Shown: positions 1 through 64,000 of the stretch, piece after piece
Layout: the number at the start of each line of letters is the position of its first letter
Numbering within the stretch: position 1 is the stretch's first letter
Origin: an uncultured Acidimicrobiales bacterium
GTDB taxonomy: Bacteria > Actinomycetota > Acidimicrobiia > Acidimicrobiales > CALAML01
DNA length: 64,000 nt
Direction of reading: 5' to 3'
NCBI GenBank assembly: GCA_937925845.1
Contig: CALAML010000011.1
Coordinates: forward strand, 1-64,000
Notes under the pieces: generated by a model
Database searches by the model: none
Seen by the model: the letters and a program-made list of their open reading frames with translations, nothing else
Told to the model about the DNA's origin: nothing
Position numbers and translations under genes: made by a program

Positions 1-1443
1 ACCGCAACCTCAAACTTCGGGGTGAGCCGCCGCGAAGGACACGACTCCTCCGGCTTCTACCAACGCTTCACCCCACCGCAAATCTCCGACGACGCCGAAG
101 TCAACCGGCCCCTCGCCACCGACACCATCTGGGTGGGCGACGCCCGCGACATGGACACCTATGGCTCGGTGGCCGACAACTCAGTCGCCCTCGTGGTGAC
201 CTCACCGCCATACTTCGCAGGCAAGGCCTACGAAGAAGACCTCGGCCAAGACGGCATACCGGCCAGCTACCTCGAATACCTCGAACTACTCGAGGGTGTG
301 TTCGCCGAATGTGTCCGCAAGCTTGAACCGGGCGGCCGAATCGCGGTGAACGTGGCCAACCTCGGCCGCAAGCCCTACCGCTCACTGTCGGCCGACGTCA
401 TCGGCATCCTCGAACGACTCGGCCTGCTGCTGCGAGGCGAAGTGATCTGGCGCAAGGCCGAAACCCCTGGTGGCAGCTGCGCATGGGGCAGCTTTCAGCG
501 GCCGGCCAACCCGGTTCTGCGAGACACCACCGAACGCATCATCATCGCCAGCAAGGGCCGGTTCGACCGCGCCGTCAGCCCCGCCGACCGCCTGGCCAAC
601 GACCTGCCGGCCCAGGGATCGATCCTCGCCGACGAGTTCCTTGAGGCCACCAGCGACGTGTGGGACATCCCACCCGAAAGCGCCCGCCGAGTCGGCCACC
701 CGGCCCCGTTCCCAGTGGAGCTGCCCCGGCGGCTAATCGAACTGTTCACCTACGTCGACGACCTCGTGCTCGACCCCTTTATGGGAGCAGGTAGCACCGC
801 CATTGCCGCAGCGCTGCACGACCGACGCTTCATCGGCTTCGACACCGACCCCGCCTACGTCGAGTTGGCCAACTCCCGGTTGGCCGAAGCCCTCGACGCG
901 GCGGCAGCAAACTCCCAGGTGCCACCCACGATCGTGCCGGCCACCAAAGACCACCGACCGGCTAAGCACAACGACGACCTCGGCTTTCCCTTCGACGCCA
1001 TCCAGAGCGGACGCAAAGCCACAGACATCGGCCTTGAAGCGCTCGAACGAGCGGGCTTTACCAACATCGTGCGAAAAGCCCGGGTGGCGGGAACCGAAGT
1101 CACGTTCAAAGCCACCGACCAACTCGGCAACGACTGGCTCTTCGAAGTCTCGGGCACCCTCACCGCATCGCGACCCGGACAACTCCGCACCGACCTACTG
1201 ATGAAGAGCCTCACCAAGGCGCTCATCATCGCCGGCGAGATCGACAAACCGAACCTGATGCTGCTCACCACCCACCGCCCCAAACCCCGCAGCCCGGGTG
1301 GCAAAGCCCTAGCTGGTGCTCGCCATCAGCGACTGATCGCAGCCACCATCGAACTACTAAACCAGGACGACCTCGACCAACTCAGTCGGGCCGCCGAATT
1401 CGGCCCGGACTCGCTCGAACCGGACCCGCTCAACCCGGACTGA
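1..1443 (+). CDS. Site-specific DNA methyltransferase (beta-class order, N4-C or N6-A), 5' end probably outside window
   Basis: TSPPYF catalytic motif precedes DPFMGAGSTAIAA SAM-binding motif; frame is open upstream of the GTG at 22 to the window edge (ACC GCA ACC TCA AAC TTC GGG GTG). Confidence 0.88.
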   Translation, partial: TATSNFGVSRREGHDSSGFYQRFTPPQISDDAEVNRPLATDTIWVGDARDMDTYGSVADNSVALVVTSPPYFAGKAYEEDLGQDGIPASYLEYLELLEGVFAECVRKLEPGGRIAVNVANLGRKPYRSLSADVIGILERLGLLLRGEVIWRKAETPGGSCAWGSFQRPANPVLRDTTERIIIASKGRFDRAVSPADRLANDLPAQGSILADEFLEATSDVWDIPPESARRVGHPAPFPVELPRRLIELFTYVDDLVLDPFMGAGSTAIAAALHDRRFIGFDTDPAYVELANSRLAEALDAAAANSQVPPTIVPATKDHRPAKHNDDLGFPFDAIQSGRKATDIGLEALERAGFTNIVRKARVAGTEVTFKATDQLGNDWLFEVSGTLTASRPGQLRTDLLMKSLTKALIIAGEIDKPNLMLLTTHRPKPRSPGGKALAGARHQRLIAATIELLNQDDLDQLSRAAEFGPDSLEPDPLNPD

Positions 1444-1550
1444 CCGCCGGTGTGCTGAGCTGGAAACAGGCTTGACCCGTCTCCGGACGGCGACGGCAAC
1501 GCTCACAACCGCACAAGCACGATCAGCGCGACAGGAGACTGGAGGCGACG

Positions 1551-2609
1551 ATGGCAGATGCGAAGACAACAGTGACCGAACTCGTGACCGCCCTCGGCAT
1601 GCTGCGAGGCGACCGCAGCCTCGACGACGCCCTCGACGGTGACGCACCTCCGCAGCTGGCCAACCTGGGGCGCTACGACTGGGAACGGCTCAGCGATTGG
1701 CGCGGCGCCGGACGCTATAGCGCCGAATACGAAGCAGCGTTTCGCAACGGTCGCTGGTTCGCCGAAAGCCCCGAGGGTCTGGCCGGGCGGCCGGTACGCC
1801 GACTCGAATGGAAGGGCAGCCACCGGGCCCCCGGCGACGAAGTGGTTCCCGCCGATCTTCGGGTCGATCGGGTGTGGCTGGTCAGCTGCAAGTACCTATC
1901 GAAGAACATCCACAACGTCGCTCCCGCCCGACTGTTCCAACACCTGCTGCTAAGCATCGACGGCCACGACTCCAGCGACTGGTATTACGCCACCGCCCCC
2001 AAGGCGTTCCAGCACCTCTATGAACAGGTATGTGAAATTTGTGAGCTTCGCAACATGCCCGGCGACGTGGGAGACCTCACCGGCGCCGACCGCCAGCGCA
2101 TGAAGGGGTCGATGAAACGATACGCCCGCAAGAAGCTGCCAGAACCGGCCAACGCGGCCTACGAAGAACTGATCGTGGCCGTCAGTCGAGCCTCCGCCGA
2201 CCGGTGGCGGGCCCAACTCGGAAGCGTGGCCCGCCAGGAACGCATGCTCTGGCGCCTACTGCGGCTGTGCTCAGCCCCCTACTTCATCCTGGGCAGCACC
2301 GTCGGCACGAACGCTTCCGAGTTCCTCCGACTCCGGATCGACACCCCGTGGGACTGGCGCCAGCACTTCGAGTTCCACGAACTGATCGTGACCCCAACCG
2401 GCGTCGGTCAACCCCAAGTCACCTGGACCGCCACCCTAGAAGAACGAGAAACCGGTCAAGAACGAACCGTTTCCGGACGAGTCGAGATCCGCTGGAGCCA
2501 CGGCCGGTTCTCCGCACCCCCTGAAGCCAAGATCTACCTCGACACCCCCCACCGCGAAGTCCCGGGCTACACACCCCTAGACGAACCAGCCAACGCCCAA
2601 CTGTTTTAG
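1551..2609 (+). CDS. Putative type II restriction endonuclease partner of the upstream methyltransferase
   Basis: 352 aa ORF about 100 bp downstream of and co-oriented with the MTase; PD-(D/E)XK-like stretch PADLRVDRVWLVSCKY. Family assignment is by context and motif. Confidence 0.55.
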   Translation: MADAKTTVTELVTALGMLRGDRSLDDALDGDAPPQLANLGRYDWERLSDWRGAGRYSAEYEAAFRNGRWFAESPEGLAGRPVRRLEWKGSHRAPGDEVVPADLRVDRVWLVSCKYLSKNIHNVAPARLFQHLLLSIDGHDSSDWYYATAPKAFQHLYEQVCEICELRNMPGDVGDLTGADRQRMKGSMKRYARKKLPEPANAAYEELIVAVSRASADRWRAQLGSVARQERMLWRLLRLCSAPYFILGSTVGTNASEFLRLRIDTPWDWRQHFEFHELIVTPTGVGQPQVTWTATLEERETGQERTVSGRVEIRWSHGRFSAPPEAKIYLDTPHREVPGYTPLDEPANAQLF

Positions 2610-2615
2610 GTTGGG

Positions 2616-2863
2616 TCCTCCTGCGCGTTTGGCAGTTTTGGGTACCGTCCTCTGACGCGTTTGGCACCTGCGGGTTACGTCGTCGCGGCGTTGCACCGCC
2701 ATCCGGGCGGCCGTTCCGGAGCCACGGAGGCTCTTGGCCCCGCACCCGCTCGCATGCCCTTGAGGGCATGATCGCATGCTTGGCCTTTTCCTGAGGAGCC
2801 TGGCTGGTTCTCTGGTTGCTTGGGCTCTTGGATTACGCCCTCCTGCGCGTTTTGCAGTTTGGG
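2616..2863 (+). repeat. Intergenic repeat element, copy 1, bounded by direct repeats
   Basis: tcctcctgcgcgtttggcagttttggg (2616-2642) recurs as ccctcctgcgcgttttgcagtttggg (about 2838-2863); core 2711-2852 matches 26580-26720 at about 90% by eye. Confidence 0.75.
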
Positions 2864-2898
2864 TTGTGTTTTGTTTTGGGTTTTGATTACATGATTAC

Positions 2899-3552
2899 AT
2901 GCTTACTCACATGTATATGTTGCACAAGAAACATCCTTCCATGTCGCCTTCTGGGTCGGGCAGCAGCCGGGGGCGGGGGCGGAAGCGTTCCCGATCCTCC
3001 GACAAGGAGCCTCCGGCCCTCACTGCGGCCGATGCTGCTGCCTGGTTCGCCGGGCGACTGCCCGATGACTGGTTTGTTGAACCCCCAACCGTTGAGGTGG
3101 ACCGCGACGAGATCCTGGTGGTTGGCGAGTTGCCCAAGCCGAAGGTCAGTCGTTCCAAGGCTGACGACAAGGACGCCGATGACGAGCTCGACCCCGAGGT
3201 AGCAGCCAACGCCCGTATCGCCGGCTTTCGTGAGGACACCCGCGAGCAGCGCATGGCCATCGCCGATGAAGCGCAGCGACGGTTTGGCCGCACGGTGAGC
3301 TGGGGCGCGGCCTGCGGCGAGACCGAGATCCACTTCACCGTCGCCAACGTGCCGGTGATGACCCGCCTCCACCTTCCGGAGCGACAGGTACTCGACACGC
3401 TGATCGAGTCCGGGGTGGCCCGGAGCCGAAGCGAAGCGCTGGCCTGGTGCGTCAATCTTGTTGGCAAGAACGAAGCCGACTGGATCGACAAACTCCGCTC
3501 GGCCATGGCGGCAGTAGAAGAAGTCCGTGACGAAGGACCGGCCTCCGGCTAA
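2899..3552 (+). CDS. Hypothetical protein (possible ribbon-helix-helix-like C-terminus); start may be 2941
   Basis: 217 aa ORF with typical codon usage; C-terminal LPERQVLDTLIESGVARSRSEALAWCVNLV. Confidence 0.65.
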   Translation: MLTHMYMLHKKHPSMSPSGSGSSRGRGRKRSRSSDKEPPALTAADAAAWFAGRLPDDWFVEPPTVEVDRDEILVVGELPKPKVSRSKADDKDADDELDPEVAANARIAGFREDTREQRMAIADEAQRRFGRTVSWGAACGETEIHFTVANVPVMTRLHLPERQVLDTLIESGVARSRSEALAWCVNLVGKNEADWIDKLRSAMAAVEEVRDEGPASG

Positions 3553-3563
3553 CTCCACCCAAC

Positions 3564-3614
3564 CGAAATGTCGGACACTGAGCCTGATTACGCGCGTCAG
3601 CTTGCGACATTTCG
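3564..3614. terminator. Inverted repeat downstream of 2899..3552
   Basis: Perfect 10-bp arms CGAAATGTCG (3564-3573) / CGACATTTCG (3605-3614). Confidence 0.4.
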
Positions 3615-3701
3615 ATCGAACGGGGAGTCTGACGCCGCGGGTTTGGTGGCCCCTAATTGACCGCTCGGTTAGTTTCTAGTTGGGACAACCGAGGGGGAAA
3701 C

Positions 3702-4634
3702 ATGGCATTCGACTACACAGGCAAAACCGCGTTGGTGACTGGTGCGTCATACGGACTCGGCGAGGTCTTTGCTAAGGATCTGGCTGCCTCCGGGGCGGAA
3801 CTGGTGCTTACGGCGCGAAGCAGCGAGCTGCTCGAAACCGTGGCCCAGGCCTGCCGCGAGGCCGGGTCGCCGAAGGTCACCACCGCCACCGGTGATGTGT
3901 CGGTTGAGGCCGACGTGGTGGACGTGGTGGCCAAGGGCATAGAGGCCCATGGCCGAATCGACCTTCTCGTGAACAACGCCGGCGTGGCCGACATGCGCGG
4001 GGTCCCGCCGGAAAAGTTCGACATGGACACCTTCAACTGGATCCTGTCGGTCGACCTCAACGGCGCGTTCATGATGCTGCGCGAATGCGGACGACACATG
4101 TTGGCCAACGGCGGCGGCTCGGTCGTCAACATCTGCTCAATCATGGGCAACGGCGCCAACGAACTCAGCGTCATCCCCTACACCGCCGCCAAGGGCGGCC
4201 TCCGCAACCTCACACTGCAGCTCGGATGTGAATGGGCCGATCGGGGCGTGCGGGTGAACTCGGTCTCCCCGGGCTTCATCCTGACCGACATGATTCGGGC
4301 CGCCGTCGAAGGCACACCCAACGCCGACTACATCGCCAGCCGAACGCCGATGCGCCGGATGGGCGAAGCCCAGGAAGTCTCCAACGCCGTGCTCTTCCTC
4401 GGATCCGACCTGGCCAGCTACATCACCGGGGTCGACCTCAACGTCGACGGCGGCACCAATGCCGGCAACGGCTACTACCAGGTCCAGCCGATCCATCACG
4501 AATGGAACACCGGCGATGCCGCCCTCAGCCCAGGCGCCTACGGCGGCCTCACCGCCCGACCCGAAGGACTCGAAGCCATGGCCGGGGGCATCCCCGGCGT
4601 GCACTACCCACTACCAGAAGCCGGGGGCGAGTGA
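3702..4634 (+). CDS. SDR family oxidoreductase
   Basis: TGASYGLGE nucleotide-binding motif, NNAG, YTAAKGG; start MAFDYTGKTALVTGAS. Confidence 0.9.
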   Translation: MAFDYTGKTALVTGASYGLGEVFAKDLAASGAELVLTARSSELLETVAQACREAGSPKVTTATGDVSVEADVVDVVAKGIEAHGRIDLLVNNAGVADMRGVPPEKFDMDTFNWILSVDLNGAFMMLRECGRHMLANGGGSVVNICSIMGNGANELSVIPYTAAKGGLRNLTLQLGCEWADRGVRVNSVSPGFILTDMIRAAVEGTPNADYIASRTPMRRMGEAQEVSNAVLFLGSDLASYITGVDLNVDGGTNAGNGYYQVQPIHHEWNTGDAALSPGAYGGLTARPEGLEAMAGGIPGVHYPLPEAGGE

Positions 4635-5173
4635 GCGTGGGCACCTCGGCCCTGTTCAGCCGACCCCTCTTCCAACAGGCCTACCTCGTTACGAACCTCG
4701 ACGAGGCCTGCCACCAGTGGGCCGAGCTCTTTGGAGCCGGTCCGTTCTTTGTGGCCCGGCATCACCAGACCGACCGCTTCTCCTACCGCGGCGAACCGAT
4801 CGAGGCCGACGTCTCCTACGCCTTTGGCTACCTCGGGGACACGATGATTCAGTTCATCGAACAACACGACGACCAGCCCTCGATCTACCGGGATATGTAC
4901 GCCGCCGGAGAGGAGGGCTTCCACCACGTCGCCACCCTCGTCCCAGCCAAGGATTTCCAACAGGAGAAGCAGCGGATCATCGACATGGGCTTTCCCCTGG
5001 CCTGTGAGCTCTATGCCGATGGGGTTGATGCCGCCTACCTCGACACCCGATCAGCAATCGGCTGCTTCACTGAAATCCACGGCGACCCACCCCGTATCCT
5101 CCACACGTTCCATCATTGGAAAGAGACCCACCGCCGATGGGACGGCAGGGACCCAATCATCGAACGCAGCTAG
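4631..5173 (+). CDS. VOC/glyoxalase-like family protein
   Basis: GTG start overlaps the SDR stop; LVTNLDEACHQWAELFGAGPFF... GFHHVATLV... typical VOC pattern. Confidence 0.75.
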   Translation: MSVGTSALFSRPLFQQAYLVTNLDEACHQWAELFGAGPFFVARHHQTDRFSYRGEPIEADVSYAFGYLGDTMIQFIEQHDDQPSIYRDMYAAGEEGFHHVATLVPAKDFQQEKQRIIDMGFPLACELYADGVDAAYLDTRSAIGCFTEIHGDPPRILHTFHHWKETHRRWDGRDPIIERS

Positions 5174-5218
5174 CGATGGGCGCTTGCCTGGCGTGAATTG
5201 CCTTGGGAGGCTGGACCG

Positions 5219-5839
5219 GTGATCTATGACTTGTCCCCGCCGATCTCACCGGAGCTCGCGGTATGGCCCGGCGACACGCCCCCGTCACGCGAGGTCCTTA
5301 CCGAAATCGATGACGGCGACAACATTCGGCTGTCGACGCTTCGCGCCACCGTCCACCTCGGCGCCCACGCCGATGCGCCCAACCACTACACCGCCTCCGG
5401 AGTATCGATCGACAAGGTGGCGCTTGAGCCCTATCTGGGGCCAGCACAGGTGATCCGACTCGCCTGCGAACCGGCCTCAACGATCCGACCGGACCAGCTC
5501 CCGCCGATCGACGCGCCACGGCTGTTGATCGACACCGGCACCTTCGCCGATCCGAACCGGTGGACCGACGACTTCGCCGTCCCGGCCCCGGAGACCATCG
5601 ACTTCCTGGCCGCGGCTGGCGTGATGCTGATCGGACTCGACTCGCCCAGCGTCGACCCGGCCAAATCCAAAGATCTGCCCGCCCACCAGCGACTCGCGGC
5701 CAACAACATGGCCAACCTCGAAGGGCTGGCGCTGGCCCACGTTCCTGAGGGTGTGTATCAACTCAGTGCGCTACCGCTGCCCCTGGTTGGCTTCGACGGC
5801 AGCCCGGTGCGGGCGGTCCTCTTTTCGCCGCCCACATAG
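5219..5839 (+). CDS. Cyclase family protein (kynurenine formamidase-like)
   Basis: YDLSPPISPELAVWPGDTP and HLGAHADAPNHY metal-binding type motif. Confidence 0.8.
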   Translation: MIYDLSPPISPELAVWPGDTPPSREVLTEIDDGDNIRLSTLRATVHLGAHADAPNHYTASGVSIDKVALEPYLGPAQVIRLACEPASTIRPDQLPPIDAPRLLIDTGTFADPNRWTDDFAVPAPETIDFLAAAGVMLIGLDSPSVDPAKSKDLPAHQRLAANNMANLEGLALAHVPEGVYQLSALPLPLVGFDGSPVRAVLFSPPT

Positions 5840-5948
5840 TTCAGAAGGTCCAGTTTCCCGGCAAATTCGCTGTATTTCCGGGGTTACAGGGATCAAAACT
5901 CGCCCGGCCCGGTGTGATCTTAGGTCATCCGAGCCCTACCTTGTCAGG

Positions 5949-7079
5949 ATGGCTCGATCTACGACCGGCTCCGCCACCGCGCGCAAATTCGCCTCTGCGT
6001 GCCTGCTTCTGGCTCTCCTTGGCGCCTCATGTGGTGACAGCTCCGACTCCGCCAGCGACAACGCTGACGAAGCGGTCGCCGCCGAAAGTACAGACGCCGA
6101 TGACCCATCGGATGACGCCAGCACCGACGACTCCGACGATGCCGAATCGGAAGAGTCCGACGAGGACGAGGATGGCAGCGACACCGACGACGAGGCCGAA
6201 GGCGACGACGGCGAAGAGGAAACACCGGTCGAGCCCGAAAGCACCACCGACGACGACGGTGAAGACAGCGACGCCAGCGATGACGGCGGCGACAGTGACG
6301 CAGGTGCCGACGAAGCCGAGACCGACACTGACGGTGGCGACACCCAGGACGATGACGCAGCTGGCGACGAGGCCAGCGATGGTGAAGCTGACACCGACGA
6401 CAGCGACGACCCGGTAGCTGACCCAACCACCACCACCGCGCCCGCCACCACTACCACCGCAGCAGCACCGGCAGCGCCAGCGGAAACCACCACCACAACC
6501 GGAGCCCCGGCAACCACCACCACGGCCGCGCCCGCCACCACAACCACCGCAGCACCAACCACCACCACGACGGCGGCACCCACAACCACCACAACCGCCC
6601 GACCGACCACCACCACCACGACGGCTCGGCCGACAACAACAACCACCACGACCACGGCCCCGGCTCAGCCCAGCGTGCTGAACTTCTCCGCCCCGAAGAT
6701 CGGAGGTGGCACCTTCAACGGAGCCGATGTGAAGGGTGATGTCATCCTCTGGTTCTGGGCCCCCTGGTGACCGATTTGCCGTAACGAAGCCCCTGCGGTC
6801 GCAGAGGCAGCAAGAGAACTCGGCAACGACGTCACCATCATCGGCGTCGGAGGCAACTCCGGAACGAACGAAGACGAGTACGCCGCCTTCGTCAACAGCA
6901 CCGGGGTCGACGGCTTCACCCACATCTTCGACCCGTCCGGTGAAATCTGGCGGAGCTACAGCGTCTTCAGCCAGCCGTCGTGGGCCTTCATCAACGACGA
7001 CGGGGATATCAACACCATCGCCCGCAGCCTGGGCCGCGACACCATCATCGACGAGGCCAACAAGCTCCGTAACAGCTGA
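5949..7079 (+). CDS. Selenocysteine-containing DsbE/Mpt53/TlpA-like thioredoxin lipoprotein (in-frame TGA 6768-6770 read as Sec)
   Basis: Lipobox LLGASC; Asp/Glu-rich then Thr/Pro-rich linker; WFWAPW-[TGA]-PICRNEAPAVAEAARELGNDVTIIGVGG...FSQPSWAFINDDG...KLRNS-TGA. Reading frame stays coding for 102 codons after the TGA. Confidence 0.87.
6789..6808 (+). promoter_or_regulatory. Putative bacterial SECIS hairpin
   Basis: GCC-C-CUGC-GGUC-GCAG-A-GGC; apical loop GGUC starts 27 nt after the TGA; same loop as E. coli fdhF SECIS (GGUC). Confidence 0.72.
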
Positions 7080-7087
7080 TCTGAGCA

Positions 7088-7135
7088 CAAAAGTTGGGGG
7101 TGTTTGGGGTCTGACTCCGAACGACCCAACTTTTG
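7088..7135 (+). terminator. Inverted repeat downstream of selenoprotein gene 1
   Basis: Perfect 11-bp arms CAAAAGTTGGG (7088-7098) / CCCAACTTTTG (7125-7135). Confidence 0.55.
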
Positions 7136-7159
7136 GCCTGCCCTATAGGGTTCGCATCT

Positions 7160-8161
7160 ATGAGCATCGATCTGCGCAGCGACACGGTGACCAAACCCAC
7201 GGCCGCTATGCGTCAAGCCATGGCCGCAGCCGAAGTTGGCGATGACGTCTTCGGCGATGACCCCACGGTGAACCGACTCCAGGAGTTGGCGGCGGAGACC
7301 CTCGGCAAAGAAGCAGCCCTCTTTGTACCTTCGGGAACCCAGAGCAACCTGGTGGCGATTCTGGCCCACTGCCAGCGCGGCGACGAGTACATCGTTGGCG
7401 ATACCGCCCACACCTACCGCTACGAGGCGGGCGGCGCCGCGGTGCTGGGTAGCGTCCAGCCCCAGCCGATCCCTTTCGAGCCCGACCACACGCTGTCGCT
7501 CGACAAGGTGGCGGCGGTGATCAAACCGTTCGACCCCCACTTCGCCCAGGCTCGGCTGCTGTGTCTCGAAAACACGGTGCACGGCCAGGTGACATCGCTG
7601 GACTACCACCGGTCGGCCCAGGCCTTTGCTCAGGAACGAGGCCTGGCGGTACACCTGGACGGTGCCCGGTTGGCCAATGCAGCGACGGCCCAAGGCATCA
7701 AGATGGCCGACTTGGCCGCTACCGCCGACACGGTGTCGCTGTGTTTGTCGAAGGGCCTCGGCGCGCCGGTGGGTTCGGTATTGGCCGGCCCAGCCGAGAT
7801 CGTGGCTGAGGCTCGCCGGTGGCGCAAGATGGTGGGCGGCGGCATGCGCCAGGCCGGCGTACTCGCGGCAGCCGGCATCATGGCCCTGACCGAACATGTG
7901 GACCGCATCGCTGACGACCATGCCAACGCCGCGGCCCTCGGCGAAGGTCTTGGCGCGCTCGAGGGGTTCGAGGTGGCGCCAGTGCAGACCAACATGGTTT
8001 TCCTCACGGTCGACCAGCCGGAAGCGCTCGTGAGCCACTTTGCCGCACGCGGGATCGTGGCCCTAGCCGGCTCACCGATGCGCCTGGTAACCCACCTCGA
8101 TGTCGACGCTGAAGCGATCGAGCGGGTGATCGGCGCCGCCACCACCTTCACCAACCAGTAG
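7160..8161 (+). CDS. ltaE: Low-specificity L-threonine aldolase
   Basis: [49 protein letters not shown] lysine region [17 protein letters not shown]. Confidence 0.92.
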
Positions 8162-8239
8162 TTGCGGCGACATGAGTAGCTTCAACGAGGCCGATGGTGG
8201 GTTCGCCCGCAACGTGCTCCTTCGCCTAGCTTCACACTG

Positions 8240-9433
8240 ATGTTGGCCCTTCAGGTTGAGCGATCCGAACTGCGCTACGCCATGGCCGCGGTGTCTTCGC
8301 GGTTGCGGCCCGGCGCTGGAGCCCGAGTGGGTCCACTCAACCTGGTCGACACCGATCCACCGGAACTTCCGGGCGACGACTGGGTTCACGTGTGGCCCCG
8401 TCTCACCGGTATCTGCGGATCAGATCTGGCCACGGTCGAAGGCCGCTCGTCGAGGTACTTCGAACCGTACGTGAGCTTCCCCTTCACCCCCGGCCACGAG
8501 GTGGTGGGCGAGCTGGCCGATGGCCAGCGGGTGGTGATCGAACCGGTACTGGGCCATGAGGCTCGAGGATTTGAACCGCCGTTCCCGGGAGCGGCACCCG
8601 GCGATGGCGACGACTACCGCCACCTGGTCGGTGGCCCCCTCGAACCCGGCATCCAAACCGGCTTCTGCGCCAGCACCGGAGGCGGCTGGTCGACCCAAAT
8701 GGTGGCCCATCACTCACAGCTCCACCGGATCGACGACTCCATCAGCGACGAAGCGGCGGTGCTGATCGAACCGGTCGCCGGTGGCGTGCACGCCGCTCTG
8801 AAAGGCCGCATCAACGACACCGACGTGGTTGCCGTGCTCGGGGCGGGCACCATGGGCCTGGTCACCGTCGCCGCGGTACGCCAGCTCTGCCCACCCAAAA
8901 CCCTGATCGTTGGCGCCCGCTATCCGGTTCAACGTCGTTTCGCCCAGAGCCTCGGCGCCGACCTCGTCGTCGCCCCTGACGAACTGGCGCGAGCGGTACG
9001 CCGAGCCACCGGCTCCTTCGCCATCGGGTCGGCCCTATCGGGCGGAGCCGATGTTGTGATCGACGCCGTCGGCTCCTCAAGCTCGATCGAGGCGGCGATC
9101 GGCATGTGCCGGCCCCGCGGTCGGGTCGTGCTTTTGGGCATGCCCGGAGCGGTATCACTCGACCTCACCGCCCTCTGGCACCGCGAAACCGAGTTGGTTG
9201 GCGCCTACACCTACGGCACCGAGACCACGCCGTCGGGCGACACCAGCACCAGCTTCGCCCTGGCTCAGCAGATGCTCACCAACGGCGACATCGGCGAGCT
9301 GGTCAGCGCCACCTACCCCCTCAAGCGCTACGCCGACGCCATCGCCCACGCCAGCCAAGCGGGCGGCCGGGGCGCAATAAAGGTGGCCTTCGATCTGCGG
9401 GATGAGCCCAATCGAGGTCTGCCCAAGGCCTGA
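8240..9433 (+). CDS. Zinc-type alcohol dehydrogenase (MDR family)
   Basis: GICGSDLATVEG, PFTPGHEVVGEL, VLGAGTMGLVTVAAVRQL. Confidence 0.88.
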   Translation: MLALQVERSELRYAMAAVSSRLRPGAGARVGPLNLVDTDPPELPGDDWVHVWPRLTGICGSDLATVEGRSSRYFEPYVSFPFTPGHEVVGELADGQRVVIEPVLGHEARGFEPPFPGAAPGDGDDYRHLVGGPLEPGIQTGFCASTGGGWSTQMVAHHSQLHRIDDSISDEAAVLIEPVAGGVHAALKGRINDTDVVAVLGAGTMGLVTVAAVRQLCPPKTLIVGARYPVQRRFAQSLGADLVVAPDELARAVRRATGSFAIGSALSGGADVVIDAVGSSSSIEAAIGMCRPRGRVVLLGMPGAVSLDLTALWHRETELVGAYTYGTETTPSGDTSTSFALAQQMLTNGDIGELVSATYPLKRYADAIAHASQAGGRGAIKVAFDLRDEPNRGLPKA

Positions 9434-9471
9434 CGGCCCCAAGTGGAGTATCCCAACGCCACCGCACCCCG

Positions 9472-11031
9472 TTAGGTAAGCAGCAATGCGGCGACCACGC
9501 CGATTACCGCTGCAGCTGTCGCCAACACCACCTGGCCCCGCCAGCCGGCGACCATACTGTCGGGTGCCCGCCGACTGGCACCCACCGGCATCAGACCGCC
9601 ACTACCGGCCCTTGCGTTCAGCTGAACCAACAGCACACCGGCGATAGCGCTGATCGCCACCTTGACGAGGTAGCTACGACCCAAGCCGGTCGAAAGGAGA
9701 TCGCCGAGACCGTCGAGTCGATCCACCAAAGCCACCACACCGGAAAGGGCGAGAACGATCAAGGCCCCACCGGCCATGCGGGCAGCCGACACCATCACCA
9801 GGCCACGCCGCAGCGAACGACCCTTGTCGATGCGCAAGCCACAAACACTCAGCAAGGCCACCCCAACCCCGAGCCACAGCGCCGCCGCCACCTGATGGGC
9901 GGCCAGGGCCAGGTAGGCCAGCGGCCCCCGACTCGACCCGTCCGACGAACTCAGCACCACCATCGAAATCAGCAAGAGTACCGACCCGACAATGGCCACC
10001 GGCACCCGCACCACGTGTAATCGCACCGCATCGCGCGGCGCCAGACTTCGGGGATCGACCCCAGGCTCCAGGAAACTGGTGTCGACCACCGGGTCGATCG
10101 GCTTGGCTGCCTCATAGCTGCCCAACGCCAGGATCAGGCCGCCGAAAGCTCGAAGCACCAGCGCAAAACCGGAAGCGGAAGCCAAGACGTCGGTGAGCAC
10201 ATCCCAATCCAAAGCGGCGCCCACCCGAGCACCGGACCGTACGGACAAGACCAGGATTTCCACCAGCGACACAACGATCAAGAGCAGTCCGAGCCGCCGC
10301 AGCATGATGACCAGCCGGCGCATCTCATCCAGCCCGCCTCGCTGGGCCACCGCCAGAAACACAAAGACGCCCACGGCACTGGCGGCCAATAGCCAGCCAA
10401 GGAAACGGGCGATCGCGGTGACGCCACCATAGGAACGGGTCGGTTCGTCAGCACGGTCGGGAGCTGGAACGGTCGGGGTGACTTCGGGCTGCTGGGGATC
10501 GAACGCAAACGAGGTGAGACCGCTGGCGGTGATATCGCCGTCGCTACGGACCTCCCAGCTCACCTGGTACTCGCCCGCAGCCAGCTCGGACAGGATCAGG
10601 AGTCGCACCGTGGTCCGGGCATTGTCGACGGTGATTCGCACCGGCACTTCCGCACCGGTTGCATCATTCAACGTCGACCCGCTCAACAGCGCGAGGACCG
10701 GCTCGGAGAACTCCAGGCGAACCTCTACGGGCGCGACAGAAACCGTTGTGTTATCCGCCGGTTCAACCTCAAGTAGCTCCGGCGCCTCCGCCTGGGCTGC
10801 GGCGGCCACCGGACCGAGTGTCTTTTGCAGCCACCCCATCGGTGTGCTGGTGGCCCGGAGAGACGCGGCAGGACCCACCATCGTGGGTCCCGTCAGCGAC
10901 ATGGCCAAGGCCACGAGGACCACCAGGGCGATGGTGAAATTCAGCAGTTGCGTTCGACGAAACAGGTGGCCCAGCCTCCAATCCGTCGAGGGTCCGGTCG
11001 GCCGACAGCCTACTCGGCACCCCCGCGCCAC
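9472..11031 (-). CDS. CopC/CopD-domain copper transport or resistance protein
   Basis: CopC-like EVEPADNTTVSVAPVEVRLEFSEPV... followed by multi-TM CopD-like region. Confidence 0.82.
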   Translation of the reverse strand: MARGCRVGCRPTGPSTDWRLGHLFRRTQLLNFTIALVVLVALAMSLTGPTMVGPAASLRATSTPMGWLQKTLGPVAAAAQAEAPELLEVEPADNTTVSVAPVEVRLEFSEPVLALLSGSTLNDATGAEVPVRITVDNARTTVRLLILSELAAGEYQVSWEVRSDGDITASGLTSFAFDPQQPEVTPTVPAPDRADEPTRSYGGVTAIARFLGWLLAASAVGVFVFLAVAQRGGLDEMRRLVIMLRRLGLLLIVVSLVEILVLSVRSGARVGAALDWDVLTDVLASASGFALVLRAFGGLILALGSYEAAKPIDPVVDTSFLEPGVDPRSLAPRDAVRLHVVRVPVAIVGSVLLLISMVVLSSSDGSSRGPLAYLALAAHQVAAALWLGVGVALLSVCGLRIDKGRSLRRGLVMVSAARMAGGALIVLALSGVVALVDRLDGLGDLLSTGLGRSYLVKVAISAIAGVLLVQLNARAGSGGLMPVGASRRAPDSMVAGWRGQVVLATAAAVIGVVAALLLT

Positions 11032-11266
11032 TTCATTTCCGGACCACGTGGTCGGCGGCGAGAACAGGCTCAGGTCGGGCCAGAAATCGTCCGATACCTA
11101 CAGGTGACAGGAGTGAATCTCGTTCATCTTCATACACGAGCTGTTGGGCATTTCCGGACGCCTTCGCCGGTTGAGCGCCCTCACACCACAAACCTGGATG
11201 CAAACAGTTGCTGAACAACGGCGGCCCGAACTCGCGAACCGTCCCCCACCCCGTAGGATTGACCGT

Positions 11267-11827
11267 ATGAAACGTCCCCTCCAAGCCGCCGCTCTTGCGG
11301 TGGCGCTCTTTACCGCCAGCTGCGGCGGTGGCTCCGGCAGTTCTGAATCGTCGTCGGCCGATGGCCAAACGCCGACCGCACCGGTGGAGGAGGCGGCACC
11401 CGATGAAGCCACCGCAGACTCTCCGCTCACCTTCACCGCAGCAACCGTTGGTGGCGGCCAAATCGACGCCAACTCCCTAGCCGGCCAAGACGTGGTGCTC
11501 TGGTTCTGGGCCCCCTGGTGAGGAACCTGTCGAGCGGAAGCCCCTGCGGTCGCAGAGGTTGCAGAAACACTGGGTGACGACGTCACCATCATCGGCGTAG
11601 GCGGAAAAGGCAGCTCAGCTGGCGACTACACCGACTTCGTTGAGTCCGGCGGAGCCACCAACATTGAGCACGCCATCGACGAGACCGGCGATATCTGGAA
11701 CAGCTTCAACATCACCAGTCAGCCGGCCTGGGTCTTTGTCAACGACGATGGCAAGGTCGAAACCAACATTGGTGCGCTGGGCGAATCGGCGCTCCTTGAC
11801 CGGATCGACAAGCTCAAGAACATCTAG
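11267..11827 (+). CDS. Selenocysteine-containing DsbE/Mpt53/TlpA-like thioredoxin lipoprotein, paralog 2 (in-frame TGA 11519-11521 read as Sec)
   Basis: Lipobox LFTASC; WFWAPW-[TGA]-GTCRAEAPAVAEVAETLGDDVTIIGVGG...TSQPAWVFVNDDG...DKLKNI-TAG; about half-identical to 5949..7079 across the thioredoxin domain. Confidence 0.88.
11540..11559 (+). promoter_or_regulatory. Putative bacterial SECIS hairpin
   Basis: GCC-C-CUGC-GGUC-GCAG-A-GGU, loop at the identical offset from the TGA as in paralog 1; 22-nt identical block gaagcccctgcggtcgcagagg. Confidence 0.72.
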
Positions 11828-11892
11828 TGCCGCCGGTTCTGGCTCTGGGGTGCCACTGACCCACCCCAGAGCCACCCGGGTAGACTTCAAGA

Positions 11893-12456
11893 GTGAAGAC
11901 CGAGTCCCCCCGGGCCCAACTCGACGCGTTGGGCGACTACATCCGCACCCAGCGAAAAAACGCCGAACTGTCGCTGCGTGAGCTGGCGGAGAAGACAGGC
12001 GTTTCCAACCCGTATCTGAGCCAACTCGAGCGAGGCCTGCACGAACCATCGATGCGGGTCCTGTCGGCGATCGCCGATGCGCTGGAGGTGTCGATCGAGA
12101 CACTGCTGCGAAGCGCAGGACTGCTCCGAGGCGACGACGGCGACCTGGATGGCCCCCCGGCCACGGCGGCGGCGATTGCCGCCGACCGGCTCCTCACCGA
12201 CGACCAACGGGCCGCCCTGTTGGCGGTGTACCAGAGCTACGTCGAGGGCAACCGAGCCAGCGGGGTACTCGACGACGATGTCGACAATGTCGACGATGTG
12301 GACGACGCCGAGGATGGCGATGACCAAGAGTCTTCAGATGACGATGAGGATGAGGCTCACGTCGCAACCAAGGCCGATGGCGAGCCACCGGTGAAGACGC
12401 CAAAGAAGAAGTCGGGCAAGGCAAAGGCCACAAACGCCAAGAAAAAGAGCGCGTAG
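11893..12456 (+). CDS. XRE-family HTH regulator with acidic then lysine-rich tail
   Basis: LRELAEKTGVSNPYLSQLERGLHEPSMRVLSAIADALEVSIETLL; tail DDDVDNVDDVDD...KTPKKKSGKAKATNAKKKSA. Confidence 0.88.
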   Translation: MKTESPRAQLDALGDYIRTQRKNAELSLRELAEKTGVSNPYLSQLERGLHEPSMRVLSAIADALEVSIETLLRSAGLLRGDDGDLDGPPATAAAIAADRLLTDDQRAALLAVYQSYVEGNRASGVLDDDVDNVDDVDDAEDGDDQESSDDDEDEAHVATKADGEPPVKTPKKKSGKAKATNAKKKSA

Positions 12457-12531
12457 AGCCCCGATAGAGGTTCGACCGGCCGCCGTTTCGCTTTCGGACC
12501 GGCCCAAGCCCCGACAAACCCGACCAATCTC

Positions 12532-12584
12532 AAGATTTGTGACGCCGCACGCGCCAAAACCGGCGCGCCAGGCGTCACAGAACT
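12532..12584 (+). repeat. Palindromic dispersed element, copy A
   Basis: TGTGACGCC gca CGCGCC-AAAACC-GGCGCG cca GGCGTCACA; matches copies at 25240, 41801, 59577. Confidence 0.85.
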
Positions 12585-12609
12585 AGGAGGCTCCTGGCGA
12601 GTCCGCGAG

Positions 12610-12640
12610 AAACCCGGCCCCTCGGAGAGGAACCGGGTTT
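12610..12640 (-). terminator. Terminator-like hairpin between convergent genes
   Basis: AAACCCGG (12610-12617) / CCGGGTTT (12633-12640). Confidence 0.5.
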
Positions 12641-12688
12641 GTTGCTACGGGAGCGACAGGTCTCCCGTGACTAGAAGGTGCTGAAGGA

Positions 12689-13399
12689 TCAGGCGCTCTT
12701 CTTGGCAGCTGCCTTCTTTGCAGTGGTCTTGCGAGCCGTGGTCTTCTTGGCCGCAGCCTTGGTGGTCTTTTTGGCCGCAGCCTTTTTGGTGGTGGTCTTC
12801 TTGGCCGCAGCCTTCTTGGTGGTCTTGGCCTTGGTGGAGGCCTTCTTGGCGGTGGTCTTGGCACCGCTCTTGGCCTTGGCCGGCGTAGCCTTGGCGCTCT
12901 TGGCCTTGGCCGAAGCCTTCTTGGCTGTGGTCTTGGCCGCCGGGGTGCCACCAACCAGCTTCGAAGCCAAGCGATGCTGAGCATCAAGTACCGAGCGGGC
13001 CGCACCGAAGCTCTCGTCGACAACCTCAGCCGGGCTGGGAAGCTCGATGGCCGGAAGGCGGTCGGCGGGGACAAGGCCAACGATGCGGGTCCAACTGTCG
13101 TTGATGGTCTCCGAGACCTTCGAGAGGTTCTTGTTCACCGGCTCGGGCACGGCGTCGAGGGCCGAGTCGACGGTGGTGCTGAGCAGCTTCTGCGCATCCT
13201 CAAGGACGGCGGCTACCTCTTCGGTGATCTTGTTGAAGTTCTCAACGAGGGGCTCGGGGATCGAGTCGACCAGCTCTTCGAGCTGGGTCTGAAGGGTCTC
13301 GAGGCGGTTAACCAGCACTGCGGGGAGCACGTCTTTGACGTCGCTCATGGCGTCATCAACTTCGTCCTGGATTCGGTCGAGAATATCGGCGGGGGCCAT
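12689..13399 (-). CDS. HBHA/phasin-like coiled protein with histone H1-like lysine/alanine tail
   Basis: N-terminal MAPADILDRIQDEVDDAMSDVKDVLPAVLVNRLETLQTQLEELVDSIPE; C-terminal repeated AKKTTAKKAAAKK; the longer ORF start at 13564 looks spurious. Confidence 0.72.
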   Translation of the reverse strand: MAPADILDRIQDEVDDAMSDVKDVLPAVLVNRLETLQTQLEELVDSIPEPLVENFNKITEEVAAVLEDAQKLLSTTVDSALDAVPEPVNKNLSKVSETINDSWTRIVGLVPADRLPAIELPSPAEVVDESFGAARSVLDAQHRLASKLVGGTPAAKTTAKKASAKAKSAKATPAKAKSGAKTTAKKASTKAKTTKKAAAKKTTTKKAAAKKTTKAAAKKTTARKTTAKKAAAKKSA

Positions 13400-13636
13400 C
13401 TGGGATCCTTTGGTTTTGGGGGTCTTGGAAGTGGTGTTGGAGATCTGATTGCTTCTTTGCAGTGCTAAGTAAACCAAGCATTGCGAGATTTGCCAAGCCT
13501 TTGTGACCAGAATCACACCCGGTAGCAGCAGCAACCCGGCGGTCGGCGTTGCCTTCCACGGCAATTCTTGACAGACTTAGTCGACTTTATGAACCCCGGA
13601 AAACCGCGGGTTTCAGCCTGCTCAGGGAGAACAGCC

Positions 13637-14269
13637 ATGGCCATCCGCTTGGGAGACACCGCCCCGGACTTCACCGCCGACACCACCGAAGGCACCATCA
13701 CCTTCCACGAATGGAAGCGGGACAGCTGGGCGGTTCTTTTTTCGCACCCGGCCGACTACACACCGGTGTGCACCACCGAGCTGGGCCAGGTCGCCAAAAG
13801 CAAGGCCGACTTCGACGCCCGGGGCGTGAAAGTGATCGGGCTTTCGGTCGACTCCGTTGAAGACCACCAGGGCTGGAGCGCCGATATCGCCGACACCCAG
13901 GGCATCGCACCCAACTTCCCCATGATCGCCGATCCCGACCGCACCGTGGCCGAGCTCTACGACATGATCCACCCGAACGCCGACAACACCCTCACCGTTC
14001 GGTCGGTCTTTGTGGTCGCCCCCGACAACACGGTGAAGCTCACCCTCACCTACCCGGCCAGCACCGGCCGCAACTTCGACGAGATCCTCCGAGTGATCGA
14101 CTCACTCCAGCTAACGGCCAACCACAAGGTGGCCACCCCCGCCAACTGGACCAGCGGCGACAACGTCATCATCGTCCCGGCCCTGTCAGACGAAGAGGCG
14201 AACGAGAAGTTCCCAAATGGCTGGGATGAACAGCGCCCCTACCTCCGGGTCGTCGCCCAACCGAGCTAG
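13637..14269 (+). CDS. 1-Cys peroxiredoxin (Prx6 type)
   Basis: MAIRLGDTAPDFTADTTEG...LFSHPADYTPVCTTELG; Cys codon is TGC/TGT-type, not TGA. Confidence 0.93.
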   Translation: MAIRLGDTAPDFTADTTEGTITFHEWKRDSWAVLFSHPADYTPVCTTELGQVAKSKADFDARGVKVIGLSVDSVEDHQGWSADIADTQGIAPNFPMIADPDRTVAELYDMIHPNADNTLTVRSVFVVAPDNTVKLTLTYPASTGRNFDEILRVIDSLQLTANHKVATPANWTSGDNVIIVPALSDEEANEKFPNGWDEQRPYLRVVAQPS

Positions 14270-14282
14270 TCTCCCAGACTGC

Positions 14283-17200
14283 TCAGGTGATGGCGGCCAG
14301 GAGATCGATCCAACCCTGGCCCGTGGCGCCGATATCGGCGAAGTGACCCCGGGCCTCCGACTCGGCCGCGCCCGACCCCTCAAGGCTCATCAGGGTGAGG
14401 GCCCGCGCCGCGCCCAGGCGCGAGATCGCCTTCGACACCACATCGCCGGTGCTGGCCACCTCATCCTTTGAGTTGGCAAAGGCCTCGATGGCATCAGCCA
14501 CCTCACCGCGGGACGCCCGCACCAAACCGGTAACCATCCAGGCCAGCGAACGATCGGAGTAGGTGGCCATCGCCTCACCGCGGGCCGCCGCCGCAGTGGC
14601 CAGCGCCCGCTCGTGGTCGCCCTCCATCGCGGCGAGCAGCGCACTCAGCGCAGAAGCAAAGGGATCCAGTGCGTCGCCGGAGTTGTACTTGGCCAGCAGT
14701 TCGGCCGCGGCCTCAGGGCGATCCTCCATCATCGACAGCAGCGCCAGATGCAGCGTCGCCTCGCGGTCACCCAGACCCAAGGGTTCGATCTCGCCCTCCT
14801 CATCGGGCAGATACTTCCGGGCCAGGTCGACCTCACCCAGATAGGCGGCCGAGGAGAAGGACCCGGCGGTGATGGCCCGGACAAACATCGACCGGTCGCT
14901 CGATTCCAGATACTGATCAAACACCCGGAAGCCACCGTCGACCTGACCCGACATCACCAACGCCCGGCCCAAACAAGCGGCGGCCTGGAGCCGACCCTGC
15001 AACACGTCGGTATCACCGAACCCGTCGAGTGCAGCCTGGGCCTCAACGACCGCATCCTGGGTGCGGCCCTGCCACAACGCGATCAGCGACCGCAACGTTC
15101 GCATCATCCCTGCGGCCCACGTGTCCCCTCGAGTTGAAGCCTGTGTCCCAACCTCGGCGGCGATGGCTTCGGCCTCCACAAAACGACCCTGCTGGAACCA
15201 AAGGAACGCCCGAAGCCCCTCGGCCCAGGCCAGACCCATGGCGTCGTTCAGACCGGTGAACTTCTCCACCGACGCATCGATGCGCTCTTCAGCCACGGCC
15301 AACTGGCCCCGGTTCAAGGCGATCCAGGCCAGGTTCTGCAGGGCCCAGGCACCGCCGCGCTCGTCGCCGATGTCGGCAAAGAGATCAAGCGAACGAGTCA
15401 CCTCACGCTCGGCTTCAACCATCTCATCGAGGAAGAGGTGAGCTAGACCCATCTCCCGCAGAGCGCTGGCAGCCCGCTCGTTCTCCCCCAAACTCCGGAA
15501 CGAGTCGAGCGCCCGCCCCAGGAGATCCACCGCCTCGTGATAGTCGCCCTGACGGGTCAGCAGCTCACCGAGGGCCCGATCGGCCTCCGCCATCAGCAAC
15601 GCATCGTCGGTATCGGCGGCCAACCCCCGAGCCTCGCCCAACACCTCGGTGCCGGTCTCAAACTCACCCAAGCCCGACAACGACTGGCCGTATCCCAACA
15701 ACAACGTGGCCCGCCCCGGGTGCTCAGAAGCAGCCAGGGCCAAAGCCCGGCGATGCACCGCCTCAGACACCGCGTAGTGGCCATCGTTATTTGCTCGCCG
15801 ACCAGCCTCGGTCAACCACTCAATGGCCTGAGCCTTTGCATCGACCGGGATGAAGCCAGCCGACCCCAGCTCACGGGCCAATTCAGCGGCGGTGGCCAGA
15901 TGGTGAGCGATGACATCGATGAAATCACCGCGACCGTCGACATCGGCCGAGCCCGCAGTGCTGTCGCCGGCTAGATGCTTGGCGATGCCGAAGTGGCGTG
16001 ACGCCCGGTCGGCCTTGGTGAGGGTGTTGTAAGTGACCTCGCGCATCATGTCGTTCCGGAACGCCCAGCGATCCGGAGTAGGCAGCGTGACCATCTCCTT
16101 GGCCACGAGCACCTTGAGCGCCTCGTCGACATCGCCGGAGCGGCCCAGGGCTTGGGCCATGGTGCTCAGGCCGACGATCACCCCACGACTGCCAAAGACC
16201 GAGGCATCCTGAAGCACCGCCTTTACCTCAGGGGCCAGCGCATCGATGCGGGCCGACAACAGGCCCCGAAGGGTGTCGGGCAAGCCCGGACGCGGCGCCG
16301 CACCCATCGCCGGCGCCTCCAAATCAACCTCGGGACCATCGTCGAGGAGGGTGATCAGCTCCTCAAGGAAGAACGGGTTGCCGCCACTGCGATCGATCAG
16401 CACCCGGGCCATCGCCGGATCAACATCCGGAGCCAGATGGTCCAGAAGTTCCTGAGCGGCATCCTCACCGAGCGGATCCAGGTTCAACACCACCGTGTTG
16501 TGACGCCCTGACTTGGGCTGCCAACGCTCCTCGATCGAAGCCCGGGCGGTGCAAAGGTAGACGACCGGCGACCGACCCAGGCGGCCGATCAATTCGTCGA
16601 GATAGTCCAACACCACATCGTCGGCCCAGTGCAGATCGGCGATACGGATCAGCAGGGGCTGGCGACGGGTTTGGGCCCGCTGAATGTGGGCTGCAGCCCG
16701 AACCGCCTCATCACGGGCCCTGGTGGTATCGACCCGCTCGGCCTCCAGACCGAGCAGCCGGAACAACCCCTGGCTCACGTCGACAACATGGGCCTCTTCC
16801 GTACCAGCGGGGAGCGAACGCCGGGCGCCATCGAGAATCCGGCTGCGAATCTCTTCCGGGGTGGTTTCGTCATCGATGCGGAAGCCTTCGCGCAACAGCT
16901 CGGCGATCGGCCACCACACGTTGGCCTCGCCGTAGGGAACACAGCGCGCCCCCAAGGTGACGGCGTCGTGTTCCTCGGCCGCGGCCCCAAGCACCTCCTG
17001 CACCAGACGGGTCTTTCCAAGACCGGCATCACCAACAACCAGGATGAACGCGGGACGGCGGGTTTCGATGGCTGCGCTCACCGTCGCCGCCAGCATCCGG
17101 AACTCCGGCTCCCGACCAACCAATGGCGTGGTCGGGCGATCCGGTCGGTAGCCGGGTGGCAACAAGGCCTCCTGAGCCACCCAGGTCTCCACGGATTCGT

Positions 17201-17795
17201 CTCTGCCCTTCACCTGGGCGATCTCCGAAGGCTGGTAGGAGATCACCCGCTCGGTGGCGGCGTGGGTTGCGGGCCCCACCACCACCCTGCCGGGCTCGGC
17301 CAGCTCCTGGAGCCGACTGGCGGTGTTTACGACGTCGCCCATGGCGGTGTAGTCACCATCGGCGGCGATGGCGCCCACCAACACCTCGCCGGTGTTCACG
17401 CCGATCCGCATCCGCAGATCAACACCGTTCTCACGGGCCTGCTCGGCCATGGTCTGCTGCATTCGCAGCGCGGCCCGCACCGCCCGCTCCGCATCATTTT
17501 CATGGGCCACCGGAGCGCCAAAAAGGGCCACGATGCCATCGCCGACCACCTTGTCGACCCGGCCACCAAAGGCAACGATGTCTTCGGCCAACCGGCCAAA
17601 GCAGCGATCGACCGTGCGCTTCACCGTCTCGGGATCAAGGTTCTCCGACATGGCGGTGAAGCCGACCAGGTCTCCAAAGAGAACCGTAGCCACCCGCCGC
17701 TCGTCGGCCCCGCGGGTCAGGCCAGCCCCACATTCCGAACAAAAGCGCGCCCCTTCTGTTGTTGGGGCGGCGCAGGACGGACAGGTCACACTCAC
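14283..17795 (-). CDS. Adenylate/guanylate cyclase domain + AAA ATPase + TPR-like protein with N-terminal zinc ribbon
   Basis: CPSCAAPTTEGARFCSECGAGL; RRVATVLFGDLVGFTAMSE; VVGDAGLGKTRLVQEV Walker A; long helical repeats. GTG start at 17795 proposed (ORF extends to 17888). Confidence 0.88.
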   Translation of the reverse strand: MSVTCPSCAAPTTEGARFCSECGAGLTRGADERRVATVLFGDLVGFTAMSENLDPETVKRTVDRCFGRLAEDIVAFGGRVDKVVGDGIVALFGAPVAHENDAERAVRAALRMQQTMAEQARENGVDLRMRIGVNTGEVLVGAIAADGDYTAMGDVVNTASRLQELAEPGRVVVGPATHAATERVISYQPSEIAQVKGRDESVETWVAQEALLPPGYRPDRPTTPLVGREPEFRMLAATVSAAIETRRPAFILVVGDAGLGKTRLVQEVLGAAAEEHDAVTLGARCVPYGEANVWWPIAELLREGFRIDDETTPEEIRSRILDGARRSLPAGTEEAHVVDVSQGLFRLLGLEAERVDTTRARDEAVRAAAHIQRAQTRRQPLLIRIADLHWADDVVLDYLDELIGRLGRSPVVYLCTARASIEERWQPKSGRHNTVVLNLDPLGEDAAQELLDHLAPDVDPAMARVLIDRSGGNPFFLEELITLLDDGPEVDLEAPAMGAAPRPGLPDTLRGLLSARIDALAPEVKAVLQDASVFGSRGVIVGLSTMAQALGRSGDVDEALKVLVAKEMVTLPTPDRWAFRNDMMREVTYNTLTKADRASRHFGIAKHLAGDSTAGSADVDGRGDFIDVIAHHLATAAELARELGSAGFIPVDAKAQAIEWLTEAGRRANNDGHYAVSEAVHRRALALAASEHPGRATLLLGYGQSLSGLGEFETGTEVLGEARGLAADTDDALLMAEADRALGELLTRQGDYHEAVDLLGRALDSFRSLGENERAASALREMGLAHLFLDEMVEAEREVTRSLDLFADIGDERGGAWALQNLAWIALNRGQLAVAEERIDASVEKFTGLNDAMGLAWAEGLRAFLWFQQGRFVEAEAIAAEVGTQASTRGDTWAAGMMRTLRSLIALWQGRTQDAVVEAQAALDGFGDTDVLQGRLQAAACLGRALVMSGQVDGGFRVFDQYLESSDRSMFVRAITAGSFSSAAYLGEVDLARKYLPDEEGEIEPLGLGDREATLHLALLSMMEDRPEAAAELLAKYNSGDALDPFASALSALLAAMEGDHERALATAAAARGEAMATYSDRSLAWMVTGLVRASRGEVADAIEAFANSKDEVASTGDVVSKAISRLGAARALTLMSLEGSGAAESEARGHFADIGATGQGWIDLLAAIT

Positions 17796-17906
17796 ACGAT
17801 AGGCGGTAACGAAAGCTGTCGGCCGACCCGAACCCATGCCGCAAACTTCACCCACCCCTGAGCCACACTGGGGCTGATACGTCGTCAACTACCAGGGTGG
17901 GTCGGC

Positions 17907-19043
17907 TTGAGCATCATCGAACTTCGGAACCTCACCAAGGTGTACTCACGCTTGCGGGGCGACCCGGTTGTTGCCGTCGACGATGTGAGTTTCACCATCT
18001 CCGAACCCGGAGTCCATGCCTTCCTCGGGCCAAACGGCTCCGGCAAGACCACCACCATCCGCTGTTTGCTATCGCTGATACGGCCGACCTCCGGCGAAGC
18101 TCGGCTGCTCGGGGCCGACGTTGGCACCCAACTCCATCGAGTGATCGACCGCATCGGCGCCCTCGTGGAAACACCGAAGTTCTTTGGTGCGTTCAGTGCC
18201 CGCTCCAACCTCGATCTCCTCGCTGGCGTATCTGGCGCCAGTCCGGCCGACATCGACCGAGCCCTCGAAACCGTCGGCCTCAGCGACCGGGCCGACGACA
18301 CCTTCTCCAGCTATTCGCTGGGCATGAAACAACGCCTCGCAGTGGCGGCGACCCTGCTGAAGGACCCCGACCTCATCATCCTCGACGAACCGGCCAACGG
18401 CCTCGACCCGCAGGGAATCCGCGACATGCGGGACCTGGTGCGGGCGCTCGGCGCCGACCAGCGGGCCGTGTTCATTTCCAGCCATCAGCTGTCGGAGATT
18501 CAGGCGGTCTGCGACACCATCACGATCCTCCAGCGCGGTCGTCTCATCGCCACCGGCCACGTCAACGAGCTGATCGACCGGGCCGGAGGTGGGTCGGGCA
18601 TGACGGTGCGCATCGCTGATCCTCAGTCGGCAATCAGTGTCCTGAACCAGGCCGGTATCGCCACCCAGCCCGGGCTTGAGGCCAACACGCTGGTTGCCCT
18701 GGTGGCGCCCAACGAGGCGCCGCGGATCACCCAGGTCCTCGCCTCGGCCGGGCTGTACCTCAGCGAGATGACCTCAAATGTGATGTCGCTCGAAGACGCT
18801 TTCCTCCGACTGACCACCGAGGGCCCCGCCCCAGGCCTGGCTCCGATCGCCGATCGCATCGCACCGGTCGGTGCGGCACCAGCCCCGTCAGCGTCGCCTG
18901 CGGTCGCGGAGCCGATCGCCCACGGCGCCAGCGCCAACCAGTGGACAGCTGATCCGCCGACTCCGCGGGCGCCCGACCCCGACTCCCCACCGAGCTCGAA
19001 CGGCGAAGTGGACGTCGAATGGCTCGACGGGGACCAGCCATGA
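17907..19043 (+). CDS. ABC transporter ATP-binding protein
   Basis: FLGPNGSGKTTTIRCLLSL Walker A; YSLGMKQRLAVAATLL signature; LIILDEPANGLDP Walker B. Confidence 0.93.
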   Translation: MSIIELRNLTKVYSRLRGDPVVAVDDVSFTISEPGVHAFLGPNGSGKTTTIRCLLSLIRPTSGEARLLGADVGTQLHRVIDRIGALVETPKFFGAFSARSNLDLLAGVSGASPADIDRALETVGLSDRADDTFSSYSLGMKQRLAVAATLLKDPDLIILDEPANGLDPQGIRDMRDLVRALGADQRAVFISSHQLSEIQAVCDTITILQRGRLIATGHVNELIDRAGGGSGMTVRIADPQSAISVLNQAGIATQPGLEANTLVALVAPNEAPRITQVLASAGLYLSEMTSNVMSLEDAFLRLTTEGPAPGLAPIADRIAPVGAAPAPSASPAVAEPIAHGASANQWTADPPTPRAPDPDSPPSSNGEVDVEWLDGDQP

Positions 19044-20116
19044 TGCGACTGTTCCGCGTCGAACTCTCGCGATTCGTCCGCCGCCGAGCCAGCCGGGTGA
19101 TGGTCGGCCTGGCTCTCCTGATGATCGGAGTCACCGGCGGCTTCATCTTCACCAGTCACGAACAGATGCCGACCAACGAGCAGGCGACCGAACGGGCCGC
19201 CCGCCAACGAGCGGCATGTGAAGCCGACGAGCGGGAGTTCTTCCGCGAGAACGAGGGGCGGATCGGCTTCGAGGATGAGGAAGAGTTCGTCCAACGGAAC
19301 TGCGGCTGGATCCGGCCCCAGAACTTCTTCAACGATCGACGTTTCTGCTTTCTCGAAGTCGTCGCAAACCCCAATGAGGAGCAGGGCTGTGAGCGAGCCG
19401 ATGCCGCCCTTCAGGGTCGAGAGATCCGAACGTGGAACGACGACTCCGAAGAATTTTTTGGTGGGTACGAGGGCATCTTGCCCGTGGTTTCACTTCTGCT
19501 GCTGTTTGTGGCCGCAATCCTTCCGGCATCGTTTATTGGTGCCGAGTACCGCAACGGCACCATGGAGAACCTGTTGCTGTGGGAGCCGCGGAGGATCCGG
19601 GTAGCCGGGGCAAAGCTGGCCGCTGGAATGACGTGGTCCGCGGTGATCCACGCCTCCCTGCTCGTGATCCTGGTGACCATGCTGTATGGCTCCGCCGCAG
19701 CGGTGGGAACCACCGCAGGCGCCGATGTCGGCTACTGGGGGCTGATCGTCAACCTGATCGTCCGCGGCGCCATCGCCGCAGCCCTGGCCAGTGCCATCGC
19801 CATGGCCGTGGCCTTCATCACCCGATTCTCCGCGGGAGCCATCGCCGCGCTGATCGGCTACGGAGTCTTCATAGCCTTTACCATTCCGGTTTTGGCCCGG
19901 GGCTTCCTGCACCGCGAGGTGGTGGTGAACACCCAGGCGTTCCTGCGGATCGGGGAGGTGCCGAGCTGGCGTCGGGTCCGCCAGCCCGGAGGATGGACCA
20001 ACGACGTGTTCGAGTTACACCACGGCTCGCTCGCCGCCGGCATGTACCTATTCGGGTGGGCCGCCCTCGCCGTCGGACTGGCTCTCTGGCTCTTCCAACG
20101 CCGCGATGTTGACTAG
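19019..20116 (+). CDS. ABC transporter permease
   Basis: Overlaps ATPase gene; multi-TM, ASFIGAEYRNGTMENLLLWEPRR typical of ABC-2 permeases. Confidence 0.82.
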   Translation: MARRGPAMMRLFRVELSRFVRRRASRVMVGLALLMIGVTGGFIFTSHEQMPTNEQATERAARQRAACEADEREFFRENEGRIGFEDEEEFVQRNCGWIRPQNFFNDRRFCFLEVVANPNEEQGCERADAALQGREIRTWNDDSEEFFGGYEGILPVVSLLLLFVAAILPASFIGAEYRNGTMENLLLWEPRRIRVAGAKLAAGMTWSAVIHASLLVILVTMLYGSAAAVGTTAGADVGYWGLIVNLIVRGAIAAALASAIAMAVAFITRFSAGAIAALIGYGVFIAFTIPVLARGFLHREVVVNTQAFLRIGEVPSWRRVRQPGGWTNDVFELHHGSLAAGMYLFGWAALAVGLALWLFQRRDVD

Positions 20117-20394
20117 GAGACTGCCTCCAAGCCGGGCCGCGATCGCTGCTCCGCACGGCTAAATTTCACCCTGAGCGCCAAGGGTTCGGGCCACAGGGCC
20201 CAGCATCGTCCTACAGGCCTTTCGCGGCCCTTGGGTCAGATGAATCCCGAACGACCACGAATTCGGAAATCTGATGTTCAGTCTTGGGGACGGCTGCAGT
20301 AGCGTCGATCGATACAACCGTCGCCCCGACGAGATCGAGGACAATCGGTCGAGGCCATTCGGTAGATCCGGGAATCGAAAGCGAACCTGTTGAC

Positions 20395-22977
20395 GTGCTG
20401 AAGCTCAGCCTAAAGAACCTGTTGGCCAACAAGATCCGGTTTTTTCTGACCGGCTTTGCGGTGGTGCTCGGCGTCTCGTTTGTCGTGGCCGCCTTTGTAC
20501 TGAGCGACACCCTCGACAAGGCCTTCGACGAGATCTCGGCAGGAATCGCCGAGGCCATCGACGTGCAGGTCCAGGGTGAAGGAGCCTTCGAAAACGCCAC
20601 TGCCGTCTCCCTTGACGTGCTCGACGAGCTTCGCGCCGAGCCCAACGTAGAAGCAGCCATGGCGGTCGTCGGTGGAGCGCCAGGCCAGGTTTTTGCCACC
20701 AAACTCGATGGTGAACGGGTCGGGCTCGGCGCTTTTGGACCACCGATGATCGGCATCAGCGTCGATCCCAACCCGTCGAACCAGGTCACCAACTTCAACC
20801 TGATCGACGGCGAGTGGGCCGGTGCGGGTGAGGTGGCCGTCGACGTCGACACCGCTGAGCGCGACGAACTCGCCATCGGCGACACCATCAAATTGTTCGG
20901 AAGCGCCAACCAACTGGATCTTGAGGTCAGCGGCATCGTTCGCTTCGGCGAATCCAACGGGGCCGGAGCGCAGTATCTCGTCTTCTCGCCAGCGACAGGC
21001 CAAGAGTTGATCGGCCTCGACCCGAACACCTCCCAAACAATCGATCTGGCGGCGATCGAGGGTGTCAGCGAAGAGGAGTTGAAGGCCGATGTTGAGCGCA
21101 CGCTCGGCGACGGCTTCATCGTCAAAACCGGCGAGGAGGTTCGCAAGGACTTCGAAGACCAATTCGGACAGTTCGTCGACATTTTGCGAGGGGTTTTTCT
21201 CGGCTTTGCCTTCGTCTCCCTATTCGTGTCGTCGTTTCTCATCAACAACACCTTCTCGATCGTGATCGGCCAGCGGATCCGGGAGTTGGGTTTGTTGCGG
21301 GCAGTCGGCGCCACCGGCCGACAGGTGGCCTTCGCCGTGGTCGTCGAGGCCCTTTTGATCGGCTTTGTGGCCTCGATCATCGGCTTCTTTGTTGGCCTCG
21401 GTCTGGCGGGCGGGCTGAAAGCGTTCCTCGATGCCGCAGGTTTCCTGCCGGAGGGACCACTGCAATGGCAGAACCCACGAACCCTGATCGTTGCCGTGTT
21501 GATCGGGGTGGTCGTGACCTTCGTGGCGTCGCTTGTCCCCGCCCGTAAAGCGATTCGCATCCCACCGATCGCCGCTCTTCGCGACGGCGTCTCACTCGAT
21601 GGCACCGGAAGACTGATGCGAACCATCTTCGGAATCCTCACCGCCGTCCTCGCCGCCCTCCTACTGGCGATCGGGCTCACCAGTAACGCTCAGGGCATCG
21701 CCGCCAAACTGGTGCCTCTCGGGGTTGGAGCGGTTCTGTCGTTCCTGGCCGTCACCATTTTGAGCCCACTCTTCGCCGGGCCGGTAGCCAGCATCCTCGG
21801 TGCGCCCTTGCGGGCTCTTGGCACCCCCGGCCAGCTGGCCCAGCAGAACGCGGCCCGCAGCCCGCGCCGAACCTCAGCCACCGCGGCGGCGCTGATGATC
21901 GGGTTGTCCCTCGTTACTTTGGCAAGCGTGGTCGGCTCGTCGATCAAGTCCACCGTCAGCGACACCCTCGACACCTCGATTCGAGCCGACTTCTTCGTGC
22001 AGGGCAGCGGTTTCTCGCCGTTCTCGCAGAGCCTGGGAGACGATTTGGAAACCCTTCCAGAAACGGCGACTGTCTTCCGCTACCGGGCCTCGTTGCGGCA
22101 ACAGAAGGTTCTGGTGCGGGGAGGAGGCAAGGACTTCGTAGGCATCACCGGCGACACTCTGGACGCCACCGTCGACCCGGGATTCGTCTCCGGATCCGGC
22201 GATGGCTTAGCCGACGACGGCATCATCCTCTTCGAAGAGCCGGCCAACGACCTTGACCTCGAGGTTGGCGACACGTTGCAAGCCCTCTTCCCCACCGGGG
22301 TGCAACGGGAGTTGACCGTCCGCGGCATCTACGATGACCCGGTCCTCCTCGGCAACTGGGCCGTCGACCTATCGCTGTTTGAAGAAGGCTTCGATGTCGT
22401 TGACCAGGCCGACCTCTTCCTGGCCACCACCGTGGCTGACACCGTGGCCCCAGCAGGAATAGACGAAGCCGACCTGGCGGCAGCTGACACAGCAATGAAG
22501 GCCGTGGCTGACCCGGTTCCCAACGCCGAGCTGCAAGACCTCACCGAGTACAAAAAGACCCAGGCGGCCCAGCTCGATGGCTTCCTGCGGGCCATCAACA
22601 TCTTCCTGGCGCTGGCGGTGATCATCGCGGTGCTTGGCATCGCCAACACCCTGGCCCTGTCGGTGTTTGAACGGACCCGGGAAATTGGCCTACTGCGCGC
22701 CGTCGGCATGGTGCGCGGCCAGGCCCGCACCATGATCTCGGGCGAAGCGGTGGTGGTTTCGCTGTTCGGCACCGCCCTCGGCGTCGCTCTCGGGTTGATA
22801 CTTGGCATCGGGCTCACCCGGGCCCTGCCCAGCTCGGTGGTGAACACGCTCAGCCTGCCGTGGGGCACCATCATCGCGCTGTTCATCATGGCGCTCGTGG
22901 CCGGGCTCATCGCCGCCATCTTCCCGGCCCGCCGAGCGGCCAAGCTCGACGTGCTCGACGCCATCTCCGGCATCTAA
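20395..22977 (+). CDS. FtsX/MacB-like ABC transporter permease
   Basis: VLKLSLKNLLANKIRFFLTGFAVVLGVSFVVAAFVL; duplicated FtsX-like domains; proposed GTG start 20395. Confidence 0.88.
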   Translation: MLKLSLKNLLANKIRFFLTGFAVVLGVSFVVAAFVLSDTLDKAFDEISAGIAEAIDVQVQGEGAFENATAVSLDVLDELRAEPNVEAAMAVVGGAPGQVFATKLDGERVGLGAFGPPMIGISVDPNPSNQVTNFNLIDGEWAGAGEVAVDVDTAERDELAIGDTIKLFGSANQLDLEVSGIVRFGESNGAGAQYLVFSPATGQELIGLDPNTSQTIDLAAIEGVSEEELKADVERTLGDGFIVKTGEEVRKDFEDQFGQFVDILRGVFLGFAFVSLFVSSFLINNTFSIVIGQRIRELGLLRAVGATGRQVAFAVVVEALLIGFVASIIGFFVGLGLAGGLKAFLDAAGFLPEGPLQWQNPRTLIVAVLIGVVVTFVASLVPARKAIRIPPIAALRDGVSLDGTGRLMRTIFGILTAVLAALLLAIGLTSNAQGIAAKLVPLGVGAVLSFLAVTILSPLFAGPVASILGAPLRALGTPGQLAQQNAARSPRRTSATAAALMIGLSLVTLASVVGSSIKSTVSDTLDTSIRADFFVQGSGFSPFSQSLGDDLETLPETATVFRYRASLRQQKVLVRGGGKDFVGITGDTLDATVDPGFVSGSGDGLADDGIILFEEPANDLDLEVGDTLQALFPTGVQRELTVRGIYDDPVLLGNWAVDLSLFEEGFDVVDQADLFLATTVADTVAPAGIDEADLAAADTAMKAVADPVPNAELQDLTEYKKTQAAQLDGFLRAINIFLALAVIIAVLGIANTLALSVFERTREIGLLRAVGMVRGQARTMISGEAVVVSLFGTALGVALGLILGIGLTRALPSSVVNTLSLPWGTIIALFIMALVAGLIAAIFPARRAAKLDVLDAISGI

Positions 22978-23043
22978 CACCGACCCGAACAGCAGCGCCC
23001 CGGTGGTGAGTTCACCGACCCAACCGCCTACCAGGAGACCGAT

Positions 23044-23445
23044 ATGAGCGAGCCCATCGACCCCGCCAACCCCGGACCGGACGTGATGGCCTTCCTTACC
23101 GAACGCCACCTGGCCACCCTCACCACCCAGCGGCCCGATGGCTCGCCCCACGTCGTGCCGGTGGGCTTCACCTACGAACCCGAAACCCGACTGGTACGGG
23201 TCATCACCTTCGCGCCATCGAAGAAGGCCCGAAACCTGGTGGCCTCACCGGGAAGCCGAGCCGCGGTCTGTCAGATCGATGGTGGACGCTGGCTCACCCT
23301 CGAAGGGACCGCCGTTGTGACCGCCGACGCCGAACGGGCCGCCGACGGCGAAGCCCGCTACGCCGCACGCTACCGAGACCCAAAACAACGCCCCGATCGA
23401 GTCGTCATAGAAATCACCGTCGACAAAATCATGGGCCGCGGCTAG
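23044..23445 (+). CDS. PPOX-class F420-dependent oxidoreductase
   Basis: FLTERHLATLTTQRPDGSPHVVPVGFTYEPETRLVRVIT. Confidence 0.87.
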   Translation: MSEPIDPANPGPDVMAFLTERHLATLTTQRPDGSPHVVPVGFTYEPETRLVRVITFAPSKKARNLVASPGSRAAVCQIDGGRWLTLEGTAVVTADAERAADGEARYAARYRDPKQRPDRVVIEITVDKIMGRG

Positions 23446-23505
23446 CCCCAGCACCCCCAAGGTGACCCTCACCGGGGTAAACCCCTAAGCGCGCCCTACC
23501 TTTTG

Positions 23506-24354
23506 CTACCGGCCGGAGAGAACCACACCCAGCACAAAGAAGATGATGGCCAGGGCGACAGCGACGGCGACCCCGATCATCGCTGGGCTCTTGCGATCGT
23601 CGAGCTGTCCGTAGATCCAGCCCACCAACGCGCCGGCCAGCAAGCCACCGATGTGGCCGCCGATCGAGATGTTGGGGATCAGGAACGTCAACACCAGGTT
23701 GATGGCCACCAGCGGGCCGATACCGCCCTGCATCGGGTTCATGCCGGCCTTCATCTGCATCACCATCAGGGCACCCATCAACCCAAACACGGCACCGGAC
23801 GCACCGATGGTGAGGGCCCGGGGATCAAGAAGCATGACCGCGGCCGACCCGCCCAGCATCGAAGCAAAATACAGCGCGGCAAACCGGGGAACGCCGAGAC
23901 GGCCTTCCAACCCCCGACCGAGTTGATACAGCAGGTACATGTTGAAACCGACATGCATGAGGCTGCCGTGCAGGAAGCCGGAGGTGATCATCCGCCACAC
24001 CTCCCCCTCGGAAACGCCGACAAGTCCGGTGGCGTCCCGAGCCAGACCAATCAGGCCAAAGTCGCCTCTCAGGTCACGCTGGAGCTGTGGGCTGGCCATG
24101 CCGGCCAAGAAGATCAGGGCGTTGATTCCCACCACAATCTTGGTGAGCATCTCGCTCGGGCCGGGCAACGTTTGGGCGGTGTAGACCTGCTGGCTCGACC
24201 CGGCGACACACTCCGGACAATGGAAACCCACCGAAGCCGAGTGCATACATTGCGGACAGATCCGCCGACCACACCGTTGGCAGCCAACGGGGCCGATCAC
24301 GCCGGGGTGGCGGTAACAGGAGTCTGATCCTGTGACCTGGGTGTCAGGTTCCAT
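23506..24354 (-). CDS. Rhomboid family intramembrane serine protease with N-terminal zinc-binding region
   Basis: CYRHPGVIGPVGCQRCGRRICPQCM...CPEC; GASGAVFGLMGA catalytic Ser motif. Confidence 0.92.
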   Translation of the reverse strand: MEPDTQVTGSDSCYRHPGVIGPVGCQRCGRRICPQCMHSASVGFHCPECVAGSSQQVYTAQTLPGPSEMLTKIVVGINALIFLAGMASPQLQRDLRGDFGLIGLARDATGLVGVSEGEVWRMITSGFLHGSLMHVGFNMYLLYQLGRGLEGRLGVPRFAALYFASMLGGSAAVMLLDPRALTIGASGAVFGLMGALMVMQMKAGMNPMQGGIGPLVAINLVLTFLIPNISIGGHIGGLLAGALVGWIYGQLDDRKSPAMIGVAVAVALAIIFFVLGVVLSGR

Positions 24355-24375
24355 AGTCAGCTACAACCCTGCGCC

Positions 24376-25206
24376 TCAGTACGGCCATTCCCCACTCGGA
24401 TTCCCCAGATGTCGGGTCGCCCCGGCAAACCCGGCAGTAATCATCACTTTGATCAACAGATTCCGCGCCAAATACGGCGTCTCCGCCAAGTGGGCCACGA
24501 TGTTGGATTTGCGGACTTCAGCGCTCGGCGAGACCCGGCGGTAGTTCGTCATCGACTCCGACCGGCCCTCGTATCGCCACTTCGTGGCCGCGGCGAGTTC
24601 GGCGGCCTGAGCCAAGGTGACCCCCACCGCGCTGAACGAATCGTGAATCAGCATGGTGCCGTCGAGTACCACCCGGGCACCCCAGGAATCGATATCGGCT
24701 CGAGCGGGCGCAAAACGATGGGCGCCGTCGATATAGAGCAGGTCGATATCGCCCTCAACATCGCCATGGGCGTCATCGGAGAACTTGCGGACGTGACGAA
24801 CCCGATCGGCCACCCCGGCCCGTTCCAGGTTGGCGTTGAACACCGCATTGTCGCTCTCGGCCTCGGTATCGAACCCTTCGATCTCATTGGGACCACGGTC
24901 GTTGCCGGCATGAGGATCAATGGCGATGATCTCAACATCGGGGTTGGCGGCGGATGCCAACACGATCATCGACCGACCCTGGAAGCTGCCGATCTCGACG
25001 ATGCGGCCACCGGCAGGCACCGCTTTGGCCGAATCCCAGAGCAGCCGGGCCTGGCCGGGCGTCATCCAGCCCTTCACGTCGTCGACCGAAGCCAGCACCG
25101 CCTCGAACTGGGCGTCGGAGTCGGAATCGGATGCGGTTTGCGATCGGGGTTCCACAGACACGCCCCCCACGTTAGTGGCGAGATTGGGTTTCCTACTCTC
25201 GCTCAC
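24376..25206 (-). CDS. Class I SAM-dependent methyltransferase (CmcI/Methyltransf_24-like)
   Basis: IVEIGSFQGRSMIVLASAANP...IDLLYIDGAHRF. Confidence 0.82.
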   Translation of the reverse strand: MSESRKPNLATNVGGVSVEPRSQTASDSDSDAQFEAVLASVDDVKGWMTPGQARLLWDSAKAVPAGGRIVEIGSFQGRSMIVLASAANPDVEIIAIDPHAGNDRGPNEIEGFDTEAESDNAVFNANLERAGVADRVRHVRKFSDDAHGDVEGDIDLLYIDGAHRFAPARADIDSWGARVVLDGTMLIHDSFSAVGVTLAQAAELAAATKWRYEGRSESMTNYRRVSPSAEVRKSNIVAHLAETPYLARNLLIKVMITAGFAGATRHLGNPSGEWPY

Positions 25207-25239
25207 TCGGTCAACTTTTCGGGTTCGAACCCTCCACCC

Positions 25240-25291
25240 AGATTTGTGACGCCCAGCGCGCCAAAAACGGCGCGCTGGGCGTCACAGATCT
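25240..25291 (+). repeat. Palindromic dispersed element, copy B (near-perfect)
   Basis: AGATTTGTGACGCCCAGCGCGCC-AAAAAC-GGCGCGCTGGGCGTCACAGATCT; lies between divergently transcribed genes. Confidence 0.88.
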
Positions 25292-25336
25292 GGACTTTCG
25301 CCCGCCGGATGAACCGGCGACATACAGTGTCGGGCC

Positions 25337-26458
25337 ATGGGCGACCCCGAAGCTGGCGACGACAACACGTCCGGAGGCGCGCTTCCGCCGCCGCCGGACC
25401 ATGAGAGCTACCGGGAACCGCTGACCAACTGGCTGATCGCCAGCACCGACGCTACGGCAGCGGAGATCACCGAGTTCACCCCGCCCAAAAGCGGCTACTC
25501 GGCCGAGACCCTGATGTTCACGGCTCGCGTCGACGGGCCCAACGGCGGCGAACAACGGCTCGTGCTGCGCAAAGACACCGATGACGATCCGGTGTACCCG
25601 GTGCAAGGCCCCGGGGGTCACGCCGAAGTCGAACTGCAATGGCTCACCATGTCGGCGCTCGCCAGCCACGGTGAGGTTCCGCTGGCCCCGCTGATCGGCT
25701 ACGAGGCCGACCCGAGCGTGCTCGGCAACCCGTTCTTTGTGATGGGGTTCATCGACGGCGACGTGCCGGTCGAGAACCCGACCTACACCCAAGCCGGCTT
25801 CTTCGCCGACGCCACGCCGGACCAACGCCGGACGCTCATCGACAGCGGTCTCGAAGCCTTGGCCGCAGTCCATCGCACCCCGTGGCGTGACCTGGGCTTC
25901 GACTGGCTCCGCCGCGATGACCTTGGGCTGACAGGAATGGCTCAACTCGACCTGTGGGAATCACAGTGTCGAAGCGAACTCGACGGCCGGGTCCACGGCC
26001 CGTTCGAAGAAGCGGTGGCCTGGCTTCGGGCCAACGCACCTGAGCACGAGAGTGAACCGGTGCTGTGCTGGGGCGACCCGCGTCCCGGCAACGTGATCTG
26101 GCAGGACTTCCGACCCGCGGCCCTGACCGACTTCGAAGCCTCGTCGATCTCGCCCGCCGAAGTGGACCTCGGCTGGTGGTTGATGTTCGACCGCTTCAGC
26201 CACGCCGCCTGTGGCCAACCGGACCGACTCGTTGGCGAACCCAGCCTCGCCGAACAAGTGACCATGTACGAAGCCCACGCCGGTCGACCGGTCAACAACA
26301 TCTACTGGTATGAACTCCTCGCCGGGGTCCGATACTGCGCCATCGTCGTGCGCATCATGAACCGCATGGTCGACCGAGGCCAAATGCCACCCGACCACAC
26401 CATCTGGCTCGAAAACCCCGCCACCGTCGTCACCGAAGAGTTGCTCGCGGCGCGGTAA
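25337..26458 (+). CDS. Phosphotransferase family protein (APH-like kinase fold)
   Basis: LVLRKDTDDD..., CWGDPRPGNVIWQDFRPAALTDFEASSISPAEVDLGWWL. Confidence 0.87.
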   Translation: MGDPEAGDDNTSGGALPPPPDHESYREPLTNWLIASTDATAAEITEFTPPKSGYSAETLMFTARVDGPNGGEQRLVLRKDTDDDPVYPVQGPGGHAEVELQWLTMSALASHGEVPLAPLIGYEADPSVLGNPFFVMGFIDGDVPVENPTYTQAGFFADATPDQRRTLIDSGLEALAAVHRTPWRDLGFDWLRRDDLGLTGMAQLDLWESQCRSELDGRVHGPFEEAVAWLRANAPEHESEPVLCWGDPRPGNVIWQDFRPAALTDFEASSISPAEVDLGWWLMFDRFSHAACGQPDRLVGEPSLAEQVTMYEAHAGRPVNNIYWYELLAGVRYCAIVVRIMNRMVDRGQMPPDHTIWLENPATVVTEELLAAR

Positions 26459-26479
26459 CTGCCCTTGTCTTGGTTTGCG

Positions 26480-26720
26480 TGTGTGGACGCGTCCGGGACC
26501 TGCGGGTTGCGCTGTACTCGGCGTTGCACCGTGCTCCGGGGGAACCCGTCGGCGCCTGGGGCGCCTTTGGGGTTCCTGGCCGTTCCGGAGCCACGGAGGC
26601 TCTTGGCCCCACACCGGCTCGCATGCCCTAAAGGGCATGATCGCATGCTCGACCTTTTCCTGAAGAGCCTGGCCACTTCTCTGGTTACTTGGGCTCTTGG
26701 GTTGCGCCTCTGACGCGTTT
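26480..26720 (+). repeat. Intergenic repeat element, copy 2
   Basis: 26580-26720 matches 2711-2852 at about 90% by eye; carries a roughly 35-bp extra segment (ggaacccgtcggcgcctggggcgcctttggggttcctgg) shared with repeats near 46760 and 54340. Confidence 0.75.
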
Positions 26721-26838
26721 TGGGCTGGGCATTTTTTGGTTGGGAACTTTTGGTTTGGGGTTTTGCGTCTTAGTTGTTGTGCTTTTTGATGATGGGGTGA
26801 GTGTTGGGGAGGTAGCTGGGCGTTCTAGTCTCGTAGGG

Positions 26839-27471
26839 ATGACCTCGATCGATGCCGGGCCTGTCGCCGACGGCTCCCGTGGCGGCCACGATGGCGGCGA
26901 TGTGGCTGAGGACGCCGCGGCCGAGAGTATGGGGCTGCTGCACGAATCGGCGATCGGGCGCGGGTTGTTGTCGATCCTGATGCTGGCCATCTCCGCCGGC
27001 CTCATCGCCTGGAACATTCCGCGGTCCGATATCCGCTCCGACATTCGCGATCGGCTTGAAGCTCCGGTAAACCTGGCCGGGCTCAACCAGGGGTGGGAAG
27101 TCTTTGCCCCCAACCCGCCCCGCACCCACGTGGTGATGACCGCCCGCGTCACCTACGACGACGGCAGCACCGCCAACTTCGGCTTCCCCGAAGGCGAACC
27201 CGTCCTCGGGGCCTTCCGCGAGTACCGCTGGCGAAAATGGGAGCGCCGGCTCCGACTCAGCCGCAACTCCGGCTTTCGCGCCCAGAGCACCGACTGGATC
27301 GCCAGAGAGATGGAAGAGCCCGACAAACGGGTCACCGAGGTGATGCTGATCCAGACCCGGGCCCGCACACCCCTGATCGGCTCAGGCGACGAGCTTGAGT
27401 GGAAGACCACCGAAGTCTTCCGACGCACCTTCAGCGAGACCCGCCCCCCGAGGAGCGAGACCCTTGACTGA
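26839..27471 (+). CDS. Hypothetical membrane-anchored protein cotranscribed with HTTM protein
   Basis: MTSIDAGPVADGS...; one TM segment; overlaps start of next gene. Confidence 0.75.
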   Translation: MTSIDAGPVADGSRGGHDGGDVAEDAAAESMGLLHESAIGRGLLSILMLAISAGLIAWNIPRSDIRSDIRDRLEAPVNLAGLNQGWEVFAPNPPRTHVVMTARVTYDDGSTANFGFPEGEPVLGAFREYRWRKWERRLRLSRNSGFRAQSTDWIAREMEEPDKRVTEVMLIQTRARTPLIGSGDELEWKTTEVFRRTFSETRPPRSETLD

Positions 27472-28678
27472 GCTGCACCTCAACTCCGGCGGCACCCCAG
27501 CACCGGTCGCCCATCCGACCACCCCCGACCCTTCCGCGCCGACAACCACCAACGCGGCGGCACCGGCCAAGCCTCAGGGTTTGGGTCGACTTAAGGGCGC
27601 CTGGTCGCGCTTCTGGTTCACCCCGCAGGACTCGTCGGTGTTCGCGCTGTGGCGCACCGCCCTCGGGTTCACCGTGTTCTGGTGGATGATCAGCTTCAGC
27701 TGGGACCTGCTGTCGTTCTTCGGTGAGGAAGGGCTTCGACCCAACCCCACCTACGCCGACTTTCGCATCGGCGCCTTCCAATGGTTCGAGTCCAACACCG
27801 CCATCTACGCCATGTACGCCATGGTGCTGGTTACCTCGCTACTGGTCATGGTCGGCAAGGCGCTGAAGCTGGCGGCACCGCTCATGTTCTACGGCGTCCT
27901 CAGCTTTGAACTCGACAACCTCAGCGTGCTCAACGCTGGCGACTCGCTGATCCGTATCTGGCCGCTGTTCCTCGCCGTGTTTGTGCTGTTCACCCCAGGT
28001 CGCCTCACTGGAATCTCACTTTGGGGTCGGCGGCCCGGCCGCAGCCGTCGACCGGCCCGAGCGGCGTTGACTCCTCTGAGAGAAATGGCCGGAGGCCGCA
28101 AACACGTTCCGATGCCGAAATGGATGCTGCGCGTGGTGCAGATCCAGATGAGCGTCATCTACCCGGCATCGGCCATCGGCAAGTTCCCGGGCAACCACTG
28201 GCACGACGGAACGGCCGCGCTCTACGCCATGCAGGTCACCGACTTCCAGCGCTTCCCGGTGCCCGAGTTCGTCCAGACCAACCAGATCCTCGGGGCGGCC
28301 ATGACCTGGTACACGCTCGGTCTCGAGACGCTGATCGTGCCGCTGCTCTGGTATCCGCGCACCCGCCGTTTCGCCATCTTCGCCGGCCTCACCCTGCACC
28401 TTGGCTTCGGCTACACCATGCGACTCGGCTTCTTCTCGTGGGTGATGGCCATCGGCTACATCGCCTTCCTCAAGCCATCGGAGGCCCGACGCATCATCGG
28501 CTGGCTCGACAAGGCCAGCTTCGGAGTTTTCTCCGGCAATCGGAACCGTGGCGACGAAATGACCGAAGCCGGAGTCGGCGGGGGCCGCGGATCGAACGAC
28601 GACTTCGAAGTCGCTCCCGGCTACCAAGGTGCCGATGCCCCAAACACCCCCGACACGCCAGCGCTCGGCACGATCTAA
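27464..28678 (+). CDS. HTTM domain (vitamin K-dependent carboxylase-like) membrane protein
   Basis: VVQIQMSVIYPASAIGKFPGNHWHDGTAALYAM...; multi-TM; TTG start proposed at 27464. Confidence 0.83.
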   Translation: MTELHLNSGGTPAPVAHPTTPDPSAPTTTNAAAPAKPQGLGRLKGAWSRFWFTPQDSSVFALWRTALGFTVFWWMISFSWDLLSFFGEEGLRPNPTYADFRIGAFQWFESNTAIYAMYAMVLVTSLLVMVGKALKLAAPLMFYGVLSFELDNLSVLNAGDSLIRIWPLFLAVFVLFTPGRLTGISLWGRRPGRSRRPARAALTPLREMAGGRKHVPMPKWMLRVVQIQMSVIYPASAIGKFPGNHWHDGTAALYAMQVTDFQRFPVPEFVQTNQILGAAMTWYTLGLETLIVPLLWYPRTRRFAIFAGLTLHLGFGYTMRLGFFSWVMAIGYIAFLKPSEARRIIGWLDKASFGVFSGNRNRGDEMTEAGVGGGRGSNDDFEVAPGYQGADAPNTPDTPALGTI

Positions 28679-28755
28679 CCCATCGAACTAACCCCATCGA
28701 GAGTTTCTAGTCTTCGGGATCAGACCGACAACACAGACTCCGACCCACTTTGGCT

Positions 28756-30870
28756 TTAGGGCTGCAACGGTGCTGGCAGGGGGCGGGCCGACACGATGCT
28801 TAGGCGGCGGGTGGCCCGGGTGACCGCAACGTAGAGCGAGCGCATCCCCTGCGGCTCTTCTTCGACCATGGCCGCGGGCTCGACCACCACCGTGGCGTCG
28901 AGCTCCAGGCCCTTGACCTCCGACACTGGCACCAGCGTGAGGGGCTGCTCAAGCCCGTTGCGGTTGGCGATACCGAAGCTCATACCGGCCGAGGTCATGG
29001 CCTCGGCGAGGCGTTCAACCATGCTGTTGGGGGCGATGATGGCCACGTGCCCGGGGGCCACCACCACCTGTTCCTCACGGGCGACCCGCACAACAGTCGC
29101 GGTCAGATCCTCGGTGCTGGTGCGCTCGAAGCGGGGCTCGTCGCCGTCGACGCGCACCGCAGCCGGAGCCGTGAGCTGCGGCGCCGCTTCGGTCAACACT
29201 CTGGCCGCCAACGCGGCGATCGGTCCCGGCGTGCGATAGCCGACGGTCAGCTCAATGGTGCGAGGTTCGCGGCGGTGATGGAGATGGGTCAGCACCTCGT
29301 CCCAATCGTCGTGGGGCCAGGCGCCGGTGCTCTGCGCGATATCGCCAACGATGGTCATCGAACCGCTCAACGAACGCCGACCCAGCAGCCGCAGCGCCAT
29401 CGGCGAAAGATCCTGGGCCTCATCTACGACGATGTGGCCGTAGGTGCGAACGTCGTCGCGGTCCTTGCGACCCGGCTTGGGACCCAGGATGGCGAAGGCC
29501 TCATCGAGCAGAGGCCCATCGGGAGCGGTGAAGACCACGTCATCGGCGTGGGTCGAACGGGGCCGGTGGAGCGAGTCGGCCTCGGCTCGGCTCAGCAGCC
29601 CACGCCCGGCCGAGCGAAGCAGCGCCTTCGAGCCAAACAGATCATGCAGCAGGTGGGCCGGGGTGAGGACGGGCCACATCCACTCCAGCGCCTCTCGCAC
29701 CTCGATGGTGTCGCGGAGCTGGGCCCGGACGTCGGCCACCTCCAACTCGGCCGACGACGAATCGGTGAGGGCCTCAAAGAAGCGCGCCTCCAGGAAACGA
29801 CGACCGGCGTTGTGACGCCCGAAGCGTCGCCGGGTGTCGGCGATCAGGCGCCGGCTGTCCTCCACAGTGAATCGCAGGAAACGAACGCCGAGGCCAACCA
29901 CCAGGTCTTCGCGCAATGGCCGCTCCCGATCAGCGACCGCCGCCTCAAGCACCTCCACCATCCGCAGATCGCCCTTGGTGGTAGCGGTCAGCGGCTTATC
30001 ACCACCACGGATACGCACCCCGTCGACCAGGTCGGCGAGGATCGCCAACTCCACCCCGGCCTCACCGAGCGACGGCAGCACCAACTCGATGTAGCCGAGG
30101 AACAGCCGGTTCGGCCCTACCACCAGCACGCCCTGGCCCTCCAACGGGAAGCGGTGCGTGTACAGCAGATAGGCGGCGCGATGCAGGGCCACCACCGTCT
30201 TGCCGGTGCCGGGGCCACCCTGCACCACCAGCACCCCGCTCAGCGGCGCCCGAATGATCTCGTCCTGTTCCACCTGGATGGTGCCGACGATGTCGCCGAG
30301 GCGGCCGGCCCGGGGCGCTTCGAGGGCAGCCAACAGCGCCTGCGATGGACCAGCCACACCCAACGAGGCGAGATCGGAACCGAAGCGCTCGTCCTCGATG
30401 CCCACCAGCCGGTTGGCCCGACTGATGAAATAGCGCCGCTGGGCCAACCCCATCGGATGCAGACCGGTGGCGCGGTAGAAGGCGGCGGCCACCGGAGCCC
30501 GCCAGTCGATCACCAGCGGATTCTGCTCGGCGTCCGACACCGAGATGCGACCGATGTAGAAGCGCTCACCTGAATACACCTCGAACTCGCCATCGTCGTG
30601 TTCGGCGAAGTCGATCCGGCCGAAACAAAGGGTGGCATCACCGACATCAAGCTCCTTGAGCCTGGTGGCGATCGACTCCGTGATGGCGTCGCGCTCGAAG
30701 CGGGCCTGCTCGGTACCGCCCCGGCCGACCTCGACCATCTTGCGCAACTCCAGGGCCCGGCGGCGCGACTCTTCCAGAGACACCAAAACGTGATCGAGAT
30801 AAGCCTGTTCGGAGGCCAAATCAGGATGGGCTGGCGTTTCTCCTCCACCGGGAGGAGGGGCTTGCGACAT
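28756..30870 (-). CDS. helD: HelD-like UvrD-family ATPase (RNA polymerase recycling type)
   Basis: VQGGPGTGKTVVALHRAAYLLYTHR; HIVVDEAQDLSPMALRLLGRR; start MSQAPPPGGG. Confidence 0.87.
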   Translation of the reverse strand: MSQAPPPGGGETPAHPDLASEQAYLDHVLVSLEESRRRALELRKMVEVGRGGTEQARFERDAITESIATRLKELDVGDATLCFGRIDFAEHDDGEFEVYSGERFYIGRISVSDAEQNPLVIDWRAPVAAAFYRATGLHPMGLAQRRYFISRANRLVGIEDERFGSDLASLGVAGPSQALLAALEAPRAGRLGDIVGTIQVEQDEIIRAPLSGVLVVQGGPGTGKTVVALHRAAYLLYTHRFPLEGQGVLVVGPNRLFLGYIELVLPSLGEAGVELAILADLVDGVRIRGGDKPLTATTKGDLRMVEVLEAAVADRERPLREDLVVGLGVRFLRFTVEDSRRLIADTRRRFGRHNAGRRFLEARFFEALTDSSSAELEVADVRAQLRDTIEVREALEWMWPVLTPAHLLHDLFGSKALLRSAGRGLLSRAEADSLHRPRSTHADDVVFTAPDGPLLDEAFAILGPKPGRKDRDDVRTYGHIVVDEAQDLSPMALRLLGRRSLSGSMTIVGDIAQSTGAWPHDDWDEVLTHLHHRREPRTIELTVGYRTPGPIAALAARVLTEAAPQLTAPAAVRVDGDEPRFERTSTEDLTATVVRVAREEQVVVAPGHVAIIAPNSMVERLAEAMTSAGMSFGIANRNGLEQPLTLVPVSEVKGLELDATVVVEPAAMVEEEPQGMRSLYVAVTRATRRLSIVSARPLPAPLQP

Positions 30871-31068
30871 CGTGCTCGTTTCGTTGTGGTGGCACGTCTG
30901 GACTGGATTCGCTGCAACAACCAAGCGGTGCCAGACGGCAGCACAGCCCGGACCGGCCCCCAAAAGGGGCCTCACAACGCTACTCGTCGCCGCCAAGAAA
31001 ACCCTGGTCGGCCCCGGCAGGACCCATCCGATGCGGACCGCTCGTGGCCCCTTCGATACGGTGAGGAG

Positions 31069-32097
31069 GTGACCGCACCGTCAGACCATCGCTTCCTCCG
31101 AGCCTGCCGTGGAGAACCCGTAGACCACACCCCGGTGTGGTTTATGCGCCAGGCCGGTCGCTCCCTCCCCGAGTATCGCGAGATCCGGGGTTCGGGCAGC
31201 ATCCTCGACGCCATCGCCGACGCCGACCTCTCCACCGAGATCACCCTGCAACCGGTGCGGCGCTACGGCAACGACGCCGCCATCCTGTTCTCCGACATCG
31301 TGGTGCCAGCCCATGCCATCGGCTTCGGCGTGGAAGTAAAGCCCGGCGTAGGTCCGGTTGTGGAACAGCCCTTCGCCGGCCGCGGCGACCTCGAACGGCT
31401 GCGGCCCCTCGACCCCGAAGCCGACACCCCCCACGTGATCCAGACCGTGGAGAACCTGGTGAGCGAACTCGATGTGCCGCTGATCGGCTTCGCCGGCGCC
31501 CCCTTCACCGTGGCCAGCTACCTGATCGAAGGTGGACCGAGCAAAGACCAGGCCAAAACCAAGGGCCTGATGCTCGACGACCCGGAGCTGTGGCACGACC
31601 TGGCCGGACGACTCACCGACATGGCCATCGCCTCGCTGCGATCCCAGGTGGCGGCCGGAGCCCAGGCGGTGCAACTCTTCGATAGCTGGGCCGGCGCCCT
31701 CACCCCGGCCATGTATCGCGAGTTTGTGCTCCCGCACAGCACCCGGGTGCTGGCCGAGTTCACCGACGTTCCCCGGATCCACTTCGGGGTGGGCACGGGC
31801 GAGATTCTGACCGCCATGGCCGAAGCCGGTTCCGAAGTGATGGGCGTCGACTGGCGGGTCCCCCTCAACGCGGCACGGGATCGACTCGGCGAAGGTATTG
31901 CGGTGCAGGGAAACCTCGACCCGACCGTGTGCCTGGCCTCCTGGGACGCGGTAGAGGCCCAAACCCGAGCCGTGCTCGCCGCCAACGGCGGACGACCGGG
32001 CCACATCTTCAACCTGGGCCACGGCGTGCTCCCGCCCACCGACCCGTCGATCCTGGAGCGGGTGGTCGAGCTGGTCCATCGCGAAACCGCCGCCTAG
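31069..32097 (+). CDS. hemE: Uroporphyrinogen decarboxylase
   Basis: PVWFMRQAGRSLPEYREIR; GFAGAPFTVASYLIEGG; GHGVLPPTDP. Confidence 0.96.
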   Translation: MTAPSDHRFLRACRGEPVDHTPVWFMRQAGRSLPEYREIRGSGSILDAIADADLSTEITLQPVRRYGNDAAILFSDIVVPAHAIGFGVEVKPGVGPVVEQPFAGRGDLERLRPLDPEADTPHVIQTVENLVSELDVPLIGFAGAPFTVASYLIEGGPSKDQAKTKGLMLDDPELWHDLAGRLTDMAIASLRSQVAAGAQAVQLFDSWAGALTPAMYREFVLPHSTRVLAEFTDVPRIHFGVGTGEILTAMAEAGSEVMGVDWRVPLNAARDRLGEGIAVQGNLDPTVCLASWDAVEAQTRAVLAANGGRPGHIFNLGHGVLPPTDPSILERVVELVHRETAA

Positions 32098-32107
32098 GTC
32101 AGTCCTA

Positions 32108-32143
32108 AACCATTGCACCTACTGCAACCATTGCACCTACTGC
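32108..32143 (+). repeat. 18-bp perfect tandem duplication just upstream of hemY start
   Basis: aaccattgcacctactgc x2 in the hemE-hemY gap. Confidence 0.95.
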
Positions 32144-32144
32144 C

Positions 32145-33614
32145 GTGATCGACCCACAACACCCTGAGTCCGGAACGTCGGCGTCGGTTCCCGAGGCTGT
32201 CGATGTGGTGGTGGTTGGCGCAGGCATCACCGGCCTGGCTGCGGCCCACGAGCTGATCACGGCGGAGCCGAACCTGGAAGTGGTGGTGCTCGACGCGGCC
32301 TCACGGGCGGGTGGCAAGATTCTCACCACCGAGTTCGCCGGCCGGATGGTCGATGAGGGTGCCGACCAGTTTCTGGTGCGCCAACCGGAGATGGCCCAAC
32401 TGTGCCGCGAGGTCGGCCTGGAAGACCGGCTGGTTACCCCGCAGGCACTCGGAGCCAGCCTGCTGGTGGACGGCGAGCTTCGACGCTTCCCTCCAGGCCT
32501 GATGCTCGGCGTGCCGACCGACATCGATGGATTGGCAGCCAGCAACCTGGTGAGTGATGCCGCCATCGCCCACCTTCGCGAAACTCCCAACCGGCAACCG
32601 ACGCCGCTGGACCCGAACGACGACCCGAGTGTGGCCGAACTGGTTCGCCGCGAGCTCGGTGACGAAGTTCTCGACCGACTGATCGGGCCGCTGCTCGGTG
32701 GTGTCCATGCCGGCGATACCGAGCGCCTCAGCGTCCGATGCGCCGCACCCCAGATTGCGGCTGCCGCCGCAGCGCCCGAGGGACTCCTGGCCGGCGCCCA
32801 GGCTCAGGTGGCGGCGGCGGCGGGACGAGCTCCGGCGCCGGTGTTTAACGGGTTGGTCGGCGGCACCTCCGCCGCGGTCCAGGCCCTGGTCGCCGAGCTG
32901 GGTCACCGCCTCTTTCTGCAGACGCCGGTCCATCAGGTGCGGATCGACGCTGCGGTAGGCGAACAGGCCTCGGGAACCCAGGCCCATCCGGTGGTGGTCG
33001 AGCATCAGGGTGGGATCACCAGGGCCCGCGGGGTGGTGATGGCGGCGCCCACCGGCCCGGCGGCGACCGCGCTGGCCGAAACCGCACCGACCGCCAGCGA
33101 ACTACTCGCCGCCATCGGTTACACCTCCGTGGTGCTTGTGACCTTCGCCTTCGCCGAATCGAGCGTGGGGCACCAACTCGACGGCACCGGCTTTCTGGTG
33201 CCTCAGGACCAGATCAAGCTGCTCAAGGCGTGCAGCTGGCTCAGCCGAAAGTTCTCCCACCTCAGCGACGGCGGCGTGATCGCTCGAGCGTCAGCGGGCA
33301 GCCGGCTCGCACCGGGCGCCATCGACCTTCCCGACGACGAACTCAGCCAACAGCTCCTCGACGAGCTGACCCCGGTGATGAAGATCACCGAAGCACCAAC
33401 CGAAGTGCGCATCACCCGCTGGCATCAAGGGCTGCCCCAATTCGACCCCGGCCACCTCGATCGGGTCGCCGCGATCCGCCGGTCGGTTGCCGATGCTGGC
33501 CCCATCACCATCGCCGGGGCGGGCCTCGAAGGCCTCGGGCTACCGACATGTGTGCGCCAGGGCCGGGCTGCGGCGGCAGAACTCCACTCCCGACTCCAGG
33601 AAAAACCGCGGTAG
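32145..33614 (+). CDS. hemY: Protoporphyrinogen/coproporphyrinogen oxidase (HemY family)
   Basis: VDVVVVGAGITGLAAAHEL...SRAGGKILTTEFAGRMVDEGADQFL; downstream of hemE. Confidence 0.92.
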   Translation: MIDPQHPESGTSASVPEAVDVVVVGAGITGLAAAHELITAEPNLEVVVLDAASRAGGKILTTEFAGRMVDEGADQFLVRQPEMAQLCREVGLEDRLVTPQALGASLLVDGELRRFPPGLMLGVPTDIDGLAASNLVSDAAIAHLRETPNRQPTPLDPNDDPSVAELVRRELGDEVLDRLIGPLLGGVHAGDTERLSVRCAAPQIAAAAAAPEGLLAGAQAQVAAAAGRAPAPVFNGLVGGTSAAVQALVAELGHRLFLQTPVHQVRIDAAVGEQASGTQAHPVVVEHQGGITRARGVVMAAPTGPAATALAETAPTASELLAAIGYTSVVLVTFAFAESSVGHQLDGTGFLVPQDQIKLLKACSWLSRKFSHLSDGGVIARASAGSRLAPGAIDLPDDELSQQLLDELTPVMKITEAPTEVRITRWHQGLPQFDPGHLDRVAAIRRSVADAGPITIAGAGLEGLGLPTCVRQGRAAAAELHSRLQEKPR

Positions 33615-33736
33615 GACAGGCAATCCGCGCCACACAAAGCACACGTGGGGTGGTTCGCCCAGCACGTATCGTGGCTTTTCGGGGTCGGCCTCGTCTACTG
33701 TCAAAAGAGGAGCCAGGCGACGGACAAAGGCGGCCC

Positions 33737-34762
33737 GTGGACCCCGAGAACCCCTCGATCAGCGACAATACCGATCCGGTTTTGCCTCCGGTGGAAGGTC
33801 CGCCCTCTGCGGCTCGGGCCGAACTCGCAGCAGCGTCGCGCCCGATTGGGGCCAGGATCGGCATCGGCGTACTGGCGGTCGGCGCGGTAGCTGTCGGCGC
33901 CTTCCTTTTTGGTCGTAGCAGCGAACCGGCACCGGGAACCCAACTGTCGGTGGCTGGCGTCACCGAAGTCGCCGAACCGGCAACCACTCCGGCCGGGGCC
34001 GATGACCCCACCCTCACCCCCCGATCGCCGTCGACGCCTACCCCCTCGACGCCCACCGCAGAAGCGGGACCGGCAGCCTCGATCAGCGCCGACACCGACA
34101 GGGGAGCGGTGGCCGTAGCTGCCGCCGCAGCCCAGGACGCCGCCGACAACCCGCTCGCCGACCTGGCCGCTTTGGCCGAGACTGCGGAGCTCGACGCGGC
34201 GACCGAACCCGCAGACCTGCCCGCCGAAGCCCAGGGTTGGCGGCCGCTCCCCTTCCCCGCTCCGGGCGAACTTCCCATCCCCGACCTCCTGCCCCTCGAC
34301 GCTTACGCCGACACACCCCAGGTGGTGATCGGCACCCTCGAGATCCCCCGCCTCGGCGTGGTCGAAGAACTTCAGCAGGGCATGACCCTCACCGCCATCA
34401 ATCGCGGCCCAAGCCATTGGCCGGGCACCGCGGCCCCAGGACGTACGGGCAACGTGGTGATCGCCGGGCACCGCACTACCCACGGCGCCCCGTTCAACGG
34501 ACTCGACAAGTTGGTCGCTGGCGACGAGGTGATCTTCACCACCCTCGACGGCACCTTCACCTACAACGTCCGCGAGATAGAGATCGTCACCCCCGACGCT
34601 CTCCACATCGCCGATCAGAGCGATCGGGCCGAAGCGACGCTCTTCGCCTGCCACCCCAAGGGTTCAGCAGCAAAACGCATCGTCGCCCGAATGGACCTCA
34701 CCAGTGCACCGATCGACGCCCCAGTCGGCCTCGACCCGCTCAACACCGCCCTCGCTGGTTAA
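33737..34762 (+). CDS. Class E sortase with TM anchor and Pro/Thr/Ala linker
   Basis: IGTLEIPRLGVVEELQQG...NVVIAGHRTTHGAPFNGLDKL...ATLFACHPKGSAAKRIVAR. Confidence 0.88.
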   Translation: MDPENPSISDNTDPVLPPVEGPPSAARAELAAASRPIGARIGIGVLAVGAVAVGAFLFGRSSEPAPGTQLSVAGVTEVAEPATTPAGADDPTLTPRSPSTPTPSTPTAEAGPAASISADTDRGAVAVAAAAAQDAADNPLADLAALAETAELDAATEPADLPAEAQGWRPLPFPAPGELPIPDLLPLDAYADTPQVVIGTLEIPRLGVVEELQQGMTLTAINRGPSHWPGTAAPGRTGNVVIAGHRTTHGAPFNGLDKLVAGDEVIFTTLDGTFTYNVREIEIVTPDALHIADQSDRAEATLFACHPKGSAAKRIVARMDLTSAPIDAPVGLDPLNTALAG

Positions 34763-34887
34763 GGCGCGCACCTCGTTAGGCCGCTTAACCCTTCGGTTGG
34801 TGTCACCACAGATCGGGGACAGCAGCTGCCCAACTTGGCGCCCCCGAATTCAACGGCGTAGCACCGGGCGGTACCGTGGGGATCTTC

Positions 34888-36600
34888 ATGGCCCGCGACA
34901 ATCTTGATACGGACGTGCCCGACACTCACGCGCACGACGGCGACGCGTCCAACCGCGGTGCCAACAGCCGCGGTGCCAACGACGCAGGCGACGCAGATCT
35001 GCACCACCGGGACACCACTACCGCGGATCCGACTGTCGCCGATGCCGCCCCTGCGAGCGAGGTGTCGCCGTGGCCGATCCGGCTTCTCGCTATTGCGTCA
35101 GGCGTAGCGTTGATGATGAGCCTGCCGCCTTGGGGATGGTGGCCGCTCGCCTTCGCCGGCATCGCCGGAATTGATCGGGTGGTAGCGGCGTCAGCCCGCC
35201 GAGGTCAACGACTCCGACACACGTGGCTGGCCGCAGCCGCATGGCTCTTCCCCTCCACGATCTGGATGTTTGACTTCACCGCGCCCGGCTACGTCGTGGC
35301 CATGGTCGTGTTCTCCGCGCTCTACGGCATCGTTGGCGGCCTGGCGCCCCAGGGGCGCGGCCGCCGCCCGGTGCTCGCCGGCGGCTTTGTCTTCGCCGAA
35401 CTGATCCGGGCCTCCTGGCCCTTCGGCGGGGTCCCCATCTCCACCATGGCCATGATGCTGTCGAGCTCACCCCTCCTTCCCATCGCCCGGGTCGGCGGCC
35501 CGTTCCTGTTGGCCTTCACCATCATGACCATCGGCCTCACCCTCTCGGCCGCCGTCGGCCGCCAAACCCGCACCGCCATCCTTGGCGTGGCCGGAGCGCT
35601 GATTCTCATCCTGCTCGGGCTCGTCGGGCCCCGCGGAGAAACAATCGACACCCTTGACGTGGCCGTGGTCCAAGGCGGTGGACCCCAGCGCACTCGAGCC
35701 AGCGCGTCCCAGGAACCCATCGTGTTCGCCCGCCACCTCGAGGCGAGCCAGACCATCAGCACCCCGGTTGATCTGGTGCTGTGGCCTGAGAACGTGGTGA
35801 ACCCGAAAGCGCCGGGCGCCTCGGAGAACGCCGCCGGCCTCGACAAGGACTTTGCCCAAACCGAACTGGAGCAACTGGCTCGCGACCTCGACGCCCCGAT
35901 CCTGCCCGGCTGGTTCGAAAAGGTGTCCGACACCAACACCATCAACTACACCAACATCATCAACCCCGACGGCTCCACCGGCGACCGCTACGACAAGGTG
36001 CGGCTCGTACCATTCGGCGAAGTCATCCCGTTCCGGCCGCTACTCGAATCGATCGCCGGCGATGCCCTGCCGGCCCGAGATGTGATCCCCGGCACCGAGC
36101 CAGCGGTGCTCGACACGCCGGTCGGAACCCTCGGCATCTCCATCTCGTGGGAGATCTTCTTCGCCAACCGGGCCCGAGACGCCGTCGGCAACGGTGGTGA
36201 GGTGCTGATCAACCCCACCAACGGGTCGTCGTACTGGCTCACGATCGTCCAGAGCCAACAGATCGCGTCATCGAAACTGCGGGCGATGGAAACCGGCCGA
36301 TGGGTACTACAGGCTGCGCCCACCGGGTTCAGCGCAGTCATCACCCCCGAAGGCAAGGTTGTTGACCGCACCGGCGTGAGCGAAACCCGGGTGCTCACCG
36401 AGACCATCGAGCGGCGTCGGGGCCTCACGTGGGCCAACCGAGTGGGCAACTGGCCTGCGGTACTGCTGGCATTGGCCGGGATCGTTGGCGGCCTGGCCGC
36501 AAGCGAGCGTCGGGCCACCCGCACTACTGGTACTGACCGCACTGCCGCTGCCTCAAAGGCCGAGGTGCCCGATCGTGAGGGTCGGCCAGCGGTACCCTGA
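34888..36600 (+). CDS. lnt: Apolipoprotein N-acyltransferase
   Basis: Multi-TM N-terminus then nitrilase-like domain: VVQGGGPQ..., LVLWPENVV, ...ISWEIFFANRAR. Confidence 0.88.
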   Translation: MARDNLDTDVPDTHAHDGDASNRGANSRGANDAGDADLHHRDTTTADPTVADAAPASEVSPWPIRLLAIASGVALMMSLPPWGWWPLAFAGIAGIDRVVAASARRGQRLRHTWLAAAAWLFPSTIWMFDFTAPGYVVAMVVFSALYGIVGGLAPQGRGRRPVLAGGFVFAELIRASWPFGGVPISTMAMMLSSSPLLPIARVGGPFLLAFTIMTIGLTLSAAVGRQTRTAILGVAGALILILLGLVGPRGETIDTLDVAVVQGGGPQRTRASASQEPIVFARHLEASQTISTPVDLVLWPENVVNPKAPGASENAAGLDKDFAQTELEQLARDLDAPILPGWFEKVSDTNTINYTNIINPDGSTGDRYDKVRLVPFGEVIPFRPLLESIAGDALPARDVIPGTEPAVLDTPVGTLGISISWEIFFANRARDAVGNGGEVLINPTNGSSYWLTIVQSQQIASSKLRAMETGRWVLQAAPTGFSAVITPEGKVVDRTGVSETRVLTETIERRRGLTWANRVGNWPAVLLALAGIVGGLAASERRATRTTGTDRTAAASKAEVPDREGRPAVP

Positions 36601-36607
36601 ACAAGAC

Positions 36608-39010
36608 ATGACCGGTCGCCGAAGCACCCCAACCGCAGCGGCCTCCGGCGCGCCCCGAAGCCTGTTTCCCAGGGTGCCGCTGCCGCTCGTGATTGGCGTG
36701 GTTCTTGCGGTGGCGCTGATGGCCCAAGCCTGTAGCCGAGGCGATCCGGTCCAACGCCAGGCACTCACCCTTGAGGGCGTCTCGACCACCACCACTACTG
36801 CGCCCACGCAGGCCCTGGGTCGGGTCGAACTCGACCGCTACGAGAACGACCGATGCGATCAACTCGACCGCACCTCGTGCCTGTTGCCGTTCCCCAACGA
36901 CTACTTCACCTCCGAAGATCTGCTGTCGCCCACCGGCCGCCGCGTGAACCTGGCCCTTGAGTCAATGCCGGCCAACAAACAGGGGGTGAACATCGACCCC
37001 CGCCGATGGAACCGGCTCGACGGGTTCGCTGGATCGACACCGATCATGGCCTCGTTCCCCGGCCTCGACTTCGAAGCAAGCGCCCTCCCAGGGCCAGCCA
37101 CCGCAGCGCGATCGATCCGTCCCAACGCGGCGATCGTTATCTGGGACACGGTCGAGGAACGTCGGATCGGCTACTGGGTTGAACAGTCGGAGAGTGGCCC
37201 GGGCGGCATCACCACGCTCATCATCCGCACCACGGAAGTCCTGGCCCCAGGTCATCGGATCGTGGTTGGTATCCGATCACTGAAGGGTGCCGATGGCGAG
37301 CTACTTACCGCCGGCCGCGACTTCGGCGCGTTCCGTGATCGGCAACCAACCACGCCGTTTGATCCGCTCTTTGAGCGCCGCCGCGCCGACATGAACGACG
37401 TCTTCGATGACCTCCGGGCCGCCGGAGTTCGCCGAGATGAGCGACTTCAGCTGGCATGGAGCTTCACTGTCGCCAGCGATGAATCCATGAATGCTCCGCT
37501 GTCGTCGATGATCCTGAACGCCTTCGCCACGCTCGGCGGCGACTCCCCCAGCTTCACCATCGACCAGGTGGTCGACGGAGCCCCGACCGAAGAACAGCTG
37601 AGCGACACCACCGTGGCCGACGCCACCCAAACCAACGAAGAAGGCGATCCGATCGCCGGCGCCGAAGCCGACCCTGAAGCCACCGAAGCCATCGACGGCG
37701 AGGGAGAGGGCGAGGCCGACGGGGAGGCCGCACCCGAGGACGACACCGTCGCAGGCGAAGAGCTGACGGCCGAGGAAGAAGAAGGCACCGAAGCCCCGGA
37801 CGAGGGCGATATCGGCACCCAGGAAGGAGATCAGGCACCGGTGACCGGACCTGGCGCCGAACTCAACGTGGGCCGGTTCATCCGCGGCCGCATCGTGGTA
37901 CCAAACTTCCTCGACGACGGCGGCGTTCCCGGCTCGGAGCTGGTTCTCGGCAGTGATGGGTTCCCCCAACAAACCGACACCACCGGGACCGTTTATGAGG
38001 CTGAGTTCTCGTGCCTGATACCAAAACGACTCACCGACGCCGCAGTACCCCAGCCCTCGCGCATGGTGCTGTTTGGCCATGACCTCCTGGGAGACCGCAA
38101 CGAAGTGCTTTCGGCCGGAGCAATCGAGTTGGCTCAGCGCCACCGCATGGTGATCTGCGGTACCGACATGATCGGCATGAGCAGCGCCGACAGCCAGTTT
38201 GTGATCGCGGCCTACGCCGACCTGTCGCGCTTCGGAACAGTCCCCGACCGTATGCACCAGGGAATCCTGAACTCGCTCTACCTCGCCCGGGCCATGTCGC
38301 ACCCTGACGGCTTCGTGAGCCAGGCCGCTTTCGCCGGCACCGACGGCGGCACCTACGTGGACGAGAGCCGGGTCTACTACTACGGCATCGGCCAGGGGGC
38401 GGTGGTTGGGCCGGTCCTGACCGCACAGTCGCGAGACCTCAACCGCGCTGCGCTGATCGGTGGTGGCGCCAACTTCAACCTGATCGTCAGCCGATCCCGA
38501 GACTTCGAAACACTCGGCGAGATCGCCGACACCACCTACGACGCGGGCCCGACCCAAGAGCTGGCCTTGGCGCTGGCCCAAAGCCTCTGGGCGCCGGTCG
38601 AGATGAGCGGCAACATCCGGCCCATCGAGGAAAGCAACGACCGGCTGCTGCTACAGGTGGTCTACGGCGACCAGACGATCCCCGTGCTCTCGGCGCTCAC
38701 CGCCACCCGCAGCCTCAACCTGGTCACCCGACAACCACTGTTGGCCCCGGATCGACAGCGCCAGGGCGAAAACCTCCTCTGGCAACTCGAGCCGGTGCCG
38801 GCCTACCCTCACCGGGAGTCGGCCATGGTGATGTTCGATGCGGGCGGGCTGATTCCCCCGCTCGGGCCCTCGCCAGCATGGGCGGGCGAGGACCCCCACA
38901 ACCTGCTCCAGTCACACCTGGCCGCGGTCGACCAGGTAGCCAACTTCCTCAGCCCCGACAGCCGAGTGATCAACCCCTGCGACACTGACCCCTGCACCCT
39001 CGACGGCTAA
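36608..39010 (+). CDS. Lipoprotein, alpha/beta-hydrolase-like (virulence factor lipase N-terminal-like) with acidic insert
   Basis: Lipobox LMAQACS; CLLPFPNDYFTSED...; long Glu/Asp/Ala segment about 37600-37850. Confidence 0.7.
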   Translation: MTGRRSTPTAAASGAPRSLFPRVPLPLVIGVVLAVALMAQACSRGDPVQRQALTLEGVSTTTTTAPTQALGRVELDRYENDRCDQLDRTSCLLPFPNDYFTSEDLLSPTGRRVNLALESMPANKQGVNIDPRRWNRLDGFAGSTPIMASFPGLDFEASALPGPATAARSIRPNAAIVIWDTVEERRIGYWVEQSESGPGGITTLIIRTTEVLAPGHRIVVGIRSLKGADGELLTAGRDFGAFRDRQPTTPFDPLFERRRADMNDVFDDLRAAGVRRDERLQLAWSFTVASDESMNAPLSSMILNAFATLGGDSPSFTIDQVVDGAPTEEQLSDTTVADATQTNEEGDPIAGAEADPEATEAIDGEGEGEADGEAAPEDDTVAGEELTAEEEEGTEAPDEGDIGTQEGDQAPVTGPGAELNVGRFIRGRIVVPNFLDDGGVPGSELVLGSDGFPQQTDTTGTVYEAEFSCLIPKRLTDAAVPQPSRMVLFGHDLLGDRNEVLSAGAIELAQRHRMVICGTDMIGMSSADSQFVIAAYADLSRFGTVPDRMHQGILNSLYLARAMSHPDGFVSQAAFAGTDGGTYVDESRVYYYGIGQGAVVGPVLTAQSRDLNRAALIGGGANFNLIVSRSRDFETLGEIADTTYDAGPTQELALALAQSLWAPVEMSGNIRPIEESNDRLLLQVVYGDQTIPVLSALTATRSLNLVTRQPLLAPDRQRQGENLLWQLEPVPAYPHRESAMVMFDAGGLIPPLGPSPAWAGEDPHNLLQSHLAAVDQVANFLSPDSRVINPCDTDPCTLDG

Positions 39011-39066
39011 GGCTGGCTACCAACACAAAGCCAGCCCCCCGTCACCGTCGCGTTGGCTCAGCAGGG

Positions 39067-39927
39067 TCAACTCGAAGCGACCGCATCTCGAGCCGTGACC
39101 AGGCTGTCCAACGCCACCAGGGTTTCATCACGAGGTAGCGAACCGAGTGCGAAGATAGCCCGGTCGATACCGCCTGCAGCGAAACGCTCCAACTCGCCAG
39201 GGTCGGTCGGGGCGGAGTAGATGCTCACCTCGAAGGCTTCCGGATCGCCACCGGCTTCGGCCACCATCTGGCGGGCGTCGGCCGCAGCCGCGACCAGGTC
39301 GCCATCACGCCCACCGATCGGCACCCAACCATTGCCGTACCGGATCGCCCGGCGAACGCCATGAGGGAAACCACCACCGACGTGGATCGGCGGATGGGGC
39401 TGCTGGGCCGGCTTGGGCCACACCTTGCAGGCGTCGAAGTTGACCAAATCGCCGTGATATTCGGCCTCCTCTAGGGTGTCGTCCCAAAGGGTCTTCATGG
39501 CCTCGATGCGCTCACGCATCAGCTTCCATCGACCCTCGAAGTCCTCGGTGCCGTGGTCGGCCATCTCCTCGGCGTTCCAGCCGCCACCCACCCCAAAGAG
39601 GAAGCGGCCATTACTCAGCCTGTCGAGGCTGGCCACCTCCTTGGCCAACTGGATGGGGTCCCGCTGGGGCACCAGGGCAATCCCGGTGGCCAACTTGAGC
39701 TCCGTCGTTACTGCGGCCACCATCGAGAGCGCCACAAAGGGATCGACCGCGGCGTAGTAGTGGCGCGGGAGTTCGTCGCCGCCGGGCCAGGGAGAGCGCC
39801 GCGACGACGGGATGTGGGAGTGCTCGGCCACCCACAACGACTCAAAACCACGCTCCTCCAGAGCCGGCCCGAGTTCAGCCGGGTGGATCGCATAGTCAGT
39901 GGGAAAGGTGGCTACTCCGAACAACAT
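39067..39927 (-). CDS. LLM-class F420-dependent oxidoreductase
   Basis: LFGVATFPTDYAIHPAELGPALEERGFESLWVAEHSHIP; NGRFLFGVGGGWNAEEM. Confidence 0.93.
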   Translation of the reverse strand: MLFGVATFPTDYAIHPAELGPALEERGFESLWVAEHSHIPSSRRSPWPGGDELPRHYYAAVDPFVALSMVAAVTTELKLATGIALVPQRDPIQLAKEVASLDRLSNGRFLFGVGGGWNAEEMADHGTEDFEGRWKLMRERIEAMKTLWDDTLEEAEYHGDLVNFDACKVWPKPAQQPHPPIHVGGGFPHGVRRAIRYGNGWVPIGGRDGDLVAAAADARQMVAEAGGDPEAFEVSIYSAPTDPGELERFAAGGIDRAIFALGSLPRDETLVALDSLVTARDAVASS

Positions 39928-40021
39928 GGCGCCAGCTTGGCATGGCGCGACGCCGAACGCCGCGGTGGCTCACCCCTAGTGTCAAGGCGTGGCGTGTGGC
40001 CGATGGCAACCCAGCGGTGGG

Positions 40022-40678
40022 TCAGCGACGCCGGATCAGGGTGAGGCCATCGCCAAGGGTGGCCAGCACCACCTCGGCGCGCGAATCCTGAGCAACAAAG
40101 GTGTTGAACTCCCGAAGGGCTGCGGTGTCGTCGGAGCTGTCGCCGGCATCAAGAACCTGACCACCCCACAGGGTGTTGTCGACGGCGATCAACCCCCGAT
40201 CCGACAACCGGGGCAGGATCTGTTCGTAGTAGGCCCGATAGCCGGTCTTGTCGGCGTCGATAAAGGCGAAGTCGATCACGGTGTCGGCGGGCAGCGCCTC
40301 GAGCGTCTCCAACGCCGGCGCAATCCGAAGGTCGATGACGCCGTCAACGCCGGCCGCTTCCCAGTGCTCCCGGGCAATCGCGGTCCACTCCTCGCTGACG
40401 TCACAGCAGAGCAACCGACCACCGGCGGGCAGATGGCGAGCGATCGACAACGACGAGTAGCCGGTGAAGGTGCCGATTTCGACGGCCAGGGCCGGGGCGA
40501 TGGCCGAGGTCAACAGCCCCAGGATCAGCCCCTGGTCAGGGGCAACCTGCATCTGGGAGACCCCTCCCAGCGCCGCAGTGCGCTCGATCAGCGAGGCCGC
40601 CACCTCATCAGGCGCCGTTGAACTGGCCTGGACGTACTCGGCGAGCTCAGGGGAAAGAAAGAACGATCGAGGAGTCAT
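40022..40678 (-). CDS. O-methyltransferase (CCoAOMT/COMT-like)
   Basis: ALAVEIGTFTGYSSLSIARHLPAGGRLLCCDVSEEW; FAFIDADKTGYRAYYEQILPRL. Confidence 0.92.
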   Translation of the reverse strand: MTPRSFFLSPELAEYVQASSTAPDEVAASLIERTAALGGVSQMQVAPDQGLILGLLTSAIAPALAVEIGTFTGYSSLSIARHLPAGGRLLCCDVSEEWTAIAREHWEAAGVDGVIDLRIAPALETLEALPADTVIDFAFIDADKTGYRAYYEQILPRLSDRGLIAVDNTLWGGQVLDAGDSSDDTAALREFNTFVAQDSRAEVVLATLGDGLTLIRRR

Positions 40679-40796
40679 GGCTTCACTCTGCCATGGCCGG
40701 CTTGATTGAGCGACGCGATCGCCTGGCCGGAAGGCGAAAGAGCCTGGGCCCGATGCGCTGGGTCCAAAGACGAAGCTTCGGGCGGTCAGACCCCGA

Positions 40797-41735
40797 CTAG
40801 ACCTCGACCCAGTGTTGGTCGATCAGTCGGAACGCCGTGCCCGGCGCGATAACCGACCCGCCCAGATCCGGACCATGCAGCAGTTGGGCCAGCACCTCGA
40901 CACCATCGACCACCCGAGGCCCCGGTCGGCTGAACAGACCGGACCCGTCAACCACCACCACGTCACTCAGCTGCGGCGACGCCAGCAGATCCAGCCACGC
41001 CGGCTCGGCACCGAACTCGTCGGCCCGACGCACGGTCTCGGACGCATCAAACCCACAGAAGGCCAGCACCACCACCTCGGGCGCTGCAGCCAGAATGGCG
41101 CTCCACTCCACCGGGGTTGATGGCTCCCCCGACCGGCCAAGCAGGTTCTCGCCACCGGCAGCCGTGACCATGTCGGGCACCCAGTGCCCCGGCGCAAACG
41201 GCGGCACCGGCCACTCCAGCACCGCCACCCGTGGCCGAGGACGGCCCTCCACCAACCGAGCAACCCGGTTGAGTCGGTCCCGCAGCTCGGCGGTCAGACG
41301 GTCGCCCGCTTCGGCGTCACCGAGGGCCTGGGCGACCACCGAGATCGAATCGATGACGGCATCAAGATCGCCCGGATCCACCCCGAGCACTTCCGCCTCA
41401 TGGGGCATTGAACACACCGCCGCGGCCACCGCGTCGGCCGACACCGCGCAGACCTCGCACAACGATTGCGACAGCACCAGGCGAGGCTCGAGGTTCCGAA
41501 GCGCCTCGGCATCAAGGGCGTAAACGGTGTGGGCATCGCTGACGCTCGCTCGCACGGCCTCGTCGATCTCGGCCGAGGTCAGACCCGACGCCAGCATGTC
41601 GGACGTCACCGCCGGCACCCGACCGGCCAGGCCCGCCGGATAGTCACACTCATGGGTGATGCCGACCAGGTCGTCGCCATGACCGAGAGCCACAACAATC
41701 TCGGTGGTACTCGGCAACAAGGAAACAACTCGCAT
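40797..41735 (-). CDS. Cobalamin-binding periplasmic-binding-like protein (BtuF-like)
   Basis: MRVVSLLPSTTEIVVALGHGDDLVGITHECDYPAG. Confidence 0.88.
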   Translation of the reverse strand: MRVVSLLPSTTEIVVALGHGDDLVGITHECDYPAGLAGRVPAVTSDMLASGLTSAEIDEAVRASVSDAHTVYALDAEALRNLEPRLVLSQSLCEVCAVSADAVAAAVCSMPHEAEVLGVDPGDLDAVIDSISVVAQALGDAEAGDRLTAELRDRLNRVARLVEGRPRPRVAVLEWPVPPFAPGHWVPDMVTAAGGENLLGRSGEPSTPVEWSAILAAAPEVVVLAFCGFDASETVRRADEFGAEPAWLDLLASPQLSDVVVVDGSGLFSRPGPRVVDGVEVLAQLLHGPDLGGSVIAPGTAFRLIDQHWVEV

Positions 41736-41800
41736 ACCGCGACACTACCGGTCAGGCGACTTGAGGGGCCTGGCCCAACTCGTCACGAGCTTTCGCATCC

Positions 41801-41859
41801 ACAAGATCTGTGACACCCAGCGCCGCAAAAACGCAGTGCTGGGCGTCACGGATCTTTGT
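41801..41859 (+). repeat. Palindromic dispersed element, copy C
   Basis: acaagatctgtgacacccagcgccgcaaaaacgcagtgctgggcgtcacggatctttgt. Confidence 0.85.
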
Positions 41860-42010
41860 TTTGGGGGCCCGCCGTAAAACAGGCTCAAGCCTCGGTCGGG
41901 GGGAGGCCGAGGCTTGAGCGGGGTGCATCAACGCACCTGTGTATTGGTCGCTTTGAACAGTGGAAGAGTCGCGACCTGGGTAGAGAATTCGGGAGAATTC
42001 TCGAGGTTGA

Positions 42011-42661
42011 TCAGGCCCGACCGAAGCCCTGGCCGCCACGGAAACGGGGAGCAAAGTTCTGACCTTCGGCGTCGGCATCGTCACCGTCAACAGCCGGACC
42101 GCGGTTGCCACGTTCGGGACGCTCGCCGTTCACCTTGGCGGTGATCCGCTCACGAATTTCGTCTTCGGTCGGCGGCTCGAAACCCTCGGGGCGAGTGTCG
42201 GCCCGCTCCTCGATCTTTTCGAGCTTGTGCTCGACGAGGGCATCGACCAGATCCTCGACGGCCACACCGTTGGCTACTGCTACGTCGGCCAGGCTCTCAC
42301 CATTCTGACGAGCCTCACGCAGATCCTCAGCGGTCACACCGAGGGTCTCGGTGATGATGGCCCGCTTCTCGGCCTTGTTGGCACGACGATGACCTCGGCG
42401 GCCACGGCGGTTGTCGTCGTCGGTGCTGTCGGCGTCGGCAGTGGCTTCAGCCTCGGTGGCGTCCTGGAGGAAGGCGACGTTGTCGGTGGCGGCCACCGCG
42501 GCATCCTGGGTGGTGCCGGCACCGGCGGGGTTCAACGCCACCGCACCGCCGACAAAGGCAAGACCGGTCAAGGCGGCGATGCCGAGTCGGTTGAGTACCA
42601 CGTTGTTGCGACCATTCGGGCGAGTGCTCGAGGTGGTGTTGGGGGCGGTCGGCTTCTGCAT
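42011..42661 (-). CDS. Secreted/exported hypothetical protein, charge-rich
   Basis: N-terminal hydrophobic segment; LGVTAEDLREARQNGESLADVAVANGVAVEDLVDALVEHK. Confidence 0.72.
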   Translation of the reverse strand: MQKPTAPNTTSSTRPNGRNNVVLNRLGIAALTGLAFVGGAVALNPAGAGTTQDAAVAATDNVAFLQDATEAEATADADSTDDDNRRGRRGHRRANKAEKRAIITETLGVTAEDLREARQNGESLADVAVANGVAVEDLVDALVEHKLEKIEERADTRPEGFEPPTEDEIRERITAKVNGERPERGNRGPAVDGDDADAEGQNFAPRFRGGQGFGRA

Positions 42662-42783
42662 TGGTTGTTCTCCTTGGTTGGAGCGGGGGACTCCCGCAAG
42701 CTGATGAGACCAGGATGCAGAACCGCCCTGAACCCAACCTGAGCAGCTGAACAGCTATTCAGGAGGCGACCCCCAGGTCGCGA

Positions 42784-42818
42784 AACCACCCCGAAAACAC
42801 GCGGTTTTCGGGGTGGTT
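42784..42818 (-). terminator. Strong hairpin, likely terminator for 42953..43450
   Basis: Perfect 15-bp arms AACCACCCCGAAAAC / GTTTTCGGGGTGGTT with 5-nt loop. Confidence 0.65.
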
Positions 42819-42903
42819 GGTCGGGCTGATCGGACTCGCCGGCTGCGGACGCCCAAGCGGTTTCGGGCGGCTCCCGGCGATGGATTCAGATCGAGTTCCG
42901 AAA

Positions 42904-42944
42904 TGTCGGCGCTGTCGGTGAATATTTCAGTGTCAGCGCCGACA
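42904..42944 (-). terminator. Second inverted repeat downstream of 42953..43450
   Basis: TGTCGGCGCTG / CAGCGCCGACA 11-bp perfect arms; shares ccgaaatgtcgg with 3563-3574. Confidence 0.4.
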
Positions 42945-42952
42945 ATTCAGCG

Positions 42953-43450
42953 TCAGGCCGATTCGGACAGGCGAGCCTCAAGCTTGTCGATGGCCATGCC
43001 CCAACCCATGCCTCCGGGCGAGTCGGCGGGAACGCCCACGTGGGTCATCTTCATGCGGGTGCCTTCCCCCTCAGAAGTGAGTTCGACCACCACCTCGGTC
43101 GATGTCGGGCTGCCCGGCGGCATCCCCATCGACTCCGGCGTCTTCACGGTGCCGTCCTCGTCGCACATGGCGTCGGTGTAGGCCAGTCGTTGCGGCGGAG
43201 TGACATCGGTGAACTCACCGGTAAACCACATCTTCATCGGACCGTCCGGAGTCTGCATCTCCATACAGATCAGCCGGGTGCCGCCGACGCGCACATCCAT
43301 CTCCGCCACCGGTATCGAGGCCCCCTGCGGGCCGTACCAGGCGGCAAAGTGCTCGGCCTCAGCCCACATCTTCCAGACCAGGTCGATCGGAGCGGCGAAG
43401 GTCCGCTCGATCACGACCCAGTCGCCATCGGTTGCATTGGTATCGGTCAT
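42953..43450 (-). CDS. SRPBCC/AHSA1 domain protein
   Basis: IERTFAAPIDLVWKMWAEAEHFAAWYGPQG. Confidence 0.9.
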   Translation of the reverse strand: MTDTNATDGDWVVIERTFAAPIDLVWKMWAEAEHFAAWYGPQGASIPVAEMDVRVGGTRLICMEMQTPDGPMKMWFTGEFTDVTPPQRLAYTDAMCDEDGTVKTPESMGMPPGSPTSTEVVVELTSEGEGTRMKMTHVGVPADSPGGMGWGMAIDKLEARLSESA

Positions 43451-43454
43451 AACG

Positions 43455-43820
43455 TCAATCCTCGTTCCTGATCTGGTTCAGATAGTCGTCCATGCGATCG
43501 AATCGCTCGTCCCAGATGTGGCGGTACTGCTCAGCCCATGCCGACACCTGCCCGATGGCCTCGCCTTCAAGCACGCACGGCCGGTACTGAGCCCGGCGAG
43601 CCTGGCTGATCAGCCCGGCCCGCTCAAGCACCCGGATGTGGCGCGAAATCGCCGGAAGGGTCATGTCAAAGGGCTCGGCAAGCTCATTGACGCTGGCCTC
43701 CCCCTCAGCCAGCCGAGCCACAATGGCCCGGCGAGTCGGGTTGGCCAGCGCAGCAAACATCTCCGAGAGCCGATCTTCATCGGCAAAGCCATCAGCATCG
43801 TCAGCAAGGTCAACTACCAT
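43455..43820 (-). CDS. ArsR-family HTH transcriptional regulator
   Basis: MFAALANPTRRAIVARLAEGEASVNELAEPFDMTLPAISRHIRVLERAGLI; operon with AHSA1 gene. Confidence 0.92.
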   Translation of the reverse strand: MVVDLADDADGFADEDRLSEMFAALANPTRRAIVARLAEGEASVNELAEPFDMTLPAISRHIRVLERAGLISQARRAQYRPCVLEGEAIGQVSAWAEQYRHIWDERFDRMDDYLNQIRNED

Positions 43821-43904
43821 TTCACAAACACGTTAATTAACAAATCAGTTAACTACAAGTTGATGCTGCACGGCGATGCATCCGGCTGGCGGCAACCTCC
43901 CCGC

Positions 43905-44064
43905 GTATCGAGCGACCAGACGCCAGCGCTAGCGAGTTGACCGAGTACTGCGAGGGACCGAGCAGCGGGCTCCCCCAGGGAGACCGAACGAGACCAAATC
44001 CGCAGCGCGCGGTCGAGGAGCGCGGGAACCCTGCGGGTTCCTGCGACGGATCCGCCCTGCGGCA
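43905..44064 (-). repeat. Post-stop intergenic repeat, inverted copy
   Basis: 43959-44004 is the exact reverse complement of 46820-46865 (46 nt); starts just after the stop of 44065..45543. Confidence 0.85.
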
Positions 44065-45543
44065 TCAAGAGAACACGACATGGAAGCGGGCGCCGGTGGG
44101 GTGGTTGGGGTGAACTGATACTTCGCCTTGATGGCGCTCGACGATTTCGGCGACGATGGCCAGCCCGAGACCGCTGCCACCGTCGGTGCGGGCCCGGGCC
44201 TCGTCGAGGCGGACAAAACGCTTAAAGATCTCCTCCGCCTGTTCCGGCGGCACCCCAGGACCATCGTCGGCGACTTCGAGGCGGGCCCGACCCCCGGCTT
44301 CATCACGCTCTTCAACACGCACCGACACCACCCGATCGGCATGGCGGGCGGCGTTCTCCAAGAGGTTGCGAGCCACGCGACCGAGCTCACTTGGATCACC
44401 CATCACCTGAGCCGCCGATACGCCAGACAGATCGAGCTGCAGCGTCGGGTGCTGGGCCCGGAGCCGCTCCACCTCGCCGAGCACCAGATCATCAAGATCC
44501 ACCAACTCCCGGTGGGTGGGCGCTTGCCCGGCGTCGGAGCGGGCCAACGCCAACAGATCCTCCAACAACCTCTGCATCCGAATGGCGTCGGTGTCCATCG
44601 CCTCGGCCGAGGCGACCCAGTCGACCTCCTCGGGGTGGGCCAGGTTCACCTCCAGGGTCGAACGGATGGCGGTGAGCGGGCTCCGCAGCTCATGGGAAGC
44701 ATCGGCCACGAAACGTCGCTGGCCGGCAACCGAGGTGTCCACCCGATCGAGCATGTGGTTCATGGTGGTGGCCAGCCGCTCGAGCTCGTAGGAGCCGGTC
44801 GGCACCGACACCCGCCGGTCCAACCCGAGGTCACCGATCTCGTCGACCTCACGGCGAATGGTCTCGACCGGGTTGAGGGCCCGGCCCACCAGAGTCCAAA
44901 TCATCAACCCCAGCAGCCCCAACAACGGGAAGGCACCGAGGGCCATCCGACTGCGAAATCCGCTCAAGGCTTCATCGACCGTGCTTAACCCCTGGGCCAC
45001 CACCAGCGTGTGGCCACCGTCGACCTGCAAGCTCCGCACCCGCAGCTCACCCGACTGCTCCACCGCCACTGCGGCATCGTCTCCATCGCCCGGTTCGTCG
45101 AGATCGGTGGCGGCACCCACATAGGTGGCCGACAGCGTCGCCGCCTCGGATCGACCCGACTGACCGCTCAGACGATCGTCGCCAGCGTCGAGCATCACCC
45201 CCTGCATCGAACGACTGGCTGTCAGCAGCTCACCATCCGGCGTAAACAGCGCAGCGGCAGTCCTGGTGGTGGAAACCGACTCCGCCAAGGCCCGCAACCT
45301 CAGGACCGGAGCCCCCGCCCCGCCCTGACGATCGCGACGATTGCGCCCGGGAAAGCCCCGCGGCCCGTCGACCCGCCCATCAAGCACCTCGTCCAAGTCC
45401 TGTTCGAGGGAGCGGTCGACCGACCGAAGCAGCTGATCTTCCAACGTACGACTGAGGGCCACCCCCACCAGCAGCAACACCGCAGCCAGCGCGACCACCG
45501 CGAGCGCGGTGATGCGGACCCGCAGGCTCCGCAGCCAGCTCAT
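44065..45543 (-). CDS. Sensor histidine kinase
   Basis: FVADASHELRSPLTAIRSTLEV H-box; ARLEVADDGPGVPPEQAEEIFKRF; GLGLAIVAEIVERHQGEVSV. Confidence 0.95.
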   Translation of the reverse strand: MSWLRSLRVRITALAVVALAAVLLLVGVALSRTLEDQLLRSVDRSLEQDLDEVLDGRVDGPRGFPGRNRRDRQGGAGAPVLRLRALAESVSTTRTAAALFTPDGELLTASRSMQGVMLDAGDDRLSGQSGRSEAATLSATYVGAATDLDEPGDGDDAAVAVEQSGELRVRSLQVDGGHTLVVAQGLSTVDEALSGFRSRMALGAFPLLGLLGLMIWTLVGRALNPVETIRREVDEIGDLGLDRRVSVPTGSYELERLATTMNHMLDRVDTSVAGQRRFVADASHELRSPLTAIRSTLEVNLAHPEEVDWVASAEAMDTDAIRMQRLLEDLLALARSDAGQAPTHRELVDLDDLVLGEVERLRAQHPTLQLDLSGVSAAQVMGDPSELGRVARNLLENAARHADRVVSVRVEERDEAGGRARLEVADDGPGVPPEQAEEIFKRFVRLDEARARTDGGSGLGLAIVAEIVERHQGEVSVHPNHPTGARFHVVFS

Positions 45544-46247
45544 CGGGAGCTCAGACCCGGTTCGGCCGGCGGCGACCCATCCAGGCGATAGCCGGCGCCG
45601 CGGACCGTGGTGATGGTCTTGGTGCCAAAGGGCTCGTCGATCTTCTTGCGGATCCGCCGGATGTACACCTCAACGATGTTGGGATCACCCTCGAAGTCGA
45701 AGTCCCACACGTTGTCGAGAATCTCCTGCTTGGTGACCACCTGATCCCGCCTCCGGATCAGGAACCCGAGCACCGCGATCTCACGGGCGGTCAGCTGGAT
45801 CGACTCTTCACCGCGACTGCACCGAAGCGAGACCGGGTCCAAGCGCAGATCGCCAATCTCGAAGAGATCCTGCCGCTCGCCCCGACCGGCCCCACGACGC
45901 AGCAGCGCCCGAAGCCGCGACACCAGCACCACAAACGAAAACGGCTTCGTGAGATAGTCGTCGGCACCAAGGTCGAGCCCCTCGGCTTCATCAAGCTCCC
46001 CATCCTTAGCGGTCAGCATGATGATCGGAATCCAGTTGCCCGCCTCACGCAGCGCCCGGCACACCTTGTAGCCGTTCATTCCCGGCAACATGATGTCGAG
46101 CAGCACCGCGTCATAGCTGCCTTCCGACGCCATCCAGAGCCCATCGGTGCCGTTGTCGGCCACGTCGACCTCAAAACCCTCAAGCTTCAGGCCCCGCCGA
46201 AGGGACTCGGCCACGGACGATTCGTCTTCAACAACGAGAATGCGCAT
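45540..46247 (-). CDS. OmpR-family response regulator
   Basis: MRILVVEDESSVAESLRRGLKLEGFEVDVADNG...VLLDIMLPGMNGYKVCRAL; wHTH C-terminus. Confidence 0.95.
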   Translation of the reverse strand: MRILVVEDESSVAESLRRGLKLEGFEVDVADNGTDGLWMASEGSYDAVLLDIMLPGMNGYKVCRALREAGNWIPIIMLTAKDGELDEAEGLDLGADDYLTKPFSFVVLVSRLRALLRRGAGRGERQDLFEIGDLRLDPVSLRCSRGEESIQLTAREIAVLGFLIRRRDQVVTKQEILDNVWDFDFEGDPNIVEVYIRRIRKKIDEPFGTKTITTVRGAGYRLDGSPPAEPGLSSR

Positions 46248-46346
46248 CGACTCAACGGTGGCACAGCAAACTGAACCGCAGCTGAATAGGTCGTCAGTTT
46301 TGGTGTTGATGCCGCCTCCAAGGGTCCACAGATGTAGATTTTGGGT

Positions 46347-46733
46347 ATGACTCAGGCACTCCAAAGCAACTCCGCAGCCCCCTCGATGGCCGATCTCGCC
46401 AAGATGGTTGGCGGCGGCCTTATCGGCGCCGGGGTTCTCTTCGGCATCATCTCGGCCTTCGGCGACTCGTTCAGCCCGACGTCGTTGATCCCGGCCTTCT
46501 TTGGCATCGCCTTTCTCGCCATCGGTCTGGTGGCGGCGGCCAAGCCCGACCTCAACAAGCACCTGATGCACGCTGGCGCCCTCGTAGCGCTCATCGGCAT
46601 TCTTGGTTCGTTCATGCCGATCCTGGCTGGCGGTGCAGTAAAGATCCTCAGCGGCCTGGTCCTACTGGCCGCCTGCGCCTTCTTTCTGGTCAAGGCCATC
46701 CAATCCTTCAAAGCAGCGCGGGTGGGTTCATAG
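46347..46733 (+). CDS. Small multi-TM hypothetical protein
   Basis: About four hydrophobic segments; divergent from the response regulator. Confidence 0.72.
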   Translation: MTQALQSNSAAPSMADLAKMVGGGLIGAGVLFGIISAFGDSFSPTSLIPAFFGIAFLAIGLVAAAKPDLNKHLMHAGALVALIGILGSFMPILAGGAVKILSGLVLLAACAFFLVKAIQSFKAARVGS

Positions 46734-46739
46734 CCGCAA

Positions 46740-47100
46740 GGCGGGTTCATAGCCGCAGGGCGGATCCGTCGGACCCGTCGGCCCCTGGGGGGCCTTTGGG
46801 GTTCCTCCTCGACCGCCTCTGCGGATTTGGTCTCGTTCGGTCTCCCTGGGGGAGCCCGCTGCTCGTCCCTCGCAGTACTCGGGCAACTCGCTAGCGCTGG
46901 TGCCTGGCTGCTCGACACGCCCGGCCCGTGGGTTGCGGTTTGTAGCCCCGGGCTATGGGCCTTTGGGGTTCCTCCTCGACCCGCGCTGCGGATTTTTTCT
47001 CGGCGCACTCCTAGCGGAGTCCGACGCTCGTCAGGAACCCGAAGGGTTCCCCCGCTCCCTCGGGCAACTCACTGCGCTGGTGCCTGGTTCTGCGACGCGC
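46740..47100 (+). repeat. Post-stop intergenic repeat, two tandem-related subcopies
   Basis: gcctttggggttcctcctcgacc...gctgcggatt...gggcaactc...gcgctggtgcctgg occurs twice; 46-nt exact inverted match at 43959-44004. Confidence 0.85.
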
Positions 47101-47217
47101 CTTACAGCTGGGATCGGATAGCACCTTGCATTTATTGTTGGTTTGACTATAATAGCCTCTTGTTGGCGGGATGGCTGCTGACGTGCTCCGCCCGAGTGAC
47201 TGGAGAGAGGCAGACTG

Positions 47218-47823
47218 ATGACCGCTACTTCTGAGACCTTTGATCTCCCGCCGGTTGATGGGGTCTGGACCTACGATCTTCTTTTGGCTGCCGAGGCTGC
47301 GGATCACCGGCTTAAGTTTGTGTTTTTCTGGGGCCATACTCCCCCGGCATCGGGCCAGATCGCCAAGCATGTCTTCAGCCAGTGGCATGTCAGCCCGTTC
47401 ACCGAAGACGGCGTGCACTACGCCAGCGCCGAGCACTTTATGATGGCGGCCAAGGCCCGACTCTTCGACGACCACGATCACCTGGCCCAGATCCTTGATG
47501 CCTCCAGCCCAGCCGAAGCCAAGAAGCTCGGCCGATCGGTGCGGGGATTCGATGCCGATACCTGGGATCGACACGCGCTCGACATCGTTACCAAGGGATC
47601 GATCGCCAAGTTCTCCTCCACCGATGAACTGGCCAGCTACCTCGTGGGCACCGGTGACCGAGTACTGGTTGAGGCCAGCCCCAAAGACCCCATCTGGGGC
47701 ATCGGCCTCAGCGGAGACGATCCGGCCGCCGAACACCCCTCGCGTTGGCAGGGCAAAAATCTTCTCGGCCTAGCCCTGATGGCGGCCCGCGCCGAACTGC
47801 GAACTCGACGCCACCACGGATAA
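47218..47823 (+). CDS. NADAR family protein (YbiA-like)
   Basis: FVFFWGH...FSQWHVSPFTEDGVHYASAEHFMMAAKARLF...WGIGLS...GKNLLGLALM. Confidence 0.92.
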   Translation: MTATSETFDLPPVDGVWTYDLLLAAEAADHRLKFVFFWGHTPPASGQIAKHVFSQWHVSPFTEDGVHYASAEHFMMAAKARLFDDHDHLAQILDASSPAEAKKLGRSVRGFDADTWDRHALDIVTKGSIAKFSSTDELASYLVGTGDRVLVEASPKDPIWGIGLSGDDPAAEHPSRWQGKNLLGLALMAARAELRTRRHHG

Positions 47824-47884
47824 CGCAGCGGCGAACCGACGCGGACCGGCAGCAGGTTCCGGCACCCATCAGCCGGCGATCGCA

Positions 47885-48331
47885 CTAGCTCTGACCGATC
47901 TCGACCATCACCGTTACCGGGCCGTCGTTGACCAGCGCCACGGCCATGTCGGCCCGGAAACGGCCGGTCGCCACTGTTGCACCCCGCTCCCGTAGCGCGG
48001 CCACGACCGCGTCGACCAGCGGCTCAGCCACCTCGGGTTTGGCAGCCTCGATCCAGGAGGGCCGTCGTCCCTTGCGGGTGTCGCCATAGAGGGTGAACTG
48101 GCTGATCACCAACAGCGGACGATCGAGGGTGGCCGCCGAGAGGTTCATCACCCCGTCGTCGTCGTCAAAGAGCCGCAGGTTCCAAAGCTTCTCCGCCAAC
48201 GCATCGGCATCGGCCGCAGTGTCGCTGTGGGTCACCCCTACCAGCACACACAAGCCAGCCCCGATCTCGCCGACGACCTCCTCGCCTACCGTGACCGAAG
48301 CCGACGTCACCCGCTGAACCAAACCACGCAT
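47885..48331 (-). CDS. dtd: D-aminoacyl-tRNA deacylase
   Basis: [54 protein letters not shown]. Confidence 0.95.
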
Positions 48332-48410
48332 CGCCACAGCGTAGAAGCGGACCGCCAACGATTGAACCTCCAGGCGTCAGACATCACTGCCCGAGGCGAG
48401 GTTGGAGCGG

Positions 48411-49544
48411 TTAGGTATGGGCGAGCCAGAGCAGCACGGCCTTCACCCGCCGATGGGCGTCGGGCTCACCACCCAGGTCCAGCTTGGAGAAGATGTTGTT
48501 GATGTGTTTGGCCACGGCCTTGTCGCTCAGCACCAGACGCTCCGCGACGGCGGCGTTGTTCAGCCCCTCGGCGATCAGTCCGAGCACTTCACGTTCACGG
48601 GGCGTAAGCCGATCGACGGCCGAGCCCGAGCCGGTCCGCGACTGCACCAACACATCAACGATCTTGGGGTCAACCATCGACTCACCGCTGGTCACCGCGG
48701 TGATGGCCCGGGCCAGTTCGTCGGGACCGACCCGCTCTTTGAGGAGATAGCCAAGACCATCGCTGCCGTTTTCAAAAAGGGCCAGCACAAACGCAGGATC
48801 GGAGAATTGCGACAGCACAATCACGCCAAGATCAGGGTTGGCGGCCTGGAGGGCCAGCGCGGCGGTGATCCCTTCATCGGTATGGGTTGGCGGCATGCGG
48901 ATGTCGGTGATCACCACGTCGGGGTTGTGGCTTTCCACCGCAGCCATCAGCGAATCGACGTCGTCGCACTCGGCCACCAGGTCGACTCCGGCGATGCTGG
49001 TGAGCACGGCGGCAACGCCCTGGCGGATCAGCAGGTTGTCATCGGCCAGCGCCACCCGGATGACATCGGGGTCGACCGGTTCGTCGGATTCGCCAGGATG
49101 GACACCTGGCGTTGCGTCGGATGCCATGGACTCCACAGTAGATGCCGTCATTGCCGCCAGCGTCTTGGGGCTGAGCTCCGCCTTGGAGAGATACCCCTTT
49201 GCTCCACATGTCGCGGCATCGGCCGGAAGATCTTCGGCGGCGATGGTCGACACGAGAACAACGTTGATCTCTGGACGGAGTGCAGTGATCTGTCGGCTGG
49301 CCTCGATGCCACTGACCGCACCCAGGTTGATGTCCATCAGCACCAGCTCCGGGCCATCGGGGTTATCCACTACCGCTTCGACAGCTTCGGCGGCGGTAGA
49401 GGCAGTGCCCCAAAGGCAGAAGCCGCTCGTGGCTTCGACGACTGCCGAAGAAGCGAGCCGAAACGGTTCCTGGTCGTCCACAACCAGCACTCGAACCTGG
49501 CGCATCCCGACGGTTGGGCGGGGGCTTAGGGACGTCGCGGGCAT
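48411..49544 (-). CDS. Tandem-receiver NarL/LuxR-type response regulator
   Basis: Two REC-like units (VRVLVVDDQEPF...VLMDIN; IRVALADDNLLIRQGVAAVL...VVITDIRMPP) plus LTPREREVLGLIAEGLNNAAVAERLVLSDKAVAKHINNIFSKL. Confidence 0.87.
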   Translation of the reverse strand: MPATSLSPRPTVGMRQVRVLVVDDQEPFRLASSAVVEATSGFCLWGTASTAAEAVEAVVDNPDGPELVLMDINLGAVSGIEASRQITALRPEINVVLVSTIAAEDLPADAATCGAKGYLSKAELSPKTLAAMTASTVESMASDATPGVHPGESDEPVDPDVIRVALADDNLLIRQGVAAVLTSIAGVDLVAECDDVDSLMAAVESHNPDVVITDIRMPPTHTDEGITAALALQAANPDLGVIVLSQFSDPAFVLALFENGSDGLGYLLKERVGPDELARAITAVTSGESMVDPKIVDVLVQSRTGSGSAVDRLTPREREVLGLIAEGLNNAAVAERLVLSDKAVAKHINNIFSKLDLGGEPDAHRRVKAVLLWLAHT

Positions 49545-49703
49545 GATCTCATTGTGATCACCCGCGCCGGCGATGGCGACAACCTCTACACCCCAGGTGA
49601 TGGTGGTGCTAGCACCACCATCGTGTGGACCGGCCCGCCGCACTATTCTTGGTTTCGTCGGGGTCTGAGAGTTTGCCGAGGATGACCCTGGCGAAGGTGG
49701 GAA

Positions 49704-50993
49704 ATGACGACCGTCGAGATGCCGACCGGCGCGCCAGCGGCCACAGTTCAGACCAAACTTGAGACCAAACTCCCGCTGGAGCATGAGGGCATCGCCGCCT
49801 TTATCCGCTGGGACCGGGTAGGTCTGACCGGTGGCCTATTGATCGTGTTGATCGGCAATGCCATCGTGGCGGCCCCGACCGTTTGGCTCACCCTGCCGGC
49901 GATGTTCCTGGTGTGGTTCAGCCTGTGGTGGGCCGAGCGGCTCCTGCGAGCGGGCCAGCCCCGAGAAAGTGTGCTGGTGATCATGGCTGGCCAGTGGCCG
50001 ATCGCCATCACCGTCGCTGCAGTGCTCCCGTTCTTCTGGCCGATCATGGCGTTGACCGGCCTCACCCCCCTGCTGTTGGCGGCGCCACACGTTCGAGGTC
50101 GGGACATCAAATACATCGTCGGGTTCACCGCATTCCTGGCCGGGGTGGTGGCGTCGGTGGGGTTGGCTCTCGACGACGGTGGGGCTCTGCCCGACATCGA
50201 CGACGCCGTGGAGCTGCCGGTGGTGGTTGGTGCGGGCGCAGCACAGGTGGTGTTTCTTGGGATCGTGGCATGGCAGAACAACCGGCTGCAGCGACGGGCG
50301 CTCCGCGGCGAGCGCGCCCTCAACGCCGAGCTGAACCTCTCGCGGCAGCAGTTGGTGGCCTCGCGTCGACGCGTCGCCCGAGCGGCCGACAACGAACGCA
50401 TCCGGATCGAACGCGATCTGCATGATGGAGCGCAACAGCGGCTCGTGGCGCTAGGGGTCCACCTGCGCCTGCTCGAATCCAAACTGGATTCCAGCACCGA
50501 TACCGGCGAAACGGTGACGATGCTGGTGGCCGAACTCGACTCCGCAGTGAACGACCTCCGCGAACTCGCCCACGGCATCTACCCCCCGCTGCTTGAGGCC
50601 CGCGGACTCCCCGAAGCCTTGAGCGCGGTCGCTCGGCGATCGCCCGAGTCGATCACCATCGATGGCGGTGACATCGGACGGTTCGACCAGGCCGTCGAAA
50701 CGGCGCTGTACTTCACCGCACTGGAGGCCCTGACCAACGCGGCCAAACACGCCCCAGGTGCCAGCGTGCACGTCGAACTTCAGGACGCTGATAACTCGGT
50801 CCAACTCAGCGTTACCGACGATGGGCCGGGTTTCGACGTACCTGCCGAACTTGAATCCCGAGGCATGTTCAACATGTTCGACCGCATCGCCGCTGTCGGC
50901 GGTGAGGTTGATGTTGACTCGGCACTCGGCGACGGAACCCGGGTAACGGCCACGGTGGCCGTCAGCGAACGCGCCGAGACCGCGGCGCGGTAG
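49704..50993 (+). CDS. NarX/DesK-type sensor histidine kinase
   Basis: RIRIERDLHDGAQQRLVALGVHLRLLESKL; SVTDDGPGFDVPAELESRGMFNMFDRIAAVGGEVDV. Confidence 0.92.
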   Translation: MTTVEMPTGAPAATVQTKLETKLPLEHEGIAAFIRWDRVGLTGGLLIVLIGNAIVAAPTVWLTLPAMFLVWFSLWWAERLLRAGQPRESVLVIMAGQWPIAITVAAVLPFFWPIMALTGLTPLLLAAPHVRGRDIKYIVGFTAFLAGVVASVGLALDDGGALPDIDDAVELPVVVGAGAAQVVFLGIVAWQNNRLQRRALRGERALNAELNLSRQQLVASRRRVARAADNERIRIERDLHDGAQQRLVALGVHLRLLESKLDSSTDTGETVTMLVAELDSAVNDLRELAHGIYPPLLEARGLPEALSAVARRSPESITIDGGDIGRFDQAVETALYFTALEALTNAAKHAPGASVHVELQDADNSVQLSVTDDGPGFDVPAELESRGMFNMFDRIAAVGGEVDVDSALGDGTRVTATVAVSERAETAAR

Positions 50994-51125
50994 CGAGGAT
51001 CGGGCCCGACCAAGTGTCCGCACCCTTTCGTAGCAACTGGGAATAGCAGGTGTCATGGGTTTGTTGAACCGGCCGCAGCGCCTCGTTTGGCGCTTGAATA
51101 CCCACTCTCCGATAGGATCACATTG

Positions 51126-52448
51126 ATGTCGGACCATCCTGAACACGGCGCGCTCGCACACAGCTCGCACTCACCCACCGAGCCAGCGAAGCCGCTTCGG
51201 ATTGCCGTACTCGCCTATCGAGGCAAACCCCACTGCGGCGGACAGGGTGTGTATGTCCGGCACCTCACCAAAGCGCTAGCCGATCTCGGCCACCATGTTG
51301 AGGTCTTCGGAGGCCAGCCCTACCCCGAACTCGACGACCGGGTGAAGCTGACCAAGCTCCCCAGCCTCGACATCTACAACGATCATTTCCCGATGCGGAT
51401 GCCCGGCCTCTGGGAACTCAAAGAGTTCGCCGATTTCGCCGAAGTCACCGCCTTTTCCACCGGCACCTTCCCCGAACCGCTGGCCTTCAGCATCCGGGCC
51501 TACCAGGCGCTCAAAGAGCGGGCCGGTGAGTTCGACATCGTTCACGACAACCAGAGCCTCGGCTACGGCATCCTCGCCATTCAGAAGCTCTTCCCGGTGC
51601 TCGGCACCATCCATCACCCGATCACGGTGGATCGACGCCTCGAGATGGAACACGCTCGCAGCTGGAAAGAGCGGATCGGCAAGCAACGCTGGTACGCCTT
51701 CACCAAGATGCAGACCCGGGTGGCCAAGCGGCTGCCCCGCATCGTCACCGTGAGCGAATCGAGCCACGACGACATCCACAACGACCATCAGGTGCCCCGC
51801 GAGCGGATGCACGTGGTGCCGGTCGGCGTCGATCCCGACCTGTTCAAACCCCTGCCCGGCGTCGAGCGGGTGAAGGGCCAGCTTCTTACCACGGCCAGCG
51901 CCGATGTCACCCTCAAGGGCCTGCGCTACCTCCTCGAGGCCGTGGCCAAGCTCCGCACCGAACGAGACATCAAGCTTGTGGTGATCGGTCGACCGAAGGA
52001 AGGCGGCGTCTCGGAAGCCACCATCAACCGCCTCGGCCTGGCCGACTGTGTCGAATGGGTGAGCGGTGTACCCGATCAGCGGATAGTGGAGCTCTACTCC
52101 GAATCCGAGCTGGCGGTCGTGCCCTCGCTCTATGAAGGCTTCTCGCTACCGGCCATCGAAGCCATGAGCTCGGCCATCCCGCTGGTAGCCACCACCGGCG
52201 GAGCCCTACCCGAAGTTGTTGGCCCCGATGGGGAAACCGCCCTGGTGGTTCCGCCAGGAGATTCCGAAGCCCTCGCAGCCAAGATCGCCTGGGCCCTCGA
52301 CAACCCTGAGGCCGCAGCCGAGATCGGCAAGGCCGGCCGTCAACGGGTCAAAGACAACTGGAGCTGGCGTCACACCGCAGAAAAAACTGTCGAGCAATAC
52401 CGCGCCCTTCTCGCGGAGACCGCCACCCCCAACAGCAAACAGGCCTGA
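51126..52448 (+). CDS. Glycosyltransferase family 4-like
   Basis: RGKPHCGGQGVYVRHLTKALADLGHHVEVFGG; LAVVPSLYEGFSLPAIEAMSSAIPLVATTGGALPEV. Confidence 0.94.
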   Translation: MSDHPEHGALAHSSHSPTEPAKPLRIAVLAYRGKPHCGGQGVYVRHLTKALADLGHHVEVFGGQPYPELDDRVKLTKLPSLDIYNDHFPMRMPGLWELKEFADFAEVTAFSTGTFPEPLAFSIRAYQALKERAGEFDIVHDNQSLGYGILAIQKLFPVLGTIHHPITVDRRLEMEHARSWKERIGKQRWYAFTKMQTRVAKRLPRIVTVSESSHDDIHNDHQVPRERMHVVPVGVDPDLFKPLPGVERVKGQLLTTASADVTLKGLRYLLEAVAKLRTERDIKLVVIGRPKEGGVSEATINRLGLADCVEWVSGVPDQRIVELYSESELAVVPSLYEGFSLPAIEAMSSAIPLVATTGGALPEVVGPDGETALVVPPGDSEALAAKIAWALDNPEAAAEIGKAGRQRVKDNWSWRHTAEKTVEQYRALLAETATPNSKQA

Positions 52449-52500
52449 TTGACATGGCCGCCACTCTTTCCCTCCCGCGCGCGAACGGATAGCAAAACAG

Positions 52501-53274
52501 GTGCTGACAGTTGATTACGACAAACTCGGACTGCAGTCCGGCGAACGACTCCTCGACCTCGGTTGCGGTTTCGGTCGTCACTCGTTCGAAGCAATGAAGA
52601 TGGGTGCCAAGGTCGTGGCCGCCGACCTGGCCACCGAGGAACTCGGCCAGGTGCGTGACCTCATGGGCGCCATGGCGGTCGAGAACCAGGTACCCCCCGG
52701 AGCAGCGGGAGGCGTGAGCTGCGCCAACGCCCTGGCCCTCCCTTTCCCCGACAACTCCTTCGACCGGGTGATCGCCTCCGAAGTGATGGAGCACATCCCC
52801 GACGATGCTGCCGCCCTCGACGAGCTGGTGCGGGTCCTGCGACCCGGCGGCGTGATCGCGGTAACCGTTCCCGCCTGGCTGTCTGAGACCGTCTGCTGGA
52901 AGCTCACCGACGAGTACTACGCCCCGAAGGCCGAAGGTGGCCACGTCCGCATCTACCGCGAAGCCGAACTGCGGGAAAAGATGGTGGCCGCCGGAGTACG
53001 ACCCGGCGCCTCGCACCTGGCCCACGCCATCCATGCGCCCTACTGGTGGCTCAAGTGTGCGGTCGGCATCGAAAACAAAGAGAACCTGCTGGTCAAGAAC
53101 TATGAAAAAGCCCTGATCTGGGACATCGCCAAGGCGCCCTGGATCATGCGGACCGCCGACCGCTTACTCAACCCGATCATCGGAAAGAGCCTGGTGGTGT
53201 ACGCCACCAAGGAAGCGGTCGTCCAGGGGGATCAACGGGGTAGCGAAGTGGAGCGTGAACATGTCAGTGCCTGA
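52501..53274 (+). CDS. Class I SAM-dependent methyltransferase
   Basis: RLLDLGCGFGRHSFEAMKMGAKVVAADL; FDRVIASEVMEHIPDDAAALDELVRVLRPGG. Confidence 0.93.
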   Translation: MLTVDYDKLGLQSGERLLDLGCGFGRHSFEAMKMGAKVVAADLATEELGQVRDLMGAMAVENQVPPGAAGGVSCANALALPFPDNSFDRVIASEVMEHIPDDAAALDELVRVLRPGGVIAVTVPAWLSETVCWKLTDEYYAPKAEGGHVRIYREAELREKMVAAGVRPGASHLAHAIHAPYWWLKCAVGIENKENLLVKNYEKALIWDIAKAPWIMRTADRLLNPIIGKSLVVYATKEAVVQGDQRGSEVEREHVSA

Positions 53275-54331
53275 AGTTGAGGGGCTGATCACCGCAGCCG
53301 AAATCCAGGAAACCGTCGACTCGATCGCCGAGTGGCAGCTGCCCAACGGCATGATCCCCTGGTACCCGGGCGGCCACGCCGACCCGTGGAACCACACCGA
53401 AGCGGCCATGGCCCTCGAACTGGGGGGCCGCCGCACCGAAGCCGACAGGGCCTTCGAATGGCTTCAGTCCAAGCAGCGCCCCGACGGCGCCTGGCACCAG
53501 TACTACCTCGAAGACAGCATCGAACAGGACAAACTCGACGCCAACGTGTGCGCCTACGTGGCCACCGGTGTTTGGCACCGGGTGCTGCTCAGCGGCGACG
53601 ACGGCTTCGCCGAAGCGATGTGGCCAATGGTTGAAAAGGCCATCGACTTCGTGCTCGGCCTTCAGGAACCCCGAGGCGAAATCCTCTGGGCCCGCCATGC
53701 CGATGGCACCCCCTGGTCGTTTGCCCTGCTCACCGGCTCCTCGAGCATCTGCCACAGCCTGCGCTGCGCCATCGCCCTGGCCGAACACCTCGGCCATGAG
53801 CGTCCCGACTGGGAGCTGAGCCTCGGCCGACTGGCCAACGTGATCGCCAACCACCCCGAAGCGTTCTCGCCGAAGCACCGCTGGGCCATGGACTGGTACT
53901 ACCCGGTACTAGCGGGCGTGGTGACCGGCGACGCCGGCCGCAAACACCTGGCCGACCGCTTCGACACCTTTGTTGAAGACGGCCGCGGCGTCCGGTGCGT
54001 TTCTGACCGACCCTGGTTCACCGCCGCTGAAACCTGCGAATGCATGATGGCCCACCTCGCCGTCGGCGAAGAAGAGACCGCTCGCGAACTCTTCCGCTCC
54101 GCCCTAGGTTTGCGAGTCGAAGGCGGCCGGTTCTGGACCGGACTGGTATATCCCCAGCTGGCCCACTTCCCGCCCGACGAGCAGTCCACCTACACCGCCG
54201 CCGCGGTGGTGCTTGGCGCCGACGCCCTCGGCCGCACCAGCCCAGCCTCGTGGCTCTTCGTCGACCACGACCGGCTCCCACCGATCATCAAAACCGAAAC
54301 CGTCGGCGACGGGGTTGTTAAGGGTCAATAA
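53261..54331 (+). CDS. Prenyltransferase/terpene cyclase-like alpha-barrel protein
   Basis: DSIAEWQLPNGMIPWYPGGHADPWNHTEAAMAL...WLQSKQRPDGAWHQYY repeat-like motifs. Confidence 0.72.
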   Translation: MSVPEVEGLITAAEIQETVDSIAEWQLPNGMIPWYPGGHADPWNHTEAAMALELGGRRTEADRAFEWLQSKQRPDGAWHQYYLEDSIEQDKLDANVCAYVATGVWHRVLLSGDDGFAEAMWPMVEKAIDFVLGLQEPRGEILWARHADGTPWSFALLTGSSSICHSLRCAIALAEHLGHERPDWELSLGRLANVIANHPEAFSPKHRWAMDWYYPVLAGVVTGDAGRKHLADRFDTFVEDGRGVRCVSDRPWFTAAETCECMMAHLAVGEEETARELFRSALGLRVEGGRFWTGLVYPQLAHFPPDEQSTYTAAAVVLGADALGRTSPASWLFVDHDRLPPIIKTETVGDGVVKGQ

Positions 54332-54420
54332 CTGCCCTCCGCGGGAACCCGTCGGCTTTCCCTAGCTGGGTGCGTCCGCGGACTCGTTCAGCGGCGTGGA
54401 ACGCCCGGTTGTTAGCTCCT
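54332..54420 (+). repeat. Post-stop intergenic repeat fragment
   Basis: taactgccctccgcgggaacccgtcggc shares taactgccctccg with 60899 and gggaacccgtcggc with 26540 region. Confidence 0.5.
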
Positions 54421-55074
54421 GGGTCGGGTCAGGACTCTTAGGGAACCGACGTCTCTTACTTCTTCGAATCCGTCTTCGAGGGCCCGGAGATAGATCTCAT
54501 ATGGCGGCCGACCACCGTCTTCGGGGTTGGGGAACACGTCGTGGATGCAGAGGAGGCCGCCGGGCTGCACGTGGGGCGTCCACAACTCGTAGTCGCGATG
54601 GGCCGGTTCTTCGCCGTGGCCGCCATCGATAAACAACATGGCGAGGTCGATGCTCCACACGGCGCCGATCGCCGGCGAATCGCCAACCAGACCGACCACC
54701 ACGCCCTCGAGGTCGGCATCAAAGACCGTCCGACGAAACTTTGGCAGCGTGTCCATCCGCCCGATCTCAGGATCGACAAGATCGGGCTCGTGATACTCCC
54801 AACCGGCCTGGTTCTCCTCCGAACCCCGGTGATGGTCCAAGGCAAAAAGCAGCCGTCCAGCCTCACGGGCGGCGGTGCCGATGTACACCGACGACTTACC
54901 GCAATAGCTCCCGACCTCCAGGAACGGCCCGGGCGCTAAAGTCGCAGCCTCGCGGGCGGCCTGATAGAGCGCCAGACCCTCATCGGGCGGCATAAAGCCG
55001 CGTGCCGCCTCGGCCTGGTCGCGAGCGACAGCCGGCATCTCGAATGCAGACGGCTCCACCGCTTCTGCGCTCAC
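54412..55074 (-). CDS. Class I SAM-dependent methyltransferase (Methyltransf_24-like)
   Basis: GPFLEVGSYCGKSSVYIGTAAREAGRLLFALDHHRGSEE; LAMLFIDGGHGEEPAHRDYELW. Confidence 0.87.
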   Translation of the reverse strand: MSAEAVEPSAFEMPAVARDQAEAARGFMPPDEGLALYQAAREAATLAPGPFLEVGSYCGKSSVYIGTAAREAGRLLFALDHHRGSEENQAGWEYHEPDLVDPEIGRMDTLPKFRRTVFDADLEGVVVGLVGDSPAIGAVWSIDLAMLFIDGGHGEEPAHRDYELWTPHVQPGGLLCIHDVFPNPEDGGRPPYEIYLRALEDGFEEVRDVGSLRVLTRPRS

Positions 55075-55520
55075 GCTGGCTCGGGTTCCTCACGGGGCTT
55101 GGCAAACAGGATGCGATCCAGCACCAGGAACTTGGCAAACCACAAGAGAAGAAAACCGCTGAGGTTGGCCAACTGAACGGCACCAACAAAGTCAAAACGC
55201 TCCGAGGCCCAGGCGACAAGCGCAGTCGAAACAATCAGCCCAAGGACGGCCATGAGCCAGAACGGCACCACCTCGTAGCGCATCGAGATCACGCCGTCTT
55301 TCTTCCAAACCCAAGCCCGGTTCAAAACGTAGGACGGAATCGAACTTATGCTGACCGCGAGTAAGTTTGAAACAAGCTCAGACCAGCCAAAAACGTTGAA
55401 AAAAATTGTCAGCAGAATCAAGCTGAACGGGGTGACAACGAGCGAAACAGCCCCGTATTTAAAGAGTTTTTGCAGCATCGTTGGTTCAACGACCCGCGGT
55501 GGCGCAGCCAGCATTGTCAT
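55071..55520 (-). CDS. GtrA-family membrane protein
   Basis: Four TM segments; KYGAVSLVVTPFSLILLTIFFN...SYVLNRAWVWKKDG. Confidence 0.88.
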   Translation of the reverse strand: MTMLAAPPRVVEPTMLQKLFKYGAVSLVVTPFSLILLTIFFNVFGWSELVSNLLAVSISSIPSYVLNRAWVWKKDGVISMRYEVVPFWLMAVLGLIVSTALVAWASERFDFVGAVQLANLSGFLLLWFAKFLVLDRILFAKPREEPEPA

Positions 55521-55655
55521 TTAGCGTAGCGGTCCGGCCACAACTTTCTGGGATGCATGACACTCGTGTGATTCGCCAGGGTTTTCCGATATGCCCACGG
55601 TATCAATGCGGGCTCAAAGCGAAGAATCAGGCGGCGGAAGCGCCACACTGAACAA

Positions 55656-56507
55656 GTGAATCAGCAAGCGCTTGACGACCTGGTGGCCCTCCTTGATTTG
55701 GAGGCCATCGAGGTGAATCTCTTCCGCGGGGTCAGCCCCGACGTGAACCGCCAACGGGTGTTTGGTGGCCAGGTGGCTGGCCAGGCACTGGTGGCTGCGG
55801 TGCGCACGGTCGACGACATGTCGGTGCACTCACTGCACGCGTACTTTCTTCGCCCTGGCGACCCGAACGTGCCCATCCTGTATCAGGTCGACCGGCTTCG
55901 CGACGGCCGCAGCTTCCGCACCCGGCGAGTGGTGGCCATCCAACACGGCGAAGCCATCTTCAACCTTCAAGCCTCGTTCCACGCCGATGAGACGCCGACC
56001 ATCAGCCACGAGATGCCGATGCCGGACGTGCCTGGGCCAGAGAACTTCCCCGACTTCCAGACCCGCATGGCGCCGTTTAAGGACCTGCTTGGCGACTTCT
56101 ATGAACGTCCCCGCCCCATCGACACCCGCCACGTCGACTTTTCTCCCACCGACCGGCGCCAGGAACTGCCGCCCTACCAACGCACCTGGTTTCGTGCCGA
56201 CGGCGAACTGCCCGACCAGCCGACGCTGCACGCCTGTGTTCTGGCCTACGCCTCCGACATGACGCTGCTCGACACCGCCATGTTGCCCCACGGCGCCGAG
56301 CAGGTCGACGACACGTACTTCATGGCCAGCCTTGACCATGCGATGTGGTTTCACCGGCCGTTCCGGTTCGACGAGTGGATGCTCTACGCCCAGGACACCC
56401 CGGTAGCCGCGGCCGGACGGGCCCTGGCCCGGGGCCTGATCTACACCAAGGCCGGTGAGCTGGCAGTCTCGGTAGTGCAGGAAGGTCTGATTCGAGGAAA
56501 ACGATGA
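55656..56507 (+). CDS. tesB: Acyl-CoA thioesterase II
   Basis: LFRGVSPDVNRQRVFGGQVAGQALVAAVRTV; HSLHAYFLRPGDPNVPILYQVDRLRDGRSFRTRRV. Confidence 0.95.
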   Translation: MNQQALDDLVALLDLEAIEVNLFRGVSPDVNRQRVFGGQVAGQALVAAVRTVDDMSVHSLHAYFLRPGDPNVPILYQVDRLRDGRSFRTRRVVAIQHGEAIFNLQASFHADETPTISHEMPMPDVPGPENFPDFQTRMAPFKDLLGDFYERPRPIDTRHVDFSPTDRRQELPPYQRTWFRADGELPDQPTLHACVLAYASDMTLLDTAMLPHGAEQVDDTYFMASLDHAMWFHRPFRFDEWMLYAQDTPVAAAGRALARGLIYTKAGELAVSVVQEGLIRGKR

Positions 56508-58240
56508 CCCGAAACAACCACAAAAACACAACGGCTTGGGCGATGACCCGACCAGCCGGTCAGGGCCGATGGACCACGGGCCGGCGGGCGCTGATGGTGG
56601 TCGCGGCACTCGGTCTTGGCGCACTCGCTGGCTGCTCGGTGACCAGCGAGGGCGACACCGAGGCGAGCGGCGATGTATCTGACGACGAGTCCGGCGCGGC
56701 GACCGACTCCGACGGCACCAGCTCAAGCGAGGCTGCCGACGACAGCGGCGACTCGACGACCGAGTCGGGCGCCGACGACGGCGAGGCCACCACTGATGAA
56801 GGCCAAACCGACGATGGCGAAACCGATGACGGCGACGCCACCAACGACGACGAGAACTCCGACGACAGCAACAGCGATGACGCAGCCGACGAGCCAAACG
56901 CTGGCGACGACAGCGTGACGGACGAGGCGACAACCGACGGCGATGAAACCGAGGATGGCGACCAGGGCGCAACCGACGAAGAGGCCGATAGCGAAACCGA
57001 CGGTGGCGAGGAGGGCGACGAAGAGGCCGACGGCAGCACCGACCCCGGCGAAGAGCCAACCGAGCCCGAGCCGGCGCCCGACCCGCCCCGGCTCCCCGGT
57101 CTCAACCTGGCCTTCACCACCATCGCCAACCTGGATATCCCGATCGCCATGACCACCCGGGCCGGGTCCGACAACCTGTACATCGCCCAGCAAAACGGCG
57201 AAGTCCGGGTTATCGAAGCACCCGGGGGCGAGTCCAGCGATAACGGCGAACGACTGTTGGATCTTCGCGACGACACCGTCGCCCAGGGCGAACAGGGACT
57301 GCTCGGCATCGCCTTCTCGCCCGATGGTCGCCGGCTCTATGCCAGCTACACCGATCGTGACGGCAGCAACCGCATCGACGAGTTCACCATGAGCGAGTCG
57401 ACCCGAAACGAGCGCGTCGACACCGACAGTCGCCGCAACATCCTCACCGTTGAACAACCAGCCGGCAACCACAACGGCGGCGATATCCACTTCGGCCCCG
57501 ACGGATTTCTCTACATCGGTCTCGGTGACGGCGGGGGCGCCGGCGACCCGTTTGTCCACGGCCAGAACCGAGCCAGCCTGCTCGGCACGATCCTGAGAAT
57601 CGACCCCGACGTGGCCCTAGGCGAAGAGACCGGCAACCCAGACGATCGGGCCGGCGCCCGGCCCTACGACATCCCGGCCGACAACCCGTTTGTCGACGAC
57701 GACGGCGCGGCCGACGAAATCTGGATCAGCGGTGCCCGTAACCCCTGGCGCTTTGCTTTCGACGATGCCACCGGCGACCTGTGGATCGCGGATGTGGGTC
57801 AGAGCACGCTCGAAGAGATCAACCACTTCGCCGCCGATGACGGCGGCGGCCGGGGAGCCAACCTCGGCTGGAGCGTGATGGAAGGTACCCAGTCGTTTAC
57901 TGGTGAACCCGAGCCGGCCGACCATTCGCCGCCGGTCTTCGAATACGGCCGCAACGATGGCTGCTCGGTCACCGGCGGCATCGTGTACCGGGGCGAGGCC
58001 ATCCCCGCCCTCGATGGCTTCTACCTCTTTGGCGACTTCTGCTCCGAGCGAGTCCGGGCCCTGCGCCTCTCCGATGGTGGGCAGGTCGCCGAAGTGGGCG
58101 ACCTCAACGGCCTCGCCGTCGGGGCCCAAACGCTGATTTCGTTTGGCGAAGGCCCCAACGGTGATGCCTATGTGCTCCTCGCCAGCGGTGAGGTACGACG
58201 CATCGACCTGGTCGCCGCCGCGGCCAGCGATGTCGTCTGA
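56504..58240 (+). CDS. PQQ-dependent sugar dehydrogenase-like lipoprotein with long acidic linker
   Basis: Lipobox ALAGCS; acidic linker; EQGLLGIAFSPDGRRLYASYTDRDG; NHNGGDIHFGPDGFLYIGLGDGGGAGDP. Confidence 0.9.
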   Translation: MTRNNHKNTTAWAMTRPAGQGRWTTGRRALMVVAALGLGALAGCSVTSEGDTEASGDVSDDESGAATDSDGTSSSEAADDSGDSTTESGADDGEATTDEGQTDDGETDDGDATNDDENSDDSNSDDAADEPNAGDDSVTDEATTDGDETEDGDQGATDEEADSETDGGEEGDEEADGSTDPGEEPTEPEPAPDPPRLPGLNLAFTTIANLDIPIAMTTRAGSDNLYIAQQNGEVRVIEAPGGESSDNGERLLDLRDDTVAQGEQGLLGIAFSPDGRRLYASYTDRDGSNRIDEFTMSESTRNERVDTDSRRNILTVEQPAGNHNGGDIHFGPDGFLYIGLGDGGGAGDPFVHGQNRASLLGTILRIDPDVALGEETGNPDDRAGARPYDIPADNPFVDDDGAADEIWISGARNPWRFAFDDATGDLWIADVGQSTLEEINHFAADDGGGRGANLGWSVMEGTQSFTGEPEPADHSPPVFEYGRNDGCSVTGGIVYRGEAIPALDGFYLFGDFCSERVRALRLSDGGQVAEVGDLNGLAVGAQTLISFGEGPNGDAYVLLASGEVRRIDLVAAAASDVV

Positions 58241-58352
58241 CCCCCAACAGACCCAGCACACCAGACAGGCCAGACAGACCCTTTGGGTGCTTTTCAAGCA
58301 TTCTTGATAGATTTGCAGTTCTGTCCGTGTCGACTCTCCCGAAGACGGTGAA

Positions 58353-59474
58353 ATGACCGAAGTGTGTCCTGGCTCACCAACCACCTCGCTGGCCGACGGC
58401 AGCCCCATTGCCCGGCGCCGCCGCCGAATCACGCTCTGGGCCCTGACCGGTGCCCTTCTTGTTGTCCTCAGCGGGTGTGGGAGCTCGAATGACACGAGTT
58501 CGGCGACCACACCTGACCCTGTCAGCGAGAGCGATGCCGATGATGTTTTGGTGGAGCCGGAACTGGTCGACGAAGCGGCGTCGGAGACCCCAACCACCAC
58601 CGCCCCGACCACAACAACCGCCCCCACCAGCAGCACTAGCGAGGCACCAACAACTGAGGCGCCAACCACTGAAGCTCCAACCACGACCGCACCACCGGCA
58701 CCGGCCCCAGAGCCGTTCCCGGCCTCGCCGGCCACGCCGGACGCGGCGCTGGCCATGCTGACCGAAGCCGAGGCCCAAATCGTCGACCCGGCCACCGACC
58801 CCATCACCCTCGTGAACGCATCGCGCCGTCAACAGGTGGCCTATCGGGCCCTCGGCGCCAACCCCGAATGGGACGACCAGGTGCTCCCCCGGGTGGCCGA
58901 GGATCGCCGGGTGGCCGTGACCGACCATTTGGCGGCCCGCCGGGCCTTCATCTCGATGCGGACCAAGCTGAGCGACACCCTCCCCGCATGGCGACTGGTG
59001 GAACCCGAGCCAAAGGAAGACCTGCTCGCCTACTACGCCAAAGCCGAAGCCGAGACCGGCATCGAATGGGAATACCTCGCCGCCATCAACCTGGTCGAGA
59101 GCGGCCTTGGACGCATCCAAGGGCTCAGCACCGCTGGCGCCCAGGGCCCGATGCAGTTCCTGCCCAGCACCTGGGAGGCCTACGCCGAGGGCGACATCGA
59201 AGACCCCCACGACGCCATCATCGGGGCCGGCTCCTACCTCGCCGCTAGCGGTGGCCCCGAAGACATGGACCGGGCCATCTGGGCCTACAACCACCACGAC
59301 GGTTACGTCGAGGGCGTCAAGAGCTACGCCAAGATCCTCCGCGATGATCCGTCGGCCTATGACTCGCTCTACAACTGGGAGATCGTCTTCGCCAGCACCG
59401 AAGGCGAAGTCCACCTGCCGGTCGGCTACTTCGAGACCGAGCCGATCGCCGTCACCGACTACCTCGCCCGCTAA
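58353..59474 (+). CDS. Lytic transglycosylase-like lipoprotein with Thr/Pro linker
   Basis: VVLSGCGSS lipobox; YLAAINLVESGLGRIQGLSTAGAQGPMQFLPSTWEAYAEGDIEDP. Confidence 0.9.
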   Translation: MTEVCPGSPTTSLADGSPIARRRRRITLWALTGALLVVLSGCGSSNDTSSATTPDPVSESDADDVLVEPELVDEAASETPTTTAPTTTTAPTSSTSEAPTTEAPTTEAPTTTAPPAPAPEPFPASPATPDAALAMLTEAEAQIVDPATDPITLVNASRRQQVAYRALGANPEWDDQVLPRVAEDRRVAVTDHLAARRAFISMRTKLSDTLPAWRLVEPEPKEDLLAYYAKAEAETGIEWEYLAAINLVESGLGRIQGLSTAGAQGPMQFLPSTWEAYAEGDIEDPHDAIIGAGSYLAASGGPEDMDRAIWAYNHHDGYVEGVKSYAKILRDDPSAYDSLYNWEIVFASTEGEVHLPVGYFETEPIAVTDYLAR

Positions 59475-59536
59475 TTAGGCAGTCGCCCCGGCCGGTGCGC
59501 CTGCCGGCGGACCCACCCCGCCCGCCGTACCCCCAA

Positions 59537-59578
59537 CCCTCATCCCTCATCCCTCATCCCTCATCCCTCATCCCTCAA
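59537..59578 (+). repeat. Heptanucleotide tandem repeat (CCCTCAT)5 + CCCTCAA
   Basis: Six consecutive 7-bp units read directly. Confidence 0.97.
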
Positions 59579-59627
59579 GATATGTGACGCCCAGCGCGCC
59601 AAAAACAGCGCGTCAGGCGTCACAAAT
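59577..59627 (+). repeat. Palindromic dispersed element, copy D
   Basis: aagatatgtgacgcccagcgcgccaaaaacagcgcgtcaggcgtcacaaat. Confidence 0.85.
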
Positions 59628-59707
59628 GTTGATAGGTGCCGGCGACGTTGTGACGTTGAAGCCACAAATCGGATCGAATGCGGCCCGCGAGGAAGTACCT
59701 TCTCGAT

Positions 59708-60901
59708 ATGGATGCTGATCACCCCGAAGCGGCCGACCTGGCGGCACGACTGCTTTCGACCACGGCCAGGGAGAGCGAATCGTCGGCCATTCGCGACCTA
59801 CTCGAACACGCCCGGCGTCCCGATGTGATCTCGCTCGCCGGCGGCATCCCGGCGCCCGAACTGTTCCCGCTGGCTCGACTCCAGGAGGCGGTGGGCCAAG
59901 CCATCGAAAAACACGGTCCGGCGGCAGTGCAATACGGGCTGACCTCCGGCGAAGCAGCCACCCGGGAGGTCGCGGCCCGTCTCACCGGTGTGGGCACCGA
60001 CCCCGACCAGGTGGTGATCACCACCGGCAGCCAGCAAGCCCTCGACCTTCTCGCCCGAGTCCTGCTCGACCCCGGCGACACCGTCGTGACCAGCGACCCG
60101 GACTACCTCGGCGCACTCCAGGCCCTCCGCAGCCGAAAACCCCACCTCGAAGCGATCCCGCTCGACACCGAGGGTATGCAGACCGAGGTACTCGAAGAAC
60201 GCCTACGGGCCGGGCTCACGCCGAAGATCTGCTACGTCGTCTCCAACTTTCACAACCCCACCGGAGCCAGCCTGGCCCCCTCTCGGCGCCGCCACCTGAG
60301 CGACCTGGCCACCGAGTTCGGTTTCATCGTGATCGAGGATGACCCCTACGGTGAGCTGTGGTTCGGCGATGGACCACTCGAACCCATCGGCCCCGGCAAC
60401 CCACTGGTAGTCCGGTTGCGATCGATCTCGAAGATCGTGGCGCCCGGCCTGCGAGTCGGCTGGATGAGCGGACCGAAGTGGCTGACCGAAGCCATCGAAG
60501 TCGCCAAACAATCGGCCGACCTCCACACCGCCACCTTCAGTCAGGCAGTGATGGTGGCCACCATAAGCGACCCGGTCTGGTTCGACGCCCACCTCGACCA
60601 GGTTCGAGCCCACTACCAAGCCCAGCGCGACGCCATGGTGGCGGCGCTGGAACGCCACCTCGGTGACCGGCTCCAGTACCGGGTACCCGATGGCGGCATG
60701 TTCCTGTGGGCCCGCTGCAGCGACGAAAGCATCGACATCGAGGCCCTTATGCCCCGCGCCCTCGAGGCCGGCGTGGCCTTTGTGCCCGGCGCCGCCTTCG
60801 CCGTAAAGAACCCAGCCACCAACTCCCTGCGCCTCAGTTACGCCACCGTTCCCCCAGCCCAACTCGACCAAGCCGCCGAAAGACTCTCGCGAGTGCTCTA
60901 A
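59708..60901 (+). CDS. PLP-dependent aminotransferase (2-aminoadipate/LysN-like)
   Basis: VISLAGGIPAPELFPLARLQEA; YGLTSGEAATREVAARL; YVVSNFHNPTGASL; SKIVAPGLRVGWMSG. Confidence 0.94.
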   Translation: MDADHPEAADLAARLLSTTARESESSAIRDLLEHARRPDVISLAGGIPAPELFPLARLQEAVGQAIEKHGPAAVQYGLTSGEAATREVAARLTGVGTDPDQVVITTGSQQALDLLARVLLDPGDTVVTSDPDYLGALQALRSRKPHLEAIPLDTEGMQTEVLEERLRAGLTPKICYVVSNFHNPTGASLAPSRRRHLSDLATEFGFIVIEDDPYGELWFGDGPLEPIGPGNPLVVRLRSISKIVAPGLRVGWMSGPKWLTEAIEVAKQSADLHTATFSQAVMVATISDPVWFDAHLDQVRAHYQAQRDAMVAALERHLGDRLQYRVPDGGMFLWARCSDESIDIEALMPRALEAGVAFVPGAAFAVKNPATNSLRLSYATVPPAQLDQAAERLSRVL

Positions 60902-61020
60902 CTGCCCTCCGGGCGGGCCGTTGCACGGAGCTTTTGGCTGGCCTTTGGTGCCCTGCCCCACTCGCCGGACGGGGTGCCTTTGCACGTCGGCCAGCCGGCT
61001 TTACTTGGCTTGGGTGCTTC
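60899..61020 (+). repeat. Post-stop intergenic repeat fragment
   Basis: taactgccctccgggcgggcc... directly after the aminotransferase stop; similar composition to the other post-stop elements. Confidence 0.4.
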
Positions 61021-61021
61021 G

Positions 61022-62254
61022 CTAGCGCCTCTTGGGGCGGGTGGGTTTTGTTGGGAGGTTGATGTCGAAGGAATGGGTGTGGCCGTATGGGGGGAACTGC
61101 CAGTCCTGGCCGACCGGGAGGATGTCCTCGGTGTTGAAGTAGCTGAAGACCGCCCGTTGGTTGGTGCCGTACTCGGGATGGGGGATGATGTGATAGCAGC
61201 TCACGTTGCAGCCGGGGACGTCGGTGTTCTCCACCAACAACCGAAGCTGGGGACGGGCTGGGTTGGGTAGATCGTAGATGCTGATCCGGCCACCGAAGCG
61301 CCCCCGCTCCGCCAGCTGTTGCGACACCAACATCAGCGACGAACGGTTGCCCGGCATTACGTCCATGCCCACCTGGAACTGATTCTTGTCCAGACCGAGC
61401 GGGGCGACACGGGCTGGCTTGGACTGCCAACGGCTCCCGTCCCACCACTGGTAGGCCTGCCACCGCTTCCACTGGTTGATCGGCACCCGAGCCAGGCCGG
61501 TGCGATAGTTCCCCAGCTTGTGGGCCTGCCCCCGCCACCTCGGCGAGGTGAAGTAGAGGAAGCCGCCATGGGGAGTGGGGCTGGTCATGATCAGCGGGCG
61601 GATGATGCCGGTGCGATCGTTGCGAAAAACGAAGCTCTCCTGCGAGAAGCTGAGCGTGGCCGGATCAAACACCACACCGCCCCACCGAAGCTGGGTGATC
61701 TCGCCACCGATATGGCAGGAATCGATAAAGAAGACGATGAGGGTGCCGTCGGCGCGCACCGGACCCAGGCCGGCGGGCCATCGGAGCACATAGGGCGTAT
61801 CGGCGTGAGCCGGACAGACCTGCCCCCTCGGCAAGGCGAACTCGAACGGCCGTGGCAACTCCCGGAGCACGCCCGGCTCCAAGCCGTTGGTGGTCGAAAG
61901 CGCCATCGTGCCGTGGAACGACACCGGACCGGGCCGCCAGCTCCCCCGACCATCGGCCTCCCCCGAAAGAGTGTCGCAGAACACCCACAGAGTCTCGCTG
62001 GCACTCAAGGCTCGGCTGTAGCCACAGTCGCGGCTGAAGTACAGACCATCGTTGGTCTCCGCAGTCGACAACAACCGACCGTGGGTACGGATCGAACCAT
62101 CGGCCGAGGTGACCGGAGCAAAGCCGCCCGGCATCGGCTGTTGGGGAGTAGGGACCGCGGGCACGCAGGCGGTCGCCAGCACACCCCACACCGCAAGAAG
62201 CAGGGCGGCGCGTTTCGCTCTCCACCAGTGATGAATCTGCTGTATCCGCCGCAT
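61022..62254 (-). CDS. Secreted lipoprotein, DUF4185-like beta-propeller candidate
   Basis: Signal with lipobox VLATACV; SRALSASETLWVFCDTLSGE. Confidence 0.68.
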   Translation of the reverse strand: MRRIQQIHHWWRAKRAALLLAVWGVLATACVPAVPTPQQPMPGGFAPVTSADGSIRTHGRLLSTAETNDGLYFSRDCGYSRALSASETLWVFCDTLSGEADGRGSWRPGPVSFHGTMALSTTNGLEPGVLRELPRPFEFALPRGQVCPAHADTPYVLRWPAGLGPVRADGTLIVFFIDSCHIGGEITQLRWGGVVFDPATLSFSQESFVFRNDRTGIIRPLIMTSPTPHGGFLYFTSPRWRGQAHKLGNYRTGLARVPINQWKRWQAYQWWDGSRWQSKPARVAPLGLDKNQFQVGMDVMPGNRSSLMLVSQQLAERGRFGGRISIYDLPNPARPQLRLLVENTDVPGCNVSCYHIIPHPEYGTNQRAVFSYFNTEDILPVGQDWQFPPYGHTHSFDINLPTKPTRPKRR

Positions 62255-62419
62255 TCGCCAGTTCTTTCCACTACCCAGCAGTGCAGATCCTATTTCTTCA
62301 TAGGTTTTTCAGCTAATTGACCTCTTTTGATGTTGTTCGAAATTCAAGCCCGTCGGTCCGATGAATCTGTAAACCTGTAGCCACCGATACAACAGCCCGT
62401 TGGGGCGAGGGGGAAACGC

Positions 62420-62848
62420 ATGAGTGATGGGGCAACAAGCAAGCAGGTAGTCGAGAACTACTGGGAGGTGCACTTCGCCCGTGACTGGGAATCGATGGCC
62501 ACCTTCTTCGGCCCTGAGACCCACTACACCGACGTGGGTCTGGACGCGACCGGGGCGACCGGACCAGAAGAGATCATCGCCCGCCTCCGACTCGGCATCG
62601 AACCCCTCGAGGGTTACGTGCACTTCCCCGGCAACACGATCGCCGAAGGCTCAATCGTGGTGACCGAACACGTTGAACAGTGGCGGTTCCATACCGGCGA
62701 GGTAATCGATCACCCCTTTGCCTCGGTGATGGAAGTCGATGGGTCCACCATCACCCGCTGGCATGACTACTCCCACCTCGGCAACCTCCTCGACCAGGCA
62801 CCCTCATGGTGGATCGAACACATCGCCAACGGCTGGCGCCAGGACTGA
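62420..62848 (+). CDS. Nuclear transport factor 2/SnoaL-like family protein
   Basis: VVENYWEVHFARDWESMATFFGPETHYTDVG...; size and pattern of SnoaL fold. Confidence 0.82.
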   Translation: MSDGATSKQVVENYWEVHFARDWESMATFFGPETHYTDVGLDATGATGPEEIIARLRLGIEPLEGYVHFPGNTIAEGSIVVTEHVEQWRFHTGEVIDHPFASVMEVDGSTITRWHDYSHLGNLLDQAPSWWIEHIANGWRQD

Positions 62849-62867
62849 CAACCCTGAAGGACCCACG

Positions 62868-64000
62868 ATGGCTATCCCACGCAAGAAGAAGCTGCTCCAG
62901 TCGATCGAACCGCTGTCGCACAACGACCGCACCCGTGCGGTGTCGACCCTGGCGCGAGACAACGCCAACTCGCCCGAGCTGACCAGCCTGCTCGCGAGTC
63001 TTGACGAAGACCTCTACCAGTGGCAGCTCCGGATCACCATGGCCACGGCGGCACGACGCGCCGAGGACGTCAAGACCGCCCTGACCCACCCGATGCCAAG
63101 CGTTCGTAGGTATGCGATCCGGGCACTACGGCTGGTGCCGGTCGAAACCGACCAAGTCGTCGAGTTGGCGCTCCAGGCCGTACCGGCTGATCGCCGCGAC
63201 CTGATCAATGTCATCGCCAGTCGCGGCGGCCCGACCGTAGCCGAACAGCTCCTGACGACGATGATCGCCCGCGGTCATCGAAGCGACGCGGCCAGCTTGC
63301 TCCCCCATTGCTCAAGCGACGTAGTGGACCAGAGGCTGGCAGAGCTTGACGACGCGGTAGTGAACTGGGCCACGCTGGCCCGGGCCCACCCCAAGCCGGT
63401 TCTGGGCTTCCTCCGCGAACAGATGGCGGTAGCGCCGCTGCTGGCCGAGCAATGGTGGAGCCAGGCCAGTCCCGCGATCATCCAGCTCGTCGACAGCAAT
63501 CCCGATGAGATCCTTGATCTGTGGCAGGACTTTTCCAACACCGGGATTCCGGCCCCGATCTCGGTCCGACTGGCATGGCTCTTCCGGCGGCGACCGCAAC
63601 GCACCCTCGACCTTCTCCTTGAACGAGAGGCGGCACCGGCGCGCCTCCTGGGCCAGCTGGCGCGCCCGAGCGGCCGGGTCGACTTCGAGACCCGGGCCAG
63701 GCTCGCCCAAGCCGCGTTTTCTCAGCCGCCCACCCTGGCTTTGATCCTTCGGTACAGCCCGCCCTCCGAGCGCGGGGCCCTCTTCGAACGGGCCGCCCAA
63801 GGCCACGACCGCGAAACGCTGGTAGTGCACCAAGAGCTCCTGGAGATTCTGCCCCGCACGATGGCCGCAACCGAAGCCCGACGAATGCTCCAGCTTCGGC
63901 AATTCACCGACGACCCGGGCGCCACGCTCAACCTCTTGCCCCGACTCCCGTTGGACGAAGTCCGGGATCGACTCCTCGAAGAAACCCGGGCCAGCGACGC
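62868..64000 (+). CDS. Helical-repeat (HEAT-like) hypothetical protein, truncated by window end
   Basis: Read by eye; ATG at 62868, open to the end: MAIPRKKKLLQSIEPLSHNDRTRAVSTLARDNANSPELTSLLASLDEDLYQWQLRITMATAARRAEDVKTALTHPMPSVRRYAIRALRLVP... Not in the ORF track because no stop occurs. Confidence 0.82.
   Translation, partial: MAIPRKKKLLQSIEPLSHNDRTRAVSTLARDNANSPELTSLLASLDEDLYQWQLRITMATAARRAEDVKTALTHPMPSVRRYAIRALRLVPVETDQVVELALQAVPADRRDLINVIASRGGPTVAEQLLTTMIARGHRSDAASLLPHCSSDVVDQRLAELDDAVVNWATLARAHPKPVLGFLREQMAVAPLLAEQWWSQASPAIIQLVDSNPDEILDLWQDFSNTGIPAPISVRLAWLFRRRPQRTLDLLLEREAAPARLLGQLARPSGRVDFETRARLAQAAFSQPPTLALILRYSPPSERGALFERAAQGHDRETLVVHQELLEILPRTMAATEARRMLQLRQFTDDPGATLNLLPRLPLDEVRDRLLEETRASD

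Follow-up and report, generated by a model that had tools for sequence, protein, structure and literature searches.

A probable selenocysteine-containing, DsbF-like exported lipoprotein and its covarying SECIS hairpin in an uncultured Acidimicrobiales bacterium

Introduction

The nearest solved structures to the protein described here, by both sequence and fold, are the Mycobacterium tuberculosis proteins DsbF (Rv1677, 3ios) and DsbE/MPT53 (Rv2878c, 1lu4), which share with it an exported TlpA-type thioredoxin fold. These two proteins fold hirudin oxidatively without reducing insulin, and a membrane partner of the DsbD/CcdA type has been proposed for them (PMC3853704). Next in similarity are ResA and the pneumococcal Etrx lipoproteins. 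Bacillus subtilis ResA and CcmG/TlpA also have this fold, carry cysteine rather than selenocysteine, and have a chemistry that is presumed to depend on CcdA.

Selenoproteins related to these enzymes are not new, because redoxin and Prx-like forms with UxxC and UxxU active sites appear in passages of two published catalogues (PMC9312934, PMC13188914). The pertinent entries are named 'Redoxin family protein (PF08534, UxxC)' and 'Prx-like thiol:disulfide oxidoreductase (PF00578, UxxC/UxxU)', and they share their Pfam families and the UxxC motif with the protein examined here. The catalogue passages on these entries do not single out a clade of DsbF-like lipoproteins or its spread through an entire order. 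Furthermore, we found no paper in the open-access literature on such a clade or on the selenoproteome of this order. Another group of TlpA-like proteins that bears selenocysteine is NF041054 (WAxxUGC, ResA-like), which has UGC where our protein has UxxC.

Here we analyze a stretch of 64,000 nucleotides (the window) from an uncultured Acidimicrobiales bacterium, whose draft genome spans 5.1 Mb in 328 contigs and is 87% complete. A preliminary description of this DNA had proposed that a lipoprotein gene in the window, and a second copy about 4 kb away, use an in-frame TGA as a selenocysteine codon.

Results and discussion

A gene for a predicted TlpA-type lipoprotein, interrupted by TGA

The gene and the elements discussed with it are as follows.

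11267 to 11827, + strand: coding sequence of the DsbF/TlpA-like lipoprotein with a probable selenocysteine, 186 amino acids when UGA is read through, stop codon TAG
11267 to 11323, + strand: predicted signal peptide and lipobox (ALFTASC) with lipidated Cys19, from a match to a PROSITE-like lipobox pattern
11519 to 11521, + strand: in-frame TGA, the probable selenocysteine codon (U85) at the nucleophilic position of UxxC, aligned with Cys in Cys-type homologs
11528 to 11530, + strand: TGT for C88, the resolving cysteine in UGTC; an invariant alignment column
11540 to 11559, + strand: SECIS hairpin GCC-C-CUGC-[GGUC]-GCAG-A-GGU, identified by covariation, an MFE of -8.5 kcal/mol and bacterial SECIS criteria
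5949 to 7079, + strand: sister paralog, a lipoprotein with a UPIC TlpA-like domain; likely start ATG 5949, set by the lipobox; stop TGA 7077-7079
6768 to 6770, + strand: probable selenocysteine TGA of the sister paralog, at the same codon
6789 to 6808, + strand: SECIS hairpin of the sister paralog, core CUGC-GGUC-GCAG, scoring 58.8 bits against the SECIS model
9472 to 11031, - strand: divergent neighbor of CopC/CopD-like type, in which a long hydrophobic stretch comes after a CopC domain

The coordinates and frame given in the preliminary description are correct. The translation runs from MKRPLQ to WFWAPW, meets its single in-frame TGA at U85 within WFWAPW-U-GTC, and continues in frame as GTCRAEAPAVAEVAE until it ends at KLKNI with TAG. 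When the TGA is read through, both window copies exceed the cut-offs of the Redoxin, AhpC-TSA and Thioredoxin Pfam models. These matches, the alignment and an AlphaFold2 model in which most of the domain exceeds a pLDDT of 90 all identify a TlpA-type thioredoxin fold with a W-x-P-W-(C/U)-x-x-C motif. DsbF is matched with an E value of 7.7e-25 by sequence and 1.3e-15 by Foldseek, and the TM scores to DsbF and DsbE are 0.92 and 0.89. The two mycobacterial proteins are about 35% identical to ours in structural alignment and have the same context around the active site (WFWAPW or WFWTPW), but their catalytic residue is cysteine, whereas our protein has a probable selenocysteine and its gene a SECIS hairpin.

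Together with the lipobox at Cys19, which predicts an exported and lipidated protein, these structural matches bear out the earlier assignment to lipoproteins of the thioredoxin type. As to the label 'DsbE-like', the closest solved relatives are the mycobacterial DsbF and DsbE, which behave unlike E. coli DsbE/CcmG in spite of the name. The protein does not reach the curated cut-offs of the DsbE/CcmG models (33.7 of 123 bits for TIGR00385 and 18.4 of 359 bits for NF011941) or that of NF041054 (36.8 versus 300 bits). ResA and CcmG/TlpA are about 27% identical to it, with a TM score of about 0.86 to ResA, and this comparison likewise brings it to no NCBIfam cut-off.

The two copies in the window match at 46-48% of the aligned residues and share the TGA at the same codon (6768-6770 and 11519-11521), as had been noted. 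They were also called independent, which the family tree contradicts by placing them as sister duplicates (support 100/92). The shared TGA was therefore inherited from one ancestor and does not represent two events. As a result, the earlier argument that an error is very unlikely to strike twice at one position reaches a sound verdict, in that comparative data contradict an error, but it counts a single inherited state as two occurrences. In the sister paralog, the lipobox is separated from the catalytic domain by a long acidic stretch and then Thr/Pro/Ala repeat blocks (5949-6680), as if this linker spanned the cell wall.

Conservation of the TGA and of the coding sequence beyond it

A DNA motif search of 198 genomes of the order located 49 occurrences of FWAxW-TGA-xxC, spread over 37 genomes. 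With TAA or TAG in place of TGA, the motif did not occur in these 198 genomes, and a reversed-pattern control for the TGA search also gave no matches. Random nonsense changes or sequencing errors should have given rise to TAA and TAG as well as TGA, and thus the exclusive use of TGA is more than chance. The pair of genes had been regarded as unusual for an actinobacterium. This view does not survive the comparison, since dozens of genomes of the order have homologs with the TGA, and this one has several.

The segment downstream of the TGA behaves as coding sequence. Random in-frame stops beyond the TGA would have spoken against readthrough, and all 51 TGA copies lack one over 180 nt, whereas stops appear within that distance in 28 of 51 copies in frame +1 and in 47 of 51 in frame +2. 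Values of dN/dS after the TGA range from about 0.08 to 0.43 and are below 1 in every close homolog pair tested. The corresponding value for the two window copies is unusable, since their ungapped comparison crosses an indel. The purifying selection evident from dN/dS, a quantity the preliminary description had proposed to check, indicates that the distal half is translated and under constraint.

At exactly this position homologs carry either TGA or a Cys codon, and the Cys that takes the place of Sec is in every case the redox-active one. The choice follows the presence of SelB: the best homolog per genome is a TGA form in 66 of 73 genomes with SelB and a Cys form in 10 of 12 genomes without it (Fisher p = 3.4e-7, a value that ignores relatedness and covers only genomes with a best match listed). 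A scan of genome contigs with the Cys motif FWAPWCxxC gave Cys homologs only, and these joined the Cys comparison set. The closest named Cys-type relatives are from Actinomycetota. On the tree, most Cys forms group in a clade of their own and so do not represent repeated replacement. There is one supported change from Sec to Cys, at L047, which groups among the Sec forms and comes from a genome without SelB (G045); the change is apparently linked to the missing selenocysteine machinery of that genome.

Some relatives have a second TGA as the codon for the resolving cysteine (C88 position) and thus are UxxU forms, as are also found in the catalogued Prx-like family (PF00578) in the passages cited above. 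Three such loci from three genomes (L183, L184 and L185) read WAPW-UPHU or UPFU with two TGA codons, and their products would have selenocysteine at both active-site residues.

A covarying SECIS hairpin follows the TGA

The hairpin downstream of the TGA was not reported in the preliminary description and was found by comparing wobble positions across relatives. In an alignment of 49 distinct TGA forms, ungapped from the TGA, the wobble positions of the codons CCT-GCG-GTC-GCA are almost fixed, whereas adjacent wobble positions vary freely. CCT is scarce among the proline codons of window genes (7 of 124), and GCA is little used for alanine (27 of 304). The upper stem pairs 11544-11547 with 11552-11555 and encloses the apical loop GGUC (11548-11551), which begins 26 nt after the UGA. 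This four-nucleotide loop, the 4-bp upper stem, the 26-nt spacing and the energy of -8.5 kcal/mol agree with the bacterial SECIS constraints set out in the pertinent passages of PMC13188914.

Compensatory changes provide the stronger evidence for this structure. Among the 49 distinct homologs, 87.8% of the stem cells are paired, and both sides of a pair have changed in 22 cells, against a shuffle expectation of 4.1. The observed covariation was reached in 0 of 500 shuffles, and controls in which the structure was slid along the alignment score far lower. Because the structure was picked from these same sequences, some excess over the slid versions is expected, and the changes on both sides carry more weight. 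Numbering from the T of the TGA as 0, pair 25/36 changes from C-G to G-C, G-U or A-U, pair 26/35 from U-A to C-G or G-C, and pair 27/34 from G-C to A-U or U-A. These compensatory changes are partly synonymous. The three UxxU relatives likewise have hairpin stems with compensating A-U pairs.

The hairpin is also missing from the Cys forms compared. The loop is GGTC in 46 of the 49, and all four upper pairs are present in 40 of 49, compared with none of 18 distinct Cys forms. Similarly, a folding energy of -7.5 kcal/mol or lower is attained by 41 of 51 TGA sequences and by 0 of 21 Cys sequences. Folding of single sequences is less informative. The 71 nt around each window TGA give no stability signal relative to shuffles (z of 0.15 and 0.26), and random synonymous recoding equals the local hairpin energy in about 12% of trials. 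The hairpin of any one sequence is thus not exceptionally stable, and the case for a SECIS element rests on conservation and covariation. RNAalifold alone predicts only three pairs, and a search for the best hairpin is unspecific, finding one after a genuine stop codon as well. When a SECIS model was run over the genome, three strong matches were followed by noise, and the C165 paralog was the only credible coding frame among the weak matches.

Decoding of the UGA codon

The genome from which the window derives encodes the components needed to insert selenocysteine. It has a tRNA-Sec with anticodon TCA (UCA), selA beside selB on contig 162 (both above cut-off), and selD above cut-off with its own in-frame TGA within an HGAGUGC motif. 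This machinery lies outside the window, in which ARAGORN found no tRNA and a search at Rfam gathering thresholds returned nothing.

Two other explanations of the TGA must be considered. It is a stop codon under the standard code and the assembly is a draft, so a nonsense mutation, pseudogene or sequencing error might have truncated an ordinary Cys-type thioredoxin lipoprotein. Such a truncation would not account for 49 exact motif matches that have TGA and never TAA or TAG, nor for an open, selected reading frame and a covarying hairpin downstream, and its likelihood is vanishingly small. We also regard as extremely improbable that UGA is decoded as Trp, Cys or another residue, through code reassignment or by a suppressor tRNA, a proposal that would fit the finding of UGA as the only stop at this position. 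UGA still ends ordinary window genes (22-1443, 3657-4634 and 8240-9433) as well as the sister paralog, and therefore the code has not been reassigned. Furthermore, the exchange with redox-active Cys, the full selenocysteine pathway and the association with SelB all oppose decoding as another residue. Given the machinery in the genome, the TGA/Cys exchange that tracks SelB, the covarying SECIS hairpin and the selection beyond the TGA, the UGA at 11519-11521 is almost certainly read as selenocysteine, as was initially suggested for this active site. The product is very probably a genuine selenoprotein of the catalogued UxxC redoxin type, and its family is common in the order rather than an isolated oddity.

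Possible partners and function

Judging from sequence comparisons, the product is very probably an exported thiol:disulfide oxidoreductase that contains selenocysteine. SelB and Sec-tRNA(UCA) would bind the hairpin after the UGA, such that selenocysteine is inserted and translation does not terminate. The resulting lipid-anchored enzyme of the DsbF/DsbE type would present the active site U85-G-T-C88 outside the cell, where the Sec-Cys pair could pass electrons to or from envelope substrates by making and breaking a selenenylsulfide bond. Both the substrates and the direction in which electrons move are inferred.

Recycling of the enzyme probably depends on a CcdA/DsbD-type membrane carrier like that found beside a third paralog on contig 20. 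There, a CcdA-like gene with an LNPC motif (DsbD_TM 28.5 bits, just above cut-off) overlaps the start of the selenocysteine gene. In another genome (G076), a CcdA-like protein 76% identical to that of contig 20 is encoded directly upstream of the orthologous selenocysteine gene. The CcdA-like genes are at L018 (5404-6348, - strand) and L025 (382-1404, + strand), and the 76% identity is between two families of the order. The CcdA-like gene adjoins the contig-20 paralog and not the window copy, and we consider the partnership only somewhat probable for the latter, by analogy with its paralog. Because of these gene arrangements and the DsbD-type partner proposed for M. tuberculosis DsbF/DsbE, a relay from CcdA to Sec-DsbF is our best guess for the mechanism.

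It is also conceivable, if rather less probable, that the selenoprotein acts chiefly as an oxidant, as a selenocysteine version of mycobacterial DsbF/DsbE that makes disulfides in exported proteins instead of a reductant fed by CcdA. Oxidative folding of hirudin without insulin reduction by the mycobacterial proteins (PMC3853704) would fit this role. We also found no VKOR in the genome, and perhaps another oxidant is needed, but this absence is weak evidence in an assembly that is 87% complete. CcdA/DsbD_TM proteins, which are carriers of reductant, are encoded in the operon of the contig-20 paralog, and this arrangement counts against a mainly oxidative role. Selenium usually lowers the redox potential, which favors reductive or peroxide-reducing chemistry. 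A main role in the maturation of metal centers or cytochrome oxidase could be imagined from the adjoining CopC-domain gene (9472-11031). We judge this unlikely, given that the two genes are divergently transcribed and that no copper-related family is among those recurring in the genes that flank homologs. The 1.5-kb flanks of the homologs hold no common partner family; FAD/pyridine-nucleotide oxidoreductases do recur, accounting for up to 6 of the 65 proteins encoded there.

Two other nearby genes deserve mention. An ordinary Cys-type AhpC/TSA peroxiredoxin without TGA (13652-14038, + strand) lies less than 2 kb from the selenocysteine gene. Between them, an ORF on the - strand (12689-13564) has an end that is very rich in Lys, Ala and Thr with AAKKT-like repeats, and perhaps its product is histone-like or phasin-like.

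An apparently selenoprotein-rich genome

In a first search of the genome, an in-frame TGA was present in five TlpA-like genes. More broadly, 12 of the 22 matches to the AhpC/TSA superfamily in this genome (G000) carry one in-frame TGA, and each of the 12, read individually, lies within a plausible redox motif. These motifs include TPGUTKQSC, AVWUPPC, HIHULPC, GDWUPYC and three UGC forms, and the loci include L219, L221, L224, L225, L227, L230, L234, L235, L236 and L238. Apparent members of NF041054 are present on contigs 47, 68 and 260. These data suggest about 13 selenoprotein genes, comprising about 12 of redox families plus selD, where SECIS covariation applies to the three WAPWUxxC genes and the others are judged by motif position only. 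Because the threshold for a selenoprotein-rich genome has been set at six (PMC5029168), this genome is apparently selenoprotein-rich.

It is tempting to speculate that these genes form a selenium-based redox network of the envelope, in which a CcdA-type carrier feeds or drains several duplicated Sec-DsbF lipoproteins, with a near-fixed GGUC SECIS element in the WAPWUxxC genes of a selenoprotein-rich genome. Such a network might partly replace VKOR/DsbA, but we consider this larger scheme doubtful at present.

Biological implications

The points of interest in this family are its clean SECIS covariation, its likely extracytoplasmic role and the apparent abundance of selenoproteins in the genome, which lies outside the classic selenoprotein-rich groups, namely Deltaproteobacteria, Clostridia and Synergistetes (PMC5029168). 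The gene set provides a clean comparative alignment of a SECIS element, and its natural series of Sec, Cys and UxxU forms offers tests of the reasons for using selenium outside the cell. Genes of this type are readily mis-annotated as truncated, and thus exported selenoenzymes of a large bacterial order are likely to be hidden in the databases.
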